Assembly: GCF_001029285.1 (NCBI RefSeq)
Contig: NZ_LDZY01000006.1
Location: forward strand, 248,001 to 312,000
Reading direction: 5' to 3'
Source of the DNA: Desulfosporosinus acididurans
Lineage (GTDB): Bacteria; Bacillota; Desulfitobacteriia; Desulfitobacteriales; Desulfitobacteriaceae
DNA length: 64,000 nt
Shown piece by piece: positions 1 to 64,000 of this stretch. Made by a program: the position numbers and the translations under genes. Position 1 is the stretch's first letter, and every line of letters begins with the position of its first letter. The notes under the pieces were generated by a model. The model ran no database searches, had not been told where the DNA came from, and worked only from the letters and a program-made list of their open reading frames with translations.

Positions 1-609
1 TTCAACGACCCCGAGATTCGGCACAAGGGTCGTGAAATGGTAATCGGCAATCTTGGGCTTGGCGGCCGAAACTTTAGAAATCAAGGTCGATTTTCCTACA
101 TTGGGAAATCCGACTAATCCCACATCCGCCAAGAGTTTCAATTCTAATCTCAGCCAACGTTCCTCGCCTGGTTCCCCATTCTCCGCCAGAGTAGGCGCTT
201 TATTCGTATTGCTCATAAAGCGGGCATTTCCCCGGCCTCCTCTGCCGCCGGCGGCAACAATCACTCGTTGTCCATGTTCCGTGAGATCGGCGATGACATT
301 CCCGTTGTCATCATCCAAAACTACCGTGCCCACGGGAACACGCAGAACGATATCGTCAGCGCTTTTTCCGGTCATATTCTTCGACTGCCCATGCTCGCCC
401 CGATCCCCTTTATAATGGCGTTTATAGCGAAAATCCACCAGAGTGCTCATGCCCTCGTCACCGACAAAAACAACATCGCCGCCCCGGCCTCCGTCTCCGC
501 CGCTGGGACCGCCTTCCGGCACGTATTTCTCTCGGCGAAAGGCGACAGCACCTGCTCCGCCGTCGCCTCCCTTAACATAAATCTTTGCACGATCATAAAA
601 TAACGACAT
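1..609 (-). CDS. obgE: GTPase ObgE/CgtA, N-terminal part (cut by window edge)
   Basis: Ribosome-associated essential GTPase of the Obg family, involved in 50S assembly and stress/sporulation control. The visible 203 codons begin [18 protein letters not shown] and hold the complete glycine-rich Obg fold (repeated GGxGG motifs) followed by the G1 P-loop GFPNVGKST. The gene runs off the left edge just after the switch-region motif [11 protein letters not shown], so the G3-G5 motifs and any C-terminal domain are outside the window. The start is fixed by conservation of MSLFYD and by a GGAGAA ribosome site. Its stop-side neighbours cannot be seen; upstream lies spo0B with only a two-base gap, so the two are almost certainly co-transcribed, as in Bacillus. 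Confidence 0.97.
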
Positions 610-611
610 GG

Positions 612-1124
612 CTATTCTCCTTGTATCCCAAAATAACTCATCTTCTCAAAGAGCACTTTCTCTTCATCTTCCAGAATAAACTGGCAAGAAAAGCCTTCGT
701 TCTCTTCAAATAAATAGACTTCCGAATTTAAATCCGGCAATCCATTATACTGCTGTACCTTCTCTAAACACTCTCTAGTGTACCCGAATAAGCTCTCTCC
801 ATATTCTTTTTGCCAATGATCCTGCCAAAAATCTTCCAGTCGCATCGCATCCGGGAAACTCAAAGAGGTCGTAATATTTAGCTGCCTAAGGTGAATAATC
901 CAGCTGAGCAGAATTGCCGAAAGCACGGGGACCGAGATTTGGCCAATCTTCTGCTCCTCCTGAGGCCTGATCACCTCGCGGATATAATCAAGAGCCTTCT
1001 CCGGCTTCTGGAGCTGTATATTTCCCATCACGACCTGCCAGTGGTTAAAAAAATCATGCCGCTGCAGACGATACCACTCAACCATCTCCGCTAATAACTG
1101 ATGTTCAAGTTCTGACATTATCAT
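612..1124 (-). CDS. spo0B: Spo0B-like sporulation phosphotransferase
   Basis: Likely histidine phosphotransferase of the sporulation phosphorelay, passing phosphate from Spo0F to Spo0A. What is seen: a 170-aa protein whose helix near residues 17-35 reads [20 protein letters not shown], matching the Spo0B alpha-helical hairpin motif with its phospho-accepting His (RHD) and following N. The C-terminal part is weakly conserved and lacks ATP-binding motifs, as expected for Spo0B. Position supports the call: in B. subtilis spo0B sits between rpmA and obg exactly as here. An internal ATG six bases downstream is an equally good start (AAGGA ribosome site). A double terminator separates it from rpmA, so it may have its own promoter. 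Confidence 0.85.
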
Positions 1125-1195
1125 CCTTTCCTCTCATGGGTAACTTTTGTTCCCAGTGAACTCGTTGCTGCGTATTTATGTATGTATAAAGAAAA

Positions 1196-1242
1196 CTCGG
1201 CTTATGCCGAGCATAGAAAGCCCCTGGGGAAATCCCAGGGGC
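1196..1242 (-). terminator. Tandem terminator hairpins after rpmA
   Basis: Two hairpins follow one another on the minus strand: GCCCCTGGG/CCCAGGGGC (1220-1242) and CTCGGC/GCCGAG (1196-1211), the second followed by TTTTCTTT. They lie just after the rpmA stop and before spo0B-obg, so they should end or attenuate the rplU-prp-rpmA transcript. Confidence 0.75.
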
Positions 1243-1256
1243 GTAAGAGAAACAGC

Positions 1257-1562
1257 TTATTTTGCAGCAACCGCCGGTGTTTTGCGTTCCGCATAAACGC
1301 TCACTTGTTTGTGCACCCTGTCTTTATGCTCAAATTTAACATAACCATCGATGAGTGCAAATAAGGTATCGTCTTTACCGATGCCGCAATTTTTAGCGGG
1401 ATGGAACTTCGTTCCGCGTTGGCGAACGATAATTGTTCCGGCTGTAACGAATTGTCCGTCGCCTCGCTTTAACCCGAGACGTTGGGCATTACTGTCACGA
1501 CCGTTTCTGGAACTACCTACCCCTTTTTTATGGGCAAAGAGCTGCAGATTCATGTTTAACAT
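1257..1562 (-). CDS. rpmA: 50S ribosomal protein L27 with cleavable N-terminal leader
   Basis: Large-subunit ribosomal protein near the peptidyl-transferase centre. The 101-aa product starts [14 protein letters not shown], followed by the invariant GSSRNGRDS and [11 protein letters not shown] segments. The first nine residues, ending LQLFA, match the Firmicute leader that the protease Prp removes so that L27 begins at the residues needed for translation; prp is the gene immediately upstream, overlapping by seven bases. The ATG was chosen over a GTG nine bases upstream because AGGAGG lies eight bases before the ATG and would overlap the GTG. Confidence 0.97.
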
Positions 1563-1894
1563 GGAGTCCACCTCCTTTGATCAATTAATATATATGCCGG
1601 CCCGTAGACCGCTTCTATTTGTTCGATACCAAGCTTTAAGGTTTGCAGAATCCACTGCGCCTGATCCAATTCCTGCTCAGGAATTCCTGAGAGCTGACAA
1701 GACAGAAAACCTTCGTCTTCCTGCACTTGAGGAGCCTGAGAAAGAAAATGTTCCAAACCATTGGCAGCCGCAATGCTCAGAGCGGAAACCCCTGCACAAA
1801 CAATATCGTGACCTGCTTCTGCATATCCGGAATGACCGGAAACCTCAAAACCGCGAATCCGCTTCAGCTCATCCAGCCAAACCAGGAAACGAAT
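1556..1894 (-). CDS. prp: Ribosomal-processing cysteine protease Prp (YsxB)
   Basis: Cysteine protease that trims the N-terminal leader of L27 in Firmicutes. The family signature [19 protein letters not shown] carries the catalytic His and Cys (GH..VCAGVSA). Genes on either side are rplU and rpmA, the standard order. No ATG, GTG or TTG exists at the expected start: the frame passes through the rplU 3' end, and the first sensible initiation site is an ATT codon (residues MRFLVWLDE) placed eight bases after a perfect AGGAG that directly follows the rplU stop. Starting there gives 112 aa, the usual length for the family. A longer version would need a 36-residue extension that merely mirrors rplU codons in another frame. 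Confidence 0.9.
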
Positions 1895-1907
1895 TCCCTC
1901 TTCTCCT
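1892..1907 (-). promoter_or_regulatory. Ribosome-binding site and probable ATT start codon of prp
   Basis: Read on the minus strand, AGGAG (1907-1903) is followed by eight bases and then ATT (1894-1892) in the Prp frame. This is ideal Shine-Dalgarno spacing, and no standard start codon is available before the conserved part of the protein. The only nearby alternative is a CTG three codons further in. Confidence 0.6.
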
Positions 1908-2219
1908 TTAGGCTTGGAGCGCTTCGACGCGAACTTTTGTGTAAGGTTGACGATGTCCTTGTTTACGGCGATAGTTTTTCTTCGCCTTATATTTGAAAAC
2001 AATAACTTTCGCCCCTTTGCCGTGCTCTACAACTTTAAGCACTGCGCTAGCACCTGCTACAACAGGAGTACCGACTTTGACAGCACCCTCTTTTTCCAAG
2101 AGCAGAACTTTGTCAATAGTCACCGTATCTCCAACATTTGCTTCCAATTTCTCAACGAAAATTTCGTCGCCTTCTTGGACTTTAAACTGTTTGCCGCCGG
2201 TTTCAATTACTGCGTACAT
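1908..2219 (-). CDS. rplU: 50S ribosomal protein L21
   Basis: Large-subunit ribosomal protein that binds 23S rRNA. The 103-aa product begins [14 protein letters not shown] and ends in the basic motif [17 protein letters not shown], both diagnostic of bL21. The ATG follows GGGAGGTG and was preferred to an upstream in-frame start, which would add twelve leader-derived residues. First gene of the rplU-prp-rpmA operon; a structured leader and a good promoter lie upstream. Confidence 0.98.
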
Positions 2220-2330
2220 AATTACATTACACCTCCCATACCCTAGACTCGCCATTGCAGGCCGGCTTTTAAGCTTAAAAACCTGTTAATACCTGATTTG
2301 AGCGGTTGCGGTGAGAAGCCACCACATTTA
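2220..2330 (-). ncRNA. Probable L21-type ribosomal protein leader (5' UTR)
   Basis: The ~110-nt transcribed leader between the rplU promoter and its start contains a hairpin GGTGG-CTTCT-CACC and an AAGC-TTAAAAGC segment. Its position and the GGTGGCTTCTCACC stem fit the Firmicute L21 leader class, which is thought to mediate autoregulation. The match is from memory of the class; a covariance-model search would decide it. Confidence 0.5.
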
Positions 2331-2333
2331 GAT

Positions 2334-2363
2334 ATTTTAGCATTTGGTCACATCATTTGTCAA
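2334..2363 (-). promoter_or_regulatory. Sigma-A type promoter of rplU operon
   Basis: TTGACA (2363-2358), 18-bp spacer, TAAAAT (2339-2334) on the minus strand. This is a near-consensus vegetative promoter about 115 bp upstream of the rplU start. Confidence 0.75.
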
Positions 2364-2516
2364 GTGAATAAAGTTTAAGCAGATAAGGTTATGGCAGATG
2401 ATTAGAAAATGATTAATTGTTGAGAAAGATTATCCCAAAATATGTTATGGTTGCAAAAGGAAAATTTAGCTCTGTGTGGAATATATACCTATCTATTCAT
2501 GCAAGGAGTGAAGACG

Positions 2517-2639
2517 ATGCCCTGGAAGCACCTTAACAATTCTCCCCTCCATCTGCCATCCCGCCAGGATCTGCTAATTATTGCGGGAGCAGTGGTTATT
2601 TGCCTTCTGATTATTGCATTTTTTATCTGGCGTTCTTAA
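2517..2639 (+). CDS. 40-aa single-span membrane peptide
   Basis: Small hypothetical membrane protein. AAGGAG eight bases before the ATG marks the start; the longer in-frame version has no ribosome site. The N-terminal half is polar (MPWKHLNNSPLHLPSRQD), followed by one strong hydrophobic helix (LLIIAGAVVICLLIIAFFIW) and a terminal RS. A possible promoter TTGAGA-N17-TGTTAT lies about 75 bp upstream. It is a plus-strand gene between two minus-strand operons and shares their terminator. No family recognised. Confidence 0.55.
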   Translation: MPWKHLNNSPLHLPSRQDLLIIAGAVVICLLIIAFFIWRS

Positions 2640-2740
2640 TTTAGTTTTCCCAAGCACAGAAGGCCTAACTGCGACAATCCAACTCCCTTTAACGTTTAAA
2701 TGTCACCAAATGGAAGCATCCAGCCTATACATAACAAATA

Positions 2741-2815
2741 AAAAGGCTCAGTTGAGTAAAATGATATGCTCCCTTGGTGGACAGGGAGCAGTTCAAAATC
2801 TCAGCCGAGCCTTTT
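2741..2815. terminator. Bidirectional composite terminator
   Basis: Outer arms AAAAGGCTC / GAGCCTTTT enclose a second hairpin TGCTCCCT / AGGGAGCA (2767-2790). Both strands end in T-runs, so it can terminate the 40-aa gene from the left and the marR operon from the right. The two nested stems could form a four-way structure. Confidence 0.8.
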
Positions 2816-2825
2816 AATTTTTCGT

Positions 2826-3308
2826 CTAGGAGGGACCATTATCACCTTTAGTCAATAGGTTATAAAGGACCTCCAGACCGCCAATTATTTTTTGGAGTTC
2901 CTCATCACTGGCACCCTTAAGTGAATCCGAAATGTAACTGTTGAACAATTCTTTAATTACGTTATTTCTTTCAAATTCCGGCGATAGCGATAAACGAACA
3001 ATGCGGCGATTATTCTCAGGAATCTCGCGAATAACAACTCCCTGACCAACCAAACGGTTAACAATTCCGGAAACAGTACTCTTAGACAAGCCTATATACT
3101 CGCTCAGTTCATTCAAGGTGGAATAGGGGTGTTTGCTCAGGCCGAAGATCAGGCCTAATTGCGGTCCAGTAAACCCATATTGCTGCGACTTTTCAAAAAT
3201 CTGGTCTCGGTAGATTTTCTGAACCGCTTTGAATAAAAATACGATTCGCTCCGAAGGGCTCTCTGGAGGATTACTCCATAATTGCTGCGACTCCTGTTTC
3301 TGATTCAT
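2826..3308 (-). CDS. MarR-family transcriptional regulator
   Basis: 160-aa winged-helix repressor of the MarR family. Central helix-turn-helix and wing: STLNELSEYIGLSKSTVSG followed by IVNRLVGQGVVIR and the wing residues RRIVRLSL. It is the last gene of an efflux operon and its start overlaps the transporter gene by 38 bases, implying translational coupling. The likely role is ligand-relieved repression of its own operon, whose promoter is about 3.3 kb upstream. The ligand cannot be inferred. Confidence 0.9.
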   Translation of the reverse strand: MNQKQESQQLWSNPPESPSERIVFLFKAVQKIYRDQIFEKSQQYGFTGPQLGLIFGLSKHPYSTLNELSEYIGLSKSTVSGIVNRLVGQGVVIREIPENNRRIVRLSLSPEFERNNVIKELFNSYISDSLKGASDEELQKIIGGLEVLYNLLTKGDNGPS

Positions 3309-4899
3309 GAGCCACCTTCTCTCCTTCCTGAGTTGGGCCCTTCTTCTGCCCAGTTGCTTTTTTAGAACTCATCATGAGAACTAACACGACCGCCACGAAA
3401 ACTATCGGTACAGTAAGAGCAATCGCATGATTCATGGCATCCAGATAAGCTTGACCATAAATCACCTGTCCAAGGGTTGCATAAGCATTTTCCAGGGCAT
3501 CCACCTGCGGTAACCCGTAACTCCAATAGACACCTTTCAACATAGTGATAACCGAGGAGGCCGTCCGATTAAAAGGAGTTATCTGTTCAGCCAGTCTGGC
3601 ATAGTTAACATTGGTCGATCCAGAAATAACAGTCGTCATAAAGGTAATAGAAACAGCTTGCAAAATACTGCGGATCGTCGTGGAAAGAGCGGTTGCTTTC
3701 CCGTATAAATGCCTGGGAACAGCGTTCATCGCCGCCGTGTTGACAGGCATCATGGCAAGGCCAAGACCGATTCCCCGGATCGCCGCAACAAACGTAATAT
3801 AAGTCGAGGGCGTATTCATATTGAAGAGCGACATTTGATAAGTAGCAAAGGCCAGGATCAGAAGACCGGGAAGGGTAACCACCTTGGCCCCAAACTTATC
3901 AAAAATCGCACCGCTGACGGGCATCATCAAACCTGAAGCAATGGCCGAGGGAAATAGAATTAACCCTGTTTGCATCGCCGTATAGCCTCTTAAGTTTTGC
4001 AGGAATAAAGGAAGCACATAAACTCCGCCCATCAGAGCTAAGGTCGTAATCCCCGTAATAAATTGGCTGAGGGTAAAATCATAGATCTTAAGAACACGCA
4101 ATTCCAGCATAGGGTTAGGATGGCTTAGTTCATTAACCACAAAGATCATGAGGCCAAAAACACCAAGGGCTATCAGCAGCGGGAATTTTACATTTCCCCA
4201 GTCGATCGTATCTGCTTCACCAAGCACATAAAGAAGACTCACAATACCTACAATCGAAGATACTAAACCAATAAAGTCAAAATCGCCTTTATAGGGCACT
4301 AAAGGCGTGTCTTTAAGTAAAATACTGGCAAAGATAACCCCGAAGATGCCGATAGGAACATTGACATAGAAAATAAAACGCCAATCCATGTATTGAATGA
4401 TATATCCTCCCAAGGTAGGACCGATAGCCGGAGCAGCCATAGAGGCAATCCCCCAGAAGCCTAAAGCTTTTCCCCGCTCTTGAAGAGGGAAAATCTGCAT
4501 AATATAGGACATTCCGACCGGCATAATAGCTCCGCCGCCTATCGCCTGAACAACTCGGAAGATAACCATCACATTATTGCTCCAGGAAAAACCACATAGG
4601 AAAGAACCGATCGTAAACAAACTCAGCGCACCAATAAAGAGTTTTTTAATACCAAACGTATCACTTAAAAAACCGGTAATCGGGACGACGGCACCCATGG
4701 CCAGGGTATAACCCGTCAGAACCCACTTAATAGAGTCCAAATCCGTGCCGAAAACATTCATCATTTTAGGAATCGCAATATTAACAATACTGCTGTCCAA
4801 CATAACCATGAAGGTACCTATGACAACCACAAATAAGGCTAACCACTTATATGAATTGTCACCTGCGCCTTCCGGTTCAGGATGGTGATGTTCAGTCAT
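3271..4899 (-). CDS. DHA2-family MFS multidrug transporter (EmrB/QacA type)
   Basis: Proton-driven drug exporter in the cytoplasmic membrane. The 542-aa length and roughly 14 hydrophobic spans fit the DHA2 family. Seen motifs: LDSSIVNIAIPKMMNVFG in helix 1, IFRVVQAIGGGAIMPVG (motif A/B region) and WRFIFYVNVPIGIFG (family signature). A His/acidic N-terminus (TEHHHPEPEG) precedes the first helix. Two membrane-fusion adaptor genes lie directly upstream and marR overlaps the 3' end. EmrB proteins pair with EmrA adaptors; the neighbouring 217-aa gene is the probable partner. Confidence 0.93.
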   Translation of the reverse strand: MTEHHHPEPEGAGDNSYKWLALFVVVIGTFMVMLDSSIVNIAIPKMMNVFGTDLDSIKWVLTGYTLAMGAVVPITGFLSDTFGIKKLFIGALSLFTIGSFLCGFSWSNNVMVIFRVVQAIGGGAIMPVGMSYIMQIFPLQERGKALGFWGIASMAAPAIGPTLGGYIIQYMDWRFIFYVNVPIGIFGVIFASILLKDTPLVPYKGDFDFIGLVSSIVGIVSLLYVLGEADTIDWGNVKFPLLIALGVFGLMIFVVNELSHPNPMLELRVLKIYDFTLSQFITGITTLALMGGVYVLPLFLQNLRGYTAMQTGLILFPSAIASGLMMPVSGAIFDKFGAKVVTLPGLLILAFATYQMSLFNMNTPSTYITFVAAIRGIGLGLAMMPVNTAAMNAVPRHLYGKATALSTTIRSILQAVSITFMTTVISGSTNVNYARLAEQITPFNRTASSVITMLKGVYWSYGLPQVDALENAYATLGQVIYGQAYLDAMNHAIALTVPIVFVAVVLVLMMSSKKATGQKKGPTQEGEKVAHESETGVAAIME

Positions 4900-4914
4900 A
4901 CTTATCTCACCTCA

Positions 4915-5568
4915 TCACTTGATGTGAATATGGACCACAGCATTTGTCCCTGGCAGAATTGAAGCATCGTTTTTATCAAGAATAATTTTTACAGGTATTT
5001 TTTGAATAACCTTGGTAAACGTTCCGCTTGTTGAGGTCGGCAGCAGCGAAAAGGTAGAGTTTGCGGCTTGACCGACATATTTGACCGTACCCGTAAATTG
5101 CTTGCTGCCAAATTGGTCAATCGTAAGATCAACTTTTTGGCCTGCTTTAACAGAACCAAGTTTTGTTTCTTCGATGTTCGCCGAAACATAGAGCTTCGAA
5201 GGATCAATAAGGTAAGCAATGGTTTGACCCGGGGAAACAACCTCTCCCACGGTTGCTTGTTTCTTAATCACAATTCCGTTAATCGGTGCTCTGAGAACCG
5301 TTTCATCGATGTTGGTGTCCGAAGGATTATCAATGCCCTGGCGGCCGACAATTTGGCCCTGAATCACTTTATCTCCTTCTTCGATATCCAACTCAACCAG
5401 TTTACCAGAGATCTGCGGACTTACAGCAACGAGGTCACCCGTTACGGTAGCATCCTCTGTAGAAACATAATACGTGTTTTGATACCAGTAATATCCGCCA
5501 ATCCCAGCAAAGACCATAATCATGACTACAAGGATTGCTAAAATCATTTTTTTACGCTTTTCGTTCAT
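4915..5568 (-). CDS. EmrA-like HlyD family membrane-fusion adaptor
   Basis: 217-aa adaptor with one N-terminal membrane helix (residues ~8-27) and the biotinyl-lipoyl/beta-barrel fold: VSPQISGKLVELDIEEGDKV, then LRAPINGIVIKKQATVGEVV. The long alpha-helical hairpin of classical EmrA is essentially absent, so this is a short adaptor. It lies 15 bases upstream of the MFS gene and probably works with it. In a one-membrane cell it would help pass substrate through the wall rather than dock to an outer-membrane channel. Confidence 0.9.
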   Translation of the reverse strand: MNEKRKKMILAILVVMIMVFAGIGGYYWYQNTYYVSTEDATVTGDLVAVSPQISGKLVELDIEEGDKVIQGQIVGRQGIDNPSDTNIDETVLRAPINGIVIKKQATVGEVVSPGQTIAYLIDPSKLYVSANIEETKLGSVKAGQKVDLTIDQFGSKQFTGTVKYVGQAANSTFSLLPTSTSGTFTKVIQKIPVKIILDKNDASILPGTNAVVHIHIK

Positions 5569-5585
5569 CTTATCGTATCGCCTCC

Positions 5586-6569
5586 TTACTTTTTAAGGCC
5601 TATTTCCGCCAGCATACCTGGTTTTAACGCGGGATCCGGATTATTAATCTGGATTTTCACTAATACACTTGTGTTTTGGGAATCAACTACAGAGTTGACC
5701 ATTGAAACAGTCCCTGAGAAATTTTTATCAGGCATCTCGGAAACTTTAACATCAACGTCTTGACCGACCTTAACACTGCTCGCAAGGCCCGCCGGCAAAG
5801 AGGCATTGACAAATAAAGACGTATTGTTCGTAATCGTAAGTAAGGTTTCTCCGGGGGAAGCCAATTCCCCGATATTGATACTTTTTGCACTAATTGTGCC
5901 CGCTATAGGAGCCACAATGGTTCCATTAGCCAACATGGTTTTGGCATAATCCAAAGCTGACTGAGCTTGTTGAACTTGAGCCTGCAGGGCATCGATAGCT
6001 TCCTGAGTTTGCCCCTTCTTTAACAAATCCAGCTGATCCTGGGCCGAGTTATACTGTGCTTGAGCAGCTGTGAGCTGAGTCTGAGCAGCGTCTAACTGCG
6101 CCTGCGGAAGAGCTCCTGACTGAAAGAGCTGTTGATCCCGGTTATAACTCGTTTGAGCATTCGTATAGGCGCTTTTCGCCGCATCTACTGCTGCCTGAGC
6201 CTGAGCAATCTGTTCAGGACGTGCTCCGGCCTGAGCATTGGCCAAGTTGGCCTGAGCGGCAGCCACGGCTGCTTGGGCTTGGTTCACTTGAGCCTGAATA
6301 TCATTTGTATCTAAGGTAACTAAAGTATCTCCTTGTTTAACGACAGAACCAACGTCGACCGAAATCCCTGTAACCTTGGCGGCAATCTTTGTCGTGATAT
6401 TCGCCTTATCATTGGCATTAATAATTCCTGCCATGACATAGACAGGTTTCGTCGTTTGAACATTGGTACTTGCTTTAGCAGCTGATTGACCTGCAGCCGG
6501 TTGACTCGTTGTACCACAGCCCGTCAAAACAACTGCCATGGCCAGCACGATTAAAGCAACTCTTTTCAT
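5586..6569 (-). CDS. Lipoprotein HlyD/RND-type efflux adaptor
   Basis: 327-aa periplasmic-adaptor family protein anchored as a lipoprotein: signal MKRVALIVLAMAVVLTGC ends in the lipobox LTGC. The lipoyl halves (ISVDVGSVVKQGDTLVTLD and APIAGTISAKSINIGELAS) flank a long Ala/Gln-rich coiled-coil hairpin (residues ~100-220). A beta-barrel with DVDVKVSEMPDKNFSGTV follows. The ATG after AAGGGGGA was chosen; an upstream in-frame start adds 19 residues without a ribosome site. First gene of a four-gene operon (adaptor, adaptor, MFS, MarR). Confidence 0.92.
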   Translation of the reverse strand: MKRVALIVLAMAVVLTGCGTTSQPAAGQSAAKASTNVQTTKPVYVMAGIINANDKANITTKIAAKVTGISVDVGSVVKQGDTLVTLDTNDIQAQVNQAQAAVAAAQANLANAQAGARPEQIAQAQAAVDAAKSAYTNAQTSYNRDQQLFQSGALPQAQLDAAQTQLTAAQAQYNSAQDQLDLLKKGQTQEAIDALQAQVQQAQSALDYAKTMLANGTIVAPIAGTISAKSINIGELASPGETLLTITNNTSLFVNASLPAGLASSVKVGQDVDVKVSEMPDKNFSGTVSMVNSVVDSQNTSVLVKIQINNPDPALKPGMLAEIGLKK

Positions 6570-6631
6570 TCCAATCCCCCTTATGTTTGTACTGCAACCG
6601 TTCGTATGCATATTGTTTGCTAGCATGACTA

Positions 6632-6660
6632 ATTCTCTTCCAATCTGCTGTTCTTGTCAA
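6632..6660 (-). promoter_or_regulatory. Promoter of the efflux operon
   Basis: TTGACA (6660-6655), 17-bp spacer, GAGAAT (6637-6632) on the minus strand. The start region just downstream holds ATGC-N13-GCAT, a possible MarR operator, but that dyad is weak. Confidence 0.6.
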
Positions 6661-6724
6661 GACCTAAAATTCATCATTTCCGGCAAAATTCCTTCAAATA
6701 ATAACCCCCCGAGCACCCCTACAA

Positions 6725-6741
6725 GGACATGTCCATATAAT
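6725..6741 (+). promoter_or_regulatory. Palindromic operator abutting the -10 box of the XRE gene
   Basis: GGACATGTCC, a perfect 10-bp palindrome, sits one base upstream of TATAAT (6736-6741). No good -35 box is visible. This arrangement fits autoregulation by the XRE protein encoded 34 bp downstream; that it is the operator is inference. Confidence 0.45.
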
Positions 6742-6774
6742 ATTAGGATTAACCAGTGAAGGAGGGCCGGAGGT

Positions 6775-6990
6775 TTGAGTAAACAGAAGCAAGTAGTCTA
6801 TTATGGTCAGAAATTAAGAAAAGCACGCCTCAAAGCAGCAATTGGGACTCAAAAGGAATTAGCCGAAAAAACAGGCATTTCCGCCAATATTATCAGTGAT
6901 CTGGAACGGGGCAAACGCCGCATGAGCCCTTCCTGGGCCCGGCGGATCGCCGAAGTGTTAGGGGGAGAATGGACGGATTACATGGACTGA
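6775..6990 (+). CDS. Small XRE-family (Cro/C1 helix-turn-helix) regulator
   Basis: 71-aa protein that is almost only a helix-turn-helix: LRKARLKAAIGTQKELAEKTG, then ISANIISDLERGKRRMS and a third helix SWARRIAEVLGG. Initiation is probably at TTG after AAGGAGG; no ATG or GTG is available in the right place. It stands divergent from the efflux operon and upstream of the DUF1659/DUF2922 pair. Target unknown; self-control through the adjacent palindrome is plausible. Confidence 0.85.
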   Translation: MSKQKQVVYYGQKLRKARLKAAIGTQKELAEKTGISANIISDLERGKRRMSPSWARRIAEVLGGEWTDYMD

Positions 6991-7026
6991 GCGGGGTGTG
7001 ATTTCATTCCCTGTCTTTCCCTTTCT

Positions 7027-7096
7027 GTGACAGGAAGTCATGCCCTTCAATATACTGAGATTAGGACAAGCACTCTCCCCAAGAGTCAGTCCTAAT
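7027..7096 (+). promoter_or_regulatory. Promoter and leader hairpin of the DUF1659-DUF2922 pair
   Basis: GTGACA-N18-TATACT (7027-7056) gives a plausible vegetative promoter. The transcript would start close to a hairpin with arms ATTAGGAC (7060-7067) and GTCCTAAT (7089-7096) and an inner stem ACTCT/AGAGT. There is no T-run after it, so it is more likely a 5' stabiliser or regulator-binding site than a terminator. Confidence 0.5.
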
Positions 7097-7120
7097 ACTA
7101 TTAAGAAAGGGTGTGAAATT

Positions 7121-7342
7121 ATGCCAGTTGTCGCCAGTGCCAAAGATTCCGTGATGGTCGTAACCTATCAGATCGGTTTGACCGAGCAAGGTTCCCCCAA
7201 ACTCAGCCAGCGCAGTTTCCCCAATATCAAATCCACCAGTTCAGACCAAGATGTCTATGATGTTGCCGCAGCCCTTTACAGCCTTCAGGACTATCCCCTA
7301 ATCAGCGTCAGGAGAGACAATCGAGTTGACCTGACTCCGTAA
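7121..7342 (+). CDS. DUF1659 family protein
   Basis: 73-aa protein of unknown function. It begins MPVVASAKDSVMVVTYQIG, contains the family-typical KLSQRSFPNI and ends YDVAAALYSLQDYPLISVRR. The start follows AAAGGGTG; earlier in-frame ATGs lie inside the leader hairpin. The family is common in Bacillus and clostridia and almost always precedes a DUF2922 gene, as here. No signal peptide or membrane span; predicted cytoplasmic, mostly beta with one helix. Confidence 0.85.
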   Translation: MPVVASAKDSVMVVTYQIGLTEQGSPKLSQRSFPNIKSTSSDQDVYDVAAALYSLQDYPLISVRRDNRVDLTP

Positions 7343-7400
7343 CGAAGAATGGACAGTAAGCAAAAACAAAACTCACCCCGCAATGAAAGGAGGAATAATC

Positions 7401-7628
7401 GTGGCCAGCACCACCAAGAAAGTCCTGAGAATGACCTTTAATAACGCTGCCGGAAACGCCGTAACGATAACCATGCCTCAGCCTAAAGATAGTTTGACTG
7501 CCGCCGATATTGAAGCCGTCATGGATCAAATCATTACCAAGAATATATTTCTCACTTCCGGCGGTGAACTCATTTCCAAACGGGATGTAAAAATTGTTGA
7601 TACGACAACCAACGACCTTTTCGATTAA
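7401..7628 (+). CDS. DUF2922 family protein
   Basis: 75-aa protein of unknown function, partner of the DUF1659 gene 58 bp upstream. Core: LRMTFNNAAGNAVTITMPQP, then an acidic helix TAADIEAVMDQIITKN and the end GGELISKRDVKIVDTTT. GTG was chosen as start because AAAGGAGG lies seven bases before it and would otherwise be translated as its N-terminus. A strong hairpin terminator follows about 130 bp later. Confidence 0.85.
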   Translation: MASTTKKVLRMTFNNAAGNAVTITMPQPKDSLTAADIEAVMDQIITKNIFLTSGGELISKRDVKIVDTTTNDLFD

Positions 7629-7758
7629 CGATTAATTGAATAGGTTATTAAAAAAGTGATGGTGTCCCATTAATTGCTTTAATTAGTCGCTATAATAATA
7701 GGTAATTCAAACTAAGTAATTCGAAGGATAAGAGAACTGATCACTTTCAATGGAAAAT

Positions 7759-7798
7759 AAAAGTGAAAGCACCGGGTTTGCCCGATGCTTTCACTTTT
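7759..7798. terminator. Bidirectional terminator between DUF2922 and UPF0251 genes
   Basis: AAAAGTGAAAGCA / TGCTTTCACTTTT arms with an inner CGGG/CCCG. T-runs are present on both strands. The stop codon of the minus-strand gene lies inside the right arm. Confidence 0.85.
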
Positions 7799-8249
7799 CA
7801 CAGGGTGTCTGACAACATTGCTTCTTATCACACTCAACTTTATTTGAGCCGCAGTGCTGGCAAATCAGCCTGCGTTCTTCATAAGTAGCTGTCATCTCAT
7901 TTCCACAAGACCTACATTTGAAATAACAGACATTCTTGGTATAGTGGCCGCCTTCAATCCTGATCGCTCTGTTCTCCAGAAGCGCCTTGGCAACTTTCTT
8001 CCGCGCCTCATCAATAATATTTTGGAAGGTTTGCCGGGAAATCTGCATCCGGGCAGCACACTCTTCTTGGGATAATTCCTCAATATCCTTCAGCCGCATG
8101 GCCTCCAACTCTTCTATTTTAAGCTGAATCTGCTCAAGCCGGCTCTGTTCGTCCCCCTCCAAACAAGCGCATTTACCCTTGGGACAGGGAGCGAAAAATT
8201 TATTCTCAGGTATATATTCAACCCTTCTCCATTTCACCGGTCTAGGCAT
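7791..8249 (-). CDS. UPF0251 (DUF134) family DNA-binding protein
   Basis: 152-aa putative transcription factor. It starts MPRPVKWRRVEYIP, the family hallmark, followed by CPKGKC. A sigma-70-region-4-like helix-turn-helix, LSQEECAARMQISRQTFQNI, occupies residues ~60-80. The C-terminus is a cysteine-rich metal ribbon (CRSCGN ... CQHCGS ... CDKKQCCQTPC). The metal or Fe-S ligand is unknown; a redox- or metal-sensing role is inferred from the cysteines. It is divergent from the CoADR-rhodanese gene and shares a compact control region with it. Confidence 0.88.
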   Translation of the reverse strand: MPRPVKWRRVEYIPENKFFAPCPKGKCACLEGDEQSRLEQIQLKIEELEAMRLKDIEELSQEECAARMQISRQTFQNIIDEARKKVAKALLENRAIRIEGGHYTKNVCYFKCRSCGNEMTATYEERRLICQHCGSNKVECDKKQCCQTPCEK

Positions 8250-8298
8250 AGGGTCTCTCCTTTCGGTTTAAGCTGCTCTGCAAATACCTAACTTGAGG

Positions 8299-8336
8299 AT
8301 AACACGATTATTGTCAAATGCCAATAATCGTGTTAT
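8299..8336. promoter_or_regulatory. 15-bp perfect inverted repeat over divergent promoters
   Basis: Arms ATAACACGATTATTG (8299-8313) and CAATAATCGTGTTAT (8322-8336) separated by eight bases. A plus-strand promoter TTGTCA-N17-TATTAT (8311-8339) lies within it, and a minus-strand TTGACA (8317-8312) occupies the centre. It lies in a divergent intergenic region where no terminator is needed, so operator function is likely. The adjacent UPF0251 protein is the obvious candidate binder. Confidence 0.65.
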
Positions 8337-8355
8337 TATTTTCTTGAATTCAGTT

Positions 8356-8368
8356 ACCCCTTAGGGGT
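8356..8368. promoter_or_regulatory. CsoR/CstR-like operator candidate
   Basis: ACCCC-TTA-GGGGT, a perfect dyad resembling the G/C-tract palindromes bound by CsoR-family repressors, including the persulfide sensor CstR. It sits just downstream of the predicted -10 of the CoADR-rhodanese gene, where a repressor would block transcription. No csoR/cstR gene is in the window. Confidence 0.45.
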
Positions 8369-8403
8369 GGGGTTTTAATCTATAAGCCGAAGGAGACGTT
8401 GTG

Positions 8404-10056
8404 ATGGGCAAGAAAGTAGTCATAGTCGGCGGAGTAGCTGGAGGAGCCAGCGCCGCAGCACGGTTACGCCGTCTGGATGAAGACATGGAAATCATCATCT
8501 TTGAACGTGGAGAACATATTTCTTACGCTAACTGCGGTTTACCCTATTATGTCAGCGGAGTCATTAACCAAAGAGACGCTCTGCTGGTTCAAACACCCGA
8601 AGGAATGAAAAAACGCTTTAACATTGATGTCCGAATCTTTAGCGAAGTCACCCGCATTATTCCCGCAGAAAAAGCCGTGGAGGTCCAAGAAGCTTACGGT
8701 AAAACCTATCGTGAAACCTATGACCAATTGATCCTTTCTCCCGGAGCAGCACCGCTTCGCCCGCCGATTCCCGGAATTGACGATATCGAAGCACTAGTCG
8801 TGCGCAACGTCACAGATATTGACCGTATTAAACACTATATTGATGAGAAGCAGCCTCGTTCCGCTGCCGTTGTCGGCGGCGGATTTATCGGCCTGGAAAT
8901 GGCAGAAAATCTGCAGCATAAAGGAGTAGCCACCACACTGATTGAAATGAGCAATCAGGTCATGGCCCCTTTGGACTATGAAATGGCTGCCATCCTGCAC
9001 GAACATATTTTCAACAAAAACGTTGACCTGATCTTAGAAGACGGCGTAAAATCCTTCGCTCAAGAAGGAGATAAGACTCTTATCACCCTGCAGAGCGGCA
9101 ATCAGGTTGAGACAGAACTGACTATCCTGGCCATCGGAGTCAAACCCGAAATCAAACTCGCTAAGGAAGCCGGACTGGCTATCGGCGAACTAGGCGGAAT
9201 CAAAGTCAATGAAAAACTCCAAACCTCAGATCCCAACATTTTCGCTGTCGGTGATGCCATTGAAGTGAAACATTTCGTCACTGAAAAGCCGTCTCTTATC
9301 CCTCTGGCCGGTCCCGCCAATAAACAAGGCCGCATCGTCGCCGACGTCATTGCCGGGCGCGACAGTAAATATGAAGGAACTCAAGGAACCTCCATTGCCA
9401 AAATCTTTGATATGGCAGCAGCCTCTACCGGTGCTAATGAAAAAATGCTTAAACGATACGGAATTCCCTACGAAGTCATCTTCACTCACTCCGGCTCCAA
9501 TGCCGCTTATTATCCCGGAGCCACCCGCTTGTCCACGAAACTCCTTTTTGACAAAAGCAACGGCCGCGTCCTGGGAGCGCAAATTGTCGGCATGAACGGT
9601 GTCGATAAACGAATCGACGATATCGCCGGCGTCATCCGCCGCCAAGGCACCGTCTATGACTTACAGGAACTCGAATTAGCCTATGCTCCCCCCTTCTCCT
9701 CCGCCAAAGACCCGGTCAATATGGCCGGCTACGTGGCCGAAAACGTCATCAATGGCGATGTCCGCATGGTTCAATGGTATGAAGTCAAAGATATGAACCC
9801 TAACGATGTCTGTATCATCGATGTCCGCACCATCGAAGAACGCCGCGGAAAATTCATCCCCGGATCCATCCACATCCCCATCGACGAACTCCGCGACCAC
9901 CTCTCCGAACTGCCTAAAGACAAAGATATTGTCGTCTACTGTGAAATTGGCTTACGCGGCTACGTTGCCTATCGGATTTTGACTCAACACGGATTCACCC
10001 GTGTCAGGGATTTGACCGGAGGCTGGGTGACCTATTTCCCTCCTGTATTCGGTTAA
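8404..10056 (+). CDS. CoA-disulfide/persulfide reductase with C-terminal rhodanese domain
   Basis: 550-aa flavoprotein reducing CoA disulfide, CoA persulfide or polysulfide with NAD(P)H. Domains: FAD-binding (VVIVGGVAGGASAAARLRR), redox-active cysteine in ISYANCGLPYYVSG (residue ~44), NAD-binding (AAVVGGGFIGLEMAENL), dimerisation domain, then a rhodanese domain (residues ~460-550) with active-site loop YCEIGLRGY. A single active cysteine, rather than a CxxxxC pair, separates CoADR from ordinary disulfide reductases. ATG chosen over a GTG three bases earlier because AAGGAG is eight bases upstream. The rhodanese fusion points to sulfane-sulfur handling, which would suit a sulfur-metabolising anaerobe. 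Confidence 0.9.
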   Translation: MGKKVVIVGGVAGGASAAARLRRLDEDMEIIIFERGEHISYANCGLPYYVSGVINQRDALLVQTPEGMKKRFNIDVRIFSEVTRIIPAEKAVEVQEAYGKTYRETYDQLILSPGAAPLRPPIPGIDDIEALVVRNVTDIDRIKHYIDEKQPRSAAVVGGGFIGLEMAENLQHKGVATTLIEMSNQVMAPLDYEMAAILHEHIFNKNVDLILEDGVKSFAQEGDKTLITLQSGNQVETELTILAIGVKPEIKLAKEAGLAIGELGGIKVNEKLQTSDPNIFAVGDAIEVKHFVTEKPSLIPLAGPANKQGRIVADVIAGRDSKYEGTQGTSIAKIFDMAAASTGANEKMLKRYGIPYEVIFTHSGSNAAYYPGATRLSTKLLFDKSNGRVLGAQIVGMNGVDKRIDDIAGVIRRQGTVYDLQELELAYAPPFSSAKDPVNMAGYVAENVINGDVRMVQWYEVKDMNPNDVCIIDVRTIEERRGKFIPGSIHIPIDELRDHLSELPKDKDIVVYCEIGLRGYVAYRILTQHGFTRVRDLTGGWVTYFPPVFG

Positions 10057-10092
10057 GAATAGAATCTCTATATCACAAATAATTGATCAAAA

Positions 10093-10137
10093 AGGGAATC
10101 CCTGAAGGCAATTGGTTTCGCCTTTCAGGGATTCCCT
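10093..10137. terminator. Terminator between CoADR and lipoprotein genes
   Basis: AGGGAATCCCTGAAGGC pairs with GCCTTTCAGGGATTCCCT (one bulge). The minus-strand transcript ends in TTTTT, so it mainly serves the lipoprotein gene, but it can also end the convergent CoADR transcript. Confidence 0.8.
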
Positions 10138-10165
10138 GTCTGTTTATCTGCATACCCAAGATTTC

Positions 10166-10762
10166 CTACTTACATATCTCCCTATACTTAGATAACTCAG
10201 CGGTATACAACTCTCGATCTTTTGTCATCTTTTTGGTCATTTCAACAGGATCAATATCAGTAGTCTGATTCGTCAACGTCAATTGTTTGTAAATAAGCAA
10301 TGACCTGAAGTCCAGATTGTATGCCGCTAAATAAGATTGTAACTCGTATGGATTGAGGGTTCCAGTTGGATCATTAGGTACTTTTAAGGCGTATAGTTTA
10401 TCATTGATAATCGATACTTTATTCAGGCTCGCCTTCACAGAGTCGAGATTACTTGGGTCGGTCGTATTCGTAAGATCATCTATTTCGTGTAAAAGAACCT
10501 CTGTATCGTCGAAGAACTTCGTAAATGCTGCTTTATCCAGATTTTCAGATTTACTGACAGGATTATTACTATCTTGAGCTTTACTAATTGGTTGATTGGC
10601 ATCATTACTTTTACTCACAGATTGATCAGTACCTTTAGACTGAGTCACCTGCGCAGCATCTGACGTCGTTTTTGAAGAAACCTCAGAGTTTTGAGTTTTT
10701 GAACTTCCACATCCAACTAAAACAATGGCTGCCATAATAATTGCGACGACAAACTTCTTCAT
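10166..10762 (-). CDS. Predicted lipoprotein of unknown function
   Basis: 198-aa exported protein. Signal MKKFVVAIIMAAIVLVGC ends in lipobox LVGC, followed by a Ser/Thr/Gln/Asn-rich linker (residues ~19-70) holding three loose copies of a 'D.N.P.SK' motif. The remaining ~125 residues form a mainly helical domain (FTKFFDDTEVLLHEIDDL ... LQSYLAAYNLDFRSLLIYKQ). No family recognised. It lies 110 bp downstream of a secreted repeat protein on the same strand and could be co-transcribed with it. Confidence 0.85.
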   Translation of the reverse strand: MKKFVVAIIMAAIVLVGCGSSKTQNSEVSSKTTSDAAQVTQSKGTDQSVSKSNDANQPISKAQDSNNPVSKSENLDKAAFTKFFDDTEVLLHEIDDLTNTTDPSNLDSVKASLNKVSIINDKLYALKVPNDPTGTLNPYELQSYLAAYNLDFRSLLIYKQLTLTNQTTDIDPVEMTKKMTKDRELYTAELSKYREICK

Positions 10763-10872
10763 TTTTTCTACACCCCTCCATTTGTATTATATACTTCATT
10801 GGGGGCAGATGTGGATTTTCGTTCAAATTTTTGTTGATGAATGCGCATTAATGAATCATTCTAACCTTCATT

Positions 10873-13203
10873 TTATTGGACCGTTTTACTATAAGTTAAT
10901 TTTTTATTCACATCATCGATTAAGCTTTGAATTTCTCCTAAGAGCAAATCAGAACCTTTTACCAACTTTGCTGCTGCAATTACCTTATCATAGTTCCCTT
11001 TATATTTTCCTACAGCGCCTTTGATTCCCACTAAGGCGAAATCAGAGAACTCTTCCGTTCCATTGTTGATAAATTGTAACCTTAACGGAACATTTACACC
11101 ATCGACTACTTTTTGAACTTCAGCTAAAGTTAAGTTAGATCCTTTTGCTTTAAGTGCCGCCGCTATTGCGGTATCATAACTTGCTTTGTCTGCTTCAATT
11201 ACACTGGTTACTCCTGCATTTAAAAAATCGCTGTAACTGTCTGTTCCTCCATTAAGTGCCGATAAAGCACTTGCTGCTCTTGTATTTATAATATCCACTG
11301 CCATTTGTACATCTTGAAGGGTTAAATTTGCCCCCTTCTGATTGACAGCTGTTTTTACTGAACCGTCATAGTACCTCTTAAGTCCGCCAATAGCTCCCTT
11401 TACTCCTGCTATTTCATAATCAGCGAAATCCCTTGTCCCTTTATTAATCGACTTTAAGGCAATTTCAGCAGCTGCCGCATTGACTATATCCACTTGTTTT
11501 TGCACGTCTGCTACCGTTAAAGGAGGCCCGTTAGGTATTTTTGCCGCTTGTATTGCCGTATCATATTGCTTCTTGTTTCTGGAGTTCGCATTTCTTATTC
11601 CGACGATAGCGAAATCGGTAAAGCTTTCACTTCCTGTGTTAATTGCCAAAAGTGCAGTTGACGGGGACATACGATTCACTTCTTCGACAATACCTTGGAC
11701 ATCGGCACGTGACAATATCGAATATGCTTCTTTTCGTGCCGTCGCTATGGCAAGATCATAACGATCTTTATTCGCTTGCACCGCTTTTGTAATTCCAGCT
11801 GCTGCGAAATCCGAGAAACTCTCTGCTCCCGAATTAATTGCCGTTAAAGCATCTTCAGCAACTGCTGTGTTAACCTTATCCACAGTGTCTTGAACTTCAG
11901 CTAATGATAAACTGGCGCCTTTCCTTTTTACAGCCGCAGCAATTGCCGAATCATAGTCTGATTTATGGGCTTTAGAAACTTTAGTAACCCCTGCCGCTGA
12001 GAAATCCACAAATTCTTCGCTTCCTGTATTAATGGCCGTTAAAGCGGCAGCGGCACTAGCCGCATTTACGCTCTCTATGACGTTCTGCATTTCCGCCAAG
12101 GTCAGATCGGATCCTTTTTTCACACGATCAGCTGCTATTGCAGAATCATATCCTGCTTTGTTAGCCTGAACCGCCTTGGTAATTCCAGCCGCCGCAAAAT
12201 TAGAAAATTCTTCTGTTCCCCGATTAATTACCATTAAAGCATTCGCTGCAGCCACTTTATTTACGCTATCCACATTTTTTTGGACTTCAGCCGCAGTTAA
12301 GTTAGAACCTTTAGCTGTTAGGGCATCCGAAATCGCTGAATCGTAACTCACTTTATTGGCCTTAGCCGCCCTCCATACCCCGGCCGCGGCAAAATCAGAA
12401 ATGTCCTCTGTCCCTTTATTAATTGCGGTTAAGGCAGCTGCAACAACAGCTGCATTGACGCTGTTCACTGTATTTTGAAGTTCAATTAAATTTAAGTTTA
12501 AGCCTTTATTTTCACGGGCATCTGCAATTGCCGTATCATACTTGTCTTTGTTAGCTTTTACCACTTTCGTAATTCCGGCCTTTGCAAAATCTTCAAATAA
12601 CTCTGTCCCAGAGTTAATCTCGGACAGAGCAGTTGCCACAACCGTTGTATTTACGCTGTCTACCGTATTTTGGACTTCAAATAGGGATAGGCTGGATTTT
12701 TTAGTTTTTAAAGCCGCTGCAATTGCAGAATCGTAGTCGGCTTTATTAGCCTTAATCGCTTTTGTTACTCCGGCAGAAGCAAAATCATCAAAAATCTCTG
12801 TTCCGGAATTAACAGCGTCTAGTGCGTCAGCAGCAACTTTTGTATTGACACTATCTATAACGTTTTGTACTTCCGACAAGCTTAAGCTGAGCCCTTTAAT
12901 TCCTACAGCATATGCGATAGCTAAATCGTATTTTTCTTTGTTTCCTTTGATCTGTCTCTTTACACCAGCCGCTGCAAAATCCGAAAAGCTCTCGTTCCCG
13001 CTATTAATAACCGTTAATGCCTTTTCAGCGGATGTATTGTCCTTGGTAAGATTAGCGTTAAGTATCTTAAATGAATCCGATTGATAACTTACGTTTGGTG
13101 ATGGAATAGGTAATGCTTGTACAGGCTGAATAGGCAACATACTTAAGAGCAATACATTTATTGTAAACACAGTAATTTTTGTTTTGACGCGACCTGAAGA
13201 CAT
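10873..13203 (-). CDS. Secreted protein with eleven tandem ~65-aa helical repeats
   Basis: 776-aa protein of unknown function. Residues 1-30 form a signal peptide (VFTINVLLLSMLPIQPVQA). From about residue 53 the protein is eleven repeats of ~65 residues ending in 'VD.VN'. Consensus per unit: AL..IN.GTE.F.DFA.AG, then ..K...ANK..YD.AIA.A, then KG..LTL.EVQ. Repeats 8, 9 and 11 diverge most. No cell-wall anchor (LPXTG, SLH or CWB2) is present, so it is probably released or held by a partner; the adjacent lipoprotein is one possibility. Start: ATG after AAGGGAGAG. The repeat family was not recognised. Confidence 0.9.
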   Translation of the reverse strand: MSSGRVKTKITVFTINVLLLSMLPIQPVQALPIPSPNVSYQSDSFKILNANLTKDNTSAEKALTVINSGNESFSDFAAAGVKRQIKGNKEKYDLAIAYAVGIKGLSLSLSEVQNVIDSVNTKVAADALDAVNSGTEIFDDFASAGVTKAIKANKADYDSAIAAALKTKKSSLSLFEVQNTVDSVNTTVVATALSEINSGTELFEDFAKAGITKVVKANKDKYDTAIADARENKGLNLNLIELQNTVNSVNAAVVAAALTAINKGTEDISDFAAAGVWRAAKANKVSYDSAISDALTAKGSNLTAAEVQKNVDSVNKVAAANALMVINRGTEEFSNFAAAGITKAVQANKAGYDSAIAADRVKKGSDLTLAEMQNVIESVNAASAAAALTAINTGSEEFVDFSAAGVTKVSKAHKSDYDSAIAAAVKRKGASLSLAEVQDTVDKVNTAVAEDALTAINSGAESFSDFAAAGITKAVQANKDRYDLAIATARKEAYSILSRADVQGIVEEVNRMSPSTALLAINTGSESFTDFAIVGIRNANSRNKKQYDTAIQAAKIPNGPPLTVADVQKQVDIVNAAAAEIALKSINKGTRDFADYEIAGVKGAIGGLKRYYDGSVKTAVNQKGANLTLQDVQMAVDIINTRAASALSALNGGTDSYSDFLNAGVTSVIEADKASYDTAIAAALKAKGSNLTLAEVQKVVDGVNVPLRLQFINNGTEEFSDFALVGIKGAVGKYKGNYDKVIAAAKLVKGSDLLLGEIQSLIDDVNKKLTYSKTVQ
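10906..13047 (-). repeat. Eleven tandem ~195-bp coding repeats
   Basis: In-frame repeats, each ~195 bp, within the secreted helical-repeat gene. The DNA copies are considerably diverged although the protein pattern is kept, which indicates old duplications under selection rather than a recent expansion. Confidence 0.85.
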
Positions 13204-13419
13204 AGTAACTCACTCTCCCTTTTTTGAATAATAAGTCAATTGATTATCCCCGTTACCGTTTGAATTCTCATGACCTATGTAATTCGCTACATTATTAGAA
13301 AATCCTGTCATAATATCATGATTTATCTTAAAAATATTAAAATAGGATATCCTTCAGAAATGTTCCAAGGAAGTTGAGTTTAAGAGCTATGATAAATTGC
13401 TGCTGTGATTGTCAATTCG

Positions 13420-13962
13420 TTAGAATATACTCCCATTTTTTAAGAATGTTTTAAACCCATGATGTTTATTAAGCCTTAAAACAAAATAAATGATAATAAT
13501 CGCACCTATTATTTCTGGAATATAAGTATGTTGATCGGTGATTAAGCGATGGTATTCTGGGGAAAGCCAATTCAAGGATCCTTTAGCTGCTGTATGAGCA
13601 GGTTTCTTAAATGCTCCACTTAATAAGGGCCAGAATAGTATTTTGGGAAACATCCACATTTGATCCAATATATCATGTAATATGGTGCCTCCAGCTAACA
13701 CTAGCCAACCAATCTTTTTATATCTATATAATCGGTATAGGCCCATACTAATTAAGAGCAATATAAAGGCTAAGGTATGAGCAAAAACGCGGCCACTCTC
13801 AAACCTACTTTGAAAAAGAATCCTCCCAATGGGTTTATCAATGAGATCTGGTAGTAATGAACCAATAACCACAAGTCTGTAATCTATTCTCTTTTCATTT
13901 GTGCTTTTCTGAATTGCCCTTGCTGTTAGAGTGGTTAAGCCAGCATGACCAAAGATAAACAT
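13420..13962 (-). CDS. YdjM-like (DUF457) membrane-bound metal-dependent hydrolase family protein
   Basis: 180-aa membrane protein with four to five hydrophobic spans. Conserved polar motifs: FGHAGLTTLTA at the N-terminus, GSLLPDLIDKP (residues ~34-44), VFAHTL and ILHDILDQMW, all with the His/Asp pairs typical of the YdjM/DUF457 group. Activity for the family is predicted, not established. It is flanked by the repeat protein and a galU remnant and shows no operon link to either. Confidence 0.7.
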   Translation of the reverse strand: MFIFGHAGLTTLTARAIQKSTNEKRIDYRLVVIGSLLPDLIDKPIGRILFQSRFESGRVFAHTLAFILLLISMGLYRLYRYKKIGWLVLAGGTILHDILDQMWMFPKILFWPLLSGAFKKPAHTAAKGSLNWLSPEYHRLITDQHTYIPEIIGAIIIIYFVLRLNKHHGFKTFLKNGSIF

Positions 13963-13977
13963 ATAAATAGACCTTTC

Positions 13978-14255
13978 TTACTTACTGACTAGATTCAGTA
14001 GGAACGTCATAAGTTCTTCGGCAAGATCACCCCGATGCAAAGCGTATTCGATCGTTGCTTCCACAAAACCTAATTTGTCCCCAACATCATACCCTCTGCC
14101 TTCGAATTCATAAGCATGAATATCTTGATATAGCCCAAGTTCCTTAATCGCATCTGAATCTCTCCACCTTTGTCAGTGGGAAGAGAACTCGAAATATCAA
14201 AAACTTCCGAATTTAGAATATATGATATTATTGCTTTACGAATTTTACGGATCAC
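13978..14255 (-). pseudogene. galU: Remnant of UTP-glucose-1-phosphate uridylyltransferase (3' end)
   Basis: Only the last ~90 codons remain. One frame reads SYILNSEVFDI ... KGGEIQ; the next reads DAIKELGLYQDIHAYEFEG, then YDVGDKLGFVEATIEYAL and a stop, matching the C-terminus of GalU. The frame break is at about 14155, where GEIQ-LTDAI should be. The sequence ATTCAGATGCG is what remains if one of two CAG repeats and the bases between them were lost. The 5' two thirds of the gene are missing. Confidence 0.8.
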
Positions 14256-14525
14256 AGTTTTCTCCCATTAACATCAACCAAAGAATTTCTAGAATTTCTT
14301 TGCTTATTACGAATAATTCATCTTTCTTTAGTCAAAACGTTAAGCCTTGCTACTTTATTGATAACAACTATTTTTTACGTAGTTACCAGTTAAGTAAGCA
14401 CTTAAGAGGTTTAAGTGTCCCCTTGACAGGACTCAACAGGGTGCATATCAACGCCCCCGGCATAATTCCGGAGGAAACCAGAGAAATTATAATCAACATT
14501 AAGAAGTCAGGGTTTATTCTACCCC
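14256..14525. other. Intergenic stretch without recognisable gene
   Basis: About 270 bp between the galU remnant and manA. Short open frames on both strands have no ribosome sites and no recognised family; this may be degraded DNA from the same event that truncated galU. Confidence 0.5.
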
Positions 14526-15539
14526 TTAACAACAAACCTTCAGAATCTGTGCCTTCCCGTGGAGCTTCAGGAGAATGGAATCTGCTGGGACAAAAATACA
14601 GTCTCCCTTAAAGAAATTGATAGATTCCCCATCTTCCATAAACAGAACACCGCACCCGTTTATACATAGTAATACTTGGAAAGAGTTACTGTTTGTTCGG
14701 AACCTAACCATCTGTCTCGACCGCTCTGTATTGATCAGCAGGCGCTCCACCTGAAAATATTTGCATCGGCACAAAAACTCTGAAGCACAACCATTAGCGT
14801 ATTTCAGCACACGCACGGGTTGCCTAGGCTCTGAACTTCTCTTCAGATTTGCCACGTCAAGCGCCTTATCGATATGCAGTTCTCTAGCTCTCCCATTTTT
14901 ATCAACACGATCATAATCATACAGACGATATGTGAGATTAGAGCTTTCTTGAACTTCCGCAATCAAGGCACCTGCGCCAATCGCATGAACTGTGCCGGCC
15001 TCTATATAAAAAACATCGTCTTTTTCTATTCTTACTTTCTGCAGATACTTCTCTATGGTTCCCTGCTGCAAGCTCTTCTGCAGGGTTTCTTTGTCCATAT
15101 CATGATAAAAGCCATAAATCAGGCTGGCATCTCGAGACGCATCCAGCACATACCACATCTCCGTTTTACCCAGAGAACCATTTTCGTACTCTTTCGCATA
15201 AGCATCATCAGGATGCACCTGGATGGATAAATCCTTTTTGGCATCGATGAACTTAATCAGAATAGGCAATTCCCCTTCTGTCCTTGGATGGGTTCCCAGG
15301 TAATCTGGATGTTCCTTAAGCACCTCAGATAAAAGTCGTCCAGCATGCTCTCCGCAAGCCACAGTGCTTGGGCCGTCCGGATGGGTGGAGCACTCCCATG
15401 TCTCAGCTAAGGGCATAAGATCGATCCCTTTGGAAAAATCATCATTTAAGCGGTTTCCACCCCAGAGATAGCTTTTTCCTGCTGGTTTCAATAGAAATGG
15501 TTTAGTCTTCGAGCTCGAATTTTTGTTTATCATGCACAC
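14526..15539 (-). CDS. manA: Mannose-6-phosphate isomerase, class I
   Basis: Zn-dependent isomerase converting fructose-6-P to mannose-6-P, the first step towards GDP-mannose. The 337-aa cupin protein shows the metal ligands QVHPDD (residues ~102-107) and EAGTVHAIGAG, plus the substrate motif YGFYHDMD. The N-terminal LLKPAGKSYLWGG is typical. Its 5' end overlaps manC by 38 bases, so translation is coupled. Second gene in the manC-manA pair and last gene of the GDP-fucose run. Confidence 0.93.
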   Translation of the reverse strand: MCMINKNSSSKTKPFLLKPAGKSYLWGGNRLNDDFSKGIDLMPLAETWECSTHPDGPSTVACGEHAGRLLSEVLKEHPDYLGTHPRTEGELPILIKFIDAKKDLSIQVHPDDAYAKEYENGSLGKTEMWYVLDASRDASLIYGFYHDMDKETLQKSLQQGTIEKYLQKVRIEKDDVFYIEAGTVHAIGAGALIAEVQESSNLTYRLYDYDRVDKNGRARELHIDKALDVANLKRSSEPRQPVRVLKYANGCASEFLCRCKYFQVERLLINTERSRQMVRFRTNSNSFQVLLCINGCGVLFMEDGESINFFKGDCIFVPADSILLKLHGKAQILKVCC

Positions 15540-16824
15540 TGATCTCCTTACCTAGCTGCACCTCAACAACCTTAAGCTCCGTATCGGCAATGATGGTGTG
15601 ACGGCAGCCTGCCTGCATAGTCACCACATCTCCAGCAGTCACCGGTTGCACCATACCGTCCACGATGGTTCTTCCTTCACCGGAAATAATTGTCCATACC
15701 TCATCTCGGGTCTCATGGCTATGGTAGTTCATGCGGTGTCCAGGATTCAACGTCACCTTAATGCTCATGCTTTTGTCTTCAATATCTAGCACACGGAAGC
15801 TTCCCCATGACTTCTCCGCAAACATGACCTGCTGGTCAAGCTGGTCCACATAAGGCTTAATATAACTGGACTGCTCCTTGTCTGAAACCAGGATCCCCTC
15901 CGGACTTGCCGAAACAACTACATCTTTTAGTCCCATGCAGAGCACCGGTACATCCAGTTCATTGATTACATGGACATTCTCACAGGTGTCGTTCAGCATA
16001 GCTTCCCCGACACTGGATTCCTCCATCGCTTCGGTCAGTGTATTCCATGTCCCCAAATCCTTCCACTGCCCAACAAAGCGCATGACCTGAATCTGTTTCT
16101 CTTTTTCTACTACCGCATAATCAAAGCTGATCTTCGGCAGAGAATCATACTTCGCAAACAAATCCTCATAGTCGGTAAAGTCAATCAACTCATGGGCTTT
16201 TTGAAGTACATATTTCAGTTTGTAGGCGAACACACCACCATTCCACAGTGCACCCTGACGGATATATGTCTCTGCTGTTCTTAAATCCGGCTTTTCCTTA
16301 AATGTATCCACCCTGCTGACATTCCTCTTGTCCGTCGGAATGATATAGCCATATTTTTCACTTGGATAGGTAGGCTCGATTCCCATCAGCACCAGATTGG
16401 CATTTCCATCATCAGCAAGCCTATCCAATTCCTGCAAAGCCTCAAAGTATTCATCCTCTACATAAGGGTCTACAGGGCACACCACTACGGATTCCTCTTC
16501 AGAGACTCCTTTTACATCATGGAGATAAGCCGTTGCCAGGGCAATAGCAGGAAACGTATCCCTTCTGCAAGGCTCCACACATACCCCAACATCATTCCCA
16601 AGCTGATTATGTATAGCGGATACCTGAGCTTTAGATGTGGCGATGGTAACATTAGCCTCCGTATCGACAGAACAAATCTGGCGATACACACGCTGTACCA
16701 TAGATTCGTATTCTCCATCTTTTGTCTTAAAAATCTTCATAAACTGCTTGGAGCGGATGTCATTGGAAAGCGGCCACAAACGCTTCCCCGACCCGCCTGA
16801 TAATAAAATGATATTCATAGCCAA
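15502..16824 (-). CDS. manC: Mannose-1-phosphate guanylyltransferase (with C-terminal cupin)
   Basis: Makes GDP-mannose from mannose-1-P and GTP. The 440-aa protein has a nucleotidyltransferase domain (SGGSGKRLWPLSNDIRSKQF at residues ~8-27; FKEKPDL; GALWNGGVFAYK) and a C-terminal type II PMI/cupin domain (NYHSHETRDEVWTIISGEG). The upstream genes fcl and gmd use its product. No phosphomannomutase gene is in the window, so mannose-1-P must be supplied by an enzyme encoded elsewhere. Confidence 0.95.
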   Translation of the reverse strand: MAMNIILLSGGSGKRLWPLSNDIRSKQFMKIFKTKDGEYESMVQRVYRQICSVDTEANVTIATSKAQVSAIHNQLGNDVGVCVEPCRRDTFPAIALATAYLHDVKGVSEEESVVVCPVDPYVEDEYFEALQELDRLADDGNANLVLMGIEPTYPSEKYGYIIPTDKRNVSRVDTFKEKPDLRTAETYIRQGALWNGGVFAYKLKYVLQKAHELIDFTDYEDLFAKYDSLPKISFDYAVVEKEKQIQVMRFVGQWKDLGTWNTLTEAMEESSVGEAMLNDTCENVHVINELDVPVLCMGLKDVVVSASPEGILVSDKEQSSYIKPYVDQLDQQVMFAEKSWGSFRVLDIEDKSMSIKVTLNPGHRMNYHSHETRDEVWTIISGEGRTIVDGMVQPVTAGDVVTMQAGCRHTIIADTELKVVEVQLGKEISVHDKQKFELED

Positions 16825-16894
16825 TTCCTTTCTGCATACTTAGCATACACAGAGTGTCGCTTCAAACTTTTTTAAGACGTGAGCGGCATTGCCT

Positions 16895-17839
16895 TTATCT
16901 TTCAGCTCTCAGTGGATTGTTCAGAAAATCATCATAGGATAAACAGATACCTTCCTCCAATTCGGTCGTGTAGTGCCAACCAAGTGAAGCGCTCTTGGAA
17001 ACATCCAGCAGCTTGCGAGGCGTTCCATTTGGCTTGCTGAGGTCCCAGCAAATTTCACCTGTATAGCCTATCACCTTGGCAACAAGCTCGGTCAATTCCT
17101 TAATTGTCAGTTCTTTGCCGCTTCCCGCGTTTACCGTCTCATTACCACTGTAATAGTTCATAAGGAACACGCAAAGGTTGGCCAGATCATCCACATACAA
17201 GAATTCACGCAGCGGACTACCATCGCCCCAGCAGGTCACAAGAGGTAGGTTTTGTTCCTTTGCCTCATGAAAACGACGGATCAGTGCAGGTAGAACATGG
17301 CTGTTTGTCGGATGGTAATTGTCGTTTGGCCCGTACAGGTTTGTCGGCATCACTGAAATATAGTCCGTACCATACTGGCGATTTAGAAACTCACAATATT
17401 TTAATCCAGAAATCTTCGCCAGCGCATAGGCTTCGTTGGTTTTTTCCAGCTCACTGGTCAGCAGGCAGTTCTCCTTCATCGGCTGAGGAGCCATGCAAGG
17501 ATAGATACATGAGGAACCCAGAAATTCCAGTTTCTTGCAGTTGTTCTGCCAGGCCGCGTGAATCACATTCATTTCCATCATCATGTTGTCATACATAAAG
17601 TCTGCCAGAGCGCTCTGATTTGCCATAATACCGCCGACTTTAGCCGCCGCCAAAAAAACGTATTCTGGCTTTTCCTCGGCAAAGAACTTCTCCACCGCAT
17701 CCTGACGGGACAAATCCAGCTCCTTATGAGTACGAGTAATGATAGTGGTATAGCCCTGACGCTCCAGCTCACGCACAATTGCCGAGCCAACCATCCCGCG
17801 ATGACCGGCTACATATATTTTGGCATCCTTCTCCATCAT
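16895..17839 (-). CDS. fcl: GDP-L-fucose synthase
   Basis: NADPH-dependent epimerase/reductase turning GDP-4-keto-6-deoxymannose into GDP-L-fucose. 314 aa, extended SDR fold: nucleotide motif [10 protein letters not shown] at residues ~12-21; catalytic GSSCIYP (Ser and Cys); YALAK (Tyr, Lys); and [16 protein letters not shown] with the active His. It lies 19 bases after gmd, forming the classical gmd-fcl pair. Confidence 0.96.
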
Positions 17840-17858
17840 AATGATTGCCTCTCTTCCT

Positions 17859-18920
17859 TTACCGGCTCTGCTCTGTTGCCTTTAATGCTGCTTCTCGCCT
17901 GGCAAGGGCTCGGTCATGCTCTGCCATGAGGCGTACCAACTCCTCATAACTGGTCTTCTGTGGATTCCAGCCGAGAACGGTCCTTGCCTTGGTCGGATCG
18001 CCCCAAAGGTTGTCCACATCGGTCGGGCGAAACCAGGCCGGATTCACACACACCAGCATTTTACCGGTTACAGCATCGTAGCCCTTCTCATTTAGGCCAG
18101 TGCCTTCCCAGTGGATTCCAATGCCGTTGGCCCTGAAGGCCTTCTCCGTAAAGTCCCTTACCGTATGTTGCTCACCGGTAGCAATCACAAAATCTTCCGG
18201 CGTATCATGCTGCAACATCATCCACATACACTCGACATAGTCTTTGGCATAGCCCCAATCCCGTAGGGATTCGAGATTGCCAAGCTCCAGATGGTCCTGT
18301 AACCCTTCGGCGATTCTTCCTGCTGCCAGGGTGATCTTTCGGGTCACAAAGGTCTCTCCTCGCCGCTCGGATTCGTGGTTGAACAAAATTCCATTGACCG
18401 CGAACATGCCATAGGCTTCCCGATACTCCTTGGTAATCCAAAATCCATACTGTTTGGCTACCGCATAAGGGCTGTAAGGGTGAAACGGAGTTGTTTCTTT
18501 CTGAGGTAATTCCTCCACTTTTCCGTAAAGCTCAGAGGTAGAAGCTTGATAAATTTTCGTTTTCTTCGTCAGTCCAAGGATTCGCACCGCTTCTATAGTA
18601 CGCAAAACGCCTAAAGCATCTACATCCCCAGAATATTCAGGCACGTCGAAAGACACCTGAACATGGGACTGTGCTGCCAAATTATAGATTTCATCCGGCT
18701 GAACAAGCCCAATAATACGGATCAAGGAAGAAGAATCCGAAAGGTCTCCATCATGCAAAGTAATTGCGTTCTTTGCAATCAGATGATCTATTCTTGCTGT
18801 GTTGGAAATAGATGCACGACGGATAATACCGTGAACCTCATATCCCTTCTCAAGGAGGAACTCTGCCAGGTATGAACCATCCTGACCCGTAATGCCGGTT
18901 ATCAATGCTTTCTTTGTCAT
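17859..18920 (-). CDS. gmd: GDP-mannose 4,6-dehydratase
   Basis: First committed step to GDP-L-fucose (or GDP-rhamnose/perosamine). 353-aa SDR enzyme with [20 protein letters not shown] at the N-terminus, substrate-binding [17 protein letters not shown] and catalytic [14 protein letters not shown] precedes the ATG. It leads the gmd-fcl-manC-manA transcript and is divergent from an AraC regulator. Confidence 0.96.
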
Positions 18921-19034
18921 CGTAAGTCTCCTCTACTTTCTCACAAATCATCTAAATTCTTATACTCAAACACAAGTCTCCTTCAAACACAAAAACGCAT
19001 CATTTCCAGAAGACGCAGTCAATTTTCGCCAAGG

Positions 19035-19040
19035 ATTATA
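19035..19040 (-). promoter_or_regulatory. -10 box of gmd promoter
   Basis: Perfect TATAAT on the minus strand about 115 bp before gmd, with no recognisable -35 (TTTATT at 17 bp). A poor -35 facing a divergent AraC gene is what an activator-dependent promoter looks like. Confidence 0.4.
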
Positions 19041-19159
19041 TAAGGTATTGTAATCGAAATAAATCCACTTTTTTAGTAACGATATTGCTATCAAGTAGCA
19101 CAATATTGACCTTTGTGTTATTCTGGATTCATTGGAAGAAGAAAGAAAGGAGAAAATCC

Positions 19160-20020
19160 ATGGTTTCATCGCTTTTTTACGGTAATCTTATAACCTCTAA
19201 TCGTATTCTTTACACCCCATCTTCCTTTGCCAAAACAAGTCTTATCTATCTTCAGGAAACCGGATCTTTGCAAGCACAACAACCTCACACCAGCAAACGT
19301 GAGAATCTGTCTTCATACCTCTTTTTTTTGATACTTTCTGGCTCCGGAACACTGGAATACGATGGAACAACTCATTGCTTAAAAGTCGGTGATTGCGTGT
19401 TTTTGGATTGTAAAAAACCTTATTCTCACCGAACTTCCGATGATTTGTGGAAACTGAATTGGGTGCACTTTAACGGACCAAACATGAGCAACATCTATGC
19501 CAAATACACCGAACGTGGTGGACGTCCCTGCTTTCATCCAGAGGAAATCACTCCATATGAAGAGCTACTGCAGGAATTATATGAGATTGCATCATCGGAT
19601 GATTATATCAGGGACATGTTGATTTTTTCGAAAATTTCTTCTCTGCTCACACTGATTATGAAAGAGAGCTGGCATCCGGAAAATACCAGACGTAACTCTC
19701 CAATGAAGCATAATATACAAAGCGTTAAGAGTTACCTTGACGTACACTACATGAAAAAAGTAAATCTGGACAATCTTGCTAATACGTTTTTTATTAACAA
19801 ATATTATTTGACACGAATTTTTAAAGAGCAATTTGGCATGTCGATCAACAGGTATCTCCTACAAATAAGAATCACCCATGCTAAACAGCTTCTTCGTTTT
19901 ACGGACGATACCATTGAAACGATTGCTGCCGAATGTGGCATGGGTGATTCAAATTATTTTGCAAGGATGTTTAAAAAAGTTGAAGGTATTGCACCTAGTG
20001 AATTTAGAGAAACATGGTAA
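19160..20020 (+). CDS. AraC-family transcriptional regulator
   Basis: 286-aa activator-type regulator: N-terminal cupin sensor domain (LILSGSGTLEYDGTTH ... VGDCVFLDCKKPY) and a C-terminal double helix-turn-helix (VNLDNLANTFFINKYYLTRI; IETIAAECGMGDSNYFARMF). ATG follows AAAGGAG; an upstream in-frame ATG lacks a ribosome site. It is the only plus-strand gene inside the exopolysaccharide locus and is divergent from gmd, so it is a reasonable candidate for controlling fucose precursor supply. The effector, probably a sugar, is not predictable. Confidence 0.92.
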   Translation: MVSSLFYGNLITSNRILYTPSSFAKTSLIYLQETGSLQAQQPHTSKRENLSSYLFFLILSGSGTLEYDGTTHCLKVGDCVFLDCKKPYSHRTSDDLWKLNWVHFNGPNMSNIYAKYTERGGRPCFHPEEITPYEELLQELYEIASSDDYIRDMLIFSKISSLLTLIMKESWHPENTRRNSPMKHNIQSVKSYLDVHYMKKVNLDNLANTFFINKYYLTRIFKEQFGMSINRYLLQIRITHAKQLLRFTDDTIETIAAECGMGDSNYFARMFKKVEGIAPSEFRETW

Positions 20021-20050
20021 CTCAAGTTTTATTCACAATTTAGAAAGTCC

Positions 20051-20080
20051 AAAATATTTCTAAATTTATAGAAATATTTT
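20051..20080. terminator. AT-rich hairpin between convergent araC-type and wecC genes
   Basis: AAAATATTTCTA / TAGAAATATTTT, perfect 12-bp arms, six-base loop. A second dyad with CCCCAAAAT / ATTTGGGG arms lies at about 20110-20154. The remaining ~165 bp up to the wecC stop holds no recognisable gene. Confidence 0.6.
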
Positions 20081-20320
20081 GCATATAACCGTTAATTCTA
20101 CCATATTAATCCCCAAAATCTTAGTTTAAAAATGTATCAGATAATTTGGGGATAATCTTGCTTTGTCAAGTTGCTTTTTACACTAATTCCCACCTTATTT
20201 TGGTCATGTTTACTACTTAAGTATATTTTGTTAAAATGTCGCCCACTGAAGGAGTTCGACAAATTCCGAAATGTTCAATCCCTACTGAGCGGGAGCCGCG
20301 AGGCAAGCAGACATTCAATT

Positions 20321-21541
20321 TTAGATATAACATACTCCAGGCAGATCAATAATGTTATGGCAGTCAAGAACAACCTTATCTGTCAGCTTTGCCATATTCT
20401 CCTTAATCTCGTTATGCTTAACCATAACGACAACCATGTTAACGTCACCCAGAAAGCTATCCAAATCATGGTACTGGTTCTTAACAACATCCTTCTTGAT
20501 AAACGGATCGTAAACCTTCAGCCCCGTTGCCAGATGACGCTCCTGGCTTTCCAAAAGTTGCAGAGTCGGAGACTCACGCATATCATCAACATTTTCCTTA
20601 TATGTTAGACCATACAAACCAACACGGCTAATGTCAGTCAGGCCCTTTTCCTTCATAATCTCGTAAATACGATTCAAAACGAAATCAGGCATACCATCGT
20701 TTGTCTTCATTGACTCATCTATAACCTTTGCCAGAGACGGATAGTCGCCAACCAGGAACCAAGGGTCAACAGAGATACAGTGACCACCAACGCCAGGACC
20801 CGGTTGCAGAATGTTCACGCGAGGATGCATATTGCAGATACGGATAATTTCATAAACATCCATATTATCATGGCGGCAAATCTTTGCCAGCTCATTTGCA
20901 AATGCGATATTAACAGCACGAAAGGTATTCTCAACAACCTTGGTCATCTCAGCAGTACGGATATCAGTAAGTACAATCTCGCCCTGGCAGAAGGAAGCAT
21001 ATAGAGTCTTGACCTTTTCGCCAATCTCATGATTATCTGCACCAATGGTACGATTGTTGTGAAGCAGCTCATAAACCATGTTGCCAGGTATGATGCGTTC
21101 CGGTGCGTGAACCAAATTGATATCCTCGCCGATGTGGAAGCCGTTATCTTCAATCACAGGTCGAACATACTTGTCAATAATACCCGGAGAAATAGTGGAC
21201 TCGATAACCACAGTTGCACCCTTCGGACAAACTTCCATAACATTCTCAACTGCCGCAACAACGTGGCAAGCATCAACCTTCTTGCTGAATTTATCATACG
21301 GGGTAGGAACAGAAACAATATATGTATCCGTCACCTGATATTCAGTACTAAATTTGATACCAGCTTCTAAAGCAGCATCAAACAGATCATCCAGACCATT
21401 TTCTTCAAATGTAGTTTGACCTGCATTCAGGGTTGCAACAATCTCCTTATTATAATCAGTACCGACAACTTCCACTCCGTGAGATGCCATCATCAATGCC
21501 GTAGGAAGACCGATGTAGCCAAGACCAATAACATTAACCAT
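20321..21541 (-). CDS. wecC: UDP-N-acetylmannosamine dehydrogenase-type nucleotide-sugar dehydrogenase (WecC family)
   Basis: Two-step NAD-dependent oxidation of a UDP-hexosamine to its uronic acid. 406 aa with NAD motif VNVIGLGYIGLPTALMMASHG at the N-terminus, VVIESTISPG, and the catalytic cysteine in GPGVGGHCISVDPWF; the C-terminal domain has GLTYKENVDDMRESPT. The order GLTYK.N.DD.R.SP fits WecC/WbpA rather than UDP-glucose dehydrogenase. No 2-epimerase (wecB) is in the window, so the exact substrate is uncertain. Confidence 0.88.
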   Translation of the reverse strand: MVNVIGLGYIGLPTALMMASHGVEVVGTDYNKEIVATLNAGQTTFEENGLDDLFDAALEAGIKFSTEYQVTDTYIVSVPTPYDKFSKKVDACHVVAAVENVMEVCPKGATVVIESTISPGIIDKYVRPVIEDNGFHIGEDINLVHAPERIIPGNMVYELLHNNRTIGADNHEIGEKVKTLYASFCQGEIVLTDIRTAEMTKVVENTFRAVNIAFANELAKICRHDNMDVYEIIRICNMHPRVNILQPGPGVGGHCISVDPWFLVGDYPSLAKVIDESMKTNDGMPDFVLNRIYEIMKEKGLTDISRVGLYGLTYKENVDDMRESPTLQLLESQERHLATGLKVYDPFIKKDVVKNQYHDLDSFLGDVNMVVVMVKHNEIKENMAKLTDKVVLDCHNIIDLPGVCYI

Positions 21542-21574
21542 TTTTTATTTCCCCCAATTCCAAATTCTCGAAAT

Positions 21575-23056
21575 TCATTTTAATACGCTAATAATGTGCA
21601 GACACTCAAATATTCTCTTCCAGTTTAAAGCAAGCATAATCAATATAAATGTACAATAGATTAACATTAGAACAATTATCGAAGAACTAATTACAGAATA
21701 CAAAAACATTTTTAATGTGTAGCATATACCCCCAATAGCCAGAAGTTCTACCACTATTAGACTGACTTCTTTCAAGTTAAACAGCTTTACAATATTGGTA
21801 TTTATCTCCCTTGCTCCGAGTACTACAAGCGCAAGCGTCAAGCACAGCGTGAAAGCCAATGTCGTAATTGCAGGTCCAATCATGCCAAACATTTTAAATG
21901 ATATAACATTGAACACCAAGTGGGCTCCAAGAGATATTAAGGAACAATACATCAGAATCTTTGTTTTTCCTTTTGCTGCGAGAACAAGTGATGTATTAGC
22001 AAAGCGGGTCATATCCACAAACCGATAAATAATAAATACAGACAATCCTGGCAAATACTTTTTATCATAAAAGAAAAGCATCAATTCCTTAGCTACCACA
22101 ATTGCTCCAGCAACTAGTGGCCATGTTGTGATGTATCCAACTCGCAAATATGATTTAAATGTAATTTGTGCTTCCTCATATTTTTCACTCCGAATTTGAC
22201 GCGTAATAATAGGTATCATTACTGTCAAGAAAGAGGCTGTTAACAAATCAAAAGGTAACCCCTTTGCCGCATTCGTATATATAGCCAACGTCTCTGTGTT
22301 TGTAAAGTAACTGATAACATACTTGTCGATATCACGTGATAATGCATTGGTAAGCACATATATGGCCATTGGAATACTAAATTTTAAGATTGCGGGAACA
22401 AGACTCTTTCTAAAATCAAATATTCTGATTTGAAATCGTAATTTCGATAAAGAACCCATAAAATAAGCAACTTGGATTATATCGAGGACGAGCAGTAAAA
22501 CAAATATTGTTTTTATATCATTTGTGACAAAGCACGCCAATACCACAATTAATAGCCTTGCTAATGAGATAATAAAGTTTCTTACCGCTATCAATTTTGC
22601 TTTACCAATGGATACAAATAAAACCTGTAGCATTGGCAGGAGGTTTTCAAGCAGTGGCATCCAGGCTGCAAAATAAATAACCTGTTTCAGTTGATCATTA
22701 TCAAAAAATTCAATGATTGGAGCACTAAGAAACATTACTATTATCGCTGCTGTTGTTCCGATAATATATTGCAAACCAAAAACTGTTGCGATATTCTTCT
22801 GTTTCTGAGTCTCGTCATCTGCTGCGTTGTAAAAAAAGTTCGTTGCATCTGTGAGGCCAAGAACAGAAATAGATGTTATCGTAGAAACGATTAGCATGGC
22901 CTGCGAATAAGTACCATATTCCTGTAACGTAAATTGCGAAGATAAAAGCTTTGTAAGTAATAGCCCTAGTACAGCTGTCACAACTTTTACAAACGTCAAT
23001 ATTAAAGAATCTGCGGCTGCTCCTTGCAGTTCCAGTTTTAATTTTTTTAATGCCAT
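21575..23056 (-). CDS. wzx: Wzx-type polysaccharide flippase
   Basis: Flips undecaprenyl-linked repeat units across the membrane. 493 aa with about 12-14 hydrophobic spans, N-terminal amphipathic LQGAAADSLILTFVKVVTAV and the typical QEYGTYSQAMLIVSTITSIS region of the polysaccharide_synt/MATE-like family. Located beside the Wzy polymerase gene and upstream of wecC, as expected for a Wzx/Wzy pathway. Confidence 0.88.
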   Translation of the reverse strand: MALKKLKLELQGAAADSLILTFVKVVTAVLGLLLTKLLSSQFTLQEYGTYSQAMLIVSTITSISVLGLTDATNFFYNAADDETQKQKNIATVFGLQYIIGTTAAIIVMFLSAPIIEFFDNDQLKQVIYFAAWMPLLENLLPMLQVLFVSIGKAKLIAVRNFIISLARLLIVVLACFVTNDIKTIFVLLLVLDIIQVAYFMGSLSKLRFQIRIFDFRKSLVPAILKFSIPMAIYVLTNALSRDIDKYVISYFTNTETLAIYTNAAKGLPFDLLTASFLTVMIPIITRQIRSEKYEEAQITFKSYLRVGYITTWPLVAGAIVVAKELMLFFYDKKYLPGLSVFIIYRFVDMTRFANTSLVLAAKGKTKILMYCSLISLGAHLVFNVISFKMFGMIGPAITTLAFTLCLTLALVVLGAREINTNIVKLFNLKEVSLIVVELLAIGGICYTLKMFLYSVISSSIIVLMLIYCTFILIMLALNWKRIFECLHIISVLK

Positions 23057-23096
23057 ATTATAACCTCGCGCAAGATGCTATTACAGGCATCCTATT

Positions 23097-23240
23097 TTAA
23101 TTTCTTAACAAATTAGCTGGATTACCAGCGACTATGGTATACGGCGCTACATCTTTTGTGACAACAGAATGGCAACTACACTGGACACTAGTGACTGCGT
23201 TAACCTTGGCGGGAAAAACAATAATAAGGAATATTAGCTA
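23097..23240 (-). pseudogene. Remnant of a hexapeptide-repeat acetyltransferase (C-terminus)
   Basis: One frame encodes HSVVTKDVAPYTIVAGNPAN followed by LLRN and a stop, the standard C-terminus of left-handed beta-helix sugar acetyltransferases. Upstream codons degenerate at once: the hexapeptide repeats are broken and no start is present. It lies between the polymerase and flippase genes. Confidence 0.75.
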
Positions 23241-23305
23241 GGCTACATAAGAACCAGGTATTGTGCGTTTTACGTGTCTACTTAATCGGGGTAGGTTCAG
23301 TTCTT

Positions 23306-24526
23306 TTAAAACAATTTCTTCTTAAATAGAGGTTTCGGAAAACTTTTAGCTTCTAACATTTTAAAATTTTTGTACAAATCATCTTGTAACTCCCTTTGTT
23401 TCGATAAAACTGCAACAGTAGAAAAAATAATTGAATTCCAGAAAAATCTTTGATTTTGAGCTCCAATTAATGCCCCCGGAATTATTCCGCTGATAATCAA
23501 CATTAATGCGACTATGTTTCTTTGCTTGAAAGCCTTTGCAAATATCCAAATCAAAATACTAAAAAATACAGATGTTCCAACTAGTCCAACGTCTACTAAC
23601 ATAGTAAAAAAGGTTCCATGACATTCATAAGTTCCCCAACCACAGCCAAATAGGAAACCTTCATTCCACCACATATTTAATCCCGTACTCCATCGCTCTA
23701 GTCTTCCTGTCCCATCTATGAATTTCAAAGGACCCAGTCCTAGTATTCTATCTAAAACATCAGTCGGAACATAAAGACTTGCTATAATACCAATTAGAGC
23801 AAGGACAATAATCAAAACAAAAAGTTTTCTTACAATATCAATTGGTTTCTGCCTTTCTTCTCCAAGAAATATAACCAATACAATTTGCGCAATCAAAATA
23901 ACCAGTCCTGATCGAGAACCAGACATAAAAATTCCGTATGCATTGATAAGTAAAGTTAAGCCACTAAGTATTTGTAATTTCTTCTTAACAAACAAGTTAT
24001 ACAGGCTCAATCCTGTTCCTATGCCATAAAGTGCGTCTAGCCCATTTGGGTCCATATATACACCAAGCAAATACAAAGTGTTTCTGGTACCCCAATCAAA
24101 TGATTGTGAGAAAAACAATCCAAAAATTCCAAGCGATAAACTTATAACTAAAAAACAAGTCATAAGACTATCGAAGACATCTGTAGTAAATCTTATACCA
24201 GTAATGATAAACATAAATGCTACCATCGCAGTAATAGTCAAGAAATATTGTTCCCATCCATTATTAGAGGCCCACAAAATGCTCACTAAATATAACCAAT
24301 ACCAAATTATTACTGCAGTCTGTGCATAATTTCTTACTAATTTAAAATTTGTCATTATCAAAAGGATCATTGCTAATGCTATAATATAATATTTTGTATA
24401 CGCACCAAATGCACCATTGATGTATGCTTCATAGACACTCAATATTAAATAACCGACTATAAGGATGTAACCAACTAGGAAACCGCAGTATTTCTCATTA
24501 AAATTATATTTAATATCTTTTCCCAT
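23306..24526 (-). CDS. wzy: Wzy-type O-antigen/EPS polymerase
   Basis: 406-aa integral membrane protein with ~11 hydrophobic spans and a large external loop containing the Wzy_C-like motif GIFMSGSRSGLVILIAQIVL. Preceding segment YMDPNGLDALYGIG also fits the O-antigen ligase/polymerase family. It probably joins lipid-linked repeat units outside the membrane after Wzx. Strongly AT-rich DNA, like its glycosyltransferase neighbours. Confidence 0.82.
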   Translation of the reverse strand: MGKDIKYNFNEKYCGFLVGYILIVGYLILSVYEAYINGAFGAYTKYYIIALAMILLIMTNFKLVRNYAQTAVIIWYWLYLVSILWASNNGWEQYFLTITAMVAFMFIITGIRFTTDVFDSLMTCFLVISLSLGIFGLFFSQSFDWGTRNTLYLLGVYMDPNGLDALYGIGTGLSLYNLFVKKKLQILSGLTLLINAYGIFMSGSRSGLVILIAQIVLVIFLGEERQKPIDIVRKLFVLIIVLALIGIIASLYVPTDVLDRILGLGPLKFIDGTGRLERWSTGLNMWWNEGFLFGCGWGTYECHGTFFTMLVDVGLVGTSVFFSILIWIFAKAFKQRNIVALMLIISGIIPGALIGAQNQRFFWNSIIFSTVAVLSKQRELQDDLYKNFKMLEAKSFPKPLFKKKLF

Positions 24527-24537
24527 TGTTCTTCCCC

Positions 24538-25791
24538 TTAAATTTGCACTCTTATTTCCTCAAGGAAATTTTTAGCGTTATTTCGCGCATTAAAATATGT
24601 ATTCCAAAATATTCTCGCATTTCTACGATATTCTTGTCTTTGTTCCGTGGAAAATTTCGCATATTCCTCAATAAGTTCAGTTAACTGGTGTGGTTTAAAG
24701 TCTTTCGATAAAAGGAAACCTGTATTCTCTGTGATAATTTCCCTGCTCCCACCCACATCCGTAGCAATTGCAGGAATACCATAACTCATACATTCCATTA
24801 GAGATACCGGTAATCCTTCAGCCTCACTTACATTTATAAAGAGATCAACTGGATTTTCAACATAATATTCTTGAACTTTCTTGTTCGGGAGTGTACCCTT
24901 GAAACTATAATTTACTTTTTTCTTCTTCGATAGTTTTGCTTCAGCAAGTGCCTTTAATTCTTCTAAATCTGGCCCACCGCCAATATGAATCCATTCAATT
25001 CTTCCTCCATTCCAGAACGATAGCGCATCTACAATCAAATGAACTCTCTTTATCGGTATTACTCCAGAACAGGATGCGATGCGCAATGTATCATCTACGG
25101 ATTCCTGTGATTCCTTATCTGGATAAGCTTTCTCACTTCCTAAATAGCGAACAATAGTGGAGTAGTCCTTAATTTGCGGATATATTGTACAAATATAATC
25201 AAAATATTGTTGTCTCATCACATATGAAATAAATACAATTCGGTCGCATCCCTCATGCTTTACCTGATTATATCCATAAGCCATGAGCGCATTTTTGTTC
25301 ACATCAATCTCAAATGAGTGCGCATATGAAATACTTCTAAAATCAGGATACATTTTTTTTAGTTTCGCAGTTGCATATGCCTCATTAGAGAACCAAGTGG
25401 CTAATATCACAGTTTCTTTTGGCGTTATCTTCGAAGCAACAATCAATTCACACACTTGTTTTTTCAAAACTTCACTGCATACAGAATACCTGATAAGTTG
25501 TTCCAAAAGCGCTCTCTTGCTGACATTTTGCGTTCTTGCAATTTTGATCTGATTTTGAGAATCGGTATTTAGCATATTAACCGGAGATTTTAAAAGTGCC
25601 CATCTCCACTTGCTGCGCGGCACCTGATATACTTCCAATTTAGTCGCTCTACACGCATTCCTGTTATCATTATAGAGTTCCGGTGTTATATATATAATTT
25701 TTTCATAGACATCATTTGCAAAGTGAATTACACTCTGCATAAATGGAGGTATTTCTCTTTGGTAATTTAAAATTACCAATGTATTTCTCAA
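24538..25791 (-). CDS. Glycosyltransferase, GT4 family
   Basis: 417-aa GT-B enzyme. The C-terminal nucleotide-sugar site EAEGLPVSLMECMSYGIPAI, followed by ATDVGGSREII, is a standard GT4 EX7E-type motif; IASCSGVIPIKRVHLIVDAL precedes it. Starts at TTG overlapping the upstream gene's stop by four bases, with AAGGAG eleven bases before. Acceptor and donor sugars are unknown. Confidence 0.9.
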   Translation of the reverse strand: MRNTLVILNYQREIPPFMQSVIHFANDVYEKIIYITPELYNDNRNACRATKLEVYQVPRSKWRWALLKSPVNMLNTDSQNQIKIARTQNVSKRALLEQLIRYSVCSEVLKKQVCELIVASKITPKETVILATWFSNEAYATAKLKKMYPDFRSISYAHSFEIDVNKNALMAYGYNQVKHEGCDRIVFISYVMRQQYFDYICTIYPQIKDYSTIVRYLGSEKAYPDKESQESVDDTLRIASCSGVIPIKRVHLIVDALSFWNGGRIEWIHIGGGPDLEELKALAEAKLSKKKKVNYSFKGTLPNKKVQEYYVENPVDLFINVSEAEGLPVSLMECMSYGIPAIATDVGGSREIITENTGFLLSKDFKPHQLTELIEEYAKFSTEQRQEYRRNARIFWNTYFNARNNAKNFLEEIRVQI

Positions 25792-26921
25792 CTTTTACTC
25801 ATCTCCTTGTAAAGCTGTGAAAGTTTATCAGCTTCTGTTTCCAAATCAAATCCGGTATTAGAAATCGTCCGCACCATTTCATCTCGATTTATATAATGCT
25901 TATGTTCACATCTTATGATTCGTTCGGCCCATTTTTTCACTGCACCATCGCCTATGTCTATAAAACACACATCTTTACCTATTTTAACTTCATCTGTCAC
26001 GTTGCTAGAAACAATACAAGGTAATCCGTTAGCTCTTGCCTCTACAATACTAAGCCCGAATCCTTCGAAATGCGATGGAAGTAAAAAACAATCTGCAGCA
26101 TTTAACAAATCTGGCACATCTCTTCGATCGCCTAAAAAAACAACACATTCATCAAGATTTAAATTACTGCATTTTCCTTCAAGTTCACTTCTAATGCCCC
26201 CATCACCGACTATAATCAGTTTTATATTTTCTCTTGAATTATTTTTTAGATACCACATTATATCCAATAGAAAAGACTGATTTTTATTATCCGATAAAGT
26301 AGCCACACACATGCATATAAATTCATCGTCAATCTTTAGCTCTTGCCGGACTCGGCGACGTCTTGCCACATCAAATGCGTACTTCTTGCTATCAACAGAG
26401 TTGTGTAAAATAAAGCTGTGTATATCAGATAATACTAATTCCCTTCCATATAGCCAAGAATATGCCGCTTTCCCACAAGCCCAAAGATCCGTTGATGCAG
26501 CAATAAGCATTCTACGATCAAGGCCCTTTAATATTTCCTTTACCGCTGTACTCTTCGGTCTACTTGAGTGACTATGCGAAATTCGCACATTAACTCCTGC
26601 AATTTTTGCTATCCATAACGGAAGTGTGTTCTGGTAATTTTGATGTATATGTATAATCTTATATTCTGGATACATTTTGAGCAATCGGAATAAATTCCCA
26701 GAAAAACCAATGGGATGTTTCGTCATTTCGGGAAGATAGTATATTTTGCTTCCATTTAAAAGGCACTTATTTTCTATATCCGGGTTGCCTTTACCCTGAA
26801 CAATATAATCAAAGATTACATCATATTCTTTAATCTTTTTCGCATAATTCAATACGACTTGTTGCACACCACCTGAGACTAGCGTAGTCAATAAATGAAG
26901 CACTCTAATTTGTTCTGCCAT
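25788..26921 (-). CDS. Glycosyltransferase, GT4 family (EpsF-like)
   Basis: 377-aa GT-B enzyme beginning MAEQIRVLHLLTTLVSGGVQQ, a hallmark of EpsF/WbbX-like transferases. The donor site reads SHFEGFGLSIVEARANGLPCI. Translation overlaps the next gene by four bases and its start nearly abuts the previous stop; the longer in-frame N-terminus would run into the upstream gene. Sugar specificity unknown. Confidence 0.9.
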   Translation of the reverse strand: MAEQIRVLHLLTTLVSGGVQQVVLNYAKKIKEYDVIFDYIVQGKGNPDIENKCLLNGSKIYYLPEMTKHPIGFSGNLFRLLKMYPEYKIIHIHQNYQNTLPLWIAKIAGVNVRISHSHSSRPKSTAVKEILKGLDRRMLIAASTDLWACGKAAYSWLYGRELVLSDIHSFILHNSVDSKKYAFDVARRRRVRQELKIDDEFICMCVATLSDNKNQSFLLDIMWYLKNNSRENIKLIIVGDGGIRSELEGKCSNLNLDECVVFLGDRRDVPDLLNAADCFLLPSHFEGFGLSIVEARANGLPCIVSSNVTDEVKIGKDVCFIDIGDGAVKKWAERIIRCEHKHYINRDEMVRTISNTGFDLETEADKLSQLYKEMSKS

Positions 26922-26922
26922 G

Positions 26923-28122
26923 TCAATTACCTTCTTTTGCTTCAAAATTAACAACCGTTTTCTCTATAATTTCAAGATATCGATCTGAAATATCTGCATA
27001 GTCATATGTTACTTTAACGAACTCAACGCCTTTCTTTGACATGGCATGATACTCAGCTTTATCCATATTTACTACTTTACAGATTTTATTTTTGAAATCA
27101 TCTATCTGTCCAGCATTAAACACCAACGCATTTCCATGACTTGCCCTGTCATAATTTATGCAGTTATTTTCAAATACTACTGGGAGCCCACAAGCCTGTA
27201 CATCATAGAAGCTTAAGCTGCATTGCTTAGGAAATACTGCTAAATCGGCTGCCTGATAAAACATAGCTAAGTCTGAGTATTTCTGCGTTGGAAATCGAAG
27301 GATTTTATTTTCACTCGCTTGGAATGCTGACTCAACCTTTTCACCATATTCACCAGCGGTCTTCCCTATAATTAGGAAGAAAACTTCTTTATCCACAGGC
27401 AACTTTTTTGCGACGGCCTCAGCCAAAAGCATGCCGCCCTTATTTTCATCTAATTTACCCGCATATAAAATAATGAAAGCATCATCACTTATATTATTTT
27501 CTCGTCTGAACCTCGCTCTAACATTATTATCCGGATGAAAAAGAATTGTATCAGAGCCAACAGAAATAAACGGTGCTTGGGAAAGCGGTATTCCCAAACA
27601 CTTTTCCACATAATTATCGTCTTGGATTCGAATAACTGGAATTTGTTCTTTAATGAGAATTGGAGTAACAAACTTCCGATAATACCACCTAAAATATTTA
27701 CTAAATTTATTTTTAGACGCAATTTCCAACATATGAGTATCCAACACTATGGGACAATGGAATGTTTTCCACTTCATTGTACATATTAAACTAGAAAGTT
27801 TATCATTATCATGTAAAAACAAAGCATCTGGTTGCTCCTGTTTAATTCTTTTTATTAATTCTTTTGTGAAAATAGCGCGTCCACTCATATATGCCAAAAT
27901 CGGCAGACGAATAATTTTTACCCCATAATGCTCAGTATATTCTTTGTCCTTCGCTGAAATATTGTCTCTTCCAAAAAAGCTTATCAAATTTCGAGGCACT
28001 TTATCCATTTCAGAAGTGATTATTACGACTTCATTTCCAGCCTTAACCATATATTTGGAAATTATATTTATTTGATATCCTGCTTCAGGATGAAAAAAGT
28101 CTTCGACTTGAACAATCTTCAT
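26923..28122 (-). CDS. Glycosyltransferase, GT4 family
   Basis: 399-aa GT-B enzyme. N-terminal MKIVQVEDFFHPEAGYQINI contains the glycine-loop variant (GYQ), and the middle holds IILYAGKLDENKGGMLLAEA. The donor site is atypical (PKQCSLSFYDVQACGLPVVF), with Asp at the second acidic position. Part of a tightly packed run of transferases; specificity unknown. Confidence 0.85.
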   Translation of the reverse strand: MKIVQVEDFFHPEAGYQINIISKYMVKAGNEVVIITSEMDKVPRNLISFFGRDNISAKDKEYTEHYGVKIIRLPILAYMSGRAIFTKELIKRIKQEQPDALFLHDNDKLSSLICTMKWKTFHCPIVLDTHMLEIASKNKFSKYFRWYYRKFVTPILIKEQIPVIRIQDDNYVEKCLGIPLSQAPFISVGSDTILFHPDNNVRARFRRENNISDDAFIILYAGKLDENKGGMLLAEAVAKKLPVDKEVFFLIIGKTAGEYGEKVESAFQASENKILRFPTQKYSDLAMFYQAADLAVFPKQCSLSFYDVQACGLPVVFENNCINYDRASHGNALVFNAGQIDDFKNKICKVVNMDKAEYHAMSKKGVEFVKVTYDYADISDRYLEIIEKTVVNFEAKEGN

Positions 28123-28152
28123 TTGCTATCCTCCATTAAATGTATAAGTTTG

Positions 28153-28860
28153 TCATTTTACCTCATACATGTCCGCATAATGCAAAGACTTTTCTTTAAA
28201 ATTATTTTGAATTGTAGTAAACAAATTCTCTAGTTCATCCCATAACTCAAATTTTTCAAGCTCCCAACTATGCCCCCAAATCATCAATACATTATCGTTC
28301 TTCTTGCTTGCTTTCTCAATAATTTTATTTACCAGTTGGAAATAATCATTAGTCGGATGAGTCAATAAAAAAATGAGCTCACTATAGCTTCTATTTCTCC
28401 ATGCATTTCCAAAAAGAGATTTAAAACCTCTAGGATAAAAATGAATCGCTGGCTTTAATACTCCTCCAGAATAATTAAAGTTCATTGTATCTGCTGTTCG
28501 TACAGTTTTATAATACCGATAAACTATCTTTAATATTTCCTCATTATACTTGCCTCCAGGCAAGCAAAAATCGCACACCTCATGTCCTAAGATATTCTCC
28601 AGATACTCTTGATTTGCCTTAACCTCTTCATCTACATCCTCAATAGGAATGCTTGTTAAATATGTATGGTTTTCTGTGTGTCCACCAAATGAAACATACT
28701 GGGACTCTGCATTCCTCATCATTTCTGGCGTTATTACAGTTCTACCTTCTCTATTTCTAGTAGGCACGAAAAACATACCAGGAATTTCATACTTTTCATG
28801 TAATTCAAATAGTCTTTTATCTTCTGGTGCACCATCGTCCCAGCTAAATGCTAATTTCAT
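28153..28860 (-). CDS. Polysaccharide deacetylase (NodB-like)
   Basis: 235-aa carbohydrate-esterase-4-type enzyme, probably removing N-acetyl groups from the polymer or an intermediate. Motif 1 is SWDDG (usually TFDDG), motif 2 GGHTENH supplies the metal-binding His pair, and FCLPGGKYNEE matches motif 3 (RxPxG/Y). No signal peptide, so it acts in the cytoplasm or on a lipid-linked unit before export. Confidence 0.85.
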   Translation of the reverse strand: MKLAFSWDDGAPEDKRLFELHEKYEIPGMFFVPTRNREGRTVITPEMMRNAESQYVSFGGHTENHTYLTSIPIEDVDEEVKANQEYLENILGHEVCDFCLPGGKYNEEILKIVYRYYKTVRTADTMNFNYSGGVLKPAIHFYPRGFKSLFGNAWRNRSYSELIFLLTHPTNDYFQLVNKIIEKASKKNDNVLMIWGHSWELEKFELWDELENLFTTIQNNFKEKSLHYADMYEVK

Positions 28861-28896
28861 TGCTTGCTCCTCTATCGCTAAATCACTAAGTGGCTT

Positions 28897-29991
28897 TTAA
28901 ATGTATTCAAGAACTTTCTTGTACTCTCCCACAGGAATTGCTATTGATTTTCCATCATGGAGCGTTTCCTTTGCGCCACCAACCTCATAAGTTATTACTC
29001 TCGTTCCACACGCTTGTGCCTCAAGATTAACAGTAGGATATGTATCTTCTCTAGTCGGATTAAAAAATATATTCGCCGTTGAGTATATTTCCGCAAGTTC
29101 CTGAGCATTATTAGTTTGTTTTATTCCAATAATATTAAAAGGCAATTCTTTTATCTGTTTATCACTAACTCCTACCATTACAATTACAGTACAATCATCT
29201 AGTAAACCGGACAATTCAATAAAATCTCCAATTCCTTTTCTTTCACTCCATCGACTAGCAACACCTAAAATAATCTTTTTATTTTGAATATGATATTTTT
29301 CTCTAAATAAGCTCTCTGTAGGTTTGAAAACAGTTTTATCTATAGTATTATAGTGTACTTTAACAGGATACTCCTTAAGAAAACTATCCCTTGTCAAATC
29401 TGCTAACCACTTAGACGGTGTGAAAAGTGTCAAATTCTTAACACCGCAAAAAGCTTCTTTTTTCCTTAAATAATTTGATTCAGAATTATCAAAGAATCGA
29501 CTTGCTGGATATCTAGTCTTTTGAGGGCAGTCTTTACACAGTGTTTTCCATTTGTGACAGTTTGTAATTAAGAAATGAGTACAATGTCCAGTAAAAGACC
29601 AACAGTCGTGTAAAGTCCATTTAACCTGCATTTTCGATTTACGTTTAATCCACTCAAAAAGTATCTCTATATTTATAAAATATCCGTGTATATTATGTAA
29701 CCACACTATGTCCGGATTATAATGATCAGCCCACTGGATAAACTTTTTAGTTGCAATTTTTGAGCCAAAACCATGCTGATCAAAAATAAGCGTTTTTACC
29801 GCATGGAGATAAACATCTCTATTTGCACCAATACGAATAGCGTACTTTTTGCATTTATCTGGCACGAAAGCTTTTCTTCCATAAGCTATCTTAACTTCAT
29901 TTCCGTTATTCTCATAAGTCTCCGCAATTCCAGCGCAAATTTTTCCTGTACTTCCAGTGCCGCAGACTTCATTAATTAACAACAATCTCAT
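28897..29991 (-). CDS. Glycosyltransferase, GT4 family (WcaC-like)
   Basis: 364-aa GT-B enzyme. It begins MRLLLINEVCGTGSTGKIC and holds TLHDCWSFTGHC with the cysteine cluster CHKWKTLCKDCPQK found in WcaC-like colanic-acid transferases. The donor site is NPTREDTYPTVNLEAQACGT. A cysteine-bound metal in the acceptor domain is likely for this subgroup. Specificity unknown. Confidence 0.88.
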   Translation of the reverse strand: MRLLLINEVCGTGSTGKICAGIAETYENNGNEVKIAYGRKAFVPDKCKKYAIRIGANRDVYLHAVKTLIFDQHGFGSKIATKKFIQWADHYNPDIVWLHNIHGYFINIEILFEWIKRKSKMQVKWTLHDCWSFTGHCTHFLITNCHKWKTLCKDCPQKTRYPASRFFDNSESNYLRKKEAFCGVKNLTLFTPSKWLADLTRDSFLKEYPVKVHYNTIDKTVFKPTESLFREKYHIQNKKIILGVASRWSERKGIGDFIELSGLLDDCTVIVMVGVSDKQIKELPFNIIGIKQTNNAQELAEIYSTANIFFNPTREDTYPTVNLEAQACGTRVITYEVGGAKETLHDGKSIAIPVGEYKKVLEYI

Positions 29992-30027
29992 ATTTATTCC
30001 TCATATAAGTTCATAAAGAATCTGTAA

Positions 30028-31109
30028 TTAATATTGAATATTTCTCATCCATTCAATTAGATTATTCTTTTCTTTTGCTAGATTCTCCAAATCAATCTTA
30101 ACCGGATGATCATTAATACCTTCAGCTCCAACTCTAGTTAACAAAGCACTTCTACCTGTCTTTGCAAACAAATATGCAGCATTGCCATACGCCAATGTCA
30201 ATGCACAAGCATGAACGCGGTCTGACAAAGTAAGTTTAGATTCCGCGTAAATATTCGCATAGGTATGTGGAATATCTGCACAGAACGAATTTACATATCT
30301 AAATGCTTTGCGAATAAACATCGGACAAAATCTGTGATCTGGACGAATGACTGTATAATCACCAATTTTCGCTGGTCTTTTACCCCTAGGCAGAGGACTA
30401 GACGCATATATCAATGCATCCGTAAATCTATCTGTTCTTAATCCAACACTTGCTAAACCTTTAAATTTCATTCCGTAATGATGGTCTTCAAAATTGAATT
30501 CAACATCAACTTTCTTATTTGACTCATCTACATAAATATATGGTTCATCAATTTTATCAAAGTTAACAGCCATCACTGGACCTAAATCTGTCTTCACAGG
30601 CTTGTAATAGTCTGGAACAAAAAAGGCAAAACAAATCCCATCATAAATCTTCGGAACAAAATCTTTGAAGGTTTCATACATATCTCTGTCGCGAGTGGTA
30701 ATAACATATGGTGGGTTCTCGTTAAAATACTTTTTAATCTCAGTGATATCATCATAATTATGTTTCATCATGCCAGAGCTAAGAATCATATAACGAATTC
30801 CACGTTTTTTTAAAGTATCAAGTGTACTTTTCCAAATTGGCAAAAAGTTACGTGAAATGACAGGTCCCAGCATAACAACATAGTCAACATCAAGATGTGC
30901 CCAATAATCAATCGCCCACGGCATTTTGCCTTTCGATTTCTTCCATCCAGGGACATAAGCAGATTGATCAAAAATCATACTCACATTATCATTTCCGAAT
31001 ACTTGCTTTAGGACATAATCAGCTCCTAGATTAAAGAAAATCCAATTTCCCAATCATTAGTAGACCAATATCCGCCTATATATGCCACTTTCTTATCTAT
31101 CATTGTCAT
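30028..31109 (-). pseudogene. Polysaccharide pyruvyl transferase with frameshift near the 5' end
   Basis: Family enzymes add pyruvate ketals to exopolysaccharide sugars. From 31109 an ATG with GGAGAA ribosome site encodes MTMIDKKVAYIGGYWSTND and soon stops; from about 31053 a second frame continues GNWIFFNLGADYVLKQVFGN for 340 codons to the end. Together they make the conserved N-terminus 'YIGGYWSTN.GN..FNLGADYVLK', so a single indel around 31053 has split one gene. The remaining body is intact (MLGPVISRNF; SDRVHACALTLAYG). A TTG at 31053 could rescue a truncated protein, but it lacks a ribosome site and the N-terminal strand. Confidence 0.75.
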
Positions 31110-31118
31110 ATTTTCTCC

Positions 31119-31856
31119 TTATCCAAGAATATACTTTGCCATCTCCAATGCAACTCGGTGAAACCAGTAGAACCGACTCATTCCATATTTTCTGTAGATA
31201 CCGTAAGTGATTCCGATTCTCTTCTTAACCTCAGTAAAGCTTTTCTGTGTACTCATGCCGCCGAAAGTGAAGTTACTGATCACTTCGTTAATCGTAATTA
31301 CTTTCTTGCCAGCTCTATATGCACCTGTTATATAATCGAAATCGTCATACATGGTTTCTAATGGATATGGAAATTCAAGCAAGATTTCTCTGCGAGAAAA
31401 CATTCCTGGATGGCACCAGCCAGAAGTCGTCCACAGCTTACCTATCTTGGCATGTTTAATCATGTCACCCGAAGGCTTCTTGATACGAATACTGCCCCAG
31501 GCAACATCATAATGTTTTTTCTCATAGAGCTTGACCATCTTTTGGACGGCATCTGGCTCATACCAGTCATCTGTGTTGATCTGCCCAACCAACTCACCAT
31601 GCGCTAGTCTTGCTCCTTTATTCAGACCGTCGTACATACCTTTATCCGGTTCAGAGATTACCGTCAGAGATCTGCCAACTCTTTCATCAAACGCGGACTG
31701 GTATGATTTTGCCACCTCGACAGTCTTATCTTTGGAAACTCCATCCACTATAATGTATTCAATATATTCATAAGTCTGATTCAGAACAGACTCTATCGTT
31801 CTTGCAAGTGTCGCTTCACTATTAAAAGCGACACTTATAATCGTAACTAATCTCAT
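31119..31856 (-). CDS. Glycosyltransferase, GT2 family
   Basis: 245-aa GT-A enzyme: MRLVTIISVAFNSEATLART at the N-terminus, EYIIVDGVSKDKTVEVA, the DXD-region INTDDWYEPDAVQKM, and a C-terminal WCHPGMFSRREIL typical of WcaA-like transferases. ATG chosen from conservation; a TTG seven codons upstream is possible. Lies directly 5' of the pyruvyltransferase frame. Specificity unknown. Confidence 0.9.
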   Translation of the reverse strand: MRLVTIISVAFNSEATLARTIESVLNQTYEYIEYIIVDGVSKDKTVEVAKSYQSAFDERVGRSLTVISEPDKGMYDGLNKGARLAHGELVGQINTDDWYEPDAVQKMVKLYEKKHYDVAWGSIRIKKPSGDMIKHAKIGKLWTTSGWCHPGMFSRREILLEFPYPLETMYDDFDYITGAYRAGKKVITINEVISNFTFGGMSTQKSFTEVKKRIGITYGIYRKYGMSRFYWFHRVALEMAKYILG

Positions 31857-31924
31857 CGTTTCAGGCTCCCATGACAATGGAGGCCTCAGCTCCTAGAACT
31901 GAACAAAGGCCACCACTTTCTTTT

Positions 31925-32240
31925 ATATATAATTTTTTAGAATTAATCTTAACTTTTTTGGCCCCCGTCGATTCGGGCGAATATAATTCTTAAATCTTCC
32001 AAAACACTAGGATAAAATACATAAAGCCCATCAGCAACTTATCATATGGCGTCGTGTTATACTTACCATAAACCTGCGCATAACCAGTTGAAGACGAAAA
32101 CTGAACTCATACATCTATTCTTAATACTGTGCTGCAATTTCAGGTCTCTCCGGTCTCGGCCCAACGACACTCATGCTCTTGCCTAGGATATAAGAATCTT
32201 GGAAAGCTCATCAACTCGAATTTTTGGAACCTTTCTACCG
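31925..32240 (-). pseudogene. Decayed second polyprenyl-phosphate sugar-1-phosphate transferase
   Basis: Pieces of a bacterial sugar transferase occur in order but in different frames: RVDELSKIL, then MSVVGPRPERPEIAAQY followed by a stop, then GYAQVYGKYNTTPYDKLLM, then FYPSVLEDLRIIFA. These are the C-terminal catalytic motifs of the EpsE/WcaJ family with several indels. The intact gene immediately upstream belongs to the same family but has different motifs, so this is an older or competing copy. Confidence 0.75.
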
Positions 32241-32273
32241 GAGTGATTCGAAAAACGTCTACCAAACTCGCTA

Positions 32274-33632
32274 TCAAGTTTTCGCGACAGCCTTCATATT
32301 ATTCTCCACCCCAGCAGCCTTATCTCTCTGAAACACTACCCGCGCCGTTAACAATAGTATCTTTAAGTCCATTAAAATGGAATAATTCCTTATATACATC
32401 AAATCAAACCTTAGCTTATCCTCTGCGGAGGTCGTATACTTACCCATCACCTGTGCCAATCCAGTAATTCCAGGCTTAACTTCCATCCGATATCTATAAT
32501 ATGGTATTGTATCTGAAAACTGGCTAACAAAAAACTCTCTCTCCGGCCTCGGACCCACAAGGCTCATGTCACCTTGAAGTACGTTTATAAATTGCGGTAT
32601 TTCATCCAACCGCGTTGCTCGTAAAAATGAACCAAATTTTGTTATTCTTGGATCTCTATCTATTGCTAGTACCGGTCCAGTTAACTTCTCAGCATTATTA
32701 ACCATAGACCTAAACTTAAAAACTTCAAACGATTTTCCATTCTCCCCCAGTCTTTCTTGCTTAAACAAAGCCGATCCAGGGGAAGTAATATGAATTATTA
32801 GCGCGATAAATATCATGACAGGACTCAAAATTCCCAGGAAAATTAACGAACATATAATATCAAAAGTTCTCTTCAATAGCTTCTGGCCCGGCTTAATTCC
32901 AGGAGGTTTCAATGCAAACATTAAAGTATCATCAACATAACAAGTATCCGAACTGTTTAATAGAACTGCCGTGATATCCGGGACCATAAATATTTCCTTA
33001 TGTTCTTTTATGCAAATATCAATTACTCGTCCTTTTCTCAGTAAAGTCGAGTTAATTGCTACTATATCATGGTCCTTTTGTTTAATTCTCGATTCAATTT
33101 TCTTTATGTCATCCGTATAAACGACCATAGTTATTTCAAATCTACCCTTAGCGTGACAAGAAAATTTATTGGCCACCATCATTGCTTCTTGTGCATCTTT
33201 TCCAATAACTATAACTCTTTTGGTTGAGCTAAATCTCTTATGAAAATACCACAAAAAAAGACGATATAGAGCTAAGAGTGCAGCTTCAAGTACCGGGGCT
33301 AGAATTGATACCGAGCGAGGCATAGCAAATGCCTGGGTAAGATAAAGTAAACCCATGGCCAATAAATTCGTTATGATCAGAGCTAGAATTAACGAATAAA
33401 TGACATTATTTAAATCTCGGTGCAGCCATCCATTGTACAAATCAAAGACATAGAATACCAATACAGCCGCTAAACATATCCAAGGTGCTACATGAAGATA
33501 AGCACTAAAGTTCTTTCCTGGAATTTGTTGACCTGATTTTAATATAAAGATTGCTATATACGATAAATTAATAATGAATAAATCCAAAAAAACTAATCCC
33601 AGCTTGCCTATAGTCAATTTCCCCTCGCTCAA
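32274..33632 (-). CDS. Polyprenyl-phosphate sugar-1-phosphate transferase (exopolysaccharide initiating enzyme)
   Basis: Starts each repeat unit by moving a sugar-1-phosphate onto undecaprenyl phosphate. 452 aa: four N-terminal membrane spans, a cytosolic CoA-binding-like domain (VIVIGKDAQEAMMVANKF), a fifth hydrophobic helix, then the catalytic domain with FKFRSMVNNAEKLTGPV, RLDEIPQFINVLQGDMSLVG, PRPER and GITGLAQVMGKYTTS. This is the WbaP/WcaJ-like long form; the donor is probably UDP-Gal, UDP-Glc or a derivative. Confidence 0.93.
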   Translation of the reverse strand: MSEGKLTIGKLGLVFLDLFIINLSYIAIFILKSGQQIPGKNFSAYLHVAPWICLAAVLVFYVFDLYNGWLHRDLNNVIYSLILALIITNLLAMGLLYLTQAFAMPRSVSILAPVLEAALLALYRLFLWYFHKRFSSTKRVIVIGKDAQEAMMVANKFSCHAKGRFEITMVVYTDDIKKIESRIKQKDHDIVAINSTLLRKGRVIDICIKEHKEIFMVPDITAVLLNSSDTCYVDDTLMFALKPPGIKPGQKLLKRTFDIICSLIFLGILSPVMIFIALIIHITSPGSALFKQERLGENGKSFEVFKFRSMVNNAEKLTGPVLAIDRDPRITKFGSFLRATRLDEIPQFINVLQGDMSLVGPRPEREFFVSQFSDTIPYYRYRMEVKPGITGLAQVMGKYTTSAEDKLRFDLMYIRNYSILMDLKILLLTARVVFQRDKAAGVENNMKAVAKT

Positions 33633-33665
33633 CTACCAACCCACCTTTGAAGATTTCCTGAAATC

Positions 33666-34613
33666 TTAAGCGTAACTCTTTTCCGCCGAGTCATATAATA
33701 AAGAGTAATATCTTAAGGTTAGCTCTAATCCCTTATACAGACTAAACTCAGGTTTCCAACCCAGTTGATTAAGTGCTTTTTCATTACTTAAGTAACTATC
33801 CTTGATATCCCCATGGCGTTCCGGCAGATAGACAGGCTTGATAACGCTTTGGTTTATTTCATTAAGTATTTCTGATAGTTCATTGACGGAAGTCTGGGAA
33901 GACGTACTAATATTAAAAATCTCTCGATCTCCTTTGCTCAGAGCAATTATATTGGCTTTTGCAATATCTTCGACATATATAAAATCCCGGGTTTGCTTAC
34001 CGTCACCGTAAATAACAAGCGGCTTCCCTAACAATAAATTATTGGTAAAGATCGCCACAACTCCACCCTCTCCCAGAGGATCTTGTCGCGGGCCATAGGC
34101 GTTCGAATATCTAAGTACGGTGTAATTTAACCCGTATAACTCGGCATACATTTCCATGTAATGTTCGGGAGTGTGCTTTGATATTCCGTAGGGCGAGAGT
34201 GGGTTAACACTATATCTCTCATCAATTGGAAGATATTCCGGGTCGCCATATACAGCAGCCGATGATGCGTAGATAATCTTTTTCACACCAAACTCTCGGC
34301 AGCATTCTAATAAATTCAATGTCCCTAAAATATTATTTCTTGCATCATTTGATGGATTACTCACTGAATTTTGAACGCTGATTTGAGCCGCATGGTGGAT
34401 TACATAATCTGGTTCCTCAGTCCTAAAAATAATCTTCAGTCTTTCAATATCAGTAATATCACATCCATAAAACACCGCAGCTTTATTGATGTTTTCTATC
34501 TTGCCAGTAGAAAGATTATCAATCACGACGACGTAGTACTTTTCATCAATTAGCTTGTCTACAATATTTGAGCCAATAAAGCCAGCCCCACCGGTAACCA
34601 ACACTTTCGTCAT
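33666..34613 (-). CDS. NAD-dependent nucleotide-sugar 4-epimerase (GalE-like SDR)
   Basis: 315-aa extended SDR: KVLVTGGAGFIGSNIVDKLI at the N-terminus, VIHHAAQISVQNSVSNP, catalytic YASSAAVYGD and YGISK, and GDGKQTRDFIYVEDIAKANI. These fit UDP-glucose or UDP-N-acetylglucosamine 4-epimerases of exopolysaccharide loci. First gene of the long EPS transcript, following a ~290-bp leader containing hairpins. Confidence 0.9.
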   Translation of the reverse strand: MTKVLVTGGAGFIGSNIVDKLIDEKYYVVVIDNLSTGKIENINKAAVFYGCDITDIERLKIIFRTEEPDYVIHHAAQISVQNSVSNPSNDARNNILGTLNLLECCREFGVKKIIYASSAAVYGDPEYLPIDERYSVNPLSPYGISKHTPEHYMEMYAELYGLNYTVLRYSNAYGPRQDPLGEGGVVAIFTNNLLLGKPLVIYGDGKQTRDFIYVEDIAKANIIALSKGDREIFNISTSSQTSVNELSEILNEINQSVIKPVYLPERHGDIKDSYLSNEKALNQLGWKPEFSLYKGLELTLRYYSLLYDSAEKSYA

Positions 34614-34649
34614 TGCTTCTCCCCCATCTTGTATAGTGCTTTTCTATTT

Positions 34650-34773
34650 CATCTCGATGATCTAACACCGAGATGATAATAGGAGCAAATCTCCTTTTCA
34701 AACCACTAATTATGCCAACGATCTTATGATGCTCATAACAAGAACCGCAGACCTAACCGTATGAGTCTACGGT
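34650..34773 (-). promoter_or_regulatory. Structured leader upstream of the EPS operon
   Basis: Two hairpins precede the epimerase gene on the minus strand: ACCGTAGAC / GTCTGCGGT (34773-34744; one mismatch) and CATCTCG / CGAGATG (34675-34650). Neither is followed by a T-run. Long EPS operons often carry anti-termination elements in this position (ops for RfaH, EAR, LoaP-dependent hairpins), but no known sequence is matched. The rest of the 380-bp gap is AT-rich with a GGCATATGCC palindrome near 34815. Confidence 0.4.
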
Positions 34774-34900
34774 CCTAGGACAAACGTACTTCCTTGTATT
34801 TACAATTAATTCGGCATATGCCTGCAATATCCTTTAAAAATAATAACAATTAATCTTCAAAATAGTTACATTTTTACTCTAAAATTCTGCGCAAATAGAT

Positions 34901-34947
34901 AAAATAAAAGAAATTACTCATTTAAATTGAGTAATTTCTTTTATTTT
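34901..34947. terminator. Terminator after cpsB
   Basis: Perfect 19-bp arms AAAATAAAAGAAATTACTC / GAGTAATTTCTTTTATTTT around a nine-base loop, just downstream of the cpsB stop. It separates the regulatory genes from the EPS synthesis operon. Confidence 0.85.
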
Positions 34948-34993
34948 ATTTCACAATTCATTACATAGTAGTTTAATAACAACTATTTCGACA

Positions 34994-35788
34994 TTATATT
35001 TTAAAAAATCTACTAATTCCTCGTTTTTTCTTCTTTATATCAACATTTTTTAACACATATTCTTCATTAACCCTTATTTCCTTTCCTTCTAAGATGCATT
35101 GCGGGTTTCGAACAGTAACCTCTTCGAATTTTTCCTCACCTATAATTTGTCGAAGACTTTGAAGAGTCTCTGCATCCGATTCGCTGTGGGATACACGATG
35201 AGCATCGGAGCCGATAAAGTGAATCAAACCGCTGCTGAGCATCCTTTCCGTGAGCTTCTTAACCTGTGGGCCGTATCTCCCGCTTAAACTCCTAAAGTCA
35301 ATCTGAAAGAGAATCCCCCGCTTTGCCCATTCTATGAGCCGTTCCGGTTCAGCGATTATTTCTCGATATCTCTCCGGATGGGCAAGGACCGGTGTCAGCC
35401 CTTCAACGTTCAGATCAAAAAAAACCTGGTCCGTATAACGGGGTATTTCCATCAGCGGCAGTTCGACAAGAATATACCTTTTAGTGTTGCCTAAGGTCAG
35501 CAATTTTCCTTCGCGAACCCATTTCGCCATCTCAGGAAAAATATAGTTCTCTGCTCCCGGGAGAATTTGCACAGGGATTCCTGATTCAATAACCGCTTGG
35601 CGCACCTGCTCAACTGAAGCAAGGATTTCGTCGGGATGCAGGTAGTCAGTTCCTTCAATGACGTGCGGTGTCGTCAGGATTGTCTCAAAGCCTGCTTTCT
35701 GTAACTGACGCACAATTTCCAATGTCTCTTCCAGGCTTTTAGACCCGTCGTCTAAACCAGGGAGTATGTGACTGTGAATATCAATCAT
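34994..35788 (-). CDS. cpsB: Tyrosine-protein phosphatase CpsB/CapC (PHP family)
   Basis: Mn-dependent phosphatase that dephosphorylates the CpsD/YwqD tyrosine kinase and so tunes polymer length. 264 aa with PHP motifs MIDIHSHILPGLDDGSKSLE, TTPHV, LAHPERY and the final IGSDAHR. It follows the kinase gene but a hairpin terminator lies between them, so it may be separately regulated. Confidence 0.95.
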   Translation of the reverse strand: MIDIHSHILPGLDDGSKSLEETLEIVRQLQKAGFETILTTPHVIEGTDYLHPDEILASVEQVRQAVIESGIPVQILPGAENYIFPEMAKWVREGKLLTLGNTKRYILVELPLMEIPRYTDQVFFDLNVEGLTPVLAHPERYREIIAEPERLIEWAKRGILFQIDFRSLSGRYGPQVKKLTERMLSSGLIHFIGSDAHRVSHSESDAETLQSLRQIIGEEKFEEVTVRNPQCILEGKEIRVNEEYVLKNVDIKKKKRGISRFFKI

Positions 35789-35840
35789 GTAAACGCTCCT
35801 TTAATCTAATAACTAAAACTCTTTTCGCAAACCGTATAAT

Positions 35841-35889
35841 AAAAACCTCCTAATGCAGATAGTTTGGCTTCTGCATTTAGAAGGTTTTT
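35841..35889. terminator. Terminator after cpsD
   Basis: AAAAACCT..TAATGCAGA pairs with TCTGCATTTAG.AGGTTTTT; T-run on the minus strand, directly after the cpsD stop. Confidence 0.8.
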
Positions 35890-35907
35890 GTCCTTTACGT
35901 TTAGTTT

Positions 35908-36669
35908 TTAAGATACATCCTTTTGGTTTCTGTGCAAAAGATTAAAAAACGTTGTTTTCTTCTCATGTTTATGCCGTTTGCGCTTTTTCGCTGGGGCCTC
36001 TGAACCATGATAATAGTAATAGTAATAATATTCACTGGTTTTCAGGTCGGCCTTATTGAGCACTGCGCCAAGGATTTTGGCCCCTACTTTATCCAGCTGC
36101 TCTTTAGCACGCTGCGCATAATCTCTATTTACCTCTGCCGAAGCGACTACTAAAATGACACCGTCAACTTCCTGGGCAAGAATGGCTGCATCGGTCACGG
36201 CAACTATGGGAGGGGTGTCAATTAAAATAATATCAAACTGTCCGCTGACCTCTTCGATCAATCGTTTCATGCGCTTGGAACCGACAAGCTCGGCTGGATT
36301 CGGAGGAATAGGGCCTCCTGTCAGAACCATGATCCCGGGCACAGAGCTTTCCTGGATAAAGGTATCCAACTCATACTCCTGAACCAAGGCCATGGACAGT
36401 CCGCGGCTATTGTCCAGGCCAAAGAGTTTATGCTGTGTAGGATTACGCAGATCGGCATCGATGATGAGCACAGATTTGCCTGTCTGAGCCATACTAACCG
36501 CAAGGTTGGCTACGGTTGAAGACTTTCCTTCCCGTGGACCGGCACTGGTAATCATTATCTTCTTCGTTTCAGAATCCACGCTGGTAAATTGAACATTCGT
36601 TCTAAAGGTTCGGAAAGCCTCCGAAACCGGAGACTTTGCCTGCTCAACGGTGATTAAGGAATATGTCAT
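35908..36669 (-). CDS. cpsD: BY-kinase CpsD/CapB (YwqD-like tyrosine autokinase)
   Basis: 253-aa bacterial tyrosine kinase controlling EPS assembly. Walker A SAGPREGKSSTVANLAVSMA (residues ~42-61), Walker A' VLIIDADLRNPTQHK, Walker B ILIDTPPIV. The C-terminus has the autophosphorylation cluster SEYYYYYYYHG followed by a basic KKRKRHKHEKK tail. Its start overlaps the adaptor stop as ATGA, so the split kinase/adaptor pair is translationally coupled. Confidence 0.95.
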   Translation of the reverse strand: MTYSLITVEQAKSPVSEAFRTFRTNVQFTSVDSETKKIMITSAGPREGKSSTVANLAVSMAQTGKSVLIIDADLRNPTQHKLFGLDNSRGLSMALVQEYELDTFIQESSVPGIMVLTGGPIPPNPAELVGSKRMKRLIEEVSGQFDIILIDTPPIVAVTDAAILAQEVDGVILVVASAEVNRDYAQRAKEQLDKVGAKILGAVLNKADLKTSEYYYYYYYHGSEAPAKKRKRHKHEKKTTFFNLLHRNQKDVS

Positions 36670-37382
36670 GATGCTCTTCCCCTCTTAGCCTTTTTTTCAA
36701 TATCATATCTTGGAATAACACCCAGTACCGGAATCCCCAGAAGATTTTCTATATCGTCGGAGGTTTTGACCGTGTTATCCAGAAATTCCAATACTAAGGC
36801 CAGCCCAACAGCAGCCATTAAGCCAACGACAAAAGCTATCAGAACGTTAAGCTTCTTATTTGGTTTAACCGGCTTATCGGGGGGGACAGCTTTATCTACG
36901 ATGCTGACACTGTCAACCTTCTTAATCTCAATGACCGCTTTGGAAAAATCAGCTGCTAAATCGTTAGCGATCTTAGCTGCCAGTTCAGGATCAGTATTCG
37001 TGACCCCGATTTCCAAAACTTCCGTGTCCTTTACCTGATTGACATCTATCAAGGCATCCAATTGTTCCGCTTCCAACGGTAAGTGTAAATCCTGAATAAC
37101 ATTCTCTTCAACGGTGCGGCTTTTGGCAATCGTCGCATACGTTCTCGCCAGTTGTTGATTAGCCAGCAAAACGTTATTATCCAGCATTTGGGCAGCAGCT
37201 TGTCCTTCTTCGGCGGCCTTTTTCCCAACAATTAAGGTTGTGGAAGCTTGATACGTCGGTTTAATAATCAGGAAGCTGATAATACCACTAGTCAAAGCGG
37301 CAATAAGAGGTAAGGTTATTACAATCAGCCAGCGTTTTTTGATTACTTCCCAGTACTGCCGAAGGTCTATTTCTTCTTCCAT
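36666..37382 (-). CDS. Wzz/CapA-type chain-length determinant and kinase activator
   Basis: 238-aa membrane protein with two spans (IVITLPLIAALTSGIISFLI near residue 20; VLIAFVVGLMAAVGLALVLE near residue 190) and an external helical domain. The PPDKPVKPNKK motif just before the second span is the Wzz signature. The short cytosolic tail would contact CpsD. Together with cpsD and cpsB it forms the usual Firmicute EPS phosphoregulatory set. Confidence 0.93.
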   Translation of the reverse strand: MEEEIDLRQYWEVIKKRWLIVITLPLIAALTSGIISFLIIKPTYQASTTLIVGKKAAEEGQAAAQMLDNNVLLANQQLARTYATIAKSRTVEENVIQDLHLPLEAEQLDALIDVNQVKDTEVLEIGVTNTDPELAAKIANDLAADFSKAVIEIKKVDSVSIVDKAVPPDKPVKPNKKLNVLIAFVVGLMAAVGLALVLEFLDNTVKTSDDIENLLGIPVLGVIPRYDIEKKAKRGRAS

Positions 37383-37490
37383 GTGATCCTCCCGATTAAT
37401 TCAGACTAGTCTAAACATAGTAGTATTCTCGTTGATTTGTGATTTTCCTCTCTAATTGGATAATTATTCTTCTAAAGTAAAATTATATGG

Positions 37491-39818
37491 TTAACTTTTA
37501 TGGTTTCCCAGTTTAATCGTGAAGGTCAATTCGTCACTGTCCTGATAGCCATCTTTCGTTATCTTTCCTTTAAAGACGACATTTCCTGTTCCAAGAAAAC
37601 TTCTTAAGGACTTAAGAGATAAGCCATTTTCTCCCTTGCCTAACCCTCCCAGCAAATCACCCGTTGTGACTACCCCGCTGCTGTCAATCGCTGCACTGAT
37701 ACTGCTGTTAAGCAGTTCCACTCCGCTGGATAGGCGGATGGATTCAATGACCAATTTAGGAGACGATTGATTGGCAGTAATTTTTAATCCCGTAAAAACA
37801 ACACTATCGCTGGTTCCAGTAAAATCGAAGGTATTATCACTTGTAACTTGCCGGGTCACATTGTCACTTGCGAGAGCGTAAACAGATGTCACAGTTAGTT
37901 TGTTTGAGTCCGTGGGGGGCGTGGGCTGTGTTGGTGTTGTTGATGTTGTTGTCGGAGCTGCACCCCCGCCTGATGTCGGCGTCGTGGTGATCTCGCCTGG
38001 AGTAGGAGTCACCGGTGTTATCTGCCCATTAACTTTTCCTCCGCCGCCAACAAGGGAACCGGTGGAACCGATGTCCAAATTGCCTATCGTTGCAGTGCTG
38101 GGAACTATAATCTCAGCCTTGGCCAAACTCTTCATAGTTTCAACGGCGGAATTTGCTGCTAAAGTCACGTTCCCTTGGGTGGTCATTTCAACATTCTTAA
38201 AACTGCCGTCTAAAGTCACCGTTTGCTTCGGATTCTCTGGACTGATAACGACGGAAGGTATCACCGCGTCCGACGCTGCTTTAAGATTAACTTCTCCAGA
38301 GACTGTTACCGGCTGAGTAAAAGTCCCCCTCAGTTCTACGACAGGGCTCTGGTCTGGGGGGCTTTGAATAGCCAGCGTACCCAAATTTGCTCCGTCCGCC
38401 TCTATAATGGCGGAAGACCGGACAACAATATTATTGATAGTCGTAGTTCCTGCAGCTTCGACGTGGACATTTTTGCTGCTGTCAACTGTGAGACGTTCTG
38501 TAGAAGTGTTCTTTAGAAGAATGCTGTTTTGAGCCCCGGAGAGAATAACAATATTGGCAGCGGTTACACCATCTAAAGCGGCTGTGCCATTGTCTCCAGG
38601 ATCCAGGAAAACAGTTCCTTGAACATTTACGTTGCTGAGAGTGATATTATCTCCTTTGACATAAATACTGTAGTCGGCTTTGGCATTGCTCAGCGTTACA
38701 TTGCTGCCTGTTATTTGAATATTATCCGTCAGCTCCTGGGGCTTTGCAGGATCTTTCGAACCCAGCGTCTCATTGTCCGTGGAATACGCTACTGTCGAAT
38801 TCAAAGAATTTAGCTCAGCTGAAGGGACAACTGCTTCTCCGCCTAAGACAACCATATCTTGAGTGGAGATCATAGATTTCACAAAATTCTTAGTCCCACT
38901 ATCTAATGAACTATTTACCAGCAGGATAGGTGCATGGTCAGCCGCGGCCAGAGAAACGCCGGCTAAAGCGTCAACCAAGGTTTCACCATTGGCGACATAA
39001 ACCTTATTATTCCTGTAGTCCCCTGCCATATCTTTCAGAATCTGAAGGTTGGTATCATATTTCGTTTGACCAAAGTAACGGTTTACTTTACCGGGTAATT
39101 GGTTGGCTACCGTATCAGAAACTACTGCAGTACCGCCGATTACGTCGGATTCTGTAACATTAGTCTTAATACTGTCCAAATACGTTTTTACCGAGTCGGG
39201 AAGTTGGGACTGGGTCGTCGTCAGAATCGGAATACCCTGAGCCGCTGCAATAGAAGCTATGGAAAGGGCATCCGACGGGCTTAACCAACCCGCAGTGACC
39301 ATAACTCGGGAAATGGGAACCCCCTGCTGGGCTATTTCTTTAGCTATGTTTACCGAAGTTTCATATTGATCGTTTCCACCCAGTTGAACGGGCGTTATCC
39401 CCATACCCTTAATTTCCTCAATGACAGAGGGCTTTATGACAGCAGAACCACTGGTTATATAAACGTTTTGCGGTTTTAACCGGAGTAATTCTGATTTAGC
39501 ATACGAATTTAATTGCTGCCCGTTATCTGTTAAAAGAATTGGTGCTTTCAAGCTCGCGGCCAAGGGTCCTGCAGCAAGAGCATCAACAAGATTATTTTTC
39601 AGTCCCGTCGAGAGAACGACACTCGCACAGGTACCCGTCCAACCCTTTTGCGAAATCAAAGCTGCAGTCTCGTATTGGTTGGCCCCGCCGATTCTTGTAA
39701 CGGCACTTGGACCATTGGCGGTCGCTGCGTTGGCGGCTAAAGGGGATAGAGTCGATGATAAAGCCACAACTGTGGCGATACATCCTTTTATCAATCGTTG
39801 TTTTGTGCTTCTTTTCAA
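37491..39818 (-). CDS. CWB2 cell-wall-binding surface protein, 775 aa
   Basis: Secreted wall protein. Signal peptide (IATVVALSSTLSPLAANA), then three CWB2 domains (residues ~38-330; GG..QYETA, SGSAVI and LVDALAAGPLAA motifs) that in clostridia bind anionic wall polymer. Next is a repetitive beta-rich module (~350-600) rich in short 'N..V.A.' strands, a Pro/Thr/Gly linker and a C-terminal domain of ~130 residues with no recognised family. TTG start after GAGGAGG. The N-terminal two thirds are clearly paralogous to the giant protein next door (shared SNV.V.GT.FLDPGDNG). Confidence 0.92.
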   Translation of the reverse strand: MKRSTKQRLIKGCIATVVALSSTLSPLAANAATANGPSAVTRIGGANQYETAALISQKGWTGTCASVVLSTGLKNNLVDALAAGPLAASLKAPILLTDNGQQLNSYAKSELLRLKPQNVYITSGSAVIKPSVIEEIKGMGITPVQLGGNDQYETSVNIAKEIAQQGVPISRVMVTAGWLSPSDALSIASIAAAQGIPILTTTQSQLPDSVKTYLDSIKTNVTESDVIGGTAVVSDTVANQLPGKVNRYFGQTKYDTNLQILKDMAGDYRNNKVYVANGETLVDALAGVSLAAADHAPILLVNSSLDSGTKNFVKSMISTQDMVVLGGEAVVPSAELNSLNSTVAYSTDNETLGSKDPAKPQELTDNIQITGSNVTLSNAKADYSIYVKGDNITLSNVNVQGTVFLDPGDNGTAALDGVTAANIVILSGAQNSILLKNTSTERLTVDSSKNVHVEAAGTTTINNIVVRSSAIIEADGANLGTLAIQSPPDQSPVVELRGTFTQPVTVSGEVNLKAASDAVIPSVVISPENPKQTVTLDGSFKNVEMTTQGNVTLAANSAVETMKSLAKAEIIVPSTATIGNLDIGSTGSLVGGGGKVNGQITPVTPTPGEITTTPTSGGGAAPTTTSTTPTQPTPPTDSNKLTVTSVYALASDNVTRQVTSDNTFDFTGTSDSVVFTGLKITANQSSPKLVIESIRLSSGVELLNSSISAAIDSSGVVTTGDLLGGLGKGENGLSLKSLRSFLGTGNVVFKGKITKDGYQDSDELTFTIKLGNHKS

Positions 39819-39961
39819 GTTATGTCCTCCTCTTTTTACTTCTTTTCTTAAGTGTCACTCTGAGGAAATCCAGATGTAATTCGCCGCCGAATATGGATAT
39901 TCCTCTATTTTAACCCATAATTTTAGTTACTTTCCATATTGTTCATTTTCTTTCTTAACGA

Positions 39962-39995
39962 GTAACAGAGAGTTGGAAATCCAACTCTCTGTTAC
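39962..39995. terminator. Hairpin after the giant CWB2 gene
   Basis: GTAACAGAGAGTTGG / CCAACTCTCTGTTAC, perfect 15-bp arms with a four-base loop, about 50 bp after the stop. The T-run on the minus strand is weak, but no other terminator is seen. Confidence 0.7.
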
Positions 39996-40046
39996 GACTA
40001 TACTCAGAATAGGAATTAGACTGAAAACGTTAACGACATTTGCTCA

Positions 40047-43000
40047 TTAATTTACCTGAACCGTTATGAACAATACGGCGTTACTGCTACCTGGAGTGCT
40101 TCCATGCTTATAGGCAGAAATAATTGTCGTTCCGGCACTTATGGCATTGATCTGTGGTTTGCCGGTGGACGTTGAGATTGTTATGGTAGCTGCAGCTGGA
40201 TTACTGCTGTACCAATCGACCAGACCCGCCAGGTTAATCCAGCTTGTATCGACGCCTTTGACACTGATATCAAACTCCTTACTTTGTCCAACCGATAATT
40301 GAGTTGGAATTGTGCAAGTAATTTGAGATCGGATGGCAGCCAGGACGACTGCTTTCTCAGCGGCGTTAGATGGATCAATGATGGTTCCGAGCTGACGTTG
40401 GGCTTGTACTAACATATCAATATTCCAGCCAAGTGCCGGAAGCTTCGTAGCAAAGGTTGAATATTGACTGTTACTATTCGCAGCGTCTCTCATTGCTTCC
40501 TTAGTCCAGGCAACCATTTGGTCTTTAATCACTGTGTTGGAGGCACCGATTAGATCAAGTAAACTCGTACTTGAATTTGATATGACCGTAGGGAGTTCAT
40601 TCTTGGCTGCCAACAAGTAGCCGTAAACTTGGTCCATCGTGAAATCATTGCCGAAAAGAGCCCTGAATGTTGCGTGATTCTCAGACTTAAACTTATTGAG
40701 ATTGGCCTCGAATGTATCCCTGTCATCTGAATACTGTACCGTGCTCATGTCCTTCACAAACTGAATTAGCGCTGTTTTAGCTGTTCCTGCATCCGCAAAG
40801 CGAGCAGTTACCTGAGGCGTAAGAAGAGGATTTACTACACTGTCCCAGCGCTGATCGGTAACCGGAAGGGCATTAAGGGCATTTCTGGCACTCTTCAGTG
40901 AAGCTTTCTCTGCTTCACTCAGGTTGGCATACATGCTCATGACATCATCAATCAATTGATCTTCTGCTGCTGAAGATGCAGCATTAATGACAATCGTATA
41001 GGTTGTGGTTTTCCCGTCATACGTGATCGTCAACGTTTGAATGGCTGACGGGGTGGTACTGTCAAAACCTGTGACATTATTGACTGTTATCGGCTCAACT
41101 TTCGTGCTGCCGTCGCTGTAAGTTCCTGTGACGACAAGGCCTGAAATGTCCAGGCTCTCTCCCACTTTATAAACAAGTTTTGTCGCCGGTGTAGTAATGG
41201 AAATGCTTTCCAAGACAGCAACAGGAGCCGGTTTAACGGTGATGGTGTACGTTGCCGTTTTACCGCCAACAGTAATGGTCAAGGTTTCGCTGGCAACCGG
41301 AACCGAGCTGTCAAAACCGGTCACATTCTGAAGGGTGATGGTTTCCGTTTTAGTACTGCCGTCACTATAATTTCCTGTCACAACTAAGCCGGAAATGTCC
41401 AGGGGTTCTCCGACATAATAGACCGTCTTTGTTGCAGGAGCAGTGATGGTGATGCTGTTCAGAACGACTGGGGCCGCTTGGATTTGAACTGTATAGGTTG
41501 TGGTTTTACCCTCTATAGTGATGGTCAAAGTTTGGCTGGCAACAGGGCTTGAGCTGTCAAAGCCTGAGACATTCGCCGCTGTTACATTCATAACCTTCTT
41601 ACTGCCGTCACTATAATTTCCAGTCACGACTAAACCGTTAATATCCAGCGCGTCACCTACGGTGTAAACCAACTTAGTGGCCGGTGTTGTAATGCTGATG
41701 CTTACCAATACAATAGGATTTTTGGTAAACACTAAGGGTTTAGCGGCACTGGCCGGGAAGTTGGCAGTTGCTGCCAATCGTACCAGTACAGTTACATTCC
41801 CGCTGAGGTTCGGAGGAGTAACCGAGCTATACCTGAGATAAGTTGTCCCCCCATCGAGACTGTACTCCATGGTACTGTCAATACCTACAATGACATTGTT
41901 CGCATCATCAGCACTGACATTAGGCGCTGCAGGTGCCCCATTGGCAGGAATAGAAATTGTAATCGGAGAGCCCTGAATGCTGCCGACTTTCGTGGACGTT
42001 GGCGATGCACTTAAGGTGAGAACTAAATTTTGCTCTTTAGCTGTTTTTGTTACCGGTGTAAACGTGAACACGCCATTTGCATAATTCAAGTTTCCCAGAG
42101 TATAAGGAGTATTATTCAGCGCAGCTGAGAGGCTGAAATCAGCTTTCGTCAGAGAAGCTGAACCATTGCCGCTGAAGGTCAATGTTAACTGTCCATTTGT
42201 GGCACTCAGTCCTTTGACGTCAACGACTCTCTTTACACTTTGTGTTGCTGTGGAGGTCCATTTAGCCTTGTCAGTCGCCTTCACCGTTATTGTGTTATTG
42301 CCCAAACTTAAGGGGATATTGGAAAGGACAAAGTTCCCGGCAGTTTGCCCGCTCAATGTTGCGATTGGCGCTGCAGCATCGTTTACAAAAACTGCAACAT
42401 CCGCCGTTTCATCCAAGGTCCCTTGCACTTGAATTGAATCCGACTCTGTCGGATTTGCTCCAACGGTACACGTTAAAACTGGAGCCTTCTTGTCAATGCT
42501 GAACGTCAAAGACTGATTGGCAATTTTAATTGCCCCATCTGAAGTGACTTTCAGAGCCATGGCAATAAAGGCATAGGTATGCTGACTATCTTGATTACAG
42601 TGTGCAGTTTCGCTGCCGCCGGCTGCGCCAAGATTCCAGGCATTTGTTACAACGTTGTCTACCGTTTCGGTTAAGAATACCTGTTGAGAACTCGAAGCAG
42701 TAACGGTCACGTTTTGATCTTCCGTATAGGTTTGACCATTGCTGACGGCACTGAAACTCAGTAAGGGACTGCTGCTGTCCATGGTGAAGGTGACGGTTTT
42801 TGTCGTTGTATTTCCGGCCAAATCCGTAATAGATGCTGTTAAAGTATGCAGTCCTTCATTGGCAGCACTGTAAGTATAGGCGCCATTTGAACTGTTTGCC
42901 GTCTGGAGCGCACCGTCAATCTTAACCACTGGAGTTTGATTTTCATCGGACGTGACAACAATACTCAAGTCATTTGCATAGACCCCTCCGTCACTAACTC

Positions 43001-46000
43001 CAACGACATTCAAATTCGGAGATATGGTATCTTTCCGAACGATAAATGATTGGCTGGCTTCGTTGCCGAAGGAATCAATGGCATCAATAACAAAGTTGTT
43101 GTTGCCTTCACCAGGCAAATTGAGGGTTAACGAAGTATTGCCATTCTTCTGACCTACAGACTGGCCATTGACAAAGACTTCCGCATTCTCAGAGAGTTTG
43201 AAATCAAGCACAACTTTTTCTGTATTGGTGACAAAAATGTCTCCATCTTTGGCAACATACCCTTTCAACGAGACTGAACTAAACACCGGAGGTGCAGTAT
43301 CCACGTTAAAGGTTTTTCTGAGAGTTGTGCTGTTTTCAGCACTGTCTTCAGCGGTAATTTTTACTTTGTGCTGTCCATCCGCCAGATTTAGGGGAATATT
43401 AAAGGATTTCCCTTGAACATAGTTAGTCACCAGATCCGGTTGAGAAACGCCGTCAATTTCCACCTTTGTAATTGTTGCAGCAGGATCGAGGTCACTGACG
43501 GTACCTTCTAACTTCATCTCTCCTGCTTGTTTTGCAGCAGCATTGATCTGGATCAATGTGTTAGTGTTCGTAAAGTTAATTACAGGCGGTGTGCCGTCTA
43601 AAGCGGCCTGGTAATCGGAGAAGTTTTTCGTCTTCAGCCAGACATAGCCGGTATCAGACAGATAGTACCCTTCATCAACCACCATGGCGTTAGGATCGAA
43701 AGCACCGCTTGTCGTGCTGTGAATTACGATCGGCGCACCGATTGTTCCATCTTCACTGATATGGAAGAGGGTAACGCCCTTTAATCCCACTCCAACTAAA
43801 ATCTTCAGGGTGACAGGATTGATCGGTTTTTCGCTGAAGTTGAAAGACAAGGAGCCGCCAAGCAATTTATACGTAGAATCCCCGGCAAAGGTTCCTGTAC
43901 GTACTGTCATCTGGATTGCACTTCCAGTTGTGCTTCCCGTTTGACTAAAGGCATTGGCAGGAATGTCCAGCATAGCATTCTCACTAACTTGGACATTGCT
44001 TTGTGCCACAGCGGGCGGAATATAGTTGGAAGTCAAAGCCCCATTCCCTACATTTCCAGCCATATCAGTAGCGCTTAGATATAAGCCATTTGCTCCAACT
44101 TGCGGCGAAGGCGTCGTGATGACATAATTTCCGGCAGCATCCGGACCGGTAATATTTCCGGCCGAAATAGTTGTTCCATTATAGGTCGCAGTTAAACTCT
44201 TAACAGCTTCATTAACAGAGACACTGTAATGTGTGTCATCGACTATAGTTACCGCAAGAACAGGAGGTGTGCTGTCCAGCTTCAGGGTATAATCCTGCGG
44301 ACTACTCTCATTACCGGCATAATCTACGGTAACAAGTGTCAAAGAATTTAGACCTTCAGTTAATGGAACACCGTTGACACTGAACGTGCCGTCTTGGGCA
44401 ACGGTTCCTTCAGCCAAATCGACACCGTCTTTGCGAACAATAACAGTAGTGTCAAAGGGGTTTGCATCTCCGGCAGCCGCGGAAACCGTTCCGGTAATAT
44501 TTACAATTCCCGTCCGGACGGTACTTCCTGCCACAGGCGACGTTACCACAGGTGCAGAAGGTACTACACTATCGTAGTCAAAATCAAATGACATTAGACT
44601 GCTGAGATTCCCCGCTTGATCCTGAACTTGATAGGTTAGTCTGTTATGTCCCTGAAGCAGCTGATTGCCGCTAAGCGTGACAGTCCCTGAGTTATTAGTT
44701 TTTGGAGAGTTTTGGTTAAGAGTATACGTAATGGTTTCGCCGGCAGCAGCTTGTAATTGAATTGTTAAGTTTGCTGCTTTGAAGTATCCATTTTGTCCAT
44801 CGGGTGCAGCAGGATTTGTGATCAGGCTTACATCCGGTGGGGTGTTGTCCAGGATGATTGGTTGTGCCCAGGCAGATTTCTGCACATTCCCGGCTTTGTC
44901 CTTGGCAGTAATATTAAGCACGAGGTTGTCCAAATCTCCGCCGCCCGCGCTCCAGGTTCCTGTGAAGGTTCCATCCCCGTTCGCGGTCAAAGGAATGTCC
45001 CCGCTTATGGATCCAGACGGTGAATCAATACTGAAGCTCTGATTTTGCAATTTAGCATCCGTAATTGTTGCAGTTACGGTGACAGTATTTCCCGCTCGAA
45101 CATAAAGGGGTGCATTTAAGTCAGCTGATTGACCATCTTTGGCAACGCCGCTTAAGGTTACGGTTGGTGCAGATCGATCGACTGTGAACTGAATCGTCCT
45201 GGAATAGGACTGCCCTTGATATTGAGTCGTAACGATCAGCATATGGTCTCCGTCCCTTGTCGGAGCCGAGCCTGAGCTGAAACTGTTACCATCCAATGTG
45301 GCAGTCGTCGCATCGGTTAGGAGGGTCTCGCCAGCGTAGGCAGAGAAAGTGATTGTTGGCAGATAGTTGAGATACTGACCTTCAGTGACACCCGTTATGG
45401 TATTCGTTACCTTAAGTTTATCAATGCTGAAGCTGATCTGTTTCGTAGTCACGTTGCCGGCTGAGTCAGCTGCGGTAATGACAACAGTATAGTCTGTTAC
45501 AGCATTGTCTGCGCCGCTAAAGGGATATTGGCCATTAGGCGGTAACGGTATCTCATCGTTTTTATTTATTTTTAGAGACGTGTTACCTTCAGAAGCGTTC
45601 ACTTTCATCGTGACATCATCTCGGTAAGTAGTCCCATCTGTAATGCCAGTAACGGTAACTACAGGCGGGGTCTTATCAATGACAAACCTAATGAGCGGCG
45701 AAGTTCCTACATGAAAAGCTCCATCCGTCGTGGAGACTTGGAGGGTGTATGCCCCTTCGCCGGATATCGCATCTCCAATCGCGTAGGGAACTGTGGTGCC
45801 ATCCTTTGTAAGAACGGTCTGAGCGTTTGCTTTTAAAAGCGATTGACTGGCTACCGTATCGGTAAAGTTGATAACCGGAGTCACTGAGGTATTATAGCTT
45901 TTTCCATCTTGAACTCCTGTTACAGTTACCGTTGGGGCAGTTTTATCAATCCAAAACTGTATTGTTTTGTGGCTTGCAGCGCTCACATAGCTGGGATTCA

Positions 46001-49000
46001 GGGCATCTATGCTAATGGTATATTTGCCCTCTGTTGTCAACACAGGGATAGGATCACCTTGATGATAAACACCCTGTGCCTGGGGTCCTGTAAGGGTGGC
46101 TGTATAGGTGTAGTTAGCAAGATTGTTGCCGCCGTTTAAGGTGATCGCCGGACTAGCGCTCTCCAGAGCAGCACCATCTGTTACTCCGGCAATCGTAATA
46201 TCCGGAGAAGTAGTGTCCCAATCGATCGTAAAGCGTACGGTCGCCGACCCGATATTTCCTGCAGCATCTTGCACCGATGCTGTCACAGTATGTTGTCCGG
46301 GTTGTGTAATCGCTTGGCTGATGTCGAAAGGATTGCCGTCTAACAACACACTTGCACTTGCTGCAGCGGGCAGAGATATTCCGCTGTACGTAACGCTCAA
46401 GGACACTCCTGAATTTTGAATTATACTGTTGTCGGTTACGCCGTTTATTTGTACTACTGGAGAGGTTTTGTTAATAGTAAAGGAGAGATTAACCGATTGT
46501 GTTCCTGAAGTTATGGTCAGAGCATGTACCCCTTCACTCGCAATCGTCTTAGAGGCCACACCGGATCCAGTTACATCAGGGACACCTGTTTCCTTAATCG
46601 TAATCGGTTGATTATCACACATCGCTGTAACGGTGACTTCATGATTGATCACCGCTCCATCAGTGATACCGCTGACGATCAAAGCGCCTTCGGCAAATGT
46701 CGTAGCAGTAGCCAAACCGGAATTCAACGAATTGCCTTCCGCATTATAGGCAACCACATAATAACTGTGTGTGCTTTGATAATCCAAACCGGTATCGGTA
46801 TATCCCGTGGTAGTACTCGGGATGTTATCCTGAATTGGATTAGGATTATCATCACGATATAGTCTGTAACCCTCGGCGCCCTCCGAGGCACTCCAGTGGA
46901 TATTAATTGATGTTCCGCTGACTGGAGTTGCGGAAATAGAACTTGGGGCTGCTGGCGGGGCCGATTTAATTGTTACATCAAAATTAGCCGTGCAGCCATT
47001 TATGGTGACCGTTAAGGTAATTGCACCGGCTGTGGTACTGTTAAAACCAGTAATGTTATCCGATGTAACATCTATTTGGCTTTCCGTACCATTATTGTAA
47101 AGTCCCGTAACAACTAAACCTCTGATATCAAAATCATCACCTACAATGTAAGTTGTCTTAGTAGGCAGATGGTCGATCCGTATGCCCGTAAGCACTGGTG
47201 GTAAGGCCACAATTTTAATCGTGTAGGAAGTCGTCTTCCCATTAACCGTAATCGTGAGTGTTTGACTATCAACAGCCCTGCTGCTGTCAAATCCAGAAAC
47301 ATTCGCCGCAGTGATGGGTTCCTGTTTCTGTGTGCCGTCACTATAAGTCCCGGTCACAACTAAACCTGTGAGGTCCAGGTCTTCTCCGACATTATAAGTC
47401 AGCTTCGCGGCCGGACTGGTGATGGCTATGCTTTGTAACTCGGCTGGGGCCGGGTTAATCGTAATCTTAAAGGTGGTTGTTTTCCCATTAACCGTGATCG
47501 TCAGAACCTGGTTTGCTGCCGGGGCAGAACTGTCAAAACCCGTGACATTGGCCGCAGTAACAGCTATCTGTCGCTGGGCACCGTCACTGTATGTTCCCGT
47601 AACAACCAAACCTGTGAGATCCAGTGGTTCACCTACGGTGTAGGTCAGCTTTGCGGGAGGAGTGGTAACGGCAATGCTGTTCAGTACAACTGCAGATGAT
47701 CCTCCGCCTCCGCCGCCACCGCCTCCACCGCCTCCGGTTGTGCCTACATTTCCGCCTCCGGTTGTCGTGGAACCGGTCGTTCCCGGATCAAAATGCGTAA
47801 TAGATGAGGTTGGAGGAACTGTGATTTTGGCAGTATCCTTAGTAACCATGTTTTTCACGCTGCTATTGCTGCCCAGGACAACATTTGCTTTGGTATTTAC
47901 CGTAACAGCGTCAAAGTTGCCTTTCAGTGTCACCGTCTCTTCCGGATTGTCTGTCACTACCTCAAGGTTAGCTATCTTAGCGCCCGCTGCTGCAGTGACT
48001 GTTACTCCGCCCCCTACCTCGATAGCATCTGTAAAGGTCCCGATTAACTCGACGACGGGAGCAGCTCCGGGTGATTGAGACGAATACGTAATTCTAATCA
48101 TACCAAAGGAACCGTCCGAAGCTTCAAAACTTGCTGATGCTGAGGATTCAGTCCGTGTGATATTAGTACCTCCGGAGGCTACAATATGCACATTGGGACT
48201 GTTGCTCTGGTTACTTAATAATTCTGCGATGACGTCCACCAAGTTTATACTGTGCTCGCCGCCAGATAAAACTACGATGTTCGCAGCCTTGACGTTTTTT
48301 AAGGTTGCGCTGCCATTGTCTCCGGGATCTAAGAAAATTGTTCCATTAACTGTTACATTAGTCAGGCTGACATTGTCGCCTTGGACGTAAATACTGTAAT
48401 CAGTCTTGACATTTTTAACAGTTGCCTTGTTCCCAGTTACTCTAAGGATACCTGACAGCTGCTCTATGTTTGCAGGGTCTTCTGAGCCAATAGTTGAACC
48501 GTCTTGACTTAATGTTATAGAAGGTGCAAGCTCCTCCAAAACATTAGCAGGAACAACTGCTTTTCCTCCCAGGCCAATAACGTTGGATGACAGGTTAGCC
48601 AAGGCATAGTTTTTGCTTGCTTCCGGCAATGTTTTGCCGGTTAAAAGAATCACAGAATCGTTTTTAACAGCTAAGGGCGCGCCTGCCAAAGCATCGACCA
48701 GAGTATCACCATTGGCTACATAGGTATATTTGTTCTTGCCTGCTCCTGTAAAGTTTTTCAGGACATCAATATTTGTGTCATATTGCGTCTGTCCGGAGTA
48801 CCGTTCGACTGTTCCTGGAATTTGAGCTTTCACAGCATCATTGATTACTGCTGTTCCTCCGATTACATAAGTTTTCGAAAGATTACCCTTTATTCCATTT
48901 AAATAGTCTGAGACATAGCTCGACAAGGAAGCACCGCTGGTGTAAAGAATCGGCATACCTTGAGCACCCGCAATAGGTGCAATTGACAATGCATCTGAAC

Positions 49001-49538
49001 CTGCTCCGCCTGTTAAAACTACTTTCCCTATTTTCACTCCTTGATTTGCCATTTCTTTGGCAATATTCACGGAGGTCTCTGAAGCATCATAACCGCCTAG
49101 GGATACGACGTCGGTAACAGTCGGCACAGACTTAACTGCGTCAATGACACTTTGTTGAATAACCGCTAAACCGCTGGTAATATAGACTTTCTTGACTTTC
49201 AGGCGATTTAGTTCCTCTAAGGCATTTTTATTTAAGGCATTGCCTTCCGTTAACAAAATTGGAGCATTAAGTTTCGCTGCTAATGGTCCCGCGGCTAAGG
49301 CATCCATAAGATTTCTGGACATGCCGGCAGCTAAAATAGCGCAGTCCGAAGTTCCTGTCCACCCATTCTCGGCAATCTTGGCCGCTGTTTCATATTGGTC
49401 GAGACCATAGATGCTGGGGGGACCTGAAGCAGACTGAGTTACTGGTGCCGCTGCTGCCATTAATGGTGATATTGCATTAGCTAAGGTAAACCAAACAGCT
49501 AAACCAACACTTAGCAGCTTTCGTTTAGGTTTGTGCAC
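40047..49538 (-). CDS. Giant CWB2 surface protein with Big_3, FN3 and Ig-like repeats, 3163 aa
   Basis: Wall-anchored adhesin or S-layer-like protein. In order: signal peptide (to ~31); three CWB2 domains (~40-340); a beta-rich module shared with its neighbour (~350-590); a run of 12 glycines (~600-613); three Big_3 domains ('YTVGE.LDLTGLVVTG.YSDG', ~615-860); one fibronectin III domain (SSISATPVSGTSINIHWSAS, ~863-950); then ~1,600 residues of Ig-like repeats, many opening 'G.TDG..Y'. Three further Big_3 domains (~2610-2850), a helical region (~2855-3070) and a terminal Big_2-like domain complete it. GTG start after GAGGAG. One uninterrupted frame; ligand unknown. Confidence 0.93.
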   Translation of the reverse strand: MHKPKRKLLSVGLAVWFTLANAISPLMAAAAPVTQSASGPPSIYGLDQYETAAKIAENGWTGTSDCAILAAGMSRNLMDALAAGPLAAKLNAPILLTEGNALNKNALEELNRLKVKKVYITSGLAVIQQSVIDAVKSVPTVTDVVSLGGYDASETSVNIAKEMANQGVKIGKVVLTGGAGSDALSIAPIAGAQGMPILYTSGASLSSYVSDYLNGIKGNLSKTYVIGGTAVINDAVKAQIPGTVERYSGQTQYDTNIDVLKNFTGAGKNKYTYVANGDTLVDALAGAPLAVKNDSVILLTGKTLPEASKNYALANLSSNVIGLGGKAVVPANVLEELAPSITLSQDGSTIGSEDPANIEQLSGILRVTGNKATVKNVKTDYSIYVQGDNVSLTNVTVNGTIFLDPGDNGSATLKNVKAANIVVLSGGEHSINLVDVIAELLSNQSNSPNVHIVASGGTNITRTESSASASFEASDGSFGMIRITYSSQSPGAAPVVELIGTFTDAIEVGGGVTVTAAAGAKIANLEVVTDNPEETVTLKGNFDAVTVNTKANVVLGSNSSVKNMVTKDTAKITVPPTSSITHFDPGTTGSTTTGGGNVGTTGGGGGGGGGGGGSSAVVLNSIAVTTPPAKLTYTVGEPLDLTGLVVTGTYSDGAQRQIAVTAANVTGFDSSAPAANQVLTITVNGKTTTFKITINPAPAELQSIAITSPAAKLTYNVGEDLDLTGLVVTGTYSDGTQKQEPITAANVSGFDSSRAVDSQTLTITVNGKTTSYTIKIVALPPVLTGIRIDHLPTKTTYIVGDDFDIRGLVVTGLYNNGTESQIDVTSDNITGFNSTTAGAITLTVTINGCTANFDVTIKSAPPAAPSSISATPVSGTSINIHWSASEGAEGYRLYRDDNPNPIQDNIPSTTTGYTDTGLDYQSTHSYYVVAYNAEGNSLNSGLATATTFAEGALIVSGITDGAVINHEVTVTAMCDNQPITIKETGVPDVTGSGVASKTIASEGVHALTITSGTQSVNLSFTINKTSPVVQINGVTDNSIIQNSGVSLSVTYSGISLPAAASASVLLDGNPFDISQAITQPGQHTVTASVQDAAGNIGSATVRFTIDWDTTSPDITIAGVTDGAALESASPAITLNGGNNLANYTYTATLTGPQAQGVYHQGDPIPVLTTEGKYTISIDALNPSYVSAASHKTIQFWIDKTAPTVTVTGVQDGKSYNTSVTPVINFTDTVASQSLLKANAQTVLTKDGTTVPYAIGDAISGEGAYTLQVSTTDGAFHVGTSPLIRFVIDKTPPVVTVTGITDGTTYRDDVTMKVNASEGNTSLKINKNDEIPLPPNGQYPFSGADNAVTDYTVVITAADSAGNVTTKQISFSIDKLKVTNTITGVTEGQYLNYLPTITFSAYAGETLLTDATTATLDGNSFSSGSAPTRDGDHMLIVTTQYQGQSYSRTIQFTVDRSAPTVTLSGVAKDGQSADLNAPLYVRAGNTVTVTATITDAKLQNQSFSIDSPSGSISGDIPLTANGDGTFTGTWSAGGGDLDNLVLNITAKDKAGNVQKSAWAQPIILDNTPPDVSLITNPAAPDGQNGYFKAANLTIQLQAAAGETITYTLNQNSPKTNNSGTVTLSGNQLLQGHNRLTYQVQDQAGNLSSLMSFDFDYDSVVPSAPVVTSPVAGSTVRTGIVNITGTVSAAAGDANPFDTTVIVRKDGVDLAEGTVAQDGTFSVNGVPLTEGLNSLTLVTVDYAGNESSPQDYTLKLDSTPPVLAVTIVDDTHYSVSVNEAVKSLTATYNGTTISAGNITGPDAAGNYVITTPSPQVGANGLYLSATDMAGNVGNGALTSNYIPPAVAQSNVQVSENAMLDIPANAFSQTGSTTGSAIQMTVRTGTFAGDSTYKLLGGSLSFNFSEKPINPVTLKILVGVGLKGVTLFHISEDGTIGAPIVIHSTTSGAFDPNAMVVDEGYYLSDTGYVWLKTKNFSDYQAALDGTPPVINFTNTNTLIQINAAAKQAGEMKLEGTVSDLDPAATITKVEIDGVSQPDLVTNYVQGKSFNIPLNLADGQHKVKITAEDSAENSTTLRKTFNVDTAPPVFSSVSLKGYVAKDGDIFVTNTEKVVLDFKLSENAEVFVNGQSVGQKNGNTSLTLNLPGEGNNNFVIDAIDSFGNEASQSFIVRKDTISPNLNVVGVSDGGVYANDLSIVVTSDENQTPVVKIDGALQTANSSNGAYTYSAANEGLHTLTASITDLAGNTTTKTVTFTMDSSSPLLSFSAVSNGQTYTEDQNVTVTASSSQQVFLTETVDNVVTNAWNLGAAGGSETAHCNQDSQHTYAFIAMALKVTSDGAIKIANQSLTFSIDKKAPVLTCTVGANPTESDSIQVQGTLDETADVAVFVNDAAAPIATLSGQTAGNFVLSNIPLSLGNNTITVKATDKAKWTSTATQSVKRVVDVKGLSATNGQLTLTFSGNGSASLTKADFSLSAALNNTPYTLGNLNYANGVFTFTPVTKTAKEQNLVLTLSASPTSTKVGSIQGSPITISIPANGAPAAPNVSADDANNVIVGIDSTMEYSLDGGTTYLRYSSVTPPNLSGNVTVLVRLAATANFPASAAKPLVFTKNPIVLVSISITTPATKLVYTVGDALDINGLVVTGNYSDGSKKVMNVTAANVSGFDSSSPVASQTLTITIEGKTTTYTVQIQAAPVVLNSITITAPATKTVYYVGEPLDISGLVVTGNYSDGSTKTETITLQNVTGFDSSVPVASETLTITVGGKTATYTITVKPAPVAVLESISITTPATKLVYKVGESLDISGLVVTGTYSDGSTKVEPITVNNVTGFDSTTPSAIQTLTITYDGKTTTYTIVINAASSAAEDQLIDDVMSMYANLSEAEKASLKSARNALNALPVTDQRWDSVVNPLLTPQVTARFADAGTAKTALIQFVKDMSTVQYSDDRDTFEANLNKFKSENHATFRALFGNDFTMDQVYGYLLAAKNELPTVISNSSTSLLDLIGASNTVIKDQMVAWTKEAMRDAANSNSQYSTFATKLPALGWNIDMLVQAQRQLGTIIDPSNAAEKAVVLAAIRSQITCTIPTQLSVGQSKEFDISVKGVDTSWINLAGLVDWYSSNPAAATITISTSTGKPQINAISAGTTIISAYKHGSTPGSSNAVLFITVQVN

Positions 49539-49782
49539 TAAACCATCTCCTCTCTTTGAATTTAGATTTACCTTCTGATTTTCGACACCATACTAAAAAT
49601 TGAATAAACGCGTTACCCTCCTTTCAGCAAAAAAACAAATAAGAATAAAGATATGTTGTAATCTTGTAAGTAAATAATCAGAGGCAAATCTACATGGTTA
49701 TTTTCTCCTTTAATATTGTAAATTCCTGCCTGCAATTTAACAGATGAACTATAAACGTACTATTAATTTTAATTTATGTCTT

Positions 49783-49811
49783 GTAATATCTACATTATTT
49801 TTGCATTTCAA
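49783..49811 (-). promoter_or_regulatory. Candidate promoter of the giant CWB2 gene
   Basis: TTGAAA (49811-49806), 17-bp spacer, TATTAC (49788-49783) on the minus strand, giving a ~240-nt leader. The surrounding 560 bp (49539-50100) are AT-rich and contain no gene that I can see. Confidence 0.4.
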
Positions 49812-50107
49812 CATATTCCACAATTATCTTAGCATATTTTATGAATATAATTGCTAATAACCAATGTTTAATGTTAATTTTCTAATTTAGTAGTATATTC
49901 GACATGTTCTACGAATCAGTATCGTTTATTGCCGAATCCCGAAAAAGATCACAGCAGCTATAAACTTACAGACTTTAATGGTTTCAAGGCCTGTACCAAA
50001 ATTTGTTAGGCCTCTCATTTGAGTCTCCAATTTGTTCACCTAATCGTTAAATCAAGGGGATGTGTAGAAACTTAACATTAAAAATCAAAAGTGGGTTCAA
50101 ATAGCGA

Positions 50108-50150
50108 AAGGCGATCTCGCTTCACTGGTATTGTGGAGCGAGATCGCCTT
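50108..50150. repeat. 14-bp perfect inverted repeat upstream of the giant gene
   Basis: AAGGCGATCTCGCT / AGCGAGATCGCCTT with a 15-base loop. No long T-run follows on either strand, so it could be a weak terminator or a protein-binding site; it lies between the rng terminator and the giant gene. Confidence 0.55.
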
Positions 50151-50198
50151 AAATTGAATGTATTCATAGTTCGCCATTCATATGCTTTCCTGAGCAAC

Positions 50199-50231
50199 AA
50201 AAAAGCCCTGCTATTTTAGCAAAGGCTTTTT
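50199..50231 (-). terminator. Terminator after rng
   Basis: AAAAAGCC / GGCTTTTT arms, T-run on the minus strand, 25 bp after the rng stop. It marks the end of the conserved core transcript before the accessory region. Confidence 0.8.
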
Positions 50232-50255
50232 CCCAAATTTTATACTTATTTTGTT

Positions 50256-51542
50256 TCATACCCTTCCGCTTCCGTCACAAGTTGGACAGGGCGCCGTATA
50301 GCGCACGGCTAAGGTCTGACCGACCTTCTTGCGGGTCATTTCCACCAAGCCAAGCTGAGTCAGTCCTAAAACCTGAGACTTTGTTTTATCTATGGCACAA
50401 GCCGCTTCTAAGGCTTCAATCACCTGCTGCTGATTTTCTTTCGCTTCCATATCAATAAAGTCAATAATAATAATTCCGCCCAGATTTCTCAGCCGCAGCT
50501 GCCGGGCAATCTCCCGAGCCGCTTCCAGGTTGGTATGAACGACAGTCTCCTCCAGAGAACGCTGCCCGACATATTTTCCTGTATTCACATCGATAACACT
50601 TAAGGCCTCTGTTTGCTGAATGATTAAATATCCGCCGCTTTTTAACCATACTTTCGAACGCAGGGCCTTACGGATTTCATCGTCAACCCCGTAACGGACA
50701 AACAAGTTCTCACCCGGCATAACAAAGATCCGCTTGGCAGCCGGATGTTCTATTTCCCGCAAAGCCTGACGCAAGATCTCAGCCGTTTCCTCCTGATCGA
50801 CGGTAATCTTCTCCACATCCTGATCAATCCAATCCCGAACTAAACGTGAAACCAGATCAACATCCTTATGTACTAATCCCGGGACAGAGACATGGGGAAT
50901 TTTATGTTCCAGAGCCTGCCAAGCCGTCACCAGATGACCAATATCTTCAGCAATATCCTCACCATCAATTCCTACTGCCAAGGTGCGAACAATCACACCC
51001 ATTCCTTCAGGTTTGACCTTCTCCGCCAAATCCTTCAACCTTGCCCGTTCCTGCGCATCGGTAATCTTCCGCGACACCCCGACATAACTCACCTGAGGAA
51101 GAAGAACAACATACCTCCCCGGCAGCGTCAAGTTAACACTAATCCGGGCCCCCTTCGTGCCCACAGGTTCTTTAGTAATCTGAAGCAAAAGTTCCTGACG
51201 AGGCTTTACGATGTTCTCAATCCGCTCTTTAATCACCGAAGAACCCTTTTCCTCATCCTCAAAACGAGAAGGGGAAGGAATAGCATCACCAACATAGAGA
51301 AAAGCATTCTTCTCCAAGCCAACATCAACAAAAGCCGCCTGCATCCCGGGCAAAACATTCTCCACCCGCCCCCGGTAAATATTCCCCACCAAATGGGAAG
51401 AATCACCCTCATCCTCAAAGACATCCATCAATTCACCATGCTCAAACACAGCCGCCCGAATCCTTTGAGATTTAGATTTCGTTAATTGTTCACTTTGAAG
51501 AACCAGTTCCTTCTTACAGCCCCCCGAGCTTTCAAGTTTCAT
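50256..51542 (-). CDS. rng: Ribonuclease G/E family endoribonuclease
   Basis: Single-strand RNA endonuclease for rRNA maturation and mRNA decay. ~428 aa with an S1-like domain (HLVGNIYRGRVENVLPGMQA, then FVDVGLEKNAFLYVGD), the RNase H-like/5'-sensor core (GARISVNLTLPGRYVVLLPQ), the catalytic metal site GGIIIIDFIDM and the Zn-link CPTCDGSG at the extreme C-terminus. ATG chosen by fit to the family N-terminus; GGAGG is 12 bases upstream, slightly far. In many related genomes rng directly precedes rplU; here they are separated by the accessory region. Confidence 0.93.
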   Translation of the reverse strand: MKLESSGGCKKELVLQSEQLTKSKSQRIRAAVFEHGELMDVFEDEGDSSHLVGNIYRGRVENVLPGMQAAFVDVGLEKNAFLYVGDAIPSPSRFEDEEKGSSVIKERIENIVKPRQELLLQITKEPVGTKGARISVNLTLPGRYVVLLPQVSYVGVSRKITDAQERARLKDLAEKVKPEGMGVIVRTLAVGIDGEDIAEDIGHLVTAWQALEHKIPHVSVPGLVHKDVDLVSRLVRDWIDQDVEKITVDQEETAEILRQALREIEHPAAKRIFVMPGENLFVRYGVDDEIRKALRSKVWLKSGGYLIIQQTEALSVIDVNTGKYVGQRSLEETVVHTNLEAAREIARQLRLRNLGGIIIIDFIDMEAKENQQQVIEALEAACAIDKTKSQVLGLTQLGLVEMTRKKVGQTLAVRYTAPCPTCDGSGRV

Positions 51543-51715
51543 AGATTGATTACACCTCCCCAAGAAAACTTGCGTTACAACGCTCACCGTCATGATCTCG
51601 TGGGCCACTCTATCAAAGAGGCTCCCTCTTGTAAGCGCAAGTTCTAAGCTAATTCTGCCCCCAGCGTCTCTAATAGGAATACAAGCAAGAATGCCAGGTC
51701 GCCATCCGAGCTACA

Positions 51716-51938
51716 GCGAGGGGCGCGATCACCGGCGTGAAACCTTTGCGGGAGCCGCTTGCCAAAAACTCGGCTTTAAATTCGCTTGCATACAGCAGGG
51801 CGGGAAACAGGACGTTTCCCGCCGGCCTTGCGACAGGACGTCGCATAGGCCGGGCACCCTGCCCTCTTCCATCAAGAATTTAAAGCCCTAGTTTGGCCGG
51901 CTCACGCATGGTTGAACAAGGTGACGCGCCACTCGCTC
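51716..51938 (-). ncRNA. Structured element, copy 1
   Basis: Self-complementary from end to end: the outer stem uses GCGAG.GGCGCG / CGCGCC.CTCGC, with a mid stem GGCTTTAAATTC / GAATTTAAAGCC. Two inner hairpins follow: GGCGGGAAAC-aggac-GTTTCCCGCC and TGCGAC-aggac-GTCGCA. Orientation is unknown; it would be co-transcribed with the flanking minus-strand genes. Whether it acts as RNA or as DNA is inference. Confidence 0.5.
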
Positions 51939-52016
51939 CCCAGCAGGACCCGCAACACAGCCCACTACTCAGCGAGCCCCAATAGGAATACCCAAACGTT
52001 GCGCGCCCAAGCTTCA

Positions 52017-52240
52017 GAGCGAGGGGCGCGATCACCGGCGTGAAACCTCTGCGGGAGCCGCTCGCCAAACTCGGCTTTAAATTCTCATGCATCCGGCAGG
52101 GCGGGAAACAGGACGTTTCCCGCCGGCCTTGCGTCAAGGATGACGCATAGGCCGGGAACCCTGCCCTCTTCCATCAAGAATTTAAAGCCCTAGTTTGGCC
52201 GGCTCACGCATGGCTGAACAAGGTGACGCGCCACTCGCTC
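52017..52240 (-). ncRNA. Structured element, copy 2
   Basis: Same fold as copy 1 with better pairing: GAGCGAG.GGCGCG.TCACC / GGTGA.CGCGCC.CTCGCTC outside, then GAGCCG/CGGCTC, GCCAAACT/AGTTTGGC and GGCTTTAAATTCT/AGAATTTAAAGCC. The inner hairpin reads TGCGTCA / TGACGCA, a compensatory A-T to T-A change (plus one added pair) relative to copy 1. Confidence 0.5.
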
Positions 52241-52266
52241 CCCAGCAGGACCCGCAACACAGCCCA

Positions 52267-52968
52267 CTACTCAGCGAGCAACTCAAACGGCGAACTCTTC
52301 TGCCCCTGATAACTCACATGCACACCCGTCCTCTTAACCCGCAAATTATCCAAATCAAGCGGCAAATTCTCCAACTCCCGGAGACTGCCCAGAACTTCCT
52401 CCGGCCGAACGCTGCCCGCGTTCCCCATCTCAACTTCCAATTCAAAGACAACCTCATCACCCTGAATATTCCCCGTTAAACTCTTCACCCAAGGCCGAAT
52501 ATCCTTATCGGTCGGTCCCTTCTTCGAATAGCGGGAAAACGTCACATGCTCCCGAGCCAGCCAGGCCTGCAGCCCTTCTTGGAGTCGATCCTCCTGAATC
52601 GGCAGAGCCATAGGAACACGCATCCGGTAACTCGCCGCATTCAAAACAGCCATCAACGGTTTGGCTCCCGTCGTCAGAACTTGGCCTTCCAGAAGCCGGA
52701 TTCCCGAAGGCAATTGTTCCTGAATACGTCCTAAGACATCTCCCAGCTCCAGTCCCCGTTCCAGATCAATATCCACATATTCCCGTTCCCCTTCTGTTCC
52801 CACCGCTAAAGCAAAACCGAAGGAGATTTTGGGCCGGGGATTAAAACCTTCTGTATAAACCATTCTAATCCCTGCCCGCCGAATTGCCCGCTCAAAGACC
52901 CGAGTTAAATCGAGATGAGCAATAAACTTAGCATCTTCTTTTTTGGTATAGGCGATTCTTAGCCGCAT
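52267..52968 (-). CDS. TIGR03936 family radical-SAM-linked protein (DUF2344)
   Basis: 233-aa protein of unknown function always found next to a TIGR03960-type radical SAM gene. It begins MRLRIAYTKKEDAKFIAHLD, with the family motif RAGIRMVYTEGFNPRPKISF. No metal-binding motif of its own. It starts within a few bases of the upstream radical SAM stop, so the two are translationally coupled; ATG preferred over a GTG three codons earlier. Its last codons form the edge of the duplicated structured element. Confidence 0.92.
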   Translation of the reverse strand: MRLRIAYTKKEDAKFIAHLDLTRVFERAIRRAGIRMVYTEGFNPRPKISFGFALAVGTEGEREYVDIDLERGLELGDVLGRIQEQLPSGIRLLEGQVLTTGAKPLMAVLNAASYRMRVPMALPIQEDRLQEGLQAWLAREHVTFSRYSKKGPTDKDIRPWVKSLTGNIQGDEVVFELEVEMGNAGSVRPEEVLGSLRELENLPLDLDNLRVKRTGVHVSYQGQKSSPFELLAE

Positions 52969-52973
52969 GGCAC

Positions 52974-54830
52974 TCACCCTTTCAAATCAATCTGAACTCC
53001 TCTGCCCGGGCAAATACCACACCCAGTGCAGACATCATACCGACAATCAATGGTTCTCGCTTCCTGCAGCGCCCGATGATGCTCTTCAACCAAGAATTGT
53101 TTCGTTACACCACTTTCTAAATGGTCCCAAGGCAGGATATCATCATAATCCATAGCCCTGTTGGCATAAAACTTAGGATCGATGTCCAGTTCCTTAAATC
53201 CTTCCATCCAAGTCTCTTGGTCAAAATGTTCAGACCAACCATCAAAACGGCAGCCATGTTTGTACGCCCATTCCAAAAGCGGAGCTAAGCGCCGGTCTCC
53301 CTTGGCAAAAACGGCTTCCATATAGCTGGTCTCCATGTCATGGTAATTATATTTTATGCGCCGATCCCTAAGTTTCTCTTTAAGATATTTCTGTTTCAGC
53401 TTAACGGAAAGATGTGACTCCTGAGGTTCCCACTGAAAAGGGGTATGCGCTTTAGGAACAAAAATACTGGTCGAAACCGTCACATTCACATTGCGACGCC
53501 CATTCTGAGTTCCCAGATTAGCTACTTTTTTAGCCAAATCTGCAATCCCGTCAATGTCTTCCTGGGTTTCCGTAGGCAGTCCCATCATAAAGTAAAGCTT
53601 AATGTTGGACCAGCCTTTTTGGAAAGCAGCCTCTACGGCGGCCAGCAGGTTTTCCTCGGTAACGCCTTTGTTAATCACATTGCGCAAACGCTGAGATCCG
53701 GCTTCCGGAGCAAACGTCAAACCTGATTTGCGGCTTTTTTGGATGGACTCAGCGAGATCCACATCAAAAGAGTCAACTCTCAGAGAAGGCAGGGAAACCC
53801 CCACTCCTTCACAGCTATGCTTTTCCATAATGGACTGAATCGTCGGCTGAATACAGGTATAATCTCCACTGGAAAGTGACGTCAAAGCAATTTCATCATA
53901 CCCTGTGGAGCGTACCAGTTCCTCCGTCTGTTTAAGGAGAGTTTCTGTCGATCTCTCCCGTACAGGCCGATAAATCATGCCCGCTTGACAGAAACGACAG
54001 CCCCGGGAACAACCGCGCATGACTTCCAGCATCATCCTGTCATGAACAATTTCCATATAAGGGACAATAGGTTTCGTCGGGAAAAAGGCTTTGTCGAAGT
54101 CTTCCACGATGGCCTTTTCTACGACAGCCGGAACACCGGGCTCCGCCTTAATCTCCTCAATCCGTCCGTCCGGCTTATAGGATACATGGTAGAAATCCGG
54201 AACATAAACCCCTTGGACTTGGGCCACTCGCAGCAAAAACTCCCGGCGCGGCAGAGGGTGTTTCTTCTGCTCAGCAATCAGACGCAGCACTTCCGGCAAT
54301 TGCTCTTCGCTTTCACCCAGTAAAAAGAAATCAACAAATCCGACCAGAGGTTCAGGATTAAAAGCACACGGTCCCCCGGCAATAATCCAGGGATCCTCCT
54401 CTTTACGTTCTTCACAGCGCAGAGGAATACCTGCTAAATCAAGCATATTAAGAATGTTGGTAAAACTCATTTCATACTGCAGTGTAAAGCCGATAACATC
54501 AAAGGCTTGCAGCGGCTGAAAGGATTCGAGGGTATAAAGAGGAAGCTTCTTTTGCCGCAGCATTTCCTCCATATCCACCCAGGGAGCAAAAACCCTTTCA
54601 CAGAGAAACTCCGGAAACGAATTTACCAAATGGTAAAGAATCTTAGTTCCCAGATGGGACATTCCTACTTCATAGACATCCGGGAAAGCAAAAGCCATGT
54701 GCACCTCTGTTTTATCCCAGTCCTTTTTTATCGCGTTCCATTCCGAACCCAGGTAACGGCTTGGTTTCAAAACTTTAGGCAAAAACATTTCTACCTGCCG
54801 GCGAAGCTCCGCCGCAGTAAGTTCACTCAT
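52974..54830 (-). CDS. TIGR03960 family B12-binding-domain radical SAM protein
   Basis: 618-aa radical SAM enzyme of unknown substrate. An N-terminal B12-binding-like domain (AFPDVYEVGMSHLGTKILYH; FDVIGFTLQYEMSFTNI) is followed by the SAM/4Fe-4S motif RGCSRGCRFCQAGMIYRP (CxxxCxxC, residues ~275-285). A C-terminal cysteine set (DCRYDVCTGCGICPGRGV) suggests an extra Fe-S cluster. Paired with the TIGR03936 gene and part of the conserved block preceding rng. Confidence 0.93.
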   Translation of the reverse strand: MSELTAAELRRQVEMFLPKVLKPSRYLGSEWNAIKKDWDKTEVHMAFAFPDVYEVGMSHLGTKILYHLVNSFPEFLCERVFAPWVDMEEMLRQKKLPLYTLESFQPLQAFDVIGFTLQYEMSFTNILNMLDLAGIPLRCEERKEEDPWIIAGGPCAFNPEPLVGFVDFFLLGESEEQLPEVLRLIAEQKKHPLPRREFLLRVAQVQGVYVPDFYHVSYKPDGRIEEIKAEPGVPAVVEKAIVEDFDKAFFPTKPIVPYMEIVHDRMMLEVMRGCSRGCRFCQAGMIYRPVRERSTETLLKQTEELVRSTGYDEIALTSLSSGDYTCIQPTIQSIMEKHSCEGVGVSLPSLRVDSFDVDLAESIQKSRKSGLTFAPEAGSQRLRNVINKGVTEENLLAAVEAAFQKGWSNIKLYFMMGLPTETQEDIDGIADLAKKVANLGTQNGRRNVNVTVSTSIFVPKAHTPFQWEPQESHLSVKLKQKYLKEKLRDRRIKYNYHDMETSYMEAVFAKGDRRLAPLLEWAYKHGCRFDGWSEHFDQETWMEGFKELDIDPKFYANRAMDYDDILPWDHLESGVTKQFLVEEHHRALQEARTIDCRYDVCTGCGICPGRGVQIDLKG

Positions 54831-54940
54831 GATTTTAGTGAAGCCTCCTTGTACTCCTTTGTGAACTTACATTATATCACAGATTGTACAAAATACCCAA
54901 TATTCTGTCCAAGTTCCCTGAGGTTTCCAGAAACCCTTAA

Positions 54941-55831
54941 TCAGCTGATCTTTTTGTCCAGCTTGCCCACAGGAAAACGAATTCCTTCTCTCAACATGCC
55001 CTCTAAGACATCCGTTTCTGTCAGAATCTTTTCCAGATCCATTCCTTCCTTTGTCAAACTAATGAGAGTATAACGATCTGGGGTAAATTCCTCAACAATG
55101 CGTACTAAGGGAGTATTGGGCTGGACAGTGAGCCATTTGCTGCGCATAAGTCCCTTCTTGAGCAATTCCTCCTTCTTATGGGTTAACTGCCGGAGAAAGG
55201 TGATATGCGCGGCTGAAATTTCCTTGCTGCCTGCCAGCCAGAAAAATCCCCCCAGGATTATGAAGGTCAAAGGGCCTTCAGAAAACTGTCCCTTACTCAA
55301 GAGAAAGATGCCATAAAGAGTCAGCAGAACGCCCAGCCCTTTCCCTGCCCAGGCCAGGAACTTCGTCGTCCGCACAAAACCGAAAGCATCCGCCCAAAGA
55401 GCCCGCATAATCCGCCCGCCGTCCAGAGGCAGGACAGGAAACAAGTTAAACACTGCCAGCCAAAGATTATAGCGCACAAAATCATCCGCAAAGTCTCCTG
55501 TCCAAATCCCCTGCCACCTTAAGCCTTGGGCAGCAAAGACAAGAACGATATTAAAGGCCGGACCGGCCAGAGCCATGATACTCTCCTCGATTTTTCGCCC
55601 CTCGAAAAGATCGTCACAATAGGCTGCACCGCCAAAGGGGAAAAGCTCCAGACCGACGACTCTGAAACCATAGGCCCGAGCCGTTAAAAGGTGGCTCAAC
55701 TCATGGCCTAGGACCAAAGCAAAGATGAGAAGAGCCTGGGCTGCAAGACCCAGGACTCCATAAATCGCCAAAAAAAGAAAGAACGTCGGATGGATTCGCA
55801 GGCTTATCCCAAAAACTTTAAAAAGCTCCAT
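54941..55831 (-). CDS. spoIVFB: SpoIVFB-like site-2 intramembrane metalloprotease (M50B)
   Basis: Membrane Zn protease that in B. subtilis cleaves pro-sigma-K. 296 aa, about six hydrophobic spans. Zn site LGHELSHLLTARAYGF (HExxH, residues ~44-48) and the second motif NLFPVLPLDGGRIM. The C-terminal ~80 residues resemble a CBS domain (LTVQPNTPLVRIVEEF), as in SpoIVFB. The upstream gene is a SpoIVFA-like LytM protein 17 bases away, the same pair as in Bacillus. Confidence 0.9.
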   Translation of the reverse strand: MELFKVFGISLRIHPTFFLFLAIYGVLGLAAQALLIFALVLGHELSHLLTARAYGFRVVGLELFPFGGAAYCDDLFEGRKIEESIMALAGPAFNIVLVFAAQGLRWQGIWTGDFADDFVRYNLWLAVFNLFPVLPLDGGRIMRALWADAFGFVRTTKFLAWAGKGLGVLLTLYGIFLLSKGQFSEGPLTFIILGGFFWLAGSKEISAAHITFLRQLTHKKEELLKKGLMRSKWLTVQPNTPLVRIVEEFTPDRYTLISLTKEGMDLEKILTETDVLEGMLREGIRFPVGKLDKKIS

Positions 55832-55847
55832 AGTTAAATCCGCTCCC

Positions 55848-56630
55848 CTAATTTTTAGACTGAGGTGGAATCAAGTAGGGTATTGGATCAAGGGGTTTGT
55901 TGTTCTTGCGCAGTTCGAAGTGCAGCCAAGGCTTCTTCAGAGGAGCCGATAAACCAACCGTCCCCAGAACACCTCCCCGGTTGATCCGTTGACCTTTTTT
56001 CACATAAACTGTCCCCAGATTTCCGAGCACCGTCGTCCATCCGTCACCTAAATCTGCCTTCACGATATTCCCCAATTGCGGATCACTGCCCACAAAGGTC
56101 ACGACTCCGTCGGCAGGCGCAGCCACAGGGGCTCCCAAGGAGCTGAGAACGTCAATGCCTTGATGGACTGTACCGGCAGCATTCGTTCCGTCATCACCTT
56201 TAATCCCAAATTTAGCCATCACCTGCCCGGAAATGGGCGGCAGAAACTGCCCTAACATCTTGGCATCAACAGGAACGCTCTTATTGCTGACTCCACTGAG
56301 AGACAAGGCATCTTTGGCCATTCCGTTCAGACTGTCATAATAATTTCCCGAGTCCATGGCGCTGCGGTAGAGACCGTGGACCATTTGCGAGATGCTGTCC
56401 GTGCCATTAGCACTGAAGAAAACCAGAAGAAATAACATAGCTGCGATAAGTGTCTGTTTCTGGATTCCGTTCCAATGCTTAAACATATCTACCCAGGTTT
56501 CCCTGGGCGATGGCCGCTGCCTACGGGGATTGTAATTACGGCTCCCCGCTCTTCCCTGTCCTCTTTCTTTGCCAACCTCTTGGATCGCTCGTTCCCATTC
56601 CCAATCATCCCAACGTTCAAAAGGATTCAT
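55848..56630 (-). CDS. spoIVFA: SpoIVFA-like LytM/M23-domain protein
   Basis: 260-aa membrane protein probably regulating SpoIVFB. Basic N-terminal cytosolic segment (~1-70), one span (TLIAAMLFLLVFFSANG), then an external LytM fold. The first metal motif HQGIDVLSSLGAPV is intact, but the second is altered: the usual HxH appears as WLHFEL and the catalytic-loop His is replaced (GNLGTV where GHL is expected). That suggests little or no peptidase activity, in line with a scaffold/inhibitor role. Its own promoter must lie after the rodA terminator. Confidence 0.85.
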   Translation of the reverse strand: MNPFERWDDWEWERAIQEVGKERGQGRAGSRNYNPRRQRPSPRETWVDMFKHWNGIQKQTLIAAMLFLLVFFSANGTDSISQMVHGLYRSAMDSGNYYDSLNGMAKDALSLSGVSNKSVPVDAKMLGQFLPPISGQVMAKFGIKGDDGTNAAGTVHQGIDVLSSLGAPVAAPADGVVTFVGSDPQLGNIVKADLGDGWTTVLGNLGTVYVKKGQRINRGGVLGTVGLSAPLKKPWLHFELRKNNKPLDPIPYLIPPQSKN

Positions 56631-56674
56631 ACTGCAGGCCTCACTTTACCGTTGATCGCTAGGACCAAGCTCGT

Positions 56675-56691
56675 ACTAGTTCTTTACTAGT
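56675..56691. promoter_or_regulatory. ACTAGT inverted repeat upstream of spoIVFA
   Basis: ACTAGT-TCTTT-ACTAGT, 45 bp before the spoIVFA start. Possible operator; each half is itself palindromic. No clear sigma-A or sigma-E boxes were fixed around it. Confidence 0.35.
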
Positions 56692-56706
56692 CTATGAAAG
56701 GGCAAA

Positions 56707-56736
56707 AAAAATAGAACTCCTAAGAGTTCTATTTTT
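56707..56736. terminator. Terminator after rodA
   Basis: AAAAATAGAACTC / GAGTTCTATTTTT, perfect 13-bp arms, four-base loop, T-run on both strands; directly after the rodA stop. Confidence 0.88.
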
Positions 56737-56743
56737 GATTCAC

Positions 56744-57904
56744 TCAGAACATTAGCCTTTGACTCCTGAGATTGATGCTCAGCAGCAGTCCGACGGCCGC
56801 CATATTGGACCACATGGCACTTCCGCCAAAGCTTATCAGCGGTAAAGGGATGCCGGTTACAGGCATAATCCCCGAAGTCATCCCAACATTGACTAAGATA
56901 TGGAAGGTAAACATGGAGATGATTCCTGTCCCGACCAGCATCCCATAAGGTCCTCGAGCTTTCATGGCAATACTGACACTGCGGAGAATAAAGATCAGGA
57001 AAATGAAGAGCAAGGTCACCGTACCGATAAAGCCAAATTCTTCACCAACAACGGAAAAAATAAAATCCGTATGATGTTCGGGGAGAAAATTCAGCTGCCC
57101 CTGCGTTCCCATGCGATACCCTTTACCCCAGAACCCCCCCGAACCAATAGCCCAGATAGACTGAATAATATGGTAACCGTCACCTGTGGTATCTGCCGCC
57201 GGATTCACGAAAATCGTCAGCCGCTTTAACTGATAGTCCTGCATGGGGAGCGGAAGTCCTTGAGCCCAATGCAGCCACCAAGGGAGGTCCGTCGCGAAGT
57301 GAAGCCAGAGAGCAACCGCCACTATACAGACACCGCCCAATAACAAACCGCCGAATTTATAGGGATTCGCTCCGGCAACAAACATCATACCGATGAAAAT
57401 CGCCGCAAAAACCAGAGTGGTTCCCAAGTCAGGCTGTTTAAATATCAAAAGCATGGGGATTAAAACAAAGAGAAAGGGCGGAATAAAATCCTTGAAATTA
57501 TTCAGTTTTCCTTGTCGTTCCGCTAAAAAGTCCGCCAGGGTAAGGATAATGAAAATCTTAGCGAATTCCGAAGGTTGGATCGTAATCGTTGAGGTGATGG
57601 GTATCCAACGCGTCGCTCCTTTGGCGCTGGAACCAAATAGAATTACCGCTCCGAGCAAAGCGAGATTCAACCCGTAAATCCACCAGCGAAAATGCCGCCA
57701 TTTCTGATAATCAATGGAAGCCAGAACGATCGCGATCACAATCCCGCTGGCAATCCAAACCGCTTGGGCTTTGACATAATGCATCGGGTCCGCCTTGTCC
57801 ACATTAATAGAAGCGGTGCTGAGGATAAATAAGCTCGCTGCTAAAAGCAGGAATGTAAAAACCACAAATAACAGATCTACGTTTCTATATACACGTTTAT
57901 CCAC
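56744..57904 (-). CDS. rodA: SEDS peptidoglycan polymerase RodA
   Basis: Lipid II glycosyltransferase for cell elongation, partner of PBP2. 386 aa, ten hydrophobic spans; SEDS motifs IQPSEFAKIFIILTLADFLA and FKQPDLGTTLVFAAIF, and the C-terminal GIPLPLISFGGSAMWSNM. Cognate mrdA lies ~2 kb upstream with the min genes between. It is a single-gene unit bracketed by terminators. Confidence 0.95.
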   Translation of the reverse strand: MDKRVYRNVDLLFVVFTFLLLAASLFILSTASINVDKADPMHYVKAQAVWIASGIVIAIVLASIDYQKWRHFRWWIYGLNLALLGAVILFGSSAKGATRWIPITSTITIQPSEFAKIFIILTLADFLAERQGKLNNFKDFIPPFLFVLIPMLLIFKQPDLGTTLVFAAIFIGMMFVAGANPYKFGGLLLGGVCIVAVALWLHFATDLPWWLHWAQGLPLPMQDYQLKRLTIFVNPAADTTGDGYHIIQSIWAIGSGGFWGKGYRMGTQGQLNFLPEHHTDFIFSVVGEEFGFIGTVTLLFIFLIFILRSVSIAMKARGPYGMLVGTGIISMFTFHILVNVGMTSGIMPVTGIPLPLISFGGSAMWSNMAAVGLLLSINLRSQRLMF

Positions 57905-57995
57905 AAAAATTGTCCCCTTCAGTTAACATCCTTAACCATTATATCACAACTCGACTTTTCTCCCCAACAATAATAAAAGGAAAGAAATAGAAAAA

Positions 57996-58027
57996 CACTG
58001 CAGCAACTTATTTCTGTCGCTGCAGCG
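57996..58027 (-). terminator. Terminator after minE
   Basis: CGCTGCAGC / GCTGCAGTG stem followed by TTTTT on the minus strand, 28 bp past the minE stop. Confidence 0.75.
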
Positions 58028-58054
58028 TTACCAACATTCTCTCAACGTATTACC

Positions 58055-58333
58055 CTAACATTTTGCCGCATAATCACGCTTCATCTTAAGAACCGGAATA
58101 TTTGCCACCAAGGCCACATCCCGTTCATCTTGACAAAGATTAAATTCCAGGGCGGTTTCGTCAATTTCCATGTAGTTGGAAATCACCTGAACCAAATCTT
58201 CCCTCAAGCGGTTGAGCATAGCTGGTGATATACTGGCACGGTCATGAACCAAAACGAGTCGCAGACGTTCTTTAGCCAACGACTTGCTCGAGGCAGTTTC
58301 CTTGCCAAGGATGCGGCTGATAAATTCTAACAA
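58055..58333 (-). CDS. minE: Cell-division topological specificity factor MinE
   Basis: Stimulates MinD ATPase to place the division site at midcell. 92 aa; the contact helix region ASSKSLAKERLRLVLVHDRA and the C-terminal anti-MinCD topology domain are recognisable. Many Bacillus use DivIVA/MinJ instead; presence of MinE is typical of this clostridial group. 29 bases after minD. Confidence 0.95.
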   Translation of the reverse strand: MLEFISRILGKETASSKSLAKERLRLVLVHDRASISPAMLNRLREDLVQVISNYMEIDETALEFNLCQDERDVALVANIPVLKMKRDYAAKC

Positions 58334-58362
58334 GGACGATTCCTCCTCTCACTACCGAACGA

Positions 58363-59157
58363 TTAACGTAGGCCGACAAGTTTCTTAATTTTATCCATAA
58401 ATCCTTCCGGTACATCCAAATTCATCAGAGGAACCTCTTCGCCCTGAATCCGCTTGGTGATTCTGCGATAAGCCTCTCCTGCTTTGGAGTTTTTATCCAT
58501 AACACAAGGTTCTCCCCGGTTCGTGGAAACAACAATACTCTCATCTTCCGGAACAACCCCGATCAAATCAATAGCCAAAATATCCAAAATATCATCGATA
58601 TCCATCATATCCCCGCGTTTTACCATCTGAGGACGAATGCGATTGATAATTAATTTAGGGTTTTTAAGATCTGCCGCCTCTAAGAGGCCGATAATCCGGT
58701 CAGCATCCCGTACCGAACTGACTTCAGGAGTACAGACAACAACTGCTCGATCTGCTCCGGCAATAGCATTGCGGAAACCTTGCTCAATACCTGCAGGACA
58801 ATCGATAATTGCATAGTCAAATTCTTTCTTTAACTCCTCTGCCAAGGCCTTCATCTGCTCCGGACTGACGGCTGTTTTATCCTTCGTTTGGGCAGCCGGA
58901 AGCAGGTGGAGATTCGCAAAACGTTTATCTTTAATGAGCGCTTGCTTTAAACGGCAATTTTCGCTCGTCACATCCACAAGATCATAGACAATCCGGTTCT
59001 CCAGCCCCATCACTACATCAAGATTACGTAAACCGATATCTGTATCGACTAAAACGACGCTAAAACCTGCCTGCGCAAGTCCAGTCCCGATATTTGCTGA
59101 TGTTGTGGTCTTGCCTACGCCCCCTTTACCGGAAGTTACGACGATTACCTCTCCCAT
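58363..59157 (-). CDS. minD: Septum-site-determining ATPase MinD
   Basis: 264-aa ParA/MinD-type ATPase that recruits MinC to the membrane. Deviant Walker A VTSGKGGVGKTTTSANIG at the N-terminus, VVLVDTDIGLRNLDVVMGLE, and the C-terminal amphipathic membrane helix GFMDKIKKLVGLR. ATG after AAAGGTAGG; a longer frame would overlap minC and adds 21 non-conserved residues. Confidence 0.97.
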   Translation of the reverse strand: MGEVIVVTSGKGGVGKTTTSANIGTGLAQAGFSVVLVDTDIGLRNLDVVMGLENRIVYDLVDVTSENCRLKQALIKDKRFANLHLLPAAQTKDKTAVSPEQMKALAEELKKEFDYAIIDCPAGIEQGFRNAIAGADRAVVVCTPEVSSVRDADRIIGLLEAADLKNPKLIINRIRPQMVKRGDMMDIDDILDILAIDLIGVVPEDESIVVSTNRGEPCVMDKNSKAGEAYRRITKRIQGEEVPLMNLDVPEGFMDKIKKLVGLR

Positions 59158-59194
59158 AGTTTGACCTACCTTTCCGCATAGTTCTTTATTCTTC

Positions 59195-59902
59195 TCAACG
59201 ACCCTTGCCGCGATAACCAATTAAACCGGCTGCTTCTACAATCAAGCGGTCATCTTTGATTCTGGCAATTTCCGGTCCACGTTCCTCTGAATCCTCATCC
59301 GGCGCTCTGGTAACTAAATCTGCGATTCTTAGCTGAGTAGGAGCAAGATGATAGGCGCTAACTGAGGCATTCCGTTCACCGGTTGCTCCTGCATGAGCAA
59401 CACCGCGCAAGGATCCTAAAACAACAATGTTCCCCGTTGCAATAATCTCAGCACCAGGATTGACATCACCCAGTACAACTACATGACCCTCATATTGCAC
59501 ACTATTGCCGTTACGCAAGTTGCGCTCTACGAAGAGGCAGTGTCCTTCCACCATTCCTTCATCTCCAAGTCGCGTTTCTTTCTCAATTGCCTGGGATTGA
59601 ACTTTTCCTGGCACGTACACTTCCTCCGTCGTTAACCATCCCCCAAGTTCCAACTGATGCTCTTGTAAAAGATTTGTTAGCTGGTCATGTTCATCCTCTG
59701 AGTATTCTTTGTCTCCAGCAAAACACCGAACTGTCGCACCTTGCAGGAATTGAACTGAATCCTTCAGGAGCTTGTTGAGTTCCGTTAGCAACAATCCGAA
59801 ATCCGCGAGGGGATCAAAGTATAGCACTAATCCTTCGCGGGTGCCCTTCAGGGCAACATGTTCTGTCCGTGTCAACCTGCACAATCCTCCATTGCTTCTC
59901 AT
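59195..59902 (-). CDS. minC: Septum-site-determining protein MinC
   Basis: FtsZ inhibitor. N-terminal domain VALKGTREGLVLYFDP ... LNKLLKDSVQFL; C-terminal beta-helix VLGDVNPGAEIIATGNIVVL, then GSLRGVAHAGA, which binds MinD. First gene of minC-minD-minE. Two starts are possible: ATG (AGAAGG eight bases before), used here, or a TTG nine codons in with GGAGG ten bases before. Confidence 0.94.
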   Translation of the reverse strand: MRSNGGLCRLTRTEHVALKGTREGLVLYFDPLADFGLLLTELNKLLKDSVQFLQGATVRCFAGDKEYSEDEHDQLTNLLQEHQLELGGWLTTEEVYVPGKVQSQAIEKETRLGDEGMVEGHCLFVERNLRNGNSVQYEGHVVVLGDVNPGAEIIATGNIVVLGSLRGVAHAGATGERNASVSAYHLAPTQLRIADLVTRAPDEDSEERGPEIARIKDDRLIVEAAGLIGYRGKGR

Positions 59903-59956
59903 AATCGATGCCTTCTATAAATTCTACAAGCCTGTCCCAATTCCCTTTTCTTCTTA

Positions 59957-59988
59957 AAAAAAAACGAGGAGAAATTTCCTCGTTTTTT
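59957..59988 (-). terminator. Terminator after mrdA
   Basis: AACGAGGA / TCCTCGTT with long A/T flanks; separates mrdA from minCDE. It overlaps the last codon of mrdA. Confidence 0.85.
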
Positions 59989-62092
59989 AGCCCCCATTCG
60001 TGGATTTCCAACCAAAATACTTCATAAATGCCGCTCTAGCGACGTATCCTGCGGTATCCCCGCCGTGACTGCCATATTCAACAACACCGGCAAAGGCAAT
60101 TTGAGGATGATCATAAGGAGCAAAGGCCACAAACTCTCCGTTATAGAGCTCACCCGAAATTGTATCTTTCGACCCGATTTGCGCGGTACCCGTTTTGGCA
60201 CCCCCCGAGAATTCCGGAAGGTCGGAGAATAGAAAGGATGCTGTTCCTTCCCCTCTTGTCGTAGCCTGCATGGCTTGTTTAACCGTATTTAAAACACTAG
60301 GCGAAATGGACACTGTATTGATAACTTTCGGTTCATTTTGTTTGACGACCTTTCCCGTGATGGGATCTGTAATTTTATTGACGATATAGGGCTGATAGTG
60401 TTTTCCGCCGTTCACTATGGTTGCCACATAATCTGCCAGCTGGAGTGGGGTATAATCATTATACCCTTGCCCAATAGCGTTGTTATAGCTGTCATAAGCT
60501 TGCCAATTGACATTCTGACTAATCATTTGCTGATACCAAACCTGAACCTGTTTTTTCTCCTGATCTTCCTGAGCTTGGAGTTTTTGCTTAGTCTGAGTAT
60601 CTTTCGCCTGGGCAATTTTTGCATCATATTTGCTGCTGATGTCAGCGAGTTTCTGATCCCGCTCTTTATCATATTTAGGCTGATTATTGGCTTTCTTCCA
60701 GGCTGCCGACGGTACAAGTCCCTTCGCTTCTCCGGGCAAATCGACACCGCTGTACGTACCTAAGCCAAATTCATGGGCAATCTGACCAATAAATTCCGGA
60801 TTTGCGTCAAATACCCGCCTGCCTATGACCTCAAAATAAATGTCTGACGATAAGGCTATAGCCCGATAGAGGTTTACAAGGCCAAAGTTATTTCCGCCCC
60901 ATTCTACAAAGCCCTGACGCTGCGCTACAATATTTCCTAAAGATGAAAGGACATCACTGATCTGTTCCTGCGGGTTCGTCACTTTCAGCTGTAAGGCAGC
61001 CATGGCTGTGATCATTTTAAACGTGGAACCAGGCGGGTAAAGACCGGCAATGGCACGGTCCAGGGAAGCGGCAGGTGCATCTTTATTGGTAAAGTATTTA
61101 TCCGATACGGCCTGAGAAATATTACCAATTAAATCATTCGGGTCCATACTCGGGCGGGAGGCCATAGCCAGAATCTTGCCGGTATTGACATCAATAACGA
61201 CTGCTGCACCCGACTTGGCGTTAGGATTCGTTGTCTTCTGAACATTGGCGATAACCTGATCGAGGCTGTCTTCAACCGTTTTTTGCAAATCGGCATCAAT
61301 CGTTAACTGAACCGTCTTTCCCGGCTCGGGAGGCTGAACCACTTTTTTAGACAGAGGGCGGGCATTATTGTCAACTTCTACTTGCTGAACGCCTTCCTTG
61401 CCGCGCAGCCAAAAATCATAGGATTTCTCGACGCCGTCCTTACCGACTAAATCTCCTTGAGAATAGGTGAATCCGGCCTTTTTCGCATCAGGATTTTGAT
61501 TGAACTGGTCTATCTCATTAGGACCAATCTCCCGCACATAGCCAAGAATCTGGCCTGCCAAGGTATGCTGAGGGTAAGAGCGAATAGGTATAGCGTCGAC
61601 ACTGACACCGGGAAGCTCATCCTGATGTTCAGCAACGATCGCTTGAAGTTCCTGTGGAACATTCTGCATAATGGTCACAGGACGGTATCGTTCCCATTGA
61701 TGGTTTTGGACGTTGACTAAAATATCCACATCAATGTTATCAACGCTCTCATTAGGGTTAGGCCAATAAGGTTTAATAAAGCCCGCTAAACGTTTGACAA
61801 CGTCCTTCCAGTTTGTTGTCTTCGACTGCTGCAAATCGAGCCAGTCCAGGGTTAAAACAAACTCCGGCACACTGGTAGCAAGAAGTTTATTGTTCTTATC
61901 GACAATATCCCCGCGAGTTGTTGGAATTTTCACGACCTGCATCACGTTGCCCTTGGCCATTTCCGAATAATAAGATCCTTCAGCAATCTGCAAGCGCCAT
62001 AGGTTAAAGCCTAAAATTAGAAATACGAGCAAAACCACTGTGGAGAGTCCCCAAAAACGATGCGTATATGGCTTTCGTTCTTTATCATCCAT
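59987..62092 (-). CDS. mrdA: Penicillin-binding protein 2 (class B transpeptidase, elongation)
   Basis: Cross-links side-wall peptidoglycan with RodA. 701 aa: one N-terminal span, PBP dimer domain (TTRGDIVDKNNKLLATSVPE), then transpeptidase with GLYPPGSTFKMITAM (SxxK serine, near residue 360) and GGAKTGTAQI (KTG). Between the PGEAKGLVPS segment and the IGQGYNDYTPLQLADY motif is an extra charged stretch of ~50 residues (KYDKERDQKL ... QAQEDQEKKQVQ) predicted to form a coiled coil. Last gene of mreBCD-mrdA. Confidence 0.95.
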   Translation of the reverse strand: MDDKERKPYTHRFWGLSTVVLLVFLILGFNLWRLQIAEGSYYSEMAKGNVMQVVKIPTTRGDIVDKNNKLLATSVPEFVLTLDWLDLQQSKTTNWKDVVKRLAGFIKPYWPNPNESVDNIDVDILVNVQNHQWERYRPVTIMQNVPQELQAIVAEHQDELPGVSVDAIPIRSYPQHTLAGQILGYVREIGPNEIDQFNQNPDAKKAGFTYSQGDLVGKDGVEKSYDFWLRGKEGVQQVEVDNNARPLSKKVVQPPEPGKTVQLTIDADLQKTVEDSLDQVIANVQKTTNPNAKSGAAVVIDVNTGKILAMASRPSMDPNDLIGNISQAVSDKYFTNKDAPAASLDRAIAGLYPPGSTFKMITAMAALQLKVTNPQEQISDVLSSLGNIVAQRQGFVEWGGNNFGLVNLYRAIALSSDIYFEVIGRRVFDANPEFIGQIAHEFGLGTYSGVDLPGEAKGLVPSAAWKKANNQPKYDKERDQKLADISSKYDAKIAQAKDTQTKQKLQAQEDQEKKQVQVWYQQMISQNVNWQAYDSYNNAIGQGYNDYTPLQLADYVATIVNGGKHYQPYIVNKITDPITGKVVKQNEPKVINTVSISPSVLNTVKQAMQATTRGEGTASFLFSDLPEFSGGAKTGTAQIGSKDTISGELYNGEFVAFAPYDHPQIAFAGVVEYGSHGGDTAGYVARAAFMKYFGWKSTNGG

Positions 62093-62119
62093 CTCAAAAA
62101 CTCCTCCATTTTACTCTCA

Positions 62120-62626
62120 CTATCTATCATACCTTGGGCGATAGCGCAGCCAACCGTGTAAAAAGGACCGATGAATCAAAGGATAGGTTATAGGAACCAG
62201 AACAGCGTTATATAAAGCAACACCAAAGATTAATTGAACAACATCTCCCAAAGACCATTGCAGCCCCGCTCCAAGTCCTAAAAAGGCAACACAGGTTTGG
62301 CCGGCGACCGTGACAATAAAAACCATGAAGGTGGTTAACAGAAAATTGTCACGATACCAACGTTCTGTCAGCCAGTTACTTAGGAAGGCTACGATTAATA
62401 ACGTGAGTGTGTACATTCCTATATACCGGCCTAAGTAAAAGTCTTCCAATAATCCTGCCCCCAAACCCCAAAGGACGCTCGAAAGACGCCTGTGGTGCAT
62501 AGCCATATAGATGGTTAACAAGATTAGAAGATCCGGTTTAATACCCGACCAGGCCCAGAAATGAAAGAGGGTTCCCGGCAGGATCAGACTAAGGAAAAAC
62601 ATTAAAGCAATTAGGATGTAGCGCAT
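62120..62626 (-). CDS. mreD: Rod-shape-determining membrane protein MreD
   Basis: 168-aa protein with five hydrophobic spans (YILIALMFFLSLILPGTLFH at the start) and the family motif KPDLLILLTIYMAMH. Its ATG shares one base with the mreC stop. Works with MreC, RodA and PBP2 in the elongation complex. Confidence 0.93.
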   Translation of the reverse strand: MRYILIALMFFLSLILPGTLFHFWAWSGIKPDLLILLTIYMAMHHRRLSSVLWGLGAGLLEDFYLGRYIGMYTLTLLIVAFLSNWLTERWYRDNFLLTTFMVFIVTVAGQTCVAFLGLGAGLQWSLGDVVQLIFGVALYNAVLVPITYPLIHRSFLHGWLRYRPRYDR

Positions 62627-63495
62627 TATTTCGCCCCCACCACTTTAACTATATACACCTCTTCCAAGGAATCAAAATCAACCAAAGGCTGGATATAGGC
62701 AGTTTTGAGAAGTCCTGAAGGATCAAGTTCGATTTGCTTGACTTTCCCGATAGGAACATCTTGAGGATATACTCCGCCTTGGCCTGAAGTCAAGACCAAA
62801 TTTCCGACATTAACATTGTCGGCCCGACGAAAGAGCATTTCAAGATTTCCCTCAGGGGTCAGACGCGAGCCTCGTTTATACGTCCCTTGGACAATGCCGA
62901 AAGTACCGCTGCCGGTGCTGCCGCGGACAACAGCGCTCACTTCTCCTTCACCATCAAGAATCATCAAAACTTCGGACGTCGTTGGCGAAACAGTCACCAC
63001 CTTACCCACAAGCCCCAAGTCTCCGATCACAGGATCATTAACCTGAACCCCGTCCTGACTTCCCCGATTGACAGTCAGTGTCCGGTACCAAGTCGTCGGA
63101 TTACGATTGATGATCGAAGCCCCGACTTTAGTATACTTGTCAAGCGTCGGGCTGCGAAAGATCCCCTGATCAAGCTCATTGTACCTTAATCCGGCTAAAA
63201 CTTGCTGCTTAAGTTTAAGGTTATCGCCGGTTAACTGAGCGACTTTTTTTTGTAATTGTTGGTTTTCTAGTTCTACATTTCTAAAATTCCATAAGGCTTT
63301 GGTATTATCTCGAATTCCGTTTCCTAACTGAAGCATTGGTTTTTCTACAACACTCAGCACTCGCTGCATAGCTCCCCCAACAGGATTGGGAAACCGGCTG
63401 CCGAGACCTGTCAAGCGAATACTGATCAATACCCCTAGCAACAGAAAGAAAACGAGAACCGCAATTCCCGTTACATTAACTCTCTTCCCCACCAT
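62626..63495 (-). CDS. mreC: Rod-shape-determining protein MreC
   Basis: 289-aa bitopic scaffold of the elongation complex: N-terminal membrane helix (TGIAVLVFFLLLGVLISIRL), a coiled coil (LENQQLQKKVAQLTGDNLKL), then two beta domains with ASIINRNPTTWYRTLTVNRG, GLVGKVVTVSPTTSEVLMI and VGNLVLTSGQGGVYPQDVPI. 18 bases after mreB. Confidence 0.95.
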   Translation of the reverse strand: MVGKRVNVTGIAVLVFFLLLGVLISIRLTGLGSRFPNPVGGAMQRVLSVVEKPMLQLGNGIRDNTKALWNFRNVELENQQLQKKVAQLTGDNLKLKQQVLAGLRYNELDQGIFRSPTLDKYTKVGASIINRNPTTWYRTLTVNRGSQDGVQVNDPVIGDLGLVGKVVTVSPTTSEVLMILDGEGEVSAVVRGSTGSGTFGIVQGTYKRGSRLTPEGNLEMLFRRADNVNVGNLVLTSGQGGVYPQDVPIGKVKQIELDPSGLLKTAYIQPLVDFDSLEEVYIVKVVGAK

Positions 63496-63513
63496 GATTC
63501 CTCCCCGCTATCC

Positions 63514-64000
63514 CTAGCTTTTTTGCGAGGCAGCTATTTTACGAAGAACATCAGCGTGTTCCAGGACATGCCCTGTCCCGTGGACAACACAGGACAGAGG
63601 GTCCTCCGCCAAGTGCACCGCAATTCCTGTTTCATCTGAAATCAACCGATCGAGATTGCGCAGCAATGAGCCTCCTCCCGCCATCATAATCCCGCGATCC
63701 ATAATGTCAGATGATAATTCCGGCGGAGTTTTTTCCAAACACGACTTCACTGCATCGACAATAGCCATGACAGGTTCCTGCAGCGCATCCTGGATTTCTT
63801 CCGCCGAAACGTCAATGGTTTTGGGAAGTCCGGTCAACAGGTCACGCCCTCGCACAGTGTAATTTCCCGGTTCAGACATATAAGCATAGCCAATTTCAAA
63901 TTTTAATGATTCAGCAGTCCGATAACCTACCGTCAAATTATAGCGTCTCTTAATATGGGCAATAATCGCATCATCCATTTCATCGCCTGCAACGCGAATG
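63514..64000 (-). CDS. mreB: Rod-shape-determining actin homologue MreB, C-terminal part (cut by window edge)
   Basis: The visible 162 codons cover the MreB C-terminus from [20 protein letters not shown] through the hydrophobic-loop region [20 protein letters not shown] and the nucleotide-binding [20 protein letters not shown]. The N-terminal phosphate loops lie beyond the right edge. It precedes mreC in the conserved shape operon. Confidence 0.97.

Follow-up and report, generated by a model that had tools for sequence, protein, structure and literature searches.

Two tandem palindromes between a TIGR03936 family gene and an rng-like gene

The window analysed here is a stretch of 64,000 nucleotides from the 4.64-Mb genome of Desulfosporosinus acididurans (G000:C6:248001-312000). 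On its minus strand lie a gene for a TIGR03936 family radical SAM-associated protein (52267-52977; NCBIfam score 204.8 bits, cut-off 71.9) and, downstream in the mRNA, an rng-like RNase E/G gene (50256-51608; TIGR00757, 446.7 bits) with a probable start at about 51541, preceded by a Shine-Dalgarno sequence at about 51555. Between them, following the TIGR03936 gene, we found the two copies of about 302 bp that a sequence-only reading of this DNA had reported, as direct repeats on the plus strand at 51676-51977 (copy 1) and 51978-52279 (copy 2), with a spacing of 301-303 nt and block identities of 93-97%. That reading also held that the unit had captured the 3' end of the neighbouring gene, and the end of the TIGR03936 gene (GCTCGCTGAGTAG) is indeed repeated, the final bases of copy 2 being the 3' end of the gene itself. 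Coding content is limited to short chance open reading frames. The GC content is about 60%, compared with 46-50% over most of the flanking DNA. The earlier description of the composition as clearly unlike the flanks holds mainly on the rng side, because GC declines gradually toward the TIGR03936 gene.

Each unit is a single long palindrome composed of an outer stem, an inner stem of 12-13 bp and a two-hairpin head. The palindrome proper spans 51715-51937 in copy 1 (plus strand, outer stem AGCGAGGGGCGCGATCACC .. GGTGACGCGCCACTCGCT) and, by sequence and fold, 52018-52241 in copy 2. Repeat comparison showed that the inner 13-bp stem, GGCTTTAAATTCT, which encloses the head, is perfect in copy 2 (52073-52189, arms 52073-52085 and 52177-52189) and reduced to 12 bp in copy 1. 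The head hairpins, previously predicted for this structure, lie at 51799-51823 and 51824-51851 in copy 1, both with the CsrA-type loop ACA-GGA-CGT, and at 52100-52124 (loop ACA-GGA-CGT) and 52125-52153 (loop CAA-GGA-TG) in copy 2, where the fold agrees with the sequence.

A comparison of this junction in 24 genomes identified the remnant of a second element, related but lacking its head, in the rng leader (51567-51644, minus strand, arms AACTTGCG..GCAAGTT), just upstream of the rng Shine-Dalgarno sequence; congeners carry this second element with a full GGA head. In six of them (L102, L103, L108, L113-L115) this GGA-headed relative, in the opposite orientation, constitutes the rng 5' leader and is a possible autoregulation leader of rng. 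Also next to rng, on the minus strand at 40047-49538, lies a gene for a putative secreted protein of 3163 amino acids with repeated domains.

Folding and covariation of the palindrome

Copy 2 folded better than every shuffled sequence on both strands (z = -8.5 on the plus and -9.8 on the minus strand), and the whole unit folded as DNA was likewise unmatched by any shuffle (z = -12.1/-10.7), bearing out the long single structure proposed from the letters. From congeners we gathered 98 copies and aligned 52 non-redundant cores. Across these cores a 50-pair structure is paired in 94.6% of the cells, and 25 pairs show double changes in 129 cells, a level reached by none of 500 shuffles and nowhere near attained by slid controls. 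One of the 25 is the compensatory A-T to T-A change already noticed in the second head hairpin (TGCGTCAAGGATGACGCA in copy 2, TGCGACAGGACGTCGCA in copy 1). Single-side standard changes are rare in the same cores, outnumbered by double changes, and on the plus strand G-U (31 cells) is not in excess over A-C (39 cells). An assignment to the plus strand, based on an early hand count of G-U and A-C on a 42-pair alifold structure, was abandoned when the asymmetry disappeared with the fuller structure.

Since A-C is as common as G-U and single-side standard changes are rare, these data do not demonstrate strand-specific RNA selection. The covariation is strong, but the earlier conclusion that it implies selection on structure goes too far, because template-directed perfection of a DNA palindrome would give the same pattern. 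It is a serious possibility, though we consider it less likely than not, that the compensatory changes reflect DNA-level palindrome correction by template switching, with no RNA function at all; the surplus of double over single-side changes and the symmetrical G-U and A-C counts fit this explanation, which nevertheless leaves the constancy of the unpaired GGA loop letters across divergent families unaccounted for.

Relation to the TwoAYGGAY family

Both window copies align over the full length (model positions 1-168, plus strand) of TwoAYGGAY RNA, Rfam RF01731, a motif described by Weinberg et al. in 2010 (PMC2864571), with 40.0 and 36.6 bits (E = 6e-5 and 4e-4) against a cut-off of 43. Two sibling copies in the same genome, at C15:5041-5200 and C6:140967-141115, reach 50.3 and 43.8 bits. 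The element had been called undescribed-looking, which is only partly right because the siblings exceed the RF01731 gathering score, while the window copies themselves stay below it. Like TwoAYGGAY RNA, the element has a long outer stem, an internal loop and two adjacent hairpins with ANGGAY loops inside that one stem, both GGA hairpins being present in 72 of 81 plain copies; it differs in being a GC-rich unit of about 300 nt with tandem copies and nested loop modules, bound to gene 3' ends in a fixed orientation. A covariance model built from the genus independently recovered TwoAYGGAY genomes (G071, G118, G145, G156, G179 and G189), and an exact-pattern scan for the head hairpin gave 44 matching stretches, every one of them from Desulfosporosinus. 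On its minus strand, the head also resembles Bacillaceae-1 (RF01690), which shares two GGA-loop hairpins on the complementary strand, but this match is sub-threshold (31.2 bits, cut-off 35) and Bacillaceae-1 has no long outer stem. In the open-access literature we found no account of these repeats in Desulfosporosinus.

TwoAYGGAY is catalogued as an RNA motif and not as a dispersed repeat. In distant Bacillota, however, we counted at least 17 matches in the richest genome, and the copies of other Bacillota are nearly identical within a genome, intergenic and of mixed orientation, with terminal inverted repeats that are clearest in G178. A single sRNA gene does not fit these observations, and the evidence favours a new view of TwoAYGGAY as a dispersed palindromic repeat. 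Judged from these matches, the window pair probably belongs to this widespread family of folded DNA repeats.

Copy number and placement behind genes

The search of related genomes with a covariance model proposed in the sequence-only reading yielded homologues: 363 matches in 29 of 30 Desulfosporosinus genomes, 0-50 in each (50 in G004, none in the single-contig genome G016) and 8 in the present genome, with the window copies matched at 51754-51902 (128.3 bits) and 52057-52204 (144.5 bits). A restriction to the region near rng, suggested by the local clustering of a first search, was discarded when the model found copies elsewhere, and chance or an assembly artefact is excluded by orthologous copies at the same junction in many congeners.

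A consistent placement, new to this analysis, emerged from these copies. By crude ORF calls on non-independent copies, 83 of 95 have the gene on their plus-strand 3' side encoded by the opposite strand, which places the element downstream of a gene in a uniform orientation; merging orthologues by hand left a bias of about 33 to 9 (p = 3e-4). Also new is the fusion of the stop codon of some 20 different genes to the GGAGGGTC end of the element, with stop and GAGGGTC 0-3 nt apart, as in mraY (TAG-GGAGGGTCC). Empty sites were seen in congeners at mraY and at the rng junction. G003 has 'TAG GGAGGAAAC', the mraY stop codon followed directly by the Shine-Dalgarno sequence of the next gene, where G004 and G012 have 'TAG GGAGGGTCCGCG'. 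Between TIGR03936 and rng, spacer length varies from 69 nt, where the site is empty, to 1224 nt, and as many as three copies stand there in tandem. The empty sites at this junction (69-101 nt) are those of G020, G026, G016 and G024, and some species carry other hairpin families there instead. Many element sites are common to several species, and only presence/absence attests to recent movement of the large element. Fixing of the orientation by replication was not supported, as in G007 both orientations occur inside a stretch of some 20 kb. At four loci (L049, L058, L024 and L062) partial right ends of the element are stacked beside the stop codon, as if successive copies had been inserted and deleted at one point.

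In its terminal inverted repeats (GAGGGTCGCG..CGCGACCCTC), its GAGGGTC inverted-repeat ends and its lack of coding capacity the element is MITE-like. REPs are palindromes of 20-40 bp that carry an unpaired GTAG or CGTC tag at their foot, and REP/BIME and REPIN units are mobilised by RAYT transposases. The element resembles them as a non-autonomous palindrome with many dispersed copies, mostly downstream of coding regions, but at about 220-300 nt, with GGA loops, GAGGGTC ends and no known transposase, it is not a REP in the strict sense. An exact target-site duplication could not be fixed for the 300-nt element; GG at both ends was found only for the small modules described below, and no parent transposon was found.

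Placement of this kind raises the possibility, tentative in our judgement, that the element is a cis-acting 3'UTR or intercistronic structure comparable to REP/BIME, which would stabilise the upstream mRNA or attenuate transcription or translation of rng. Its fixed position behind stop codons, its orientation bias and its retention between TIGR03936 and rng across much of the genus point that way, and known REPs are also found mainly downstream of coding regions (PMC3733652). Against it, the same junction lacks the element or holds unrelated hairpin families in ten genomes (G020, G026, G016, G024, G002, G021, G014, G028, G025 and G001), and the genes adjoining the element, ordinary chromosomal ones, have no evident common function.

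Nested modules in GGA loops

Extra head sequence is present in 15 of the 98 gathered copies, mostly as modules inserted in GGA loops. A clear case, likewise new here, comes from the orthologous rng element of G018 and G019, in which a 53-nt double hairpin is inserted exactly in the second GGA loop of one and a clean empty site is seen in the other. Where a module copy occupies a GGA loop and both of its flanks are intact, GG stands at either end and the orientation is always the same: GG precedes the module, NNC-GG follows it at the parental GGA, and its own GGA loops lie on the opposite strand. The exception is L144, where GGG replaces the parental GGA. Some 53-nt modules occupy hairpins of hosts other than the element (L140:11961, L138:15542 and L138:15624), and two further kinds of insert lie inside the module's own loops (L083; L059/L061/L093).

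Among the mraY 3' ends (L210-L236), those of several congeners (for example L212, L215, L225 and L228) carry a second, unrelated palindrome family (GGAGGAAGTTTCTTAGC...GCTAAGAAACTTCCTC), which begins at the same base behind the stop codon as the element does and is itself nested with other hairpins.

A speculative reading, to which we give limited credence, is an undescribed insertion mechanism shared by several unrelated Desulfosporosinus hairpin families (this element, the second mraY palindrome, the 53-nt modules and the inserts that the modules themselves contain). In this reading each of them inserts directly 5' of GGA, whether this belongs to the GGAGG of a stop-codon/Shine-Dalgarno junction or to the GGA loop of a different hairpin. 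When the element or a module is the insert, its own GGA loops and the GGA at the target are on opposite strands. If insertions truly target GGA loops and Shine-Dalgarno junctions, the targeting rule would be unusual. A single machinery acting in trans would then have to recognise GGA, perhaps through the pairing of loops on single-stranded DNA or RNA, and nested hairpins would grow in Russian-doll fashion.

The CsrA question

Even in divergent families the loops remain close to C-A-(N)-GGA-Y-G, and they are mostly kept when the stems change. Gardner and Eldai (PMC4333381) reported CsrA motifs in TwoAYGGAY and in the reverse complement of Bacillaceae-1, the same strand logic as in the window element, and proposed CsrA sequestration. 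A csrA gene is present in this genome (G000 C6:20777-20932, E = 2.2e-25) and in 25 of the 30 genomes of the genus. Among 398 Bacillota, genomes with TwoAYGGAY nearly always encode CsrA (49 of 51, against 236 of the 347 genomes that lack it; p = 3e-6 with no phylogenetic correction), a co-occurrence first noted here, and within Desulfosporosinus the median number of element copies is 12 with csrA and 1 without.

These data lend genome-scale support to the CsrA idea, in which the plus strand would be transcribed and its paired GGA hairpins would bind a CsrA dimer, as in CsrB/RsmZ-type sponge sRNAs, whose hairpins also expose ANGGA (PMC7366521). The loops match the CsrA site, several hairpins expose ANGGA, and RMfam predicts the motif for the family (PMC4333381). 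A simple sponge is, however, hard to reconcile with the orientation and the number of the copies. In 53 of 95 copies the element is antisense to both neighbouring genes, and read-through therefore makes the UCC strand; a consensus scan at the window locus found no plus-strand promoter or terminator, and there are up to 50 copies per genome, whereas CsrB/RsmZ-type sponges are single-locus genes. Moreover, the plus strand shows no excess of G-U over A-C, G016 has csrA yet no copy, and the co-occurrence may reflect lineage or genome type. Weakened by the antisense placement and the copy number, a CsrA-sequestering RNA seems to us unlikely.

A probable mobile palindrome as the best explanation

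The sequence-only reading had left the choice between a structured RNA and a palindromic mobile repeat; as a modular element it was right in outline, and the evidence favours the repeat. We consider it probable that the pair is a locally duplicated, non-coding, gene-free palindromic repeat of the TwoAYGGAY family, REP/MITE-like and with CsrA-type loops. Copy number, placement 3' of genes, orientation, nesting, empty sites and covariation are observed directly, as is the two-hairpin GGA-loop head that the element keeps. Such an element would spread through a putative enzyme supplied in trans and acting at GGA-containing sites, namely the stop codon/Shine-Dalgarno junction for whole elements and GGA loops for modules, and after landing it could duplicate by recombination. 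Its GGA loops may be conserved as a match to the CsrA site, as a cue read by the mobilising machinery, or as both. Locally, a folded 3'UTR or intercistronic spacer is a more likely effect than CsrA binding, because the read-through mRNA predicted at this locus carries the complementary UCC-loop strand; the strong covariation and loop conservation could still mean an RNA function.

An attC-like site or single-strand transposon end of the integron or IS200/IS605 type, that is, a recombination site and not an element, is highly improbable: the folded imperfect palindrome in fixed orientation behind ORFs and a stretch near the C15 copies that reads like part of an IS200-type transposase (L039) recall one, but the neighbours are ordinary chromosomal genes, there is no integron array, and inspection of the element showed no attC core.

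Since 2010 TwoAYGGAY has stood in Rfam as an orphan "RNA", and CsrA sequestration is an unvalidated prediction for it. Once it is viewed as a dispersed, nested palindrome tied to gene ends, the questions become what mobilises it and why a CsrA site persists in its loops, and concrete insertion and empty sites are now available for tests.

Fungal and algal mitochondrial double-hairpin elements are comparable as small GC-rich double hairpins; here the setting is a bacterial chromosome and insertion is in GGA loops. Other repeats occur in the genus as well: at the rng junction of G007 and G011 (L113, L115) short double hairpins (GGGACATGCTTCGTGCATG-TGCACCATCTGAATCGGTGC) are arrayed in tandem between TIGR03936 and rng, and GGGGACGGTTCTT / AAGAACCGTCCCC inverted repeats recur intergenically across the genus (L222, L232, L233, L235 and others).
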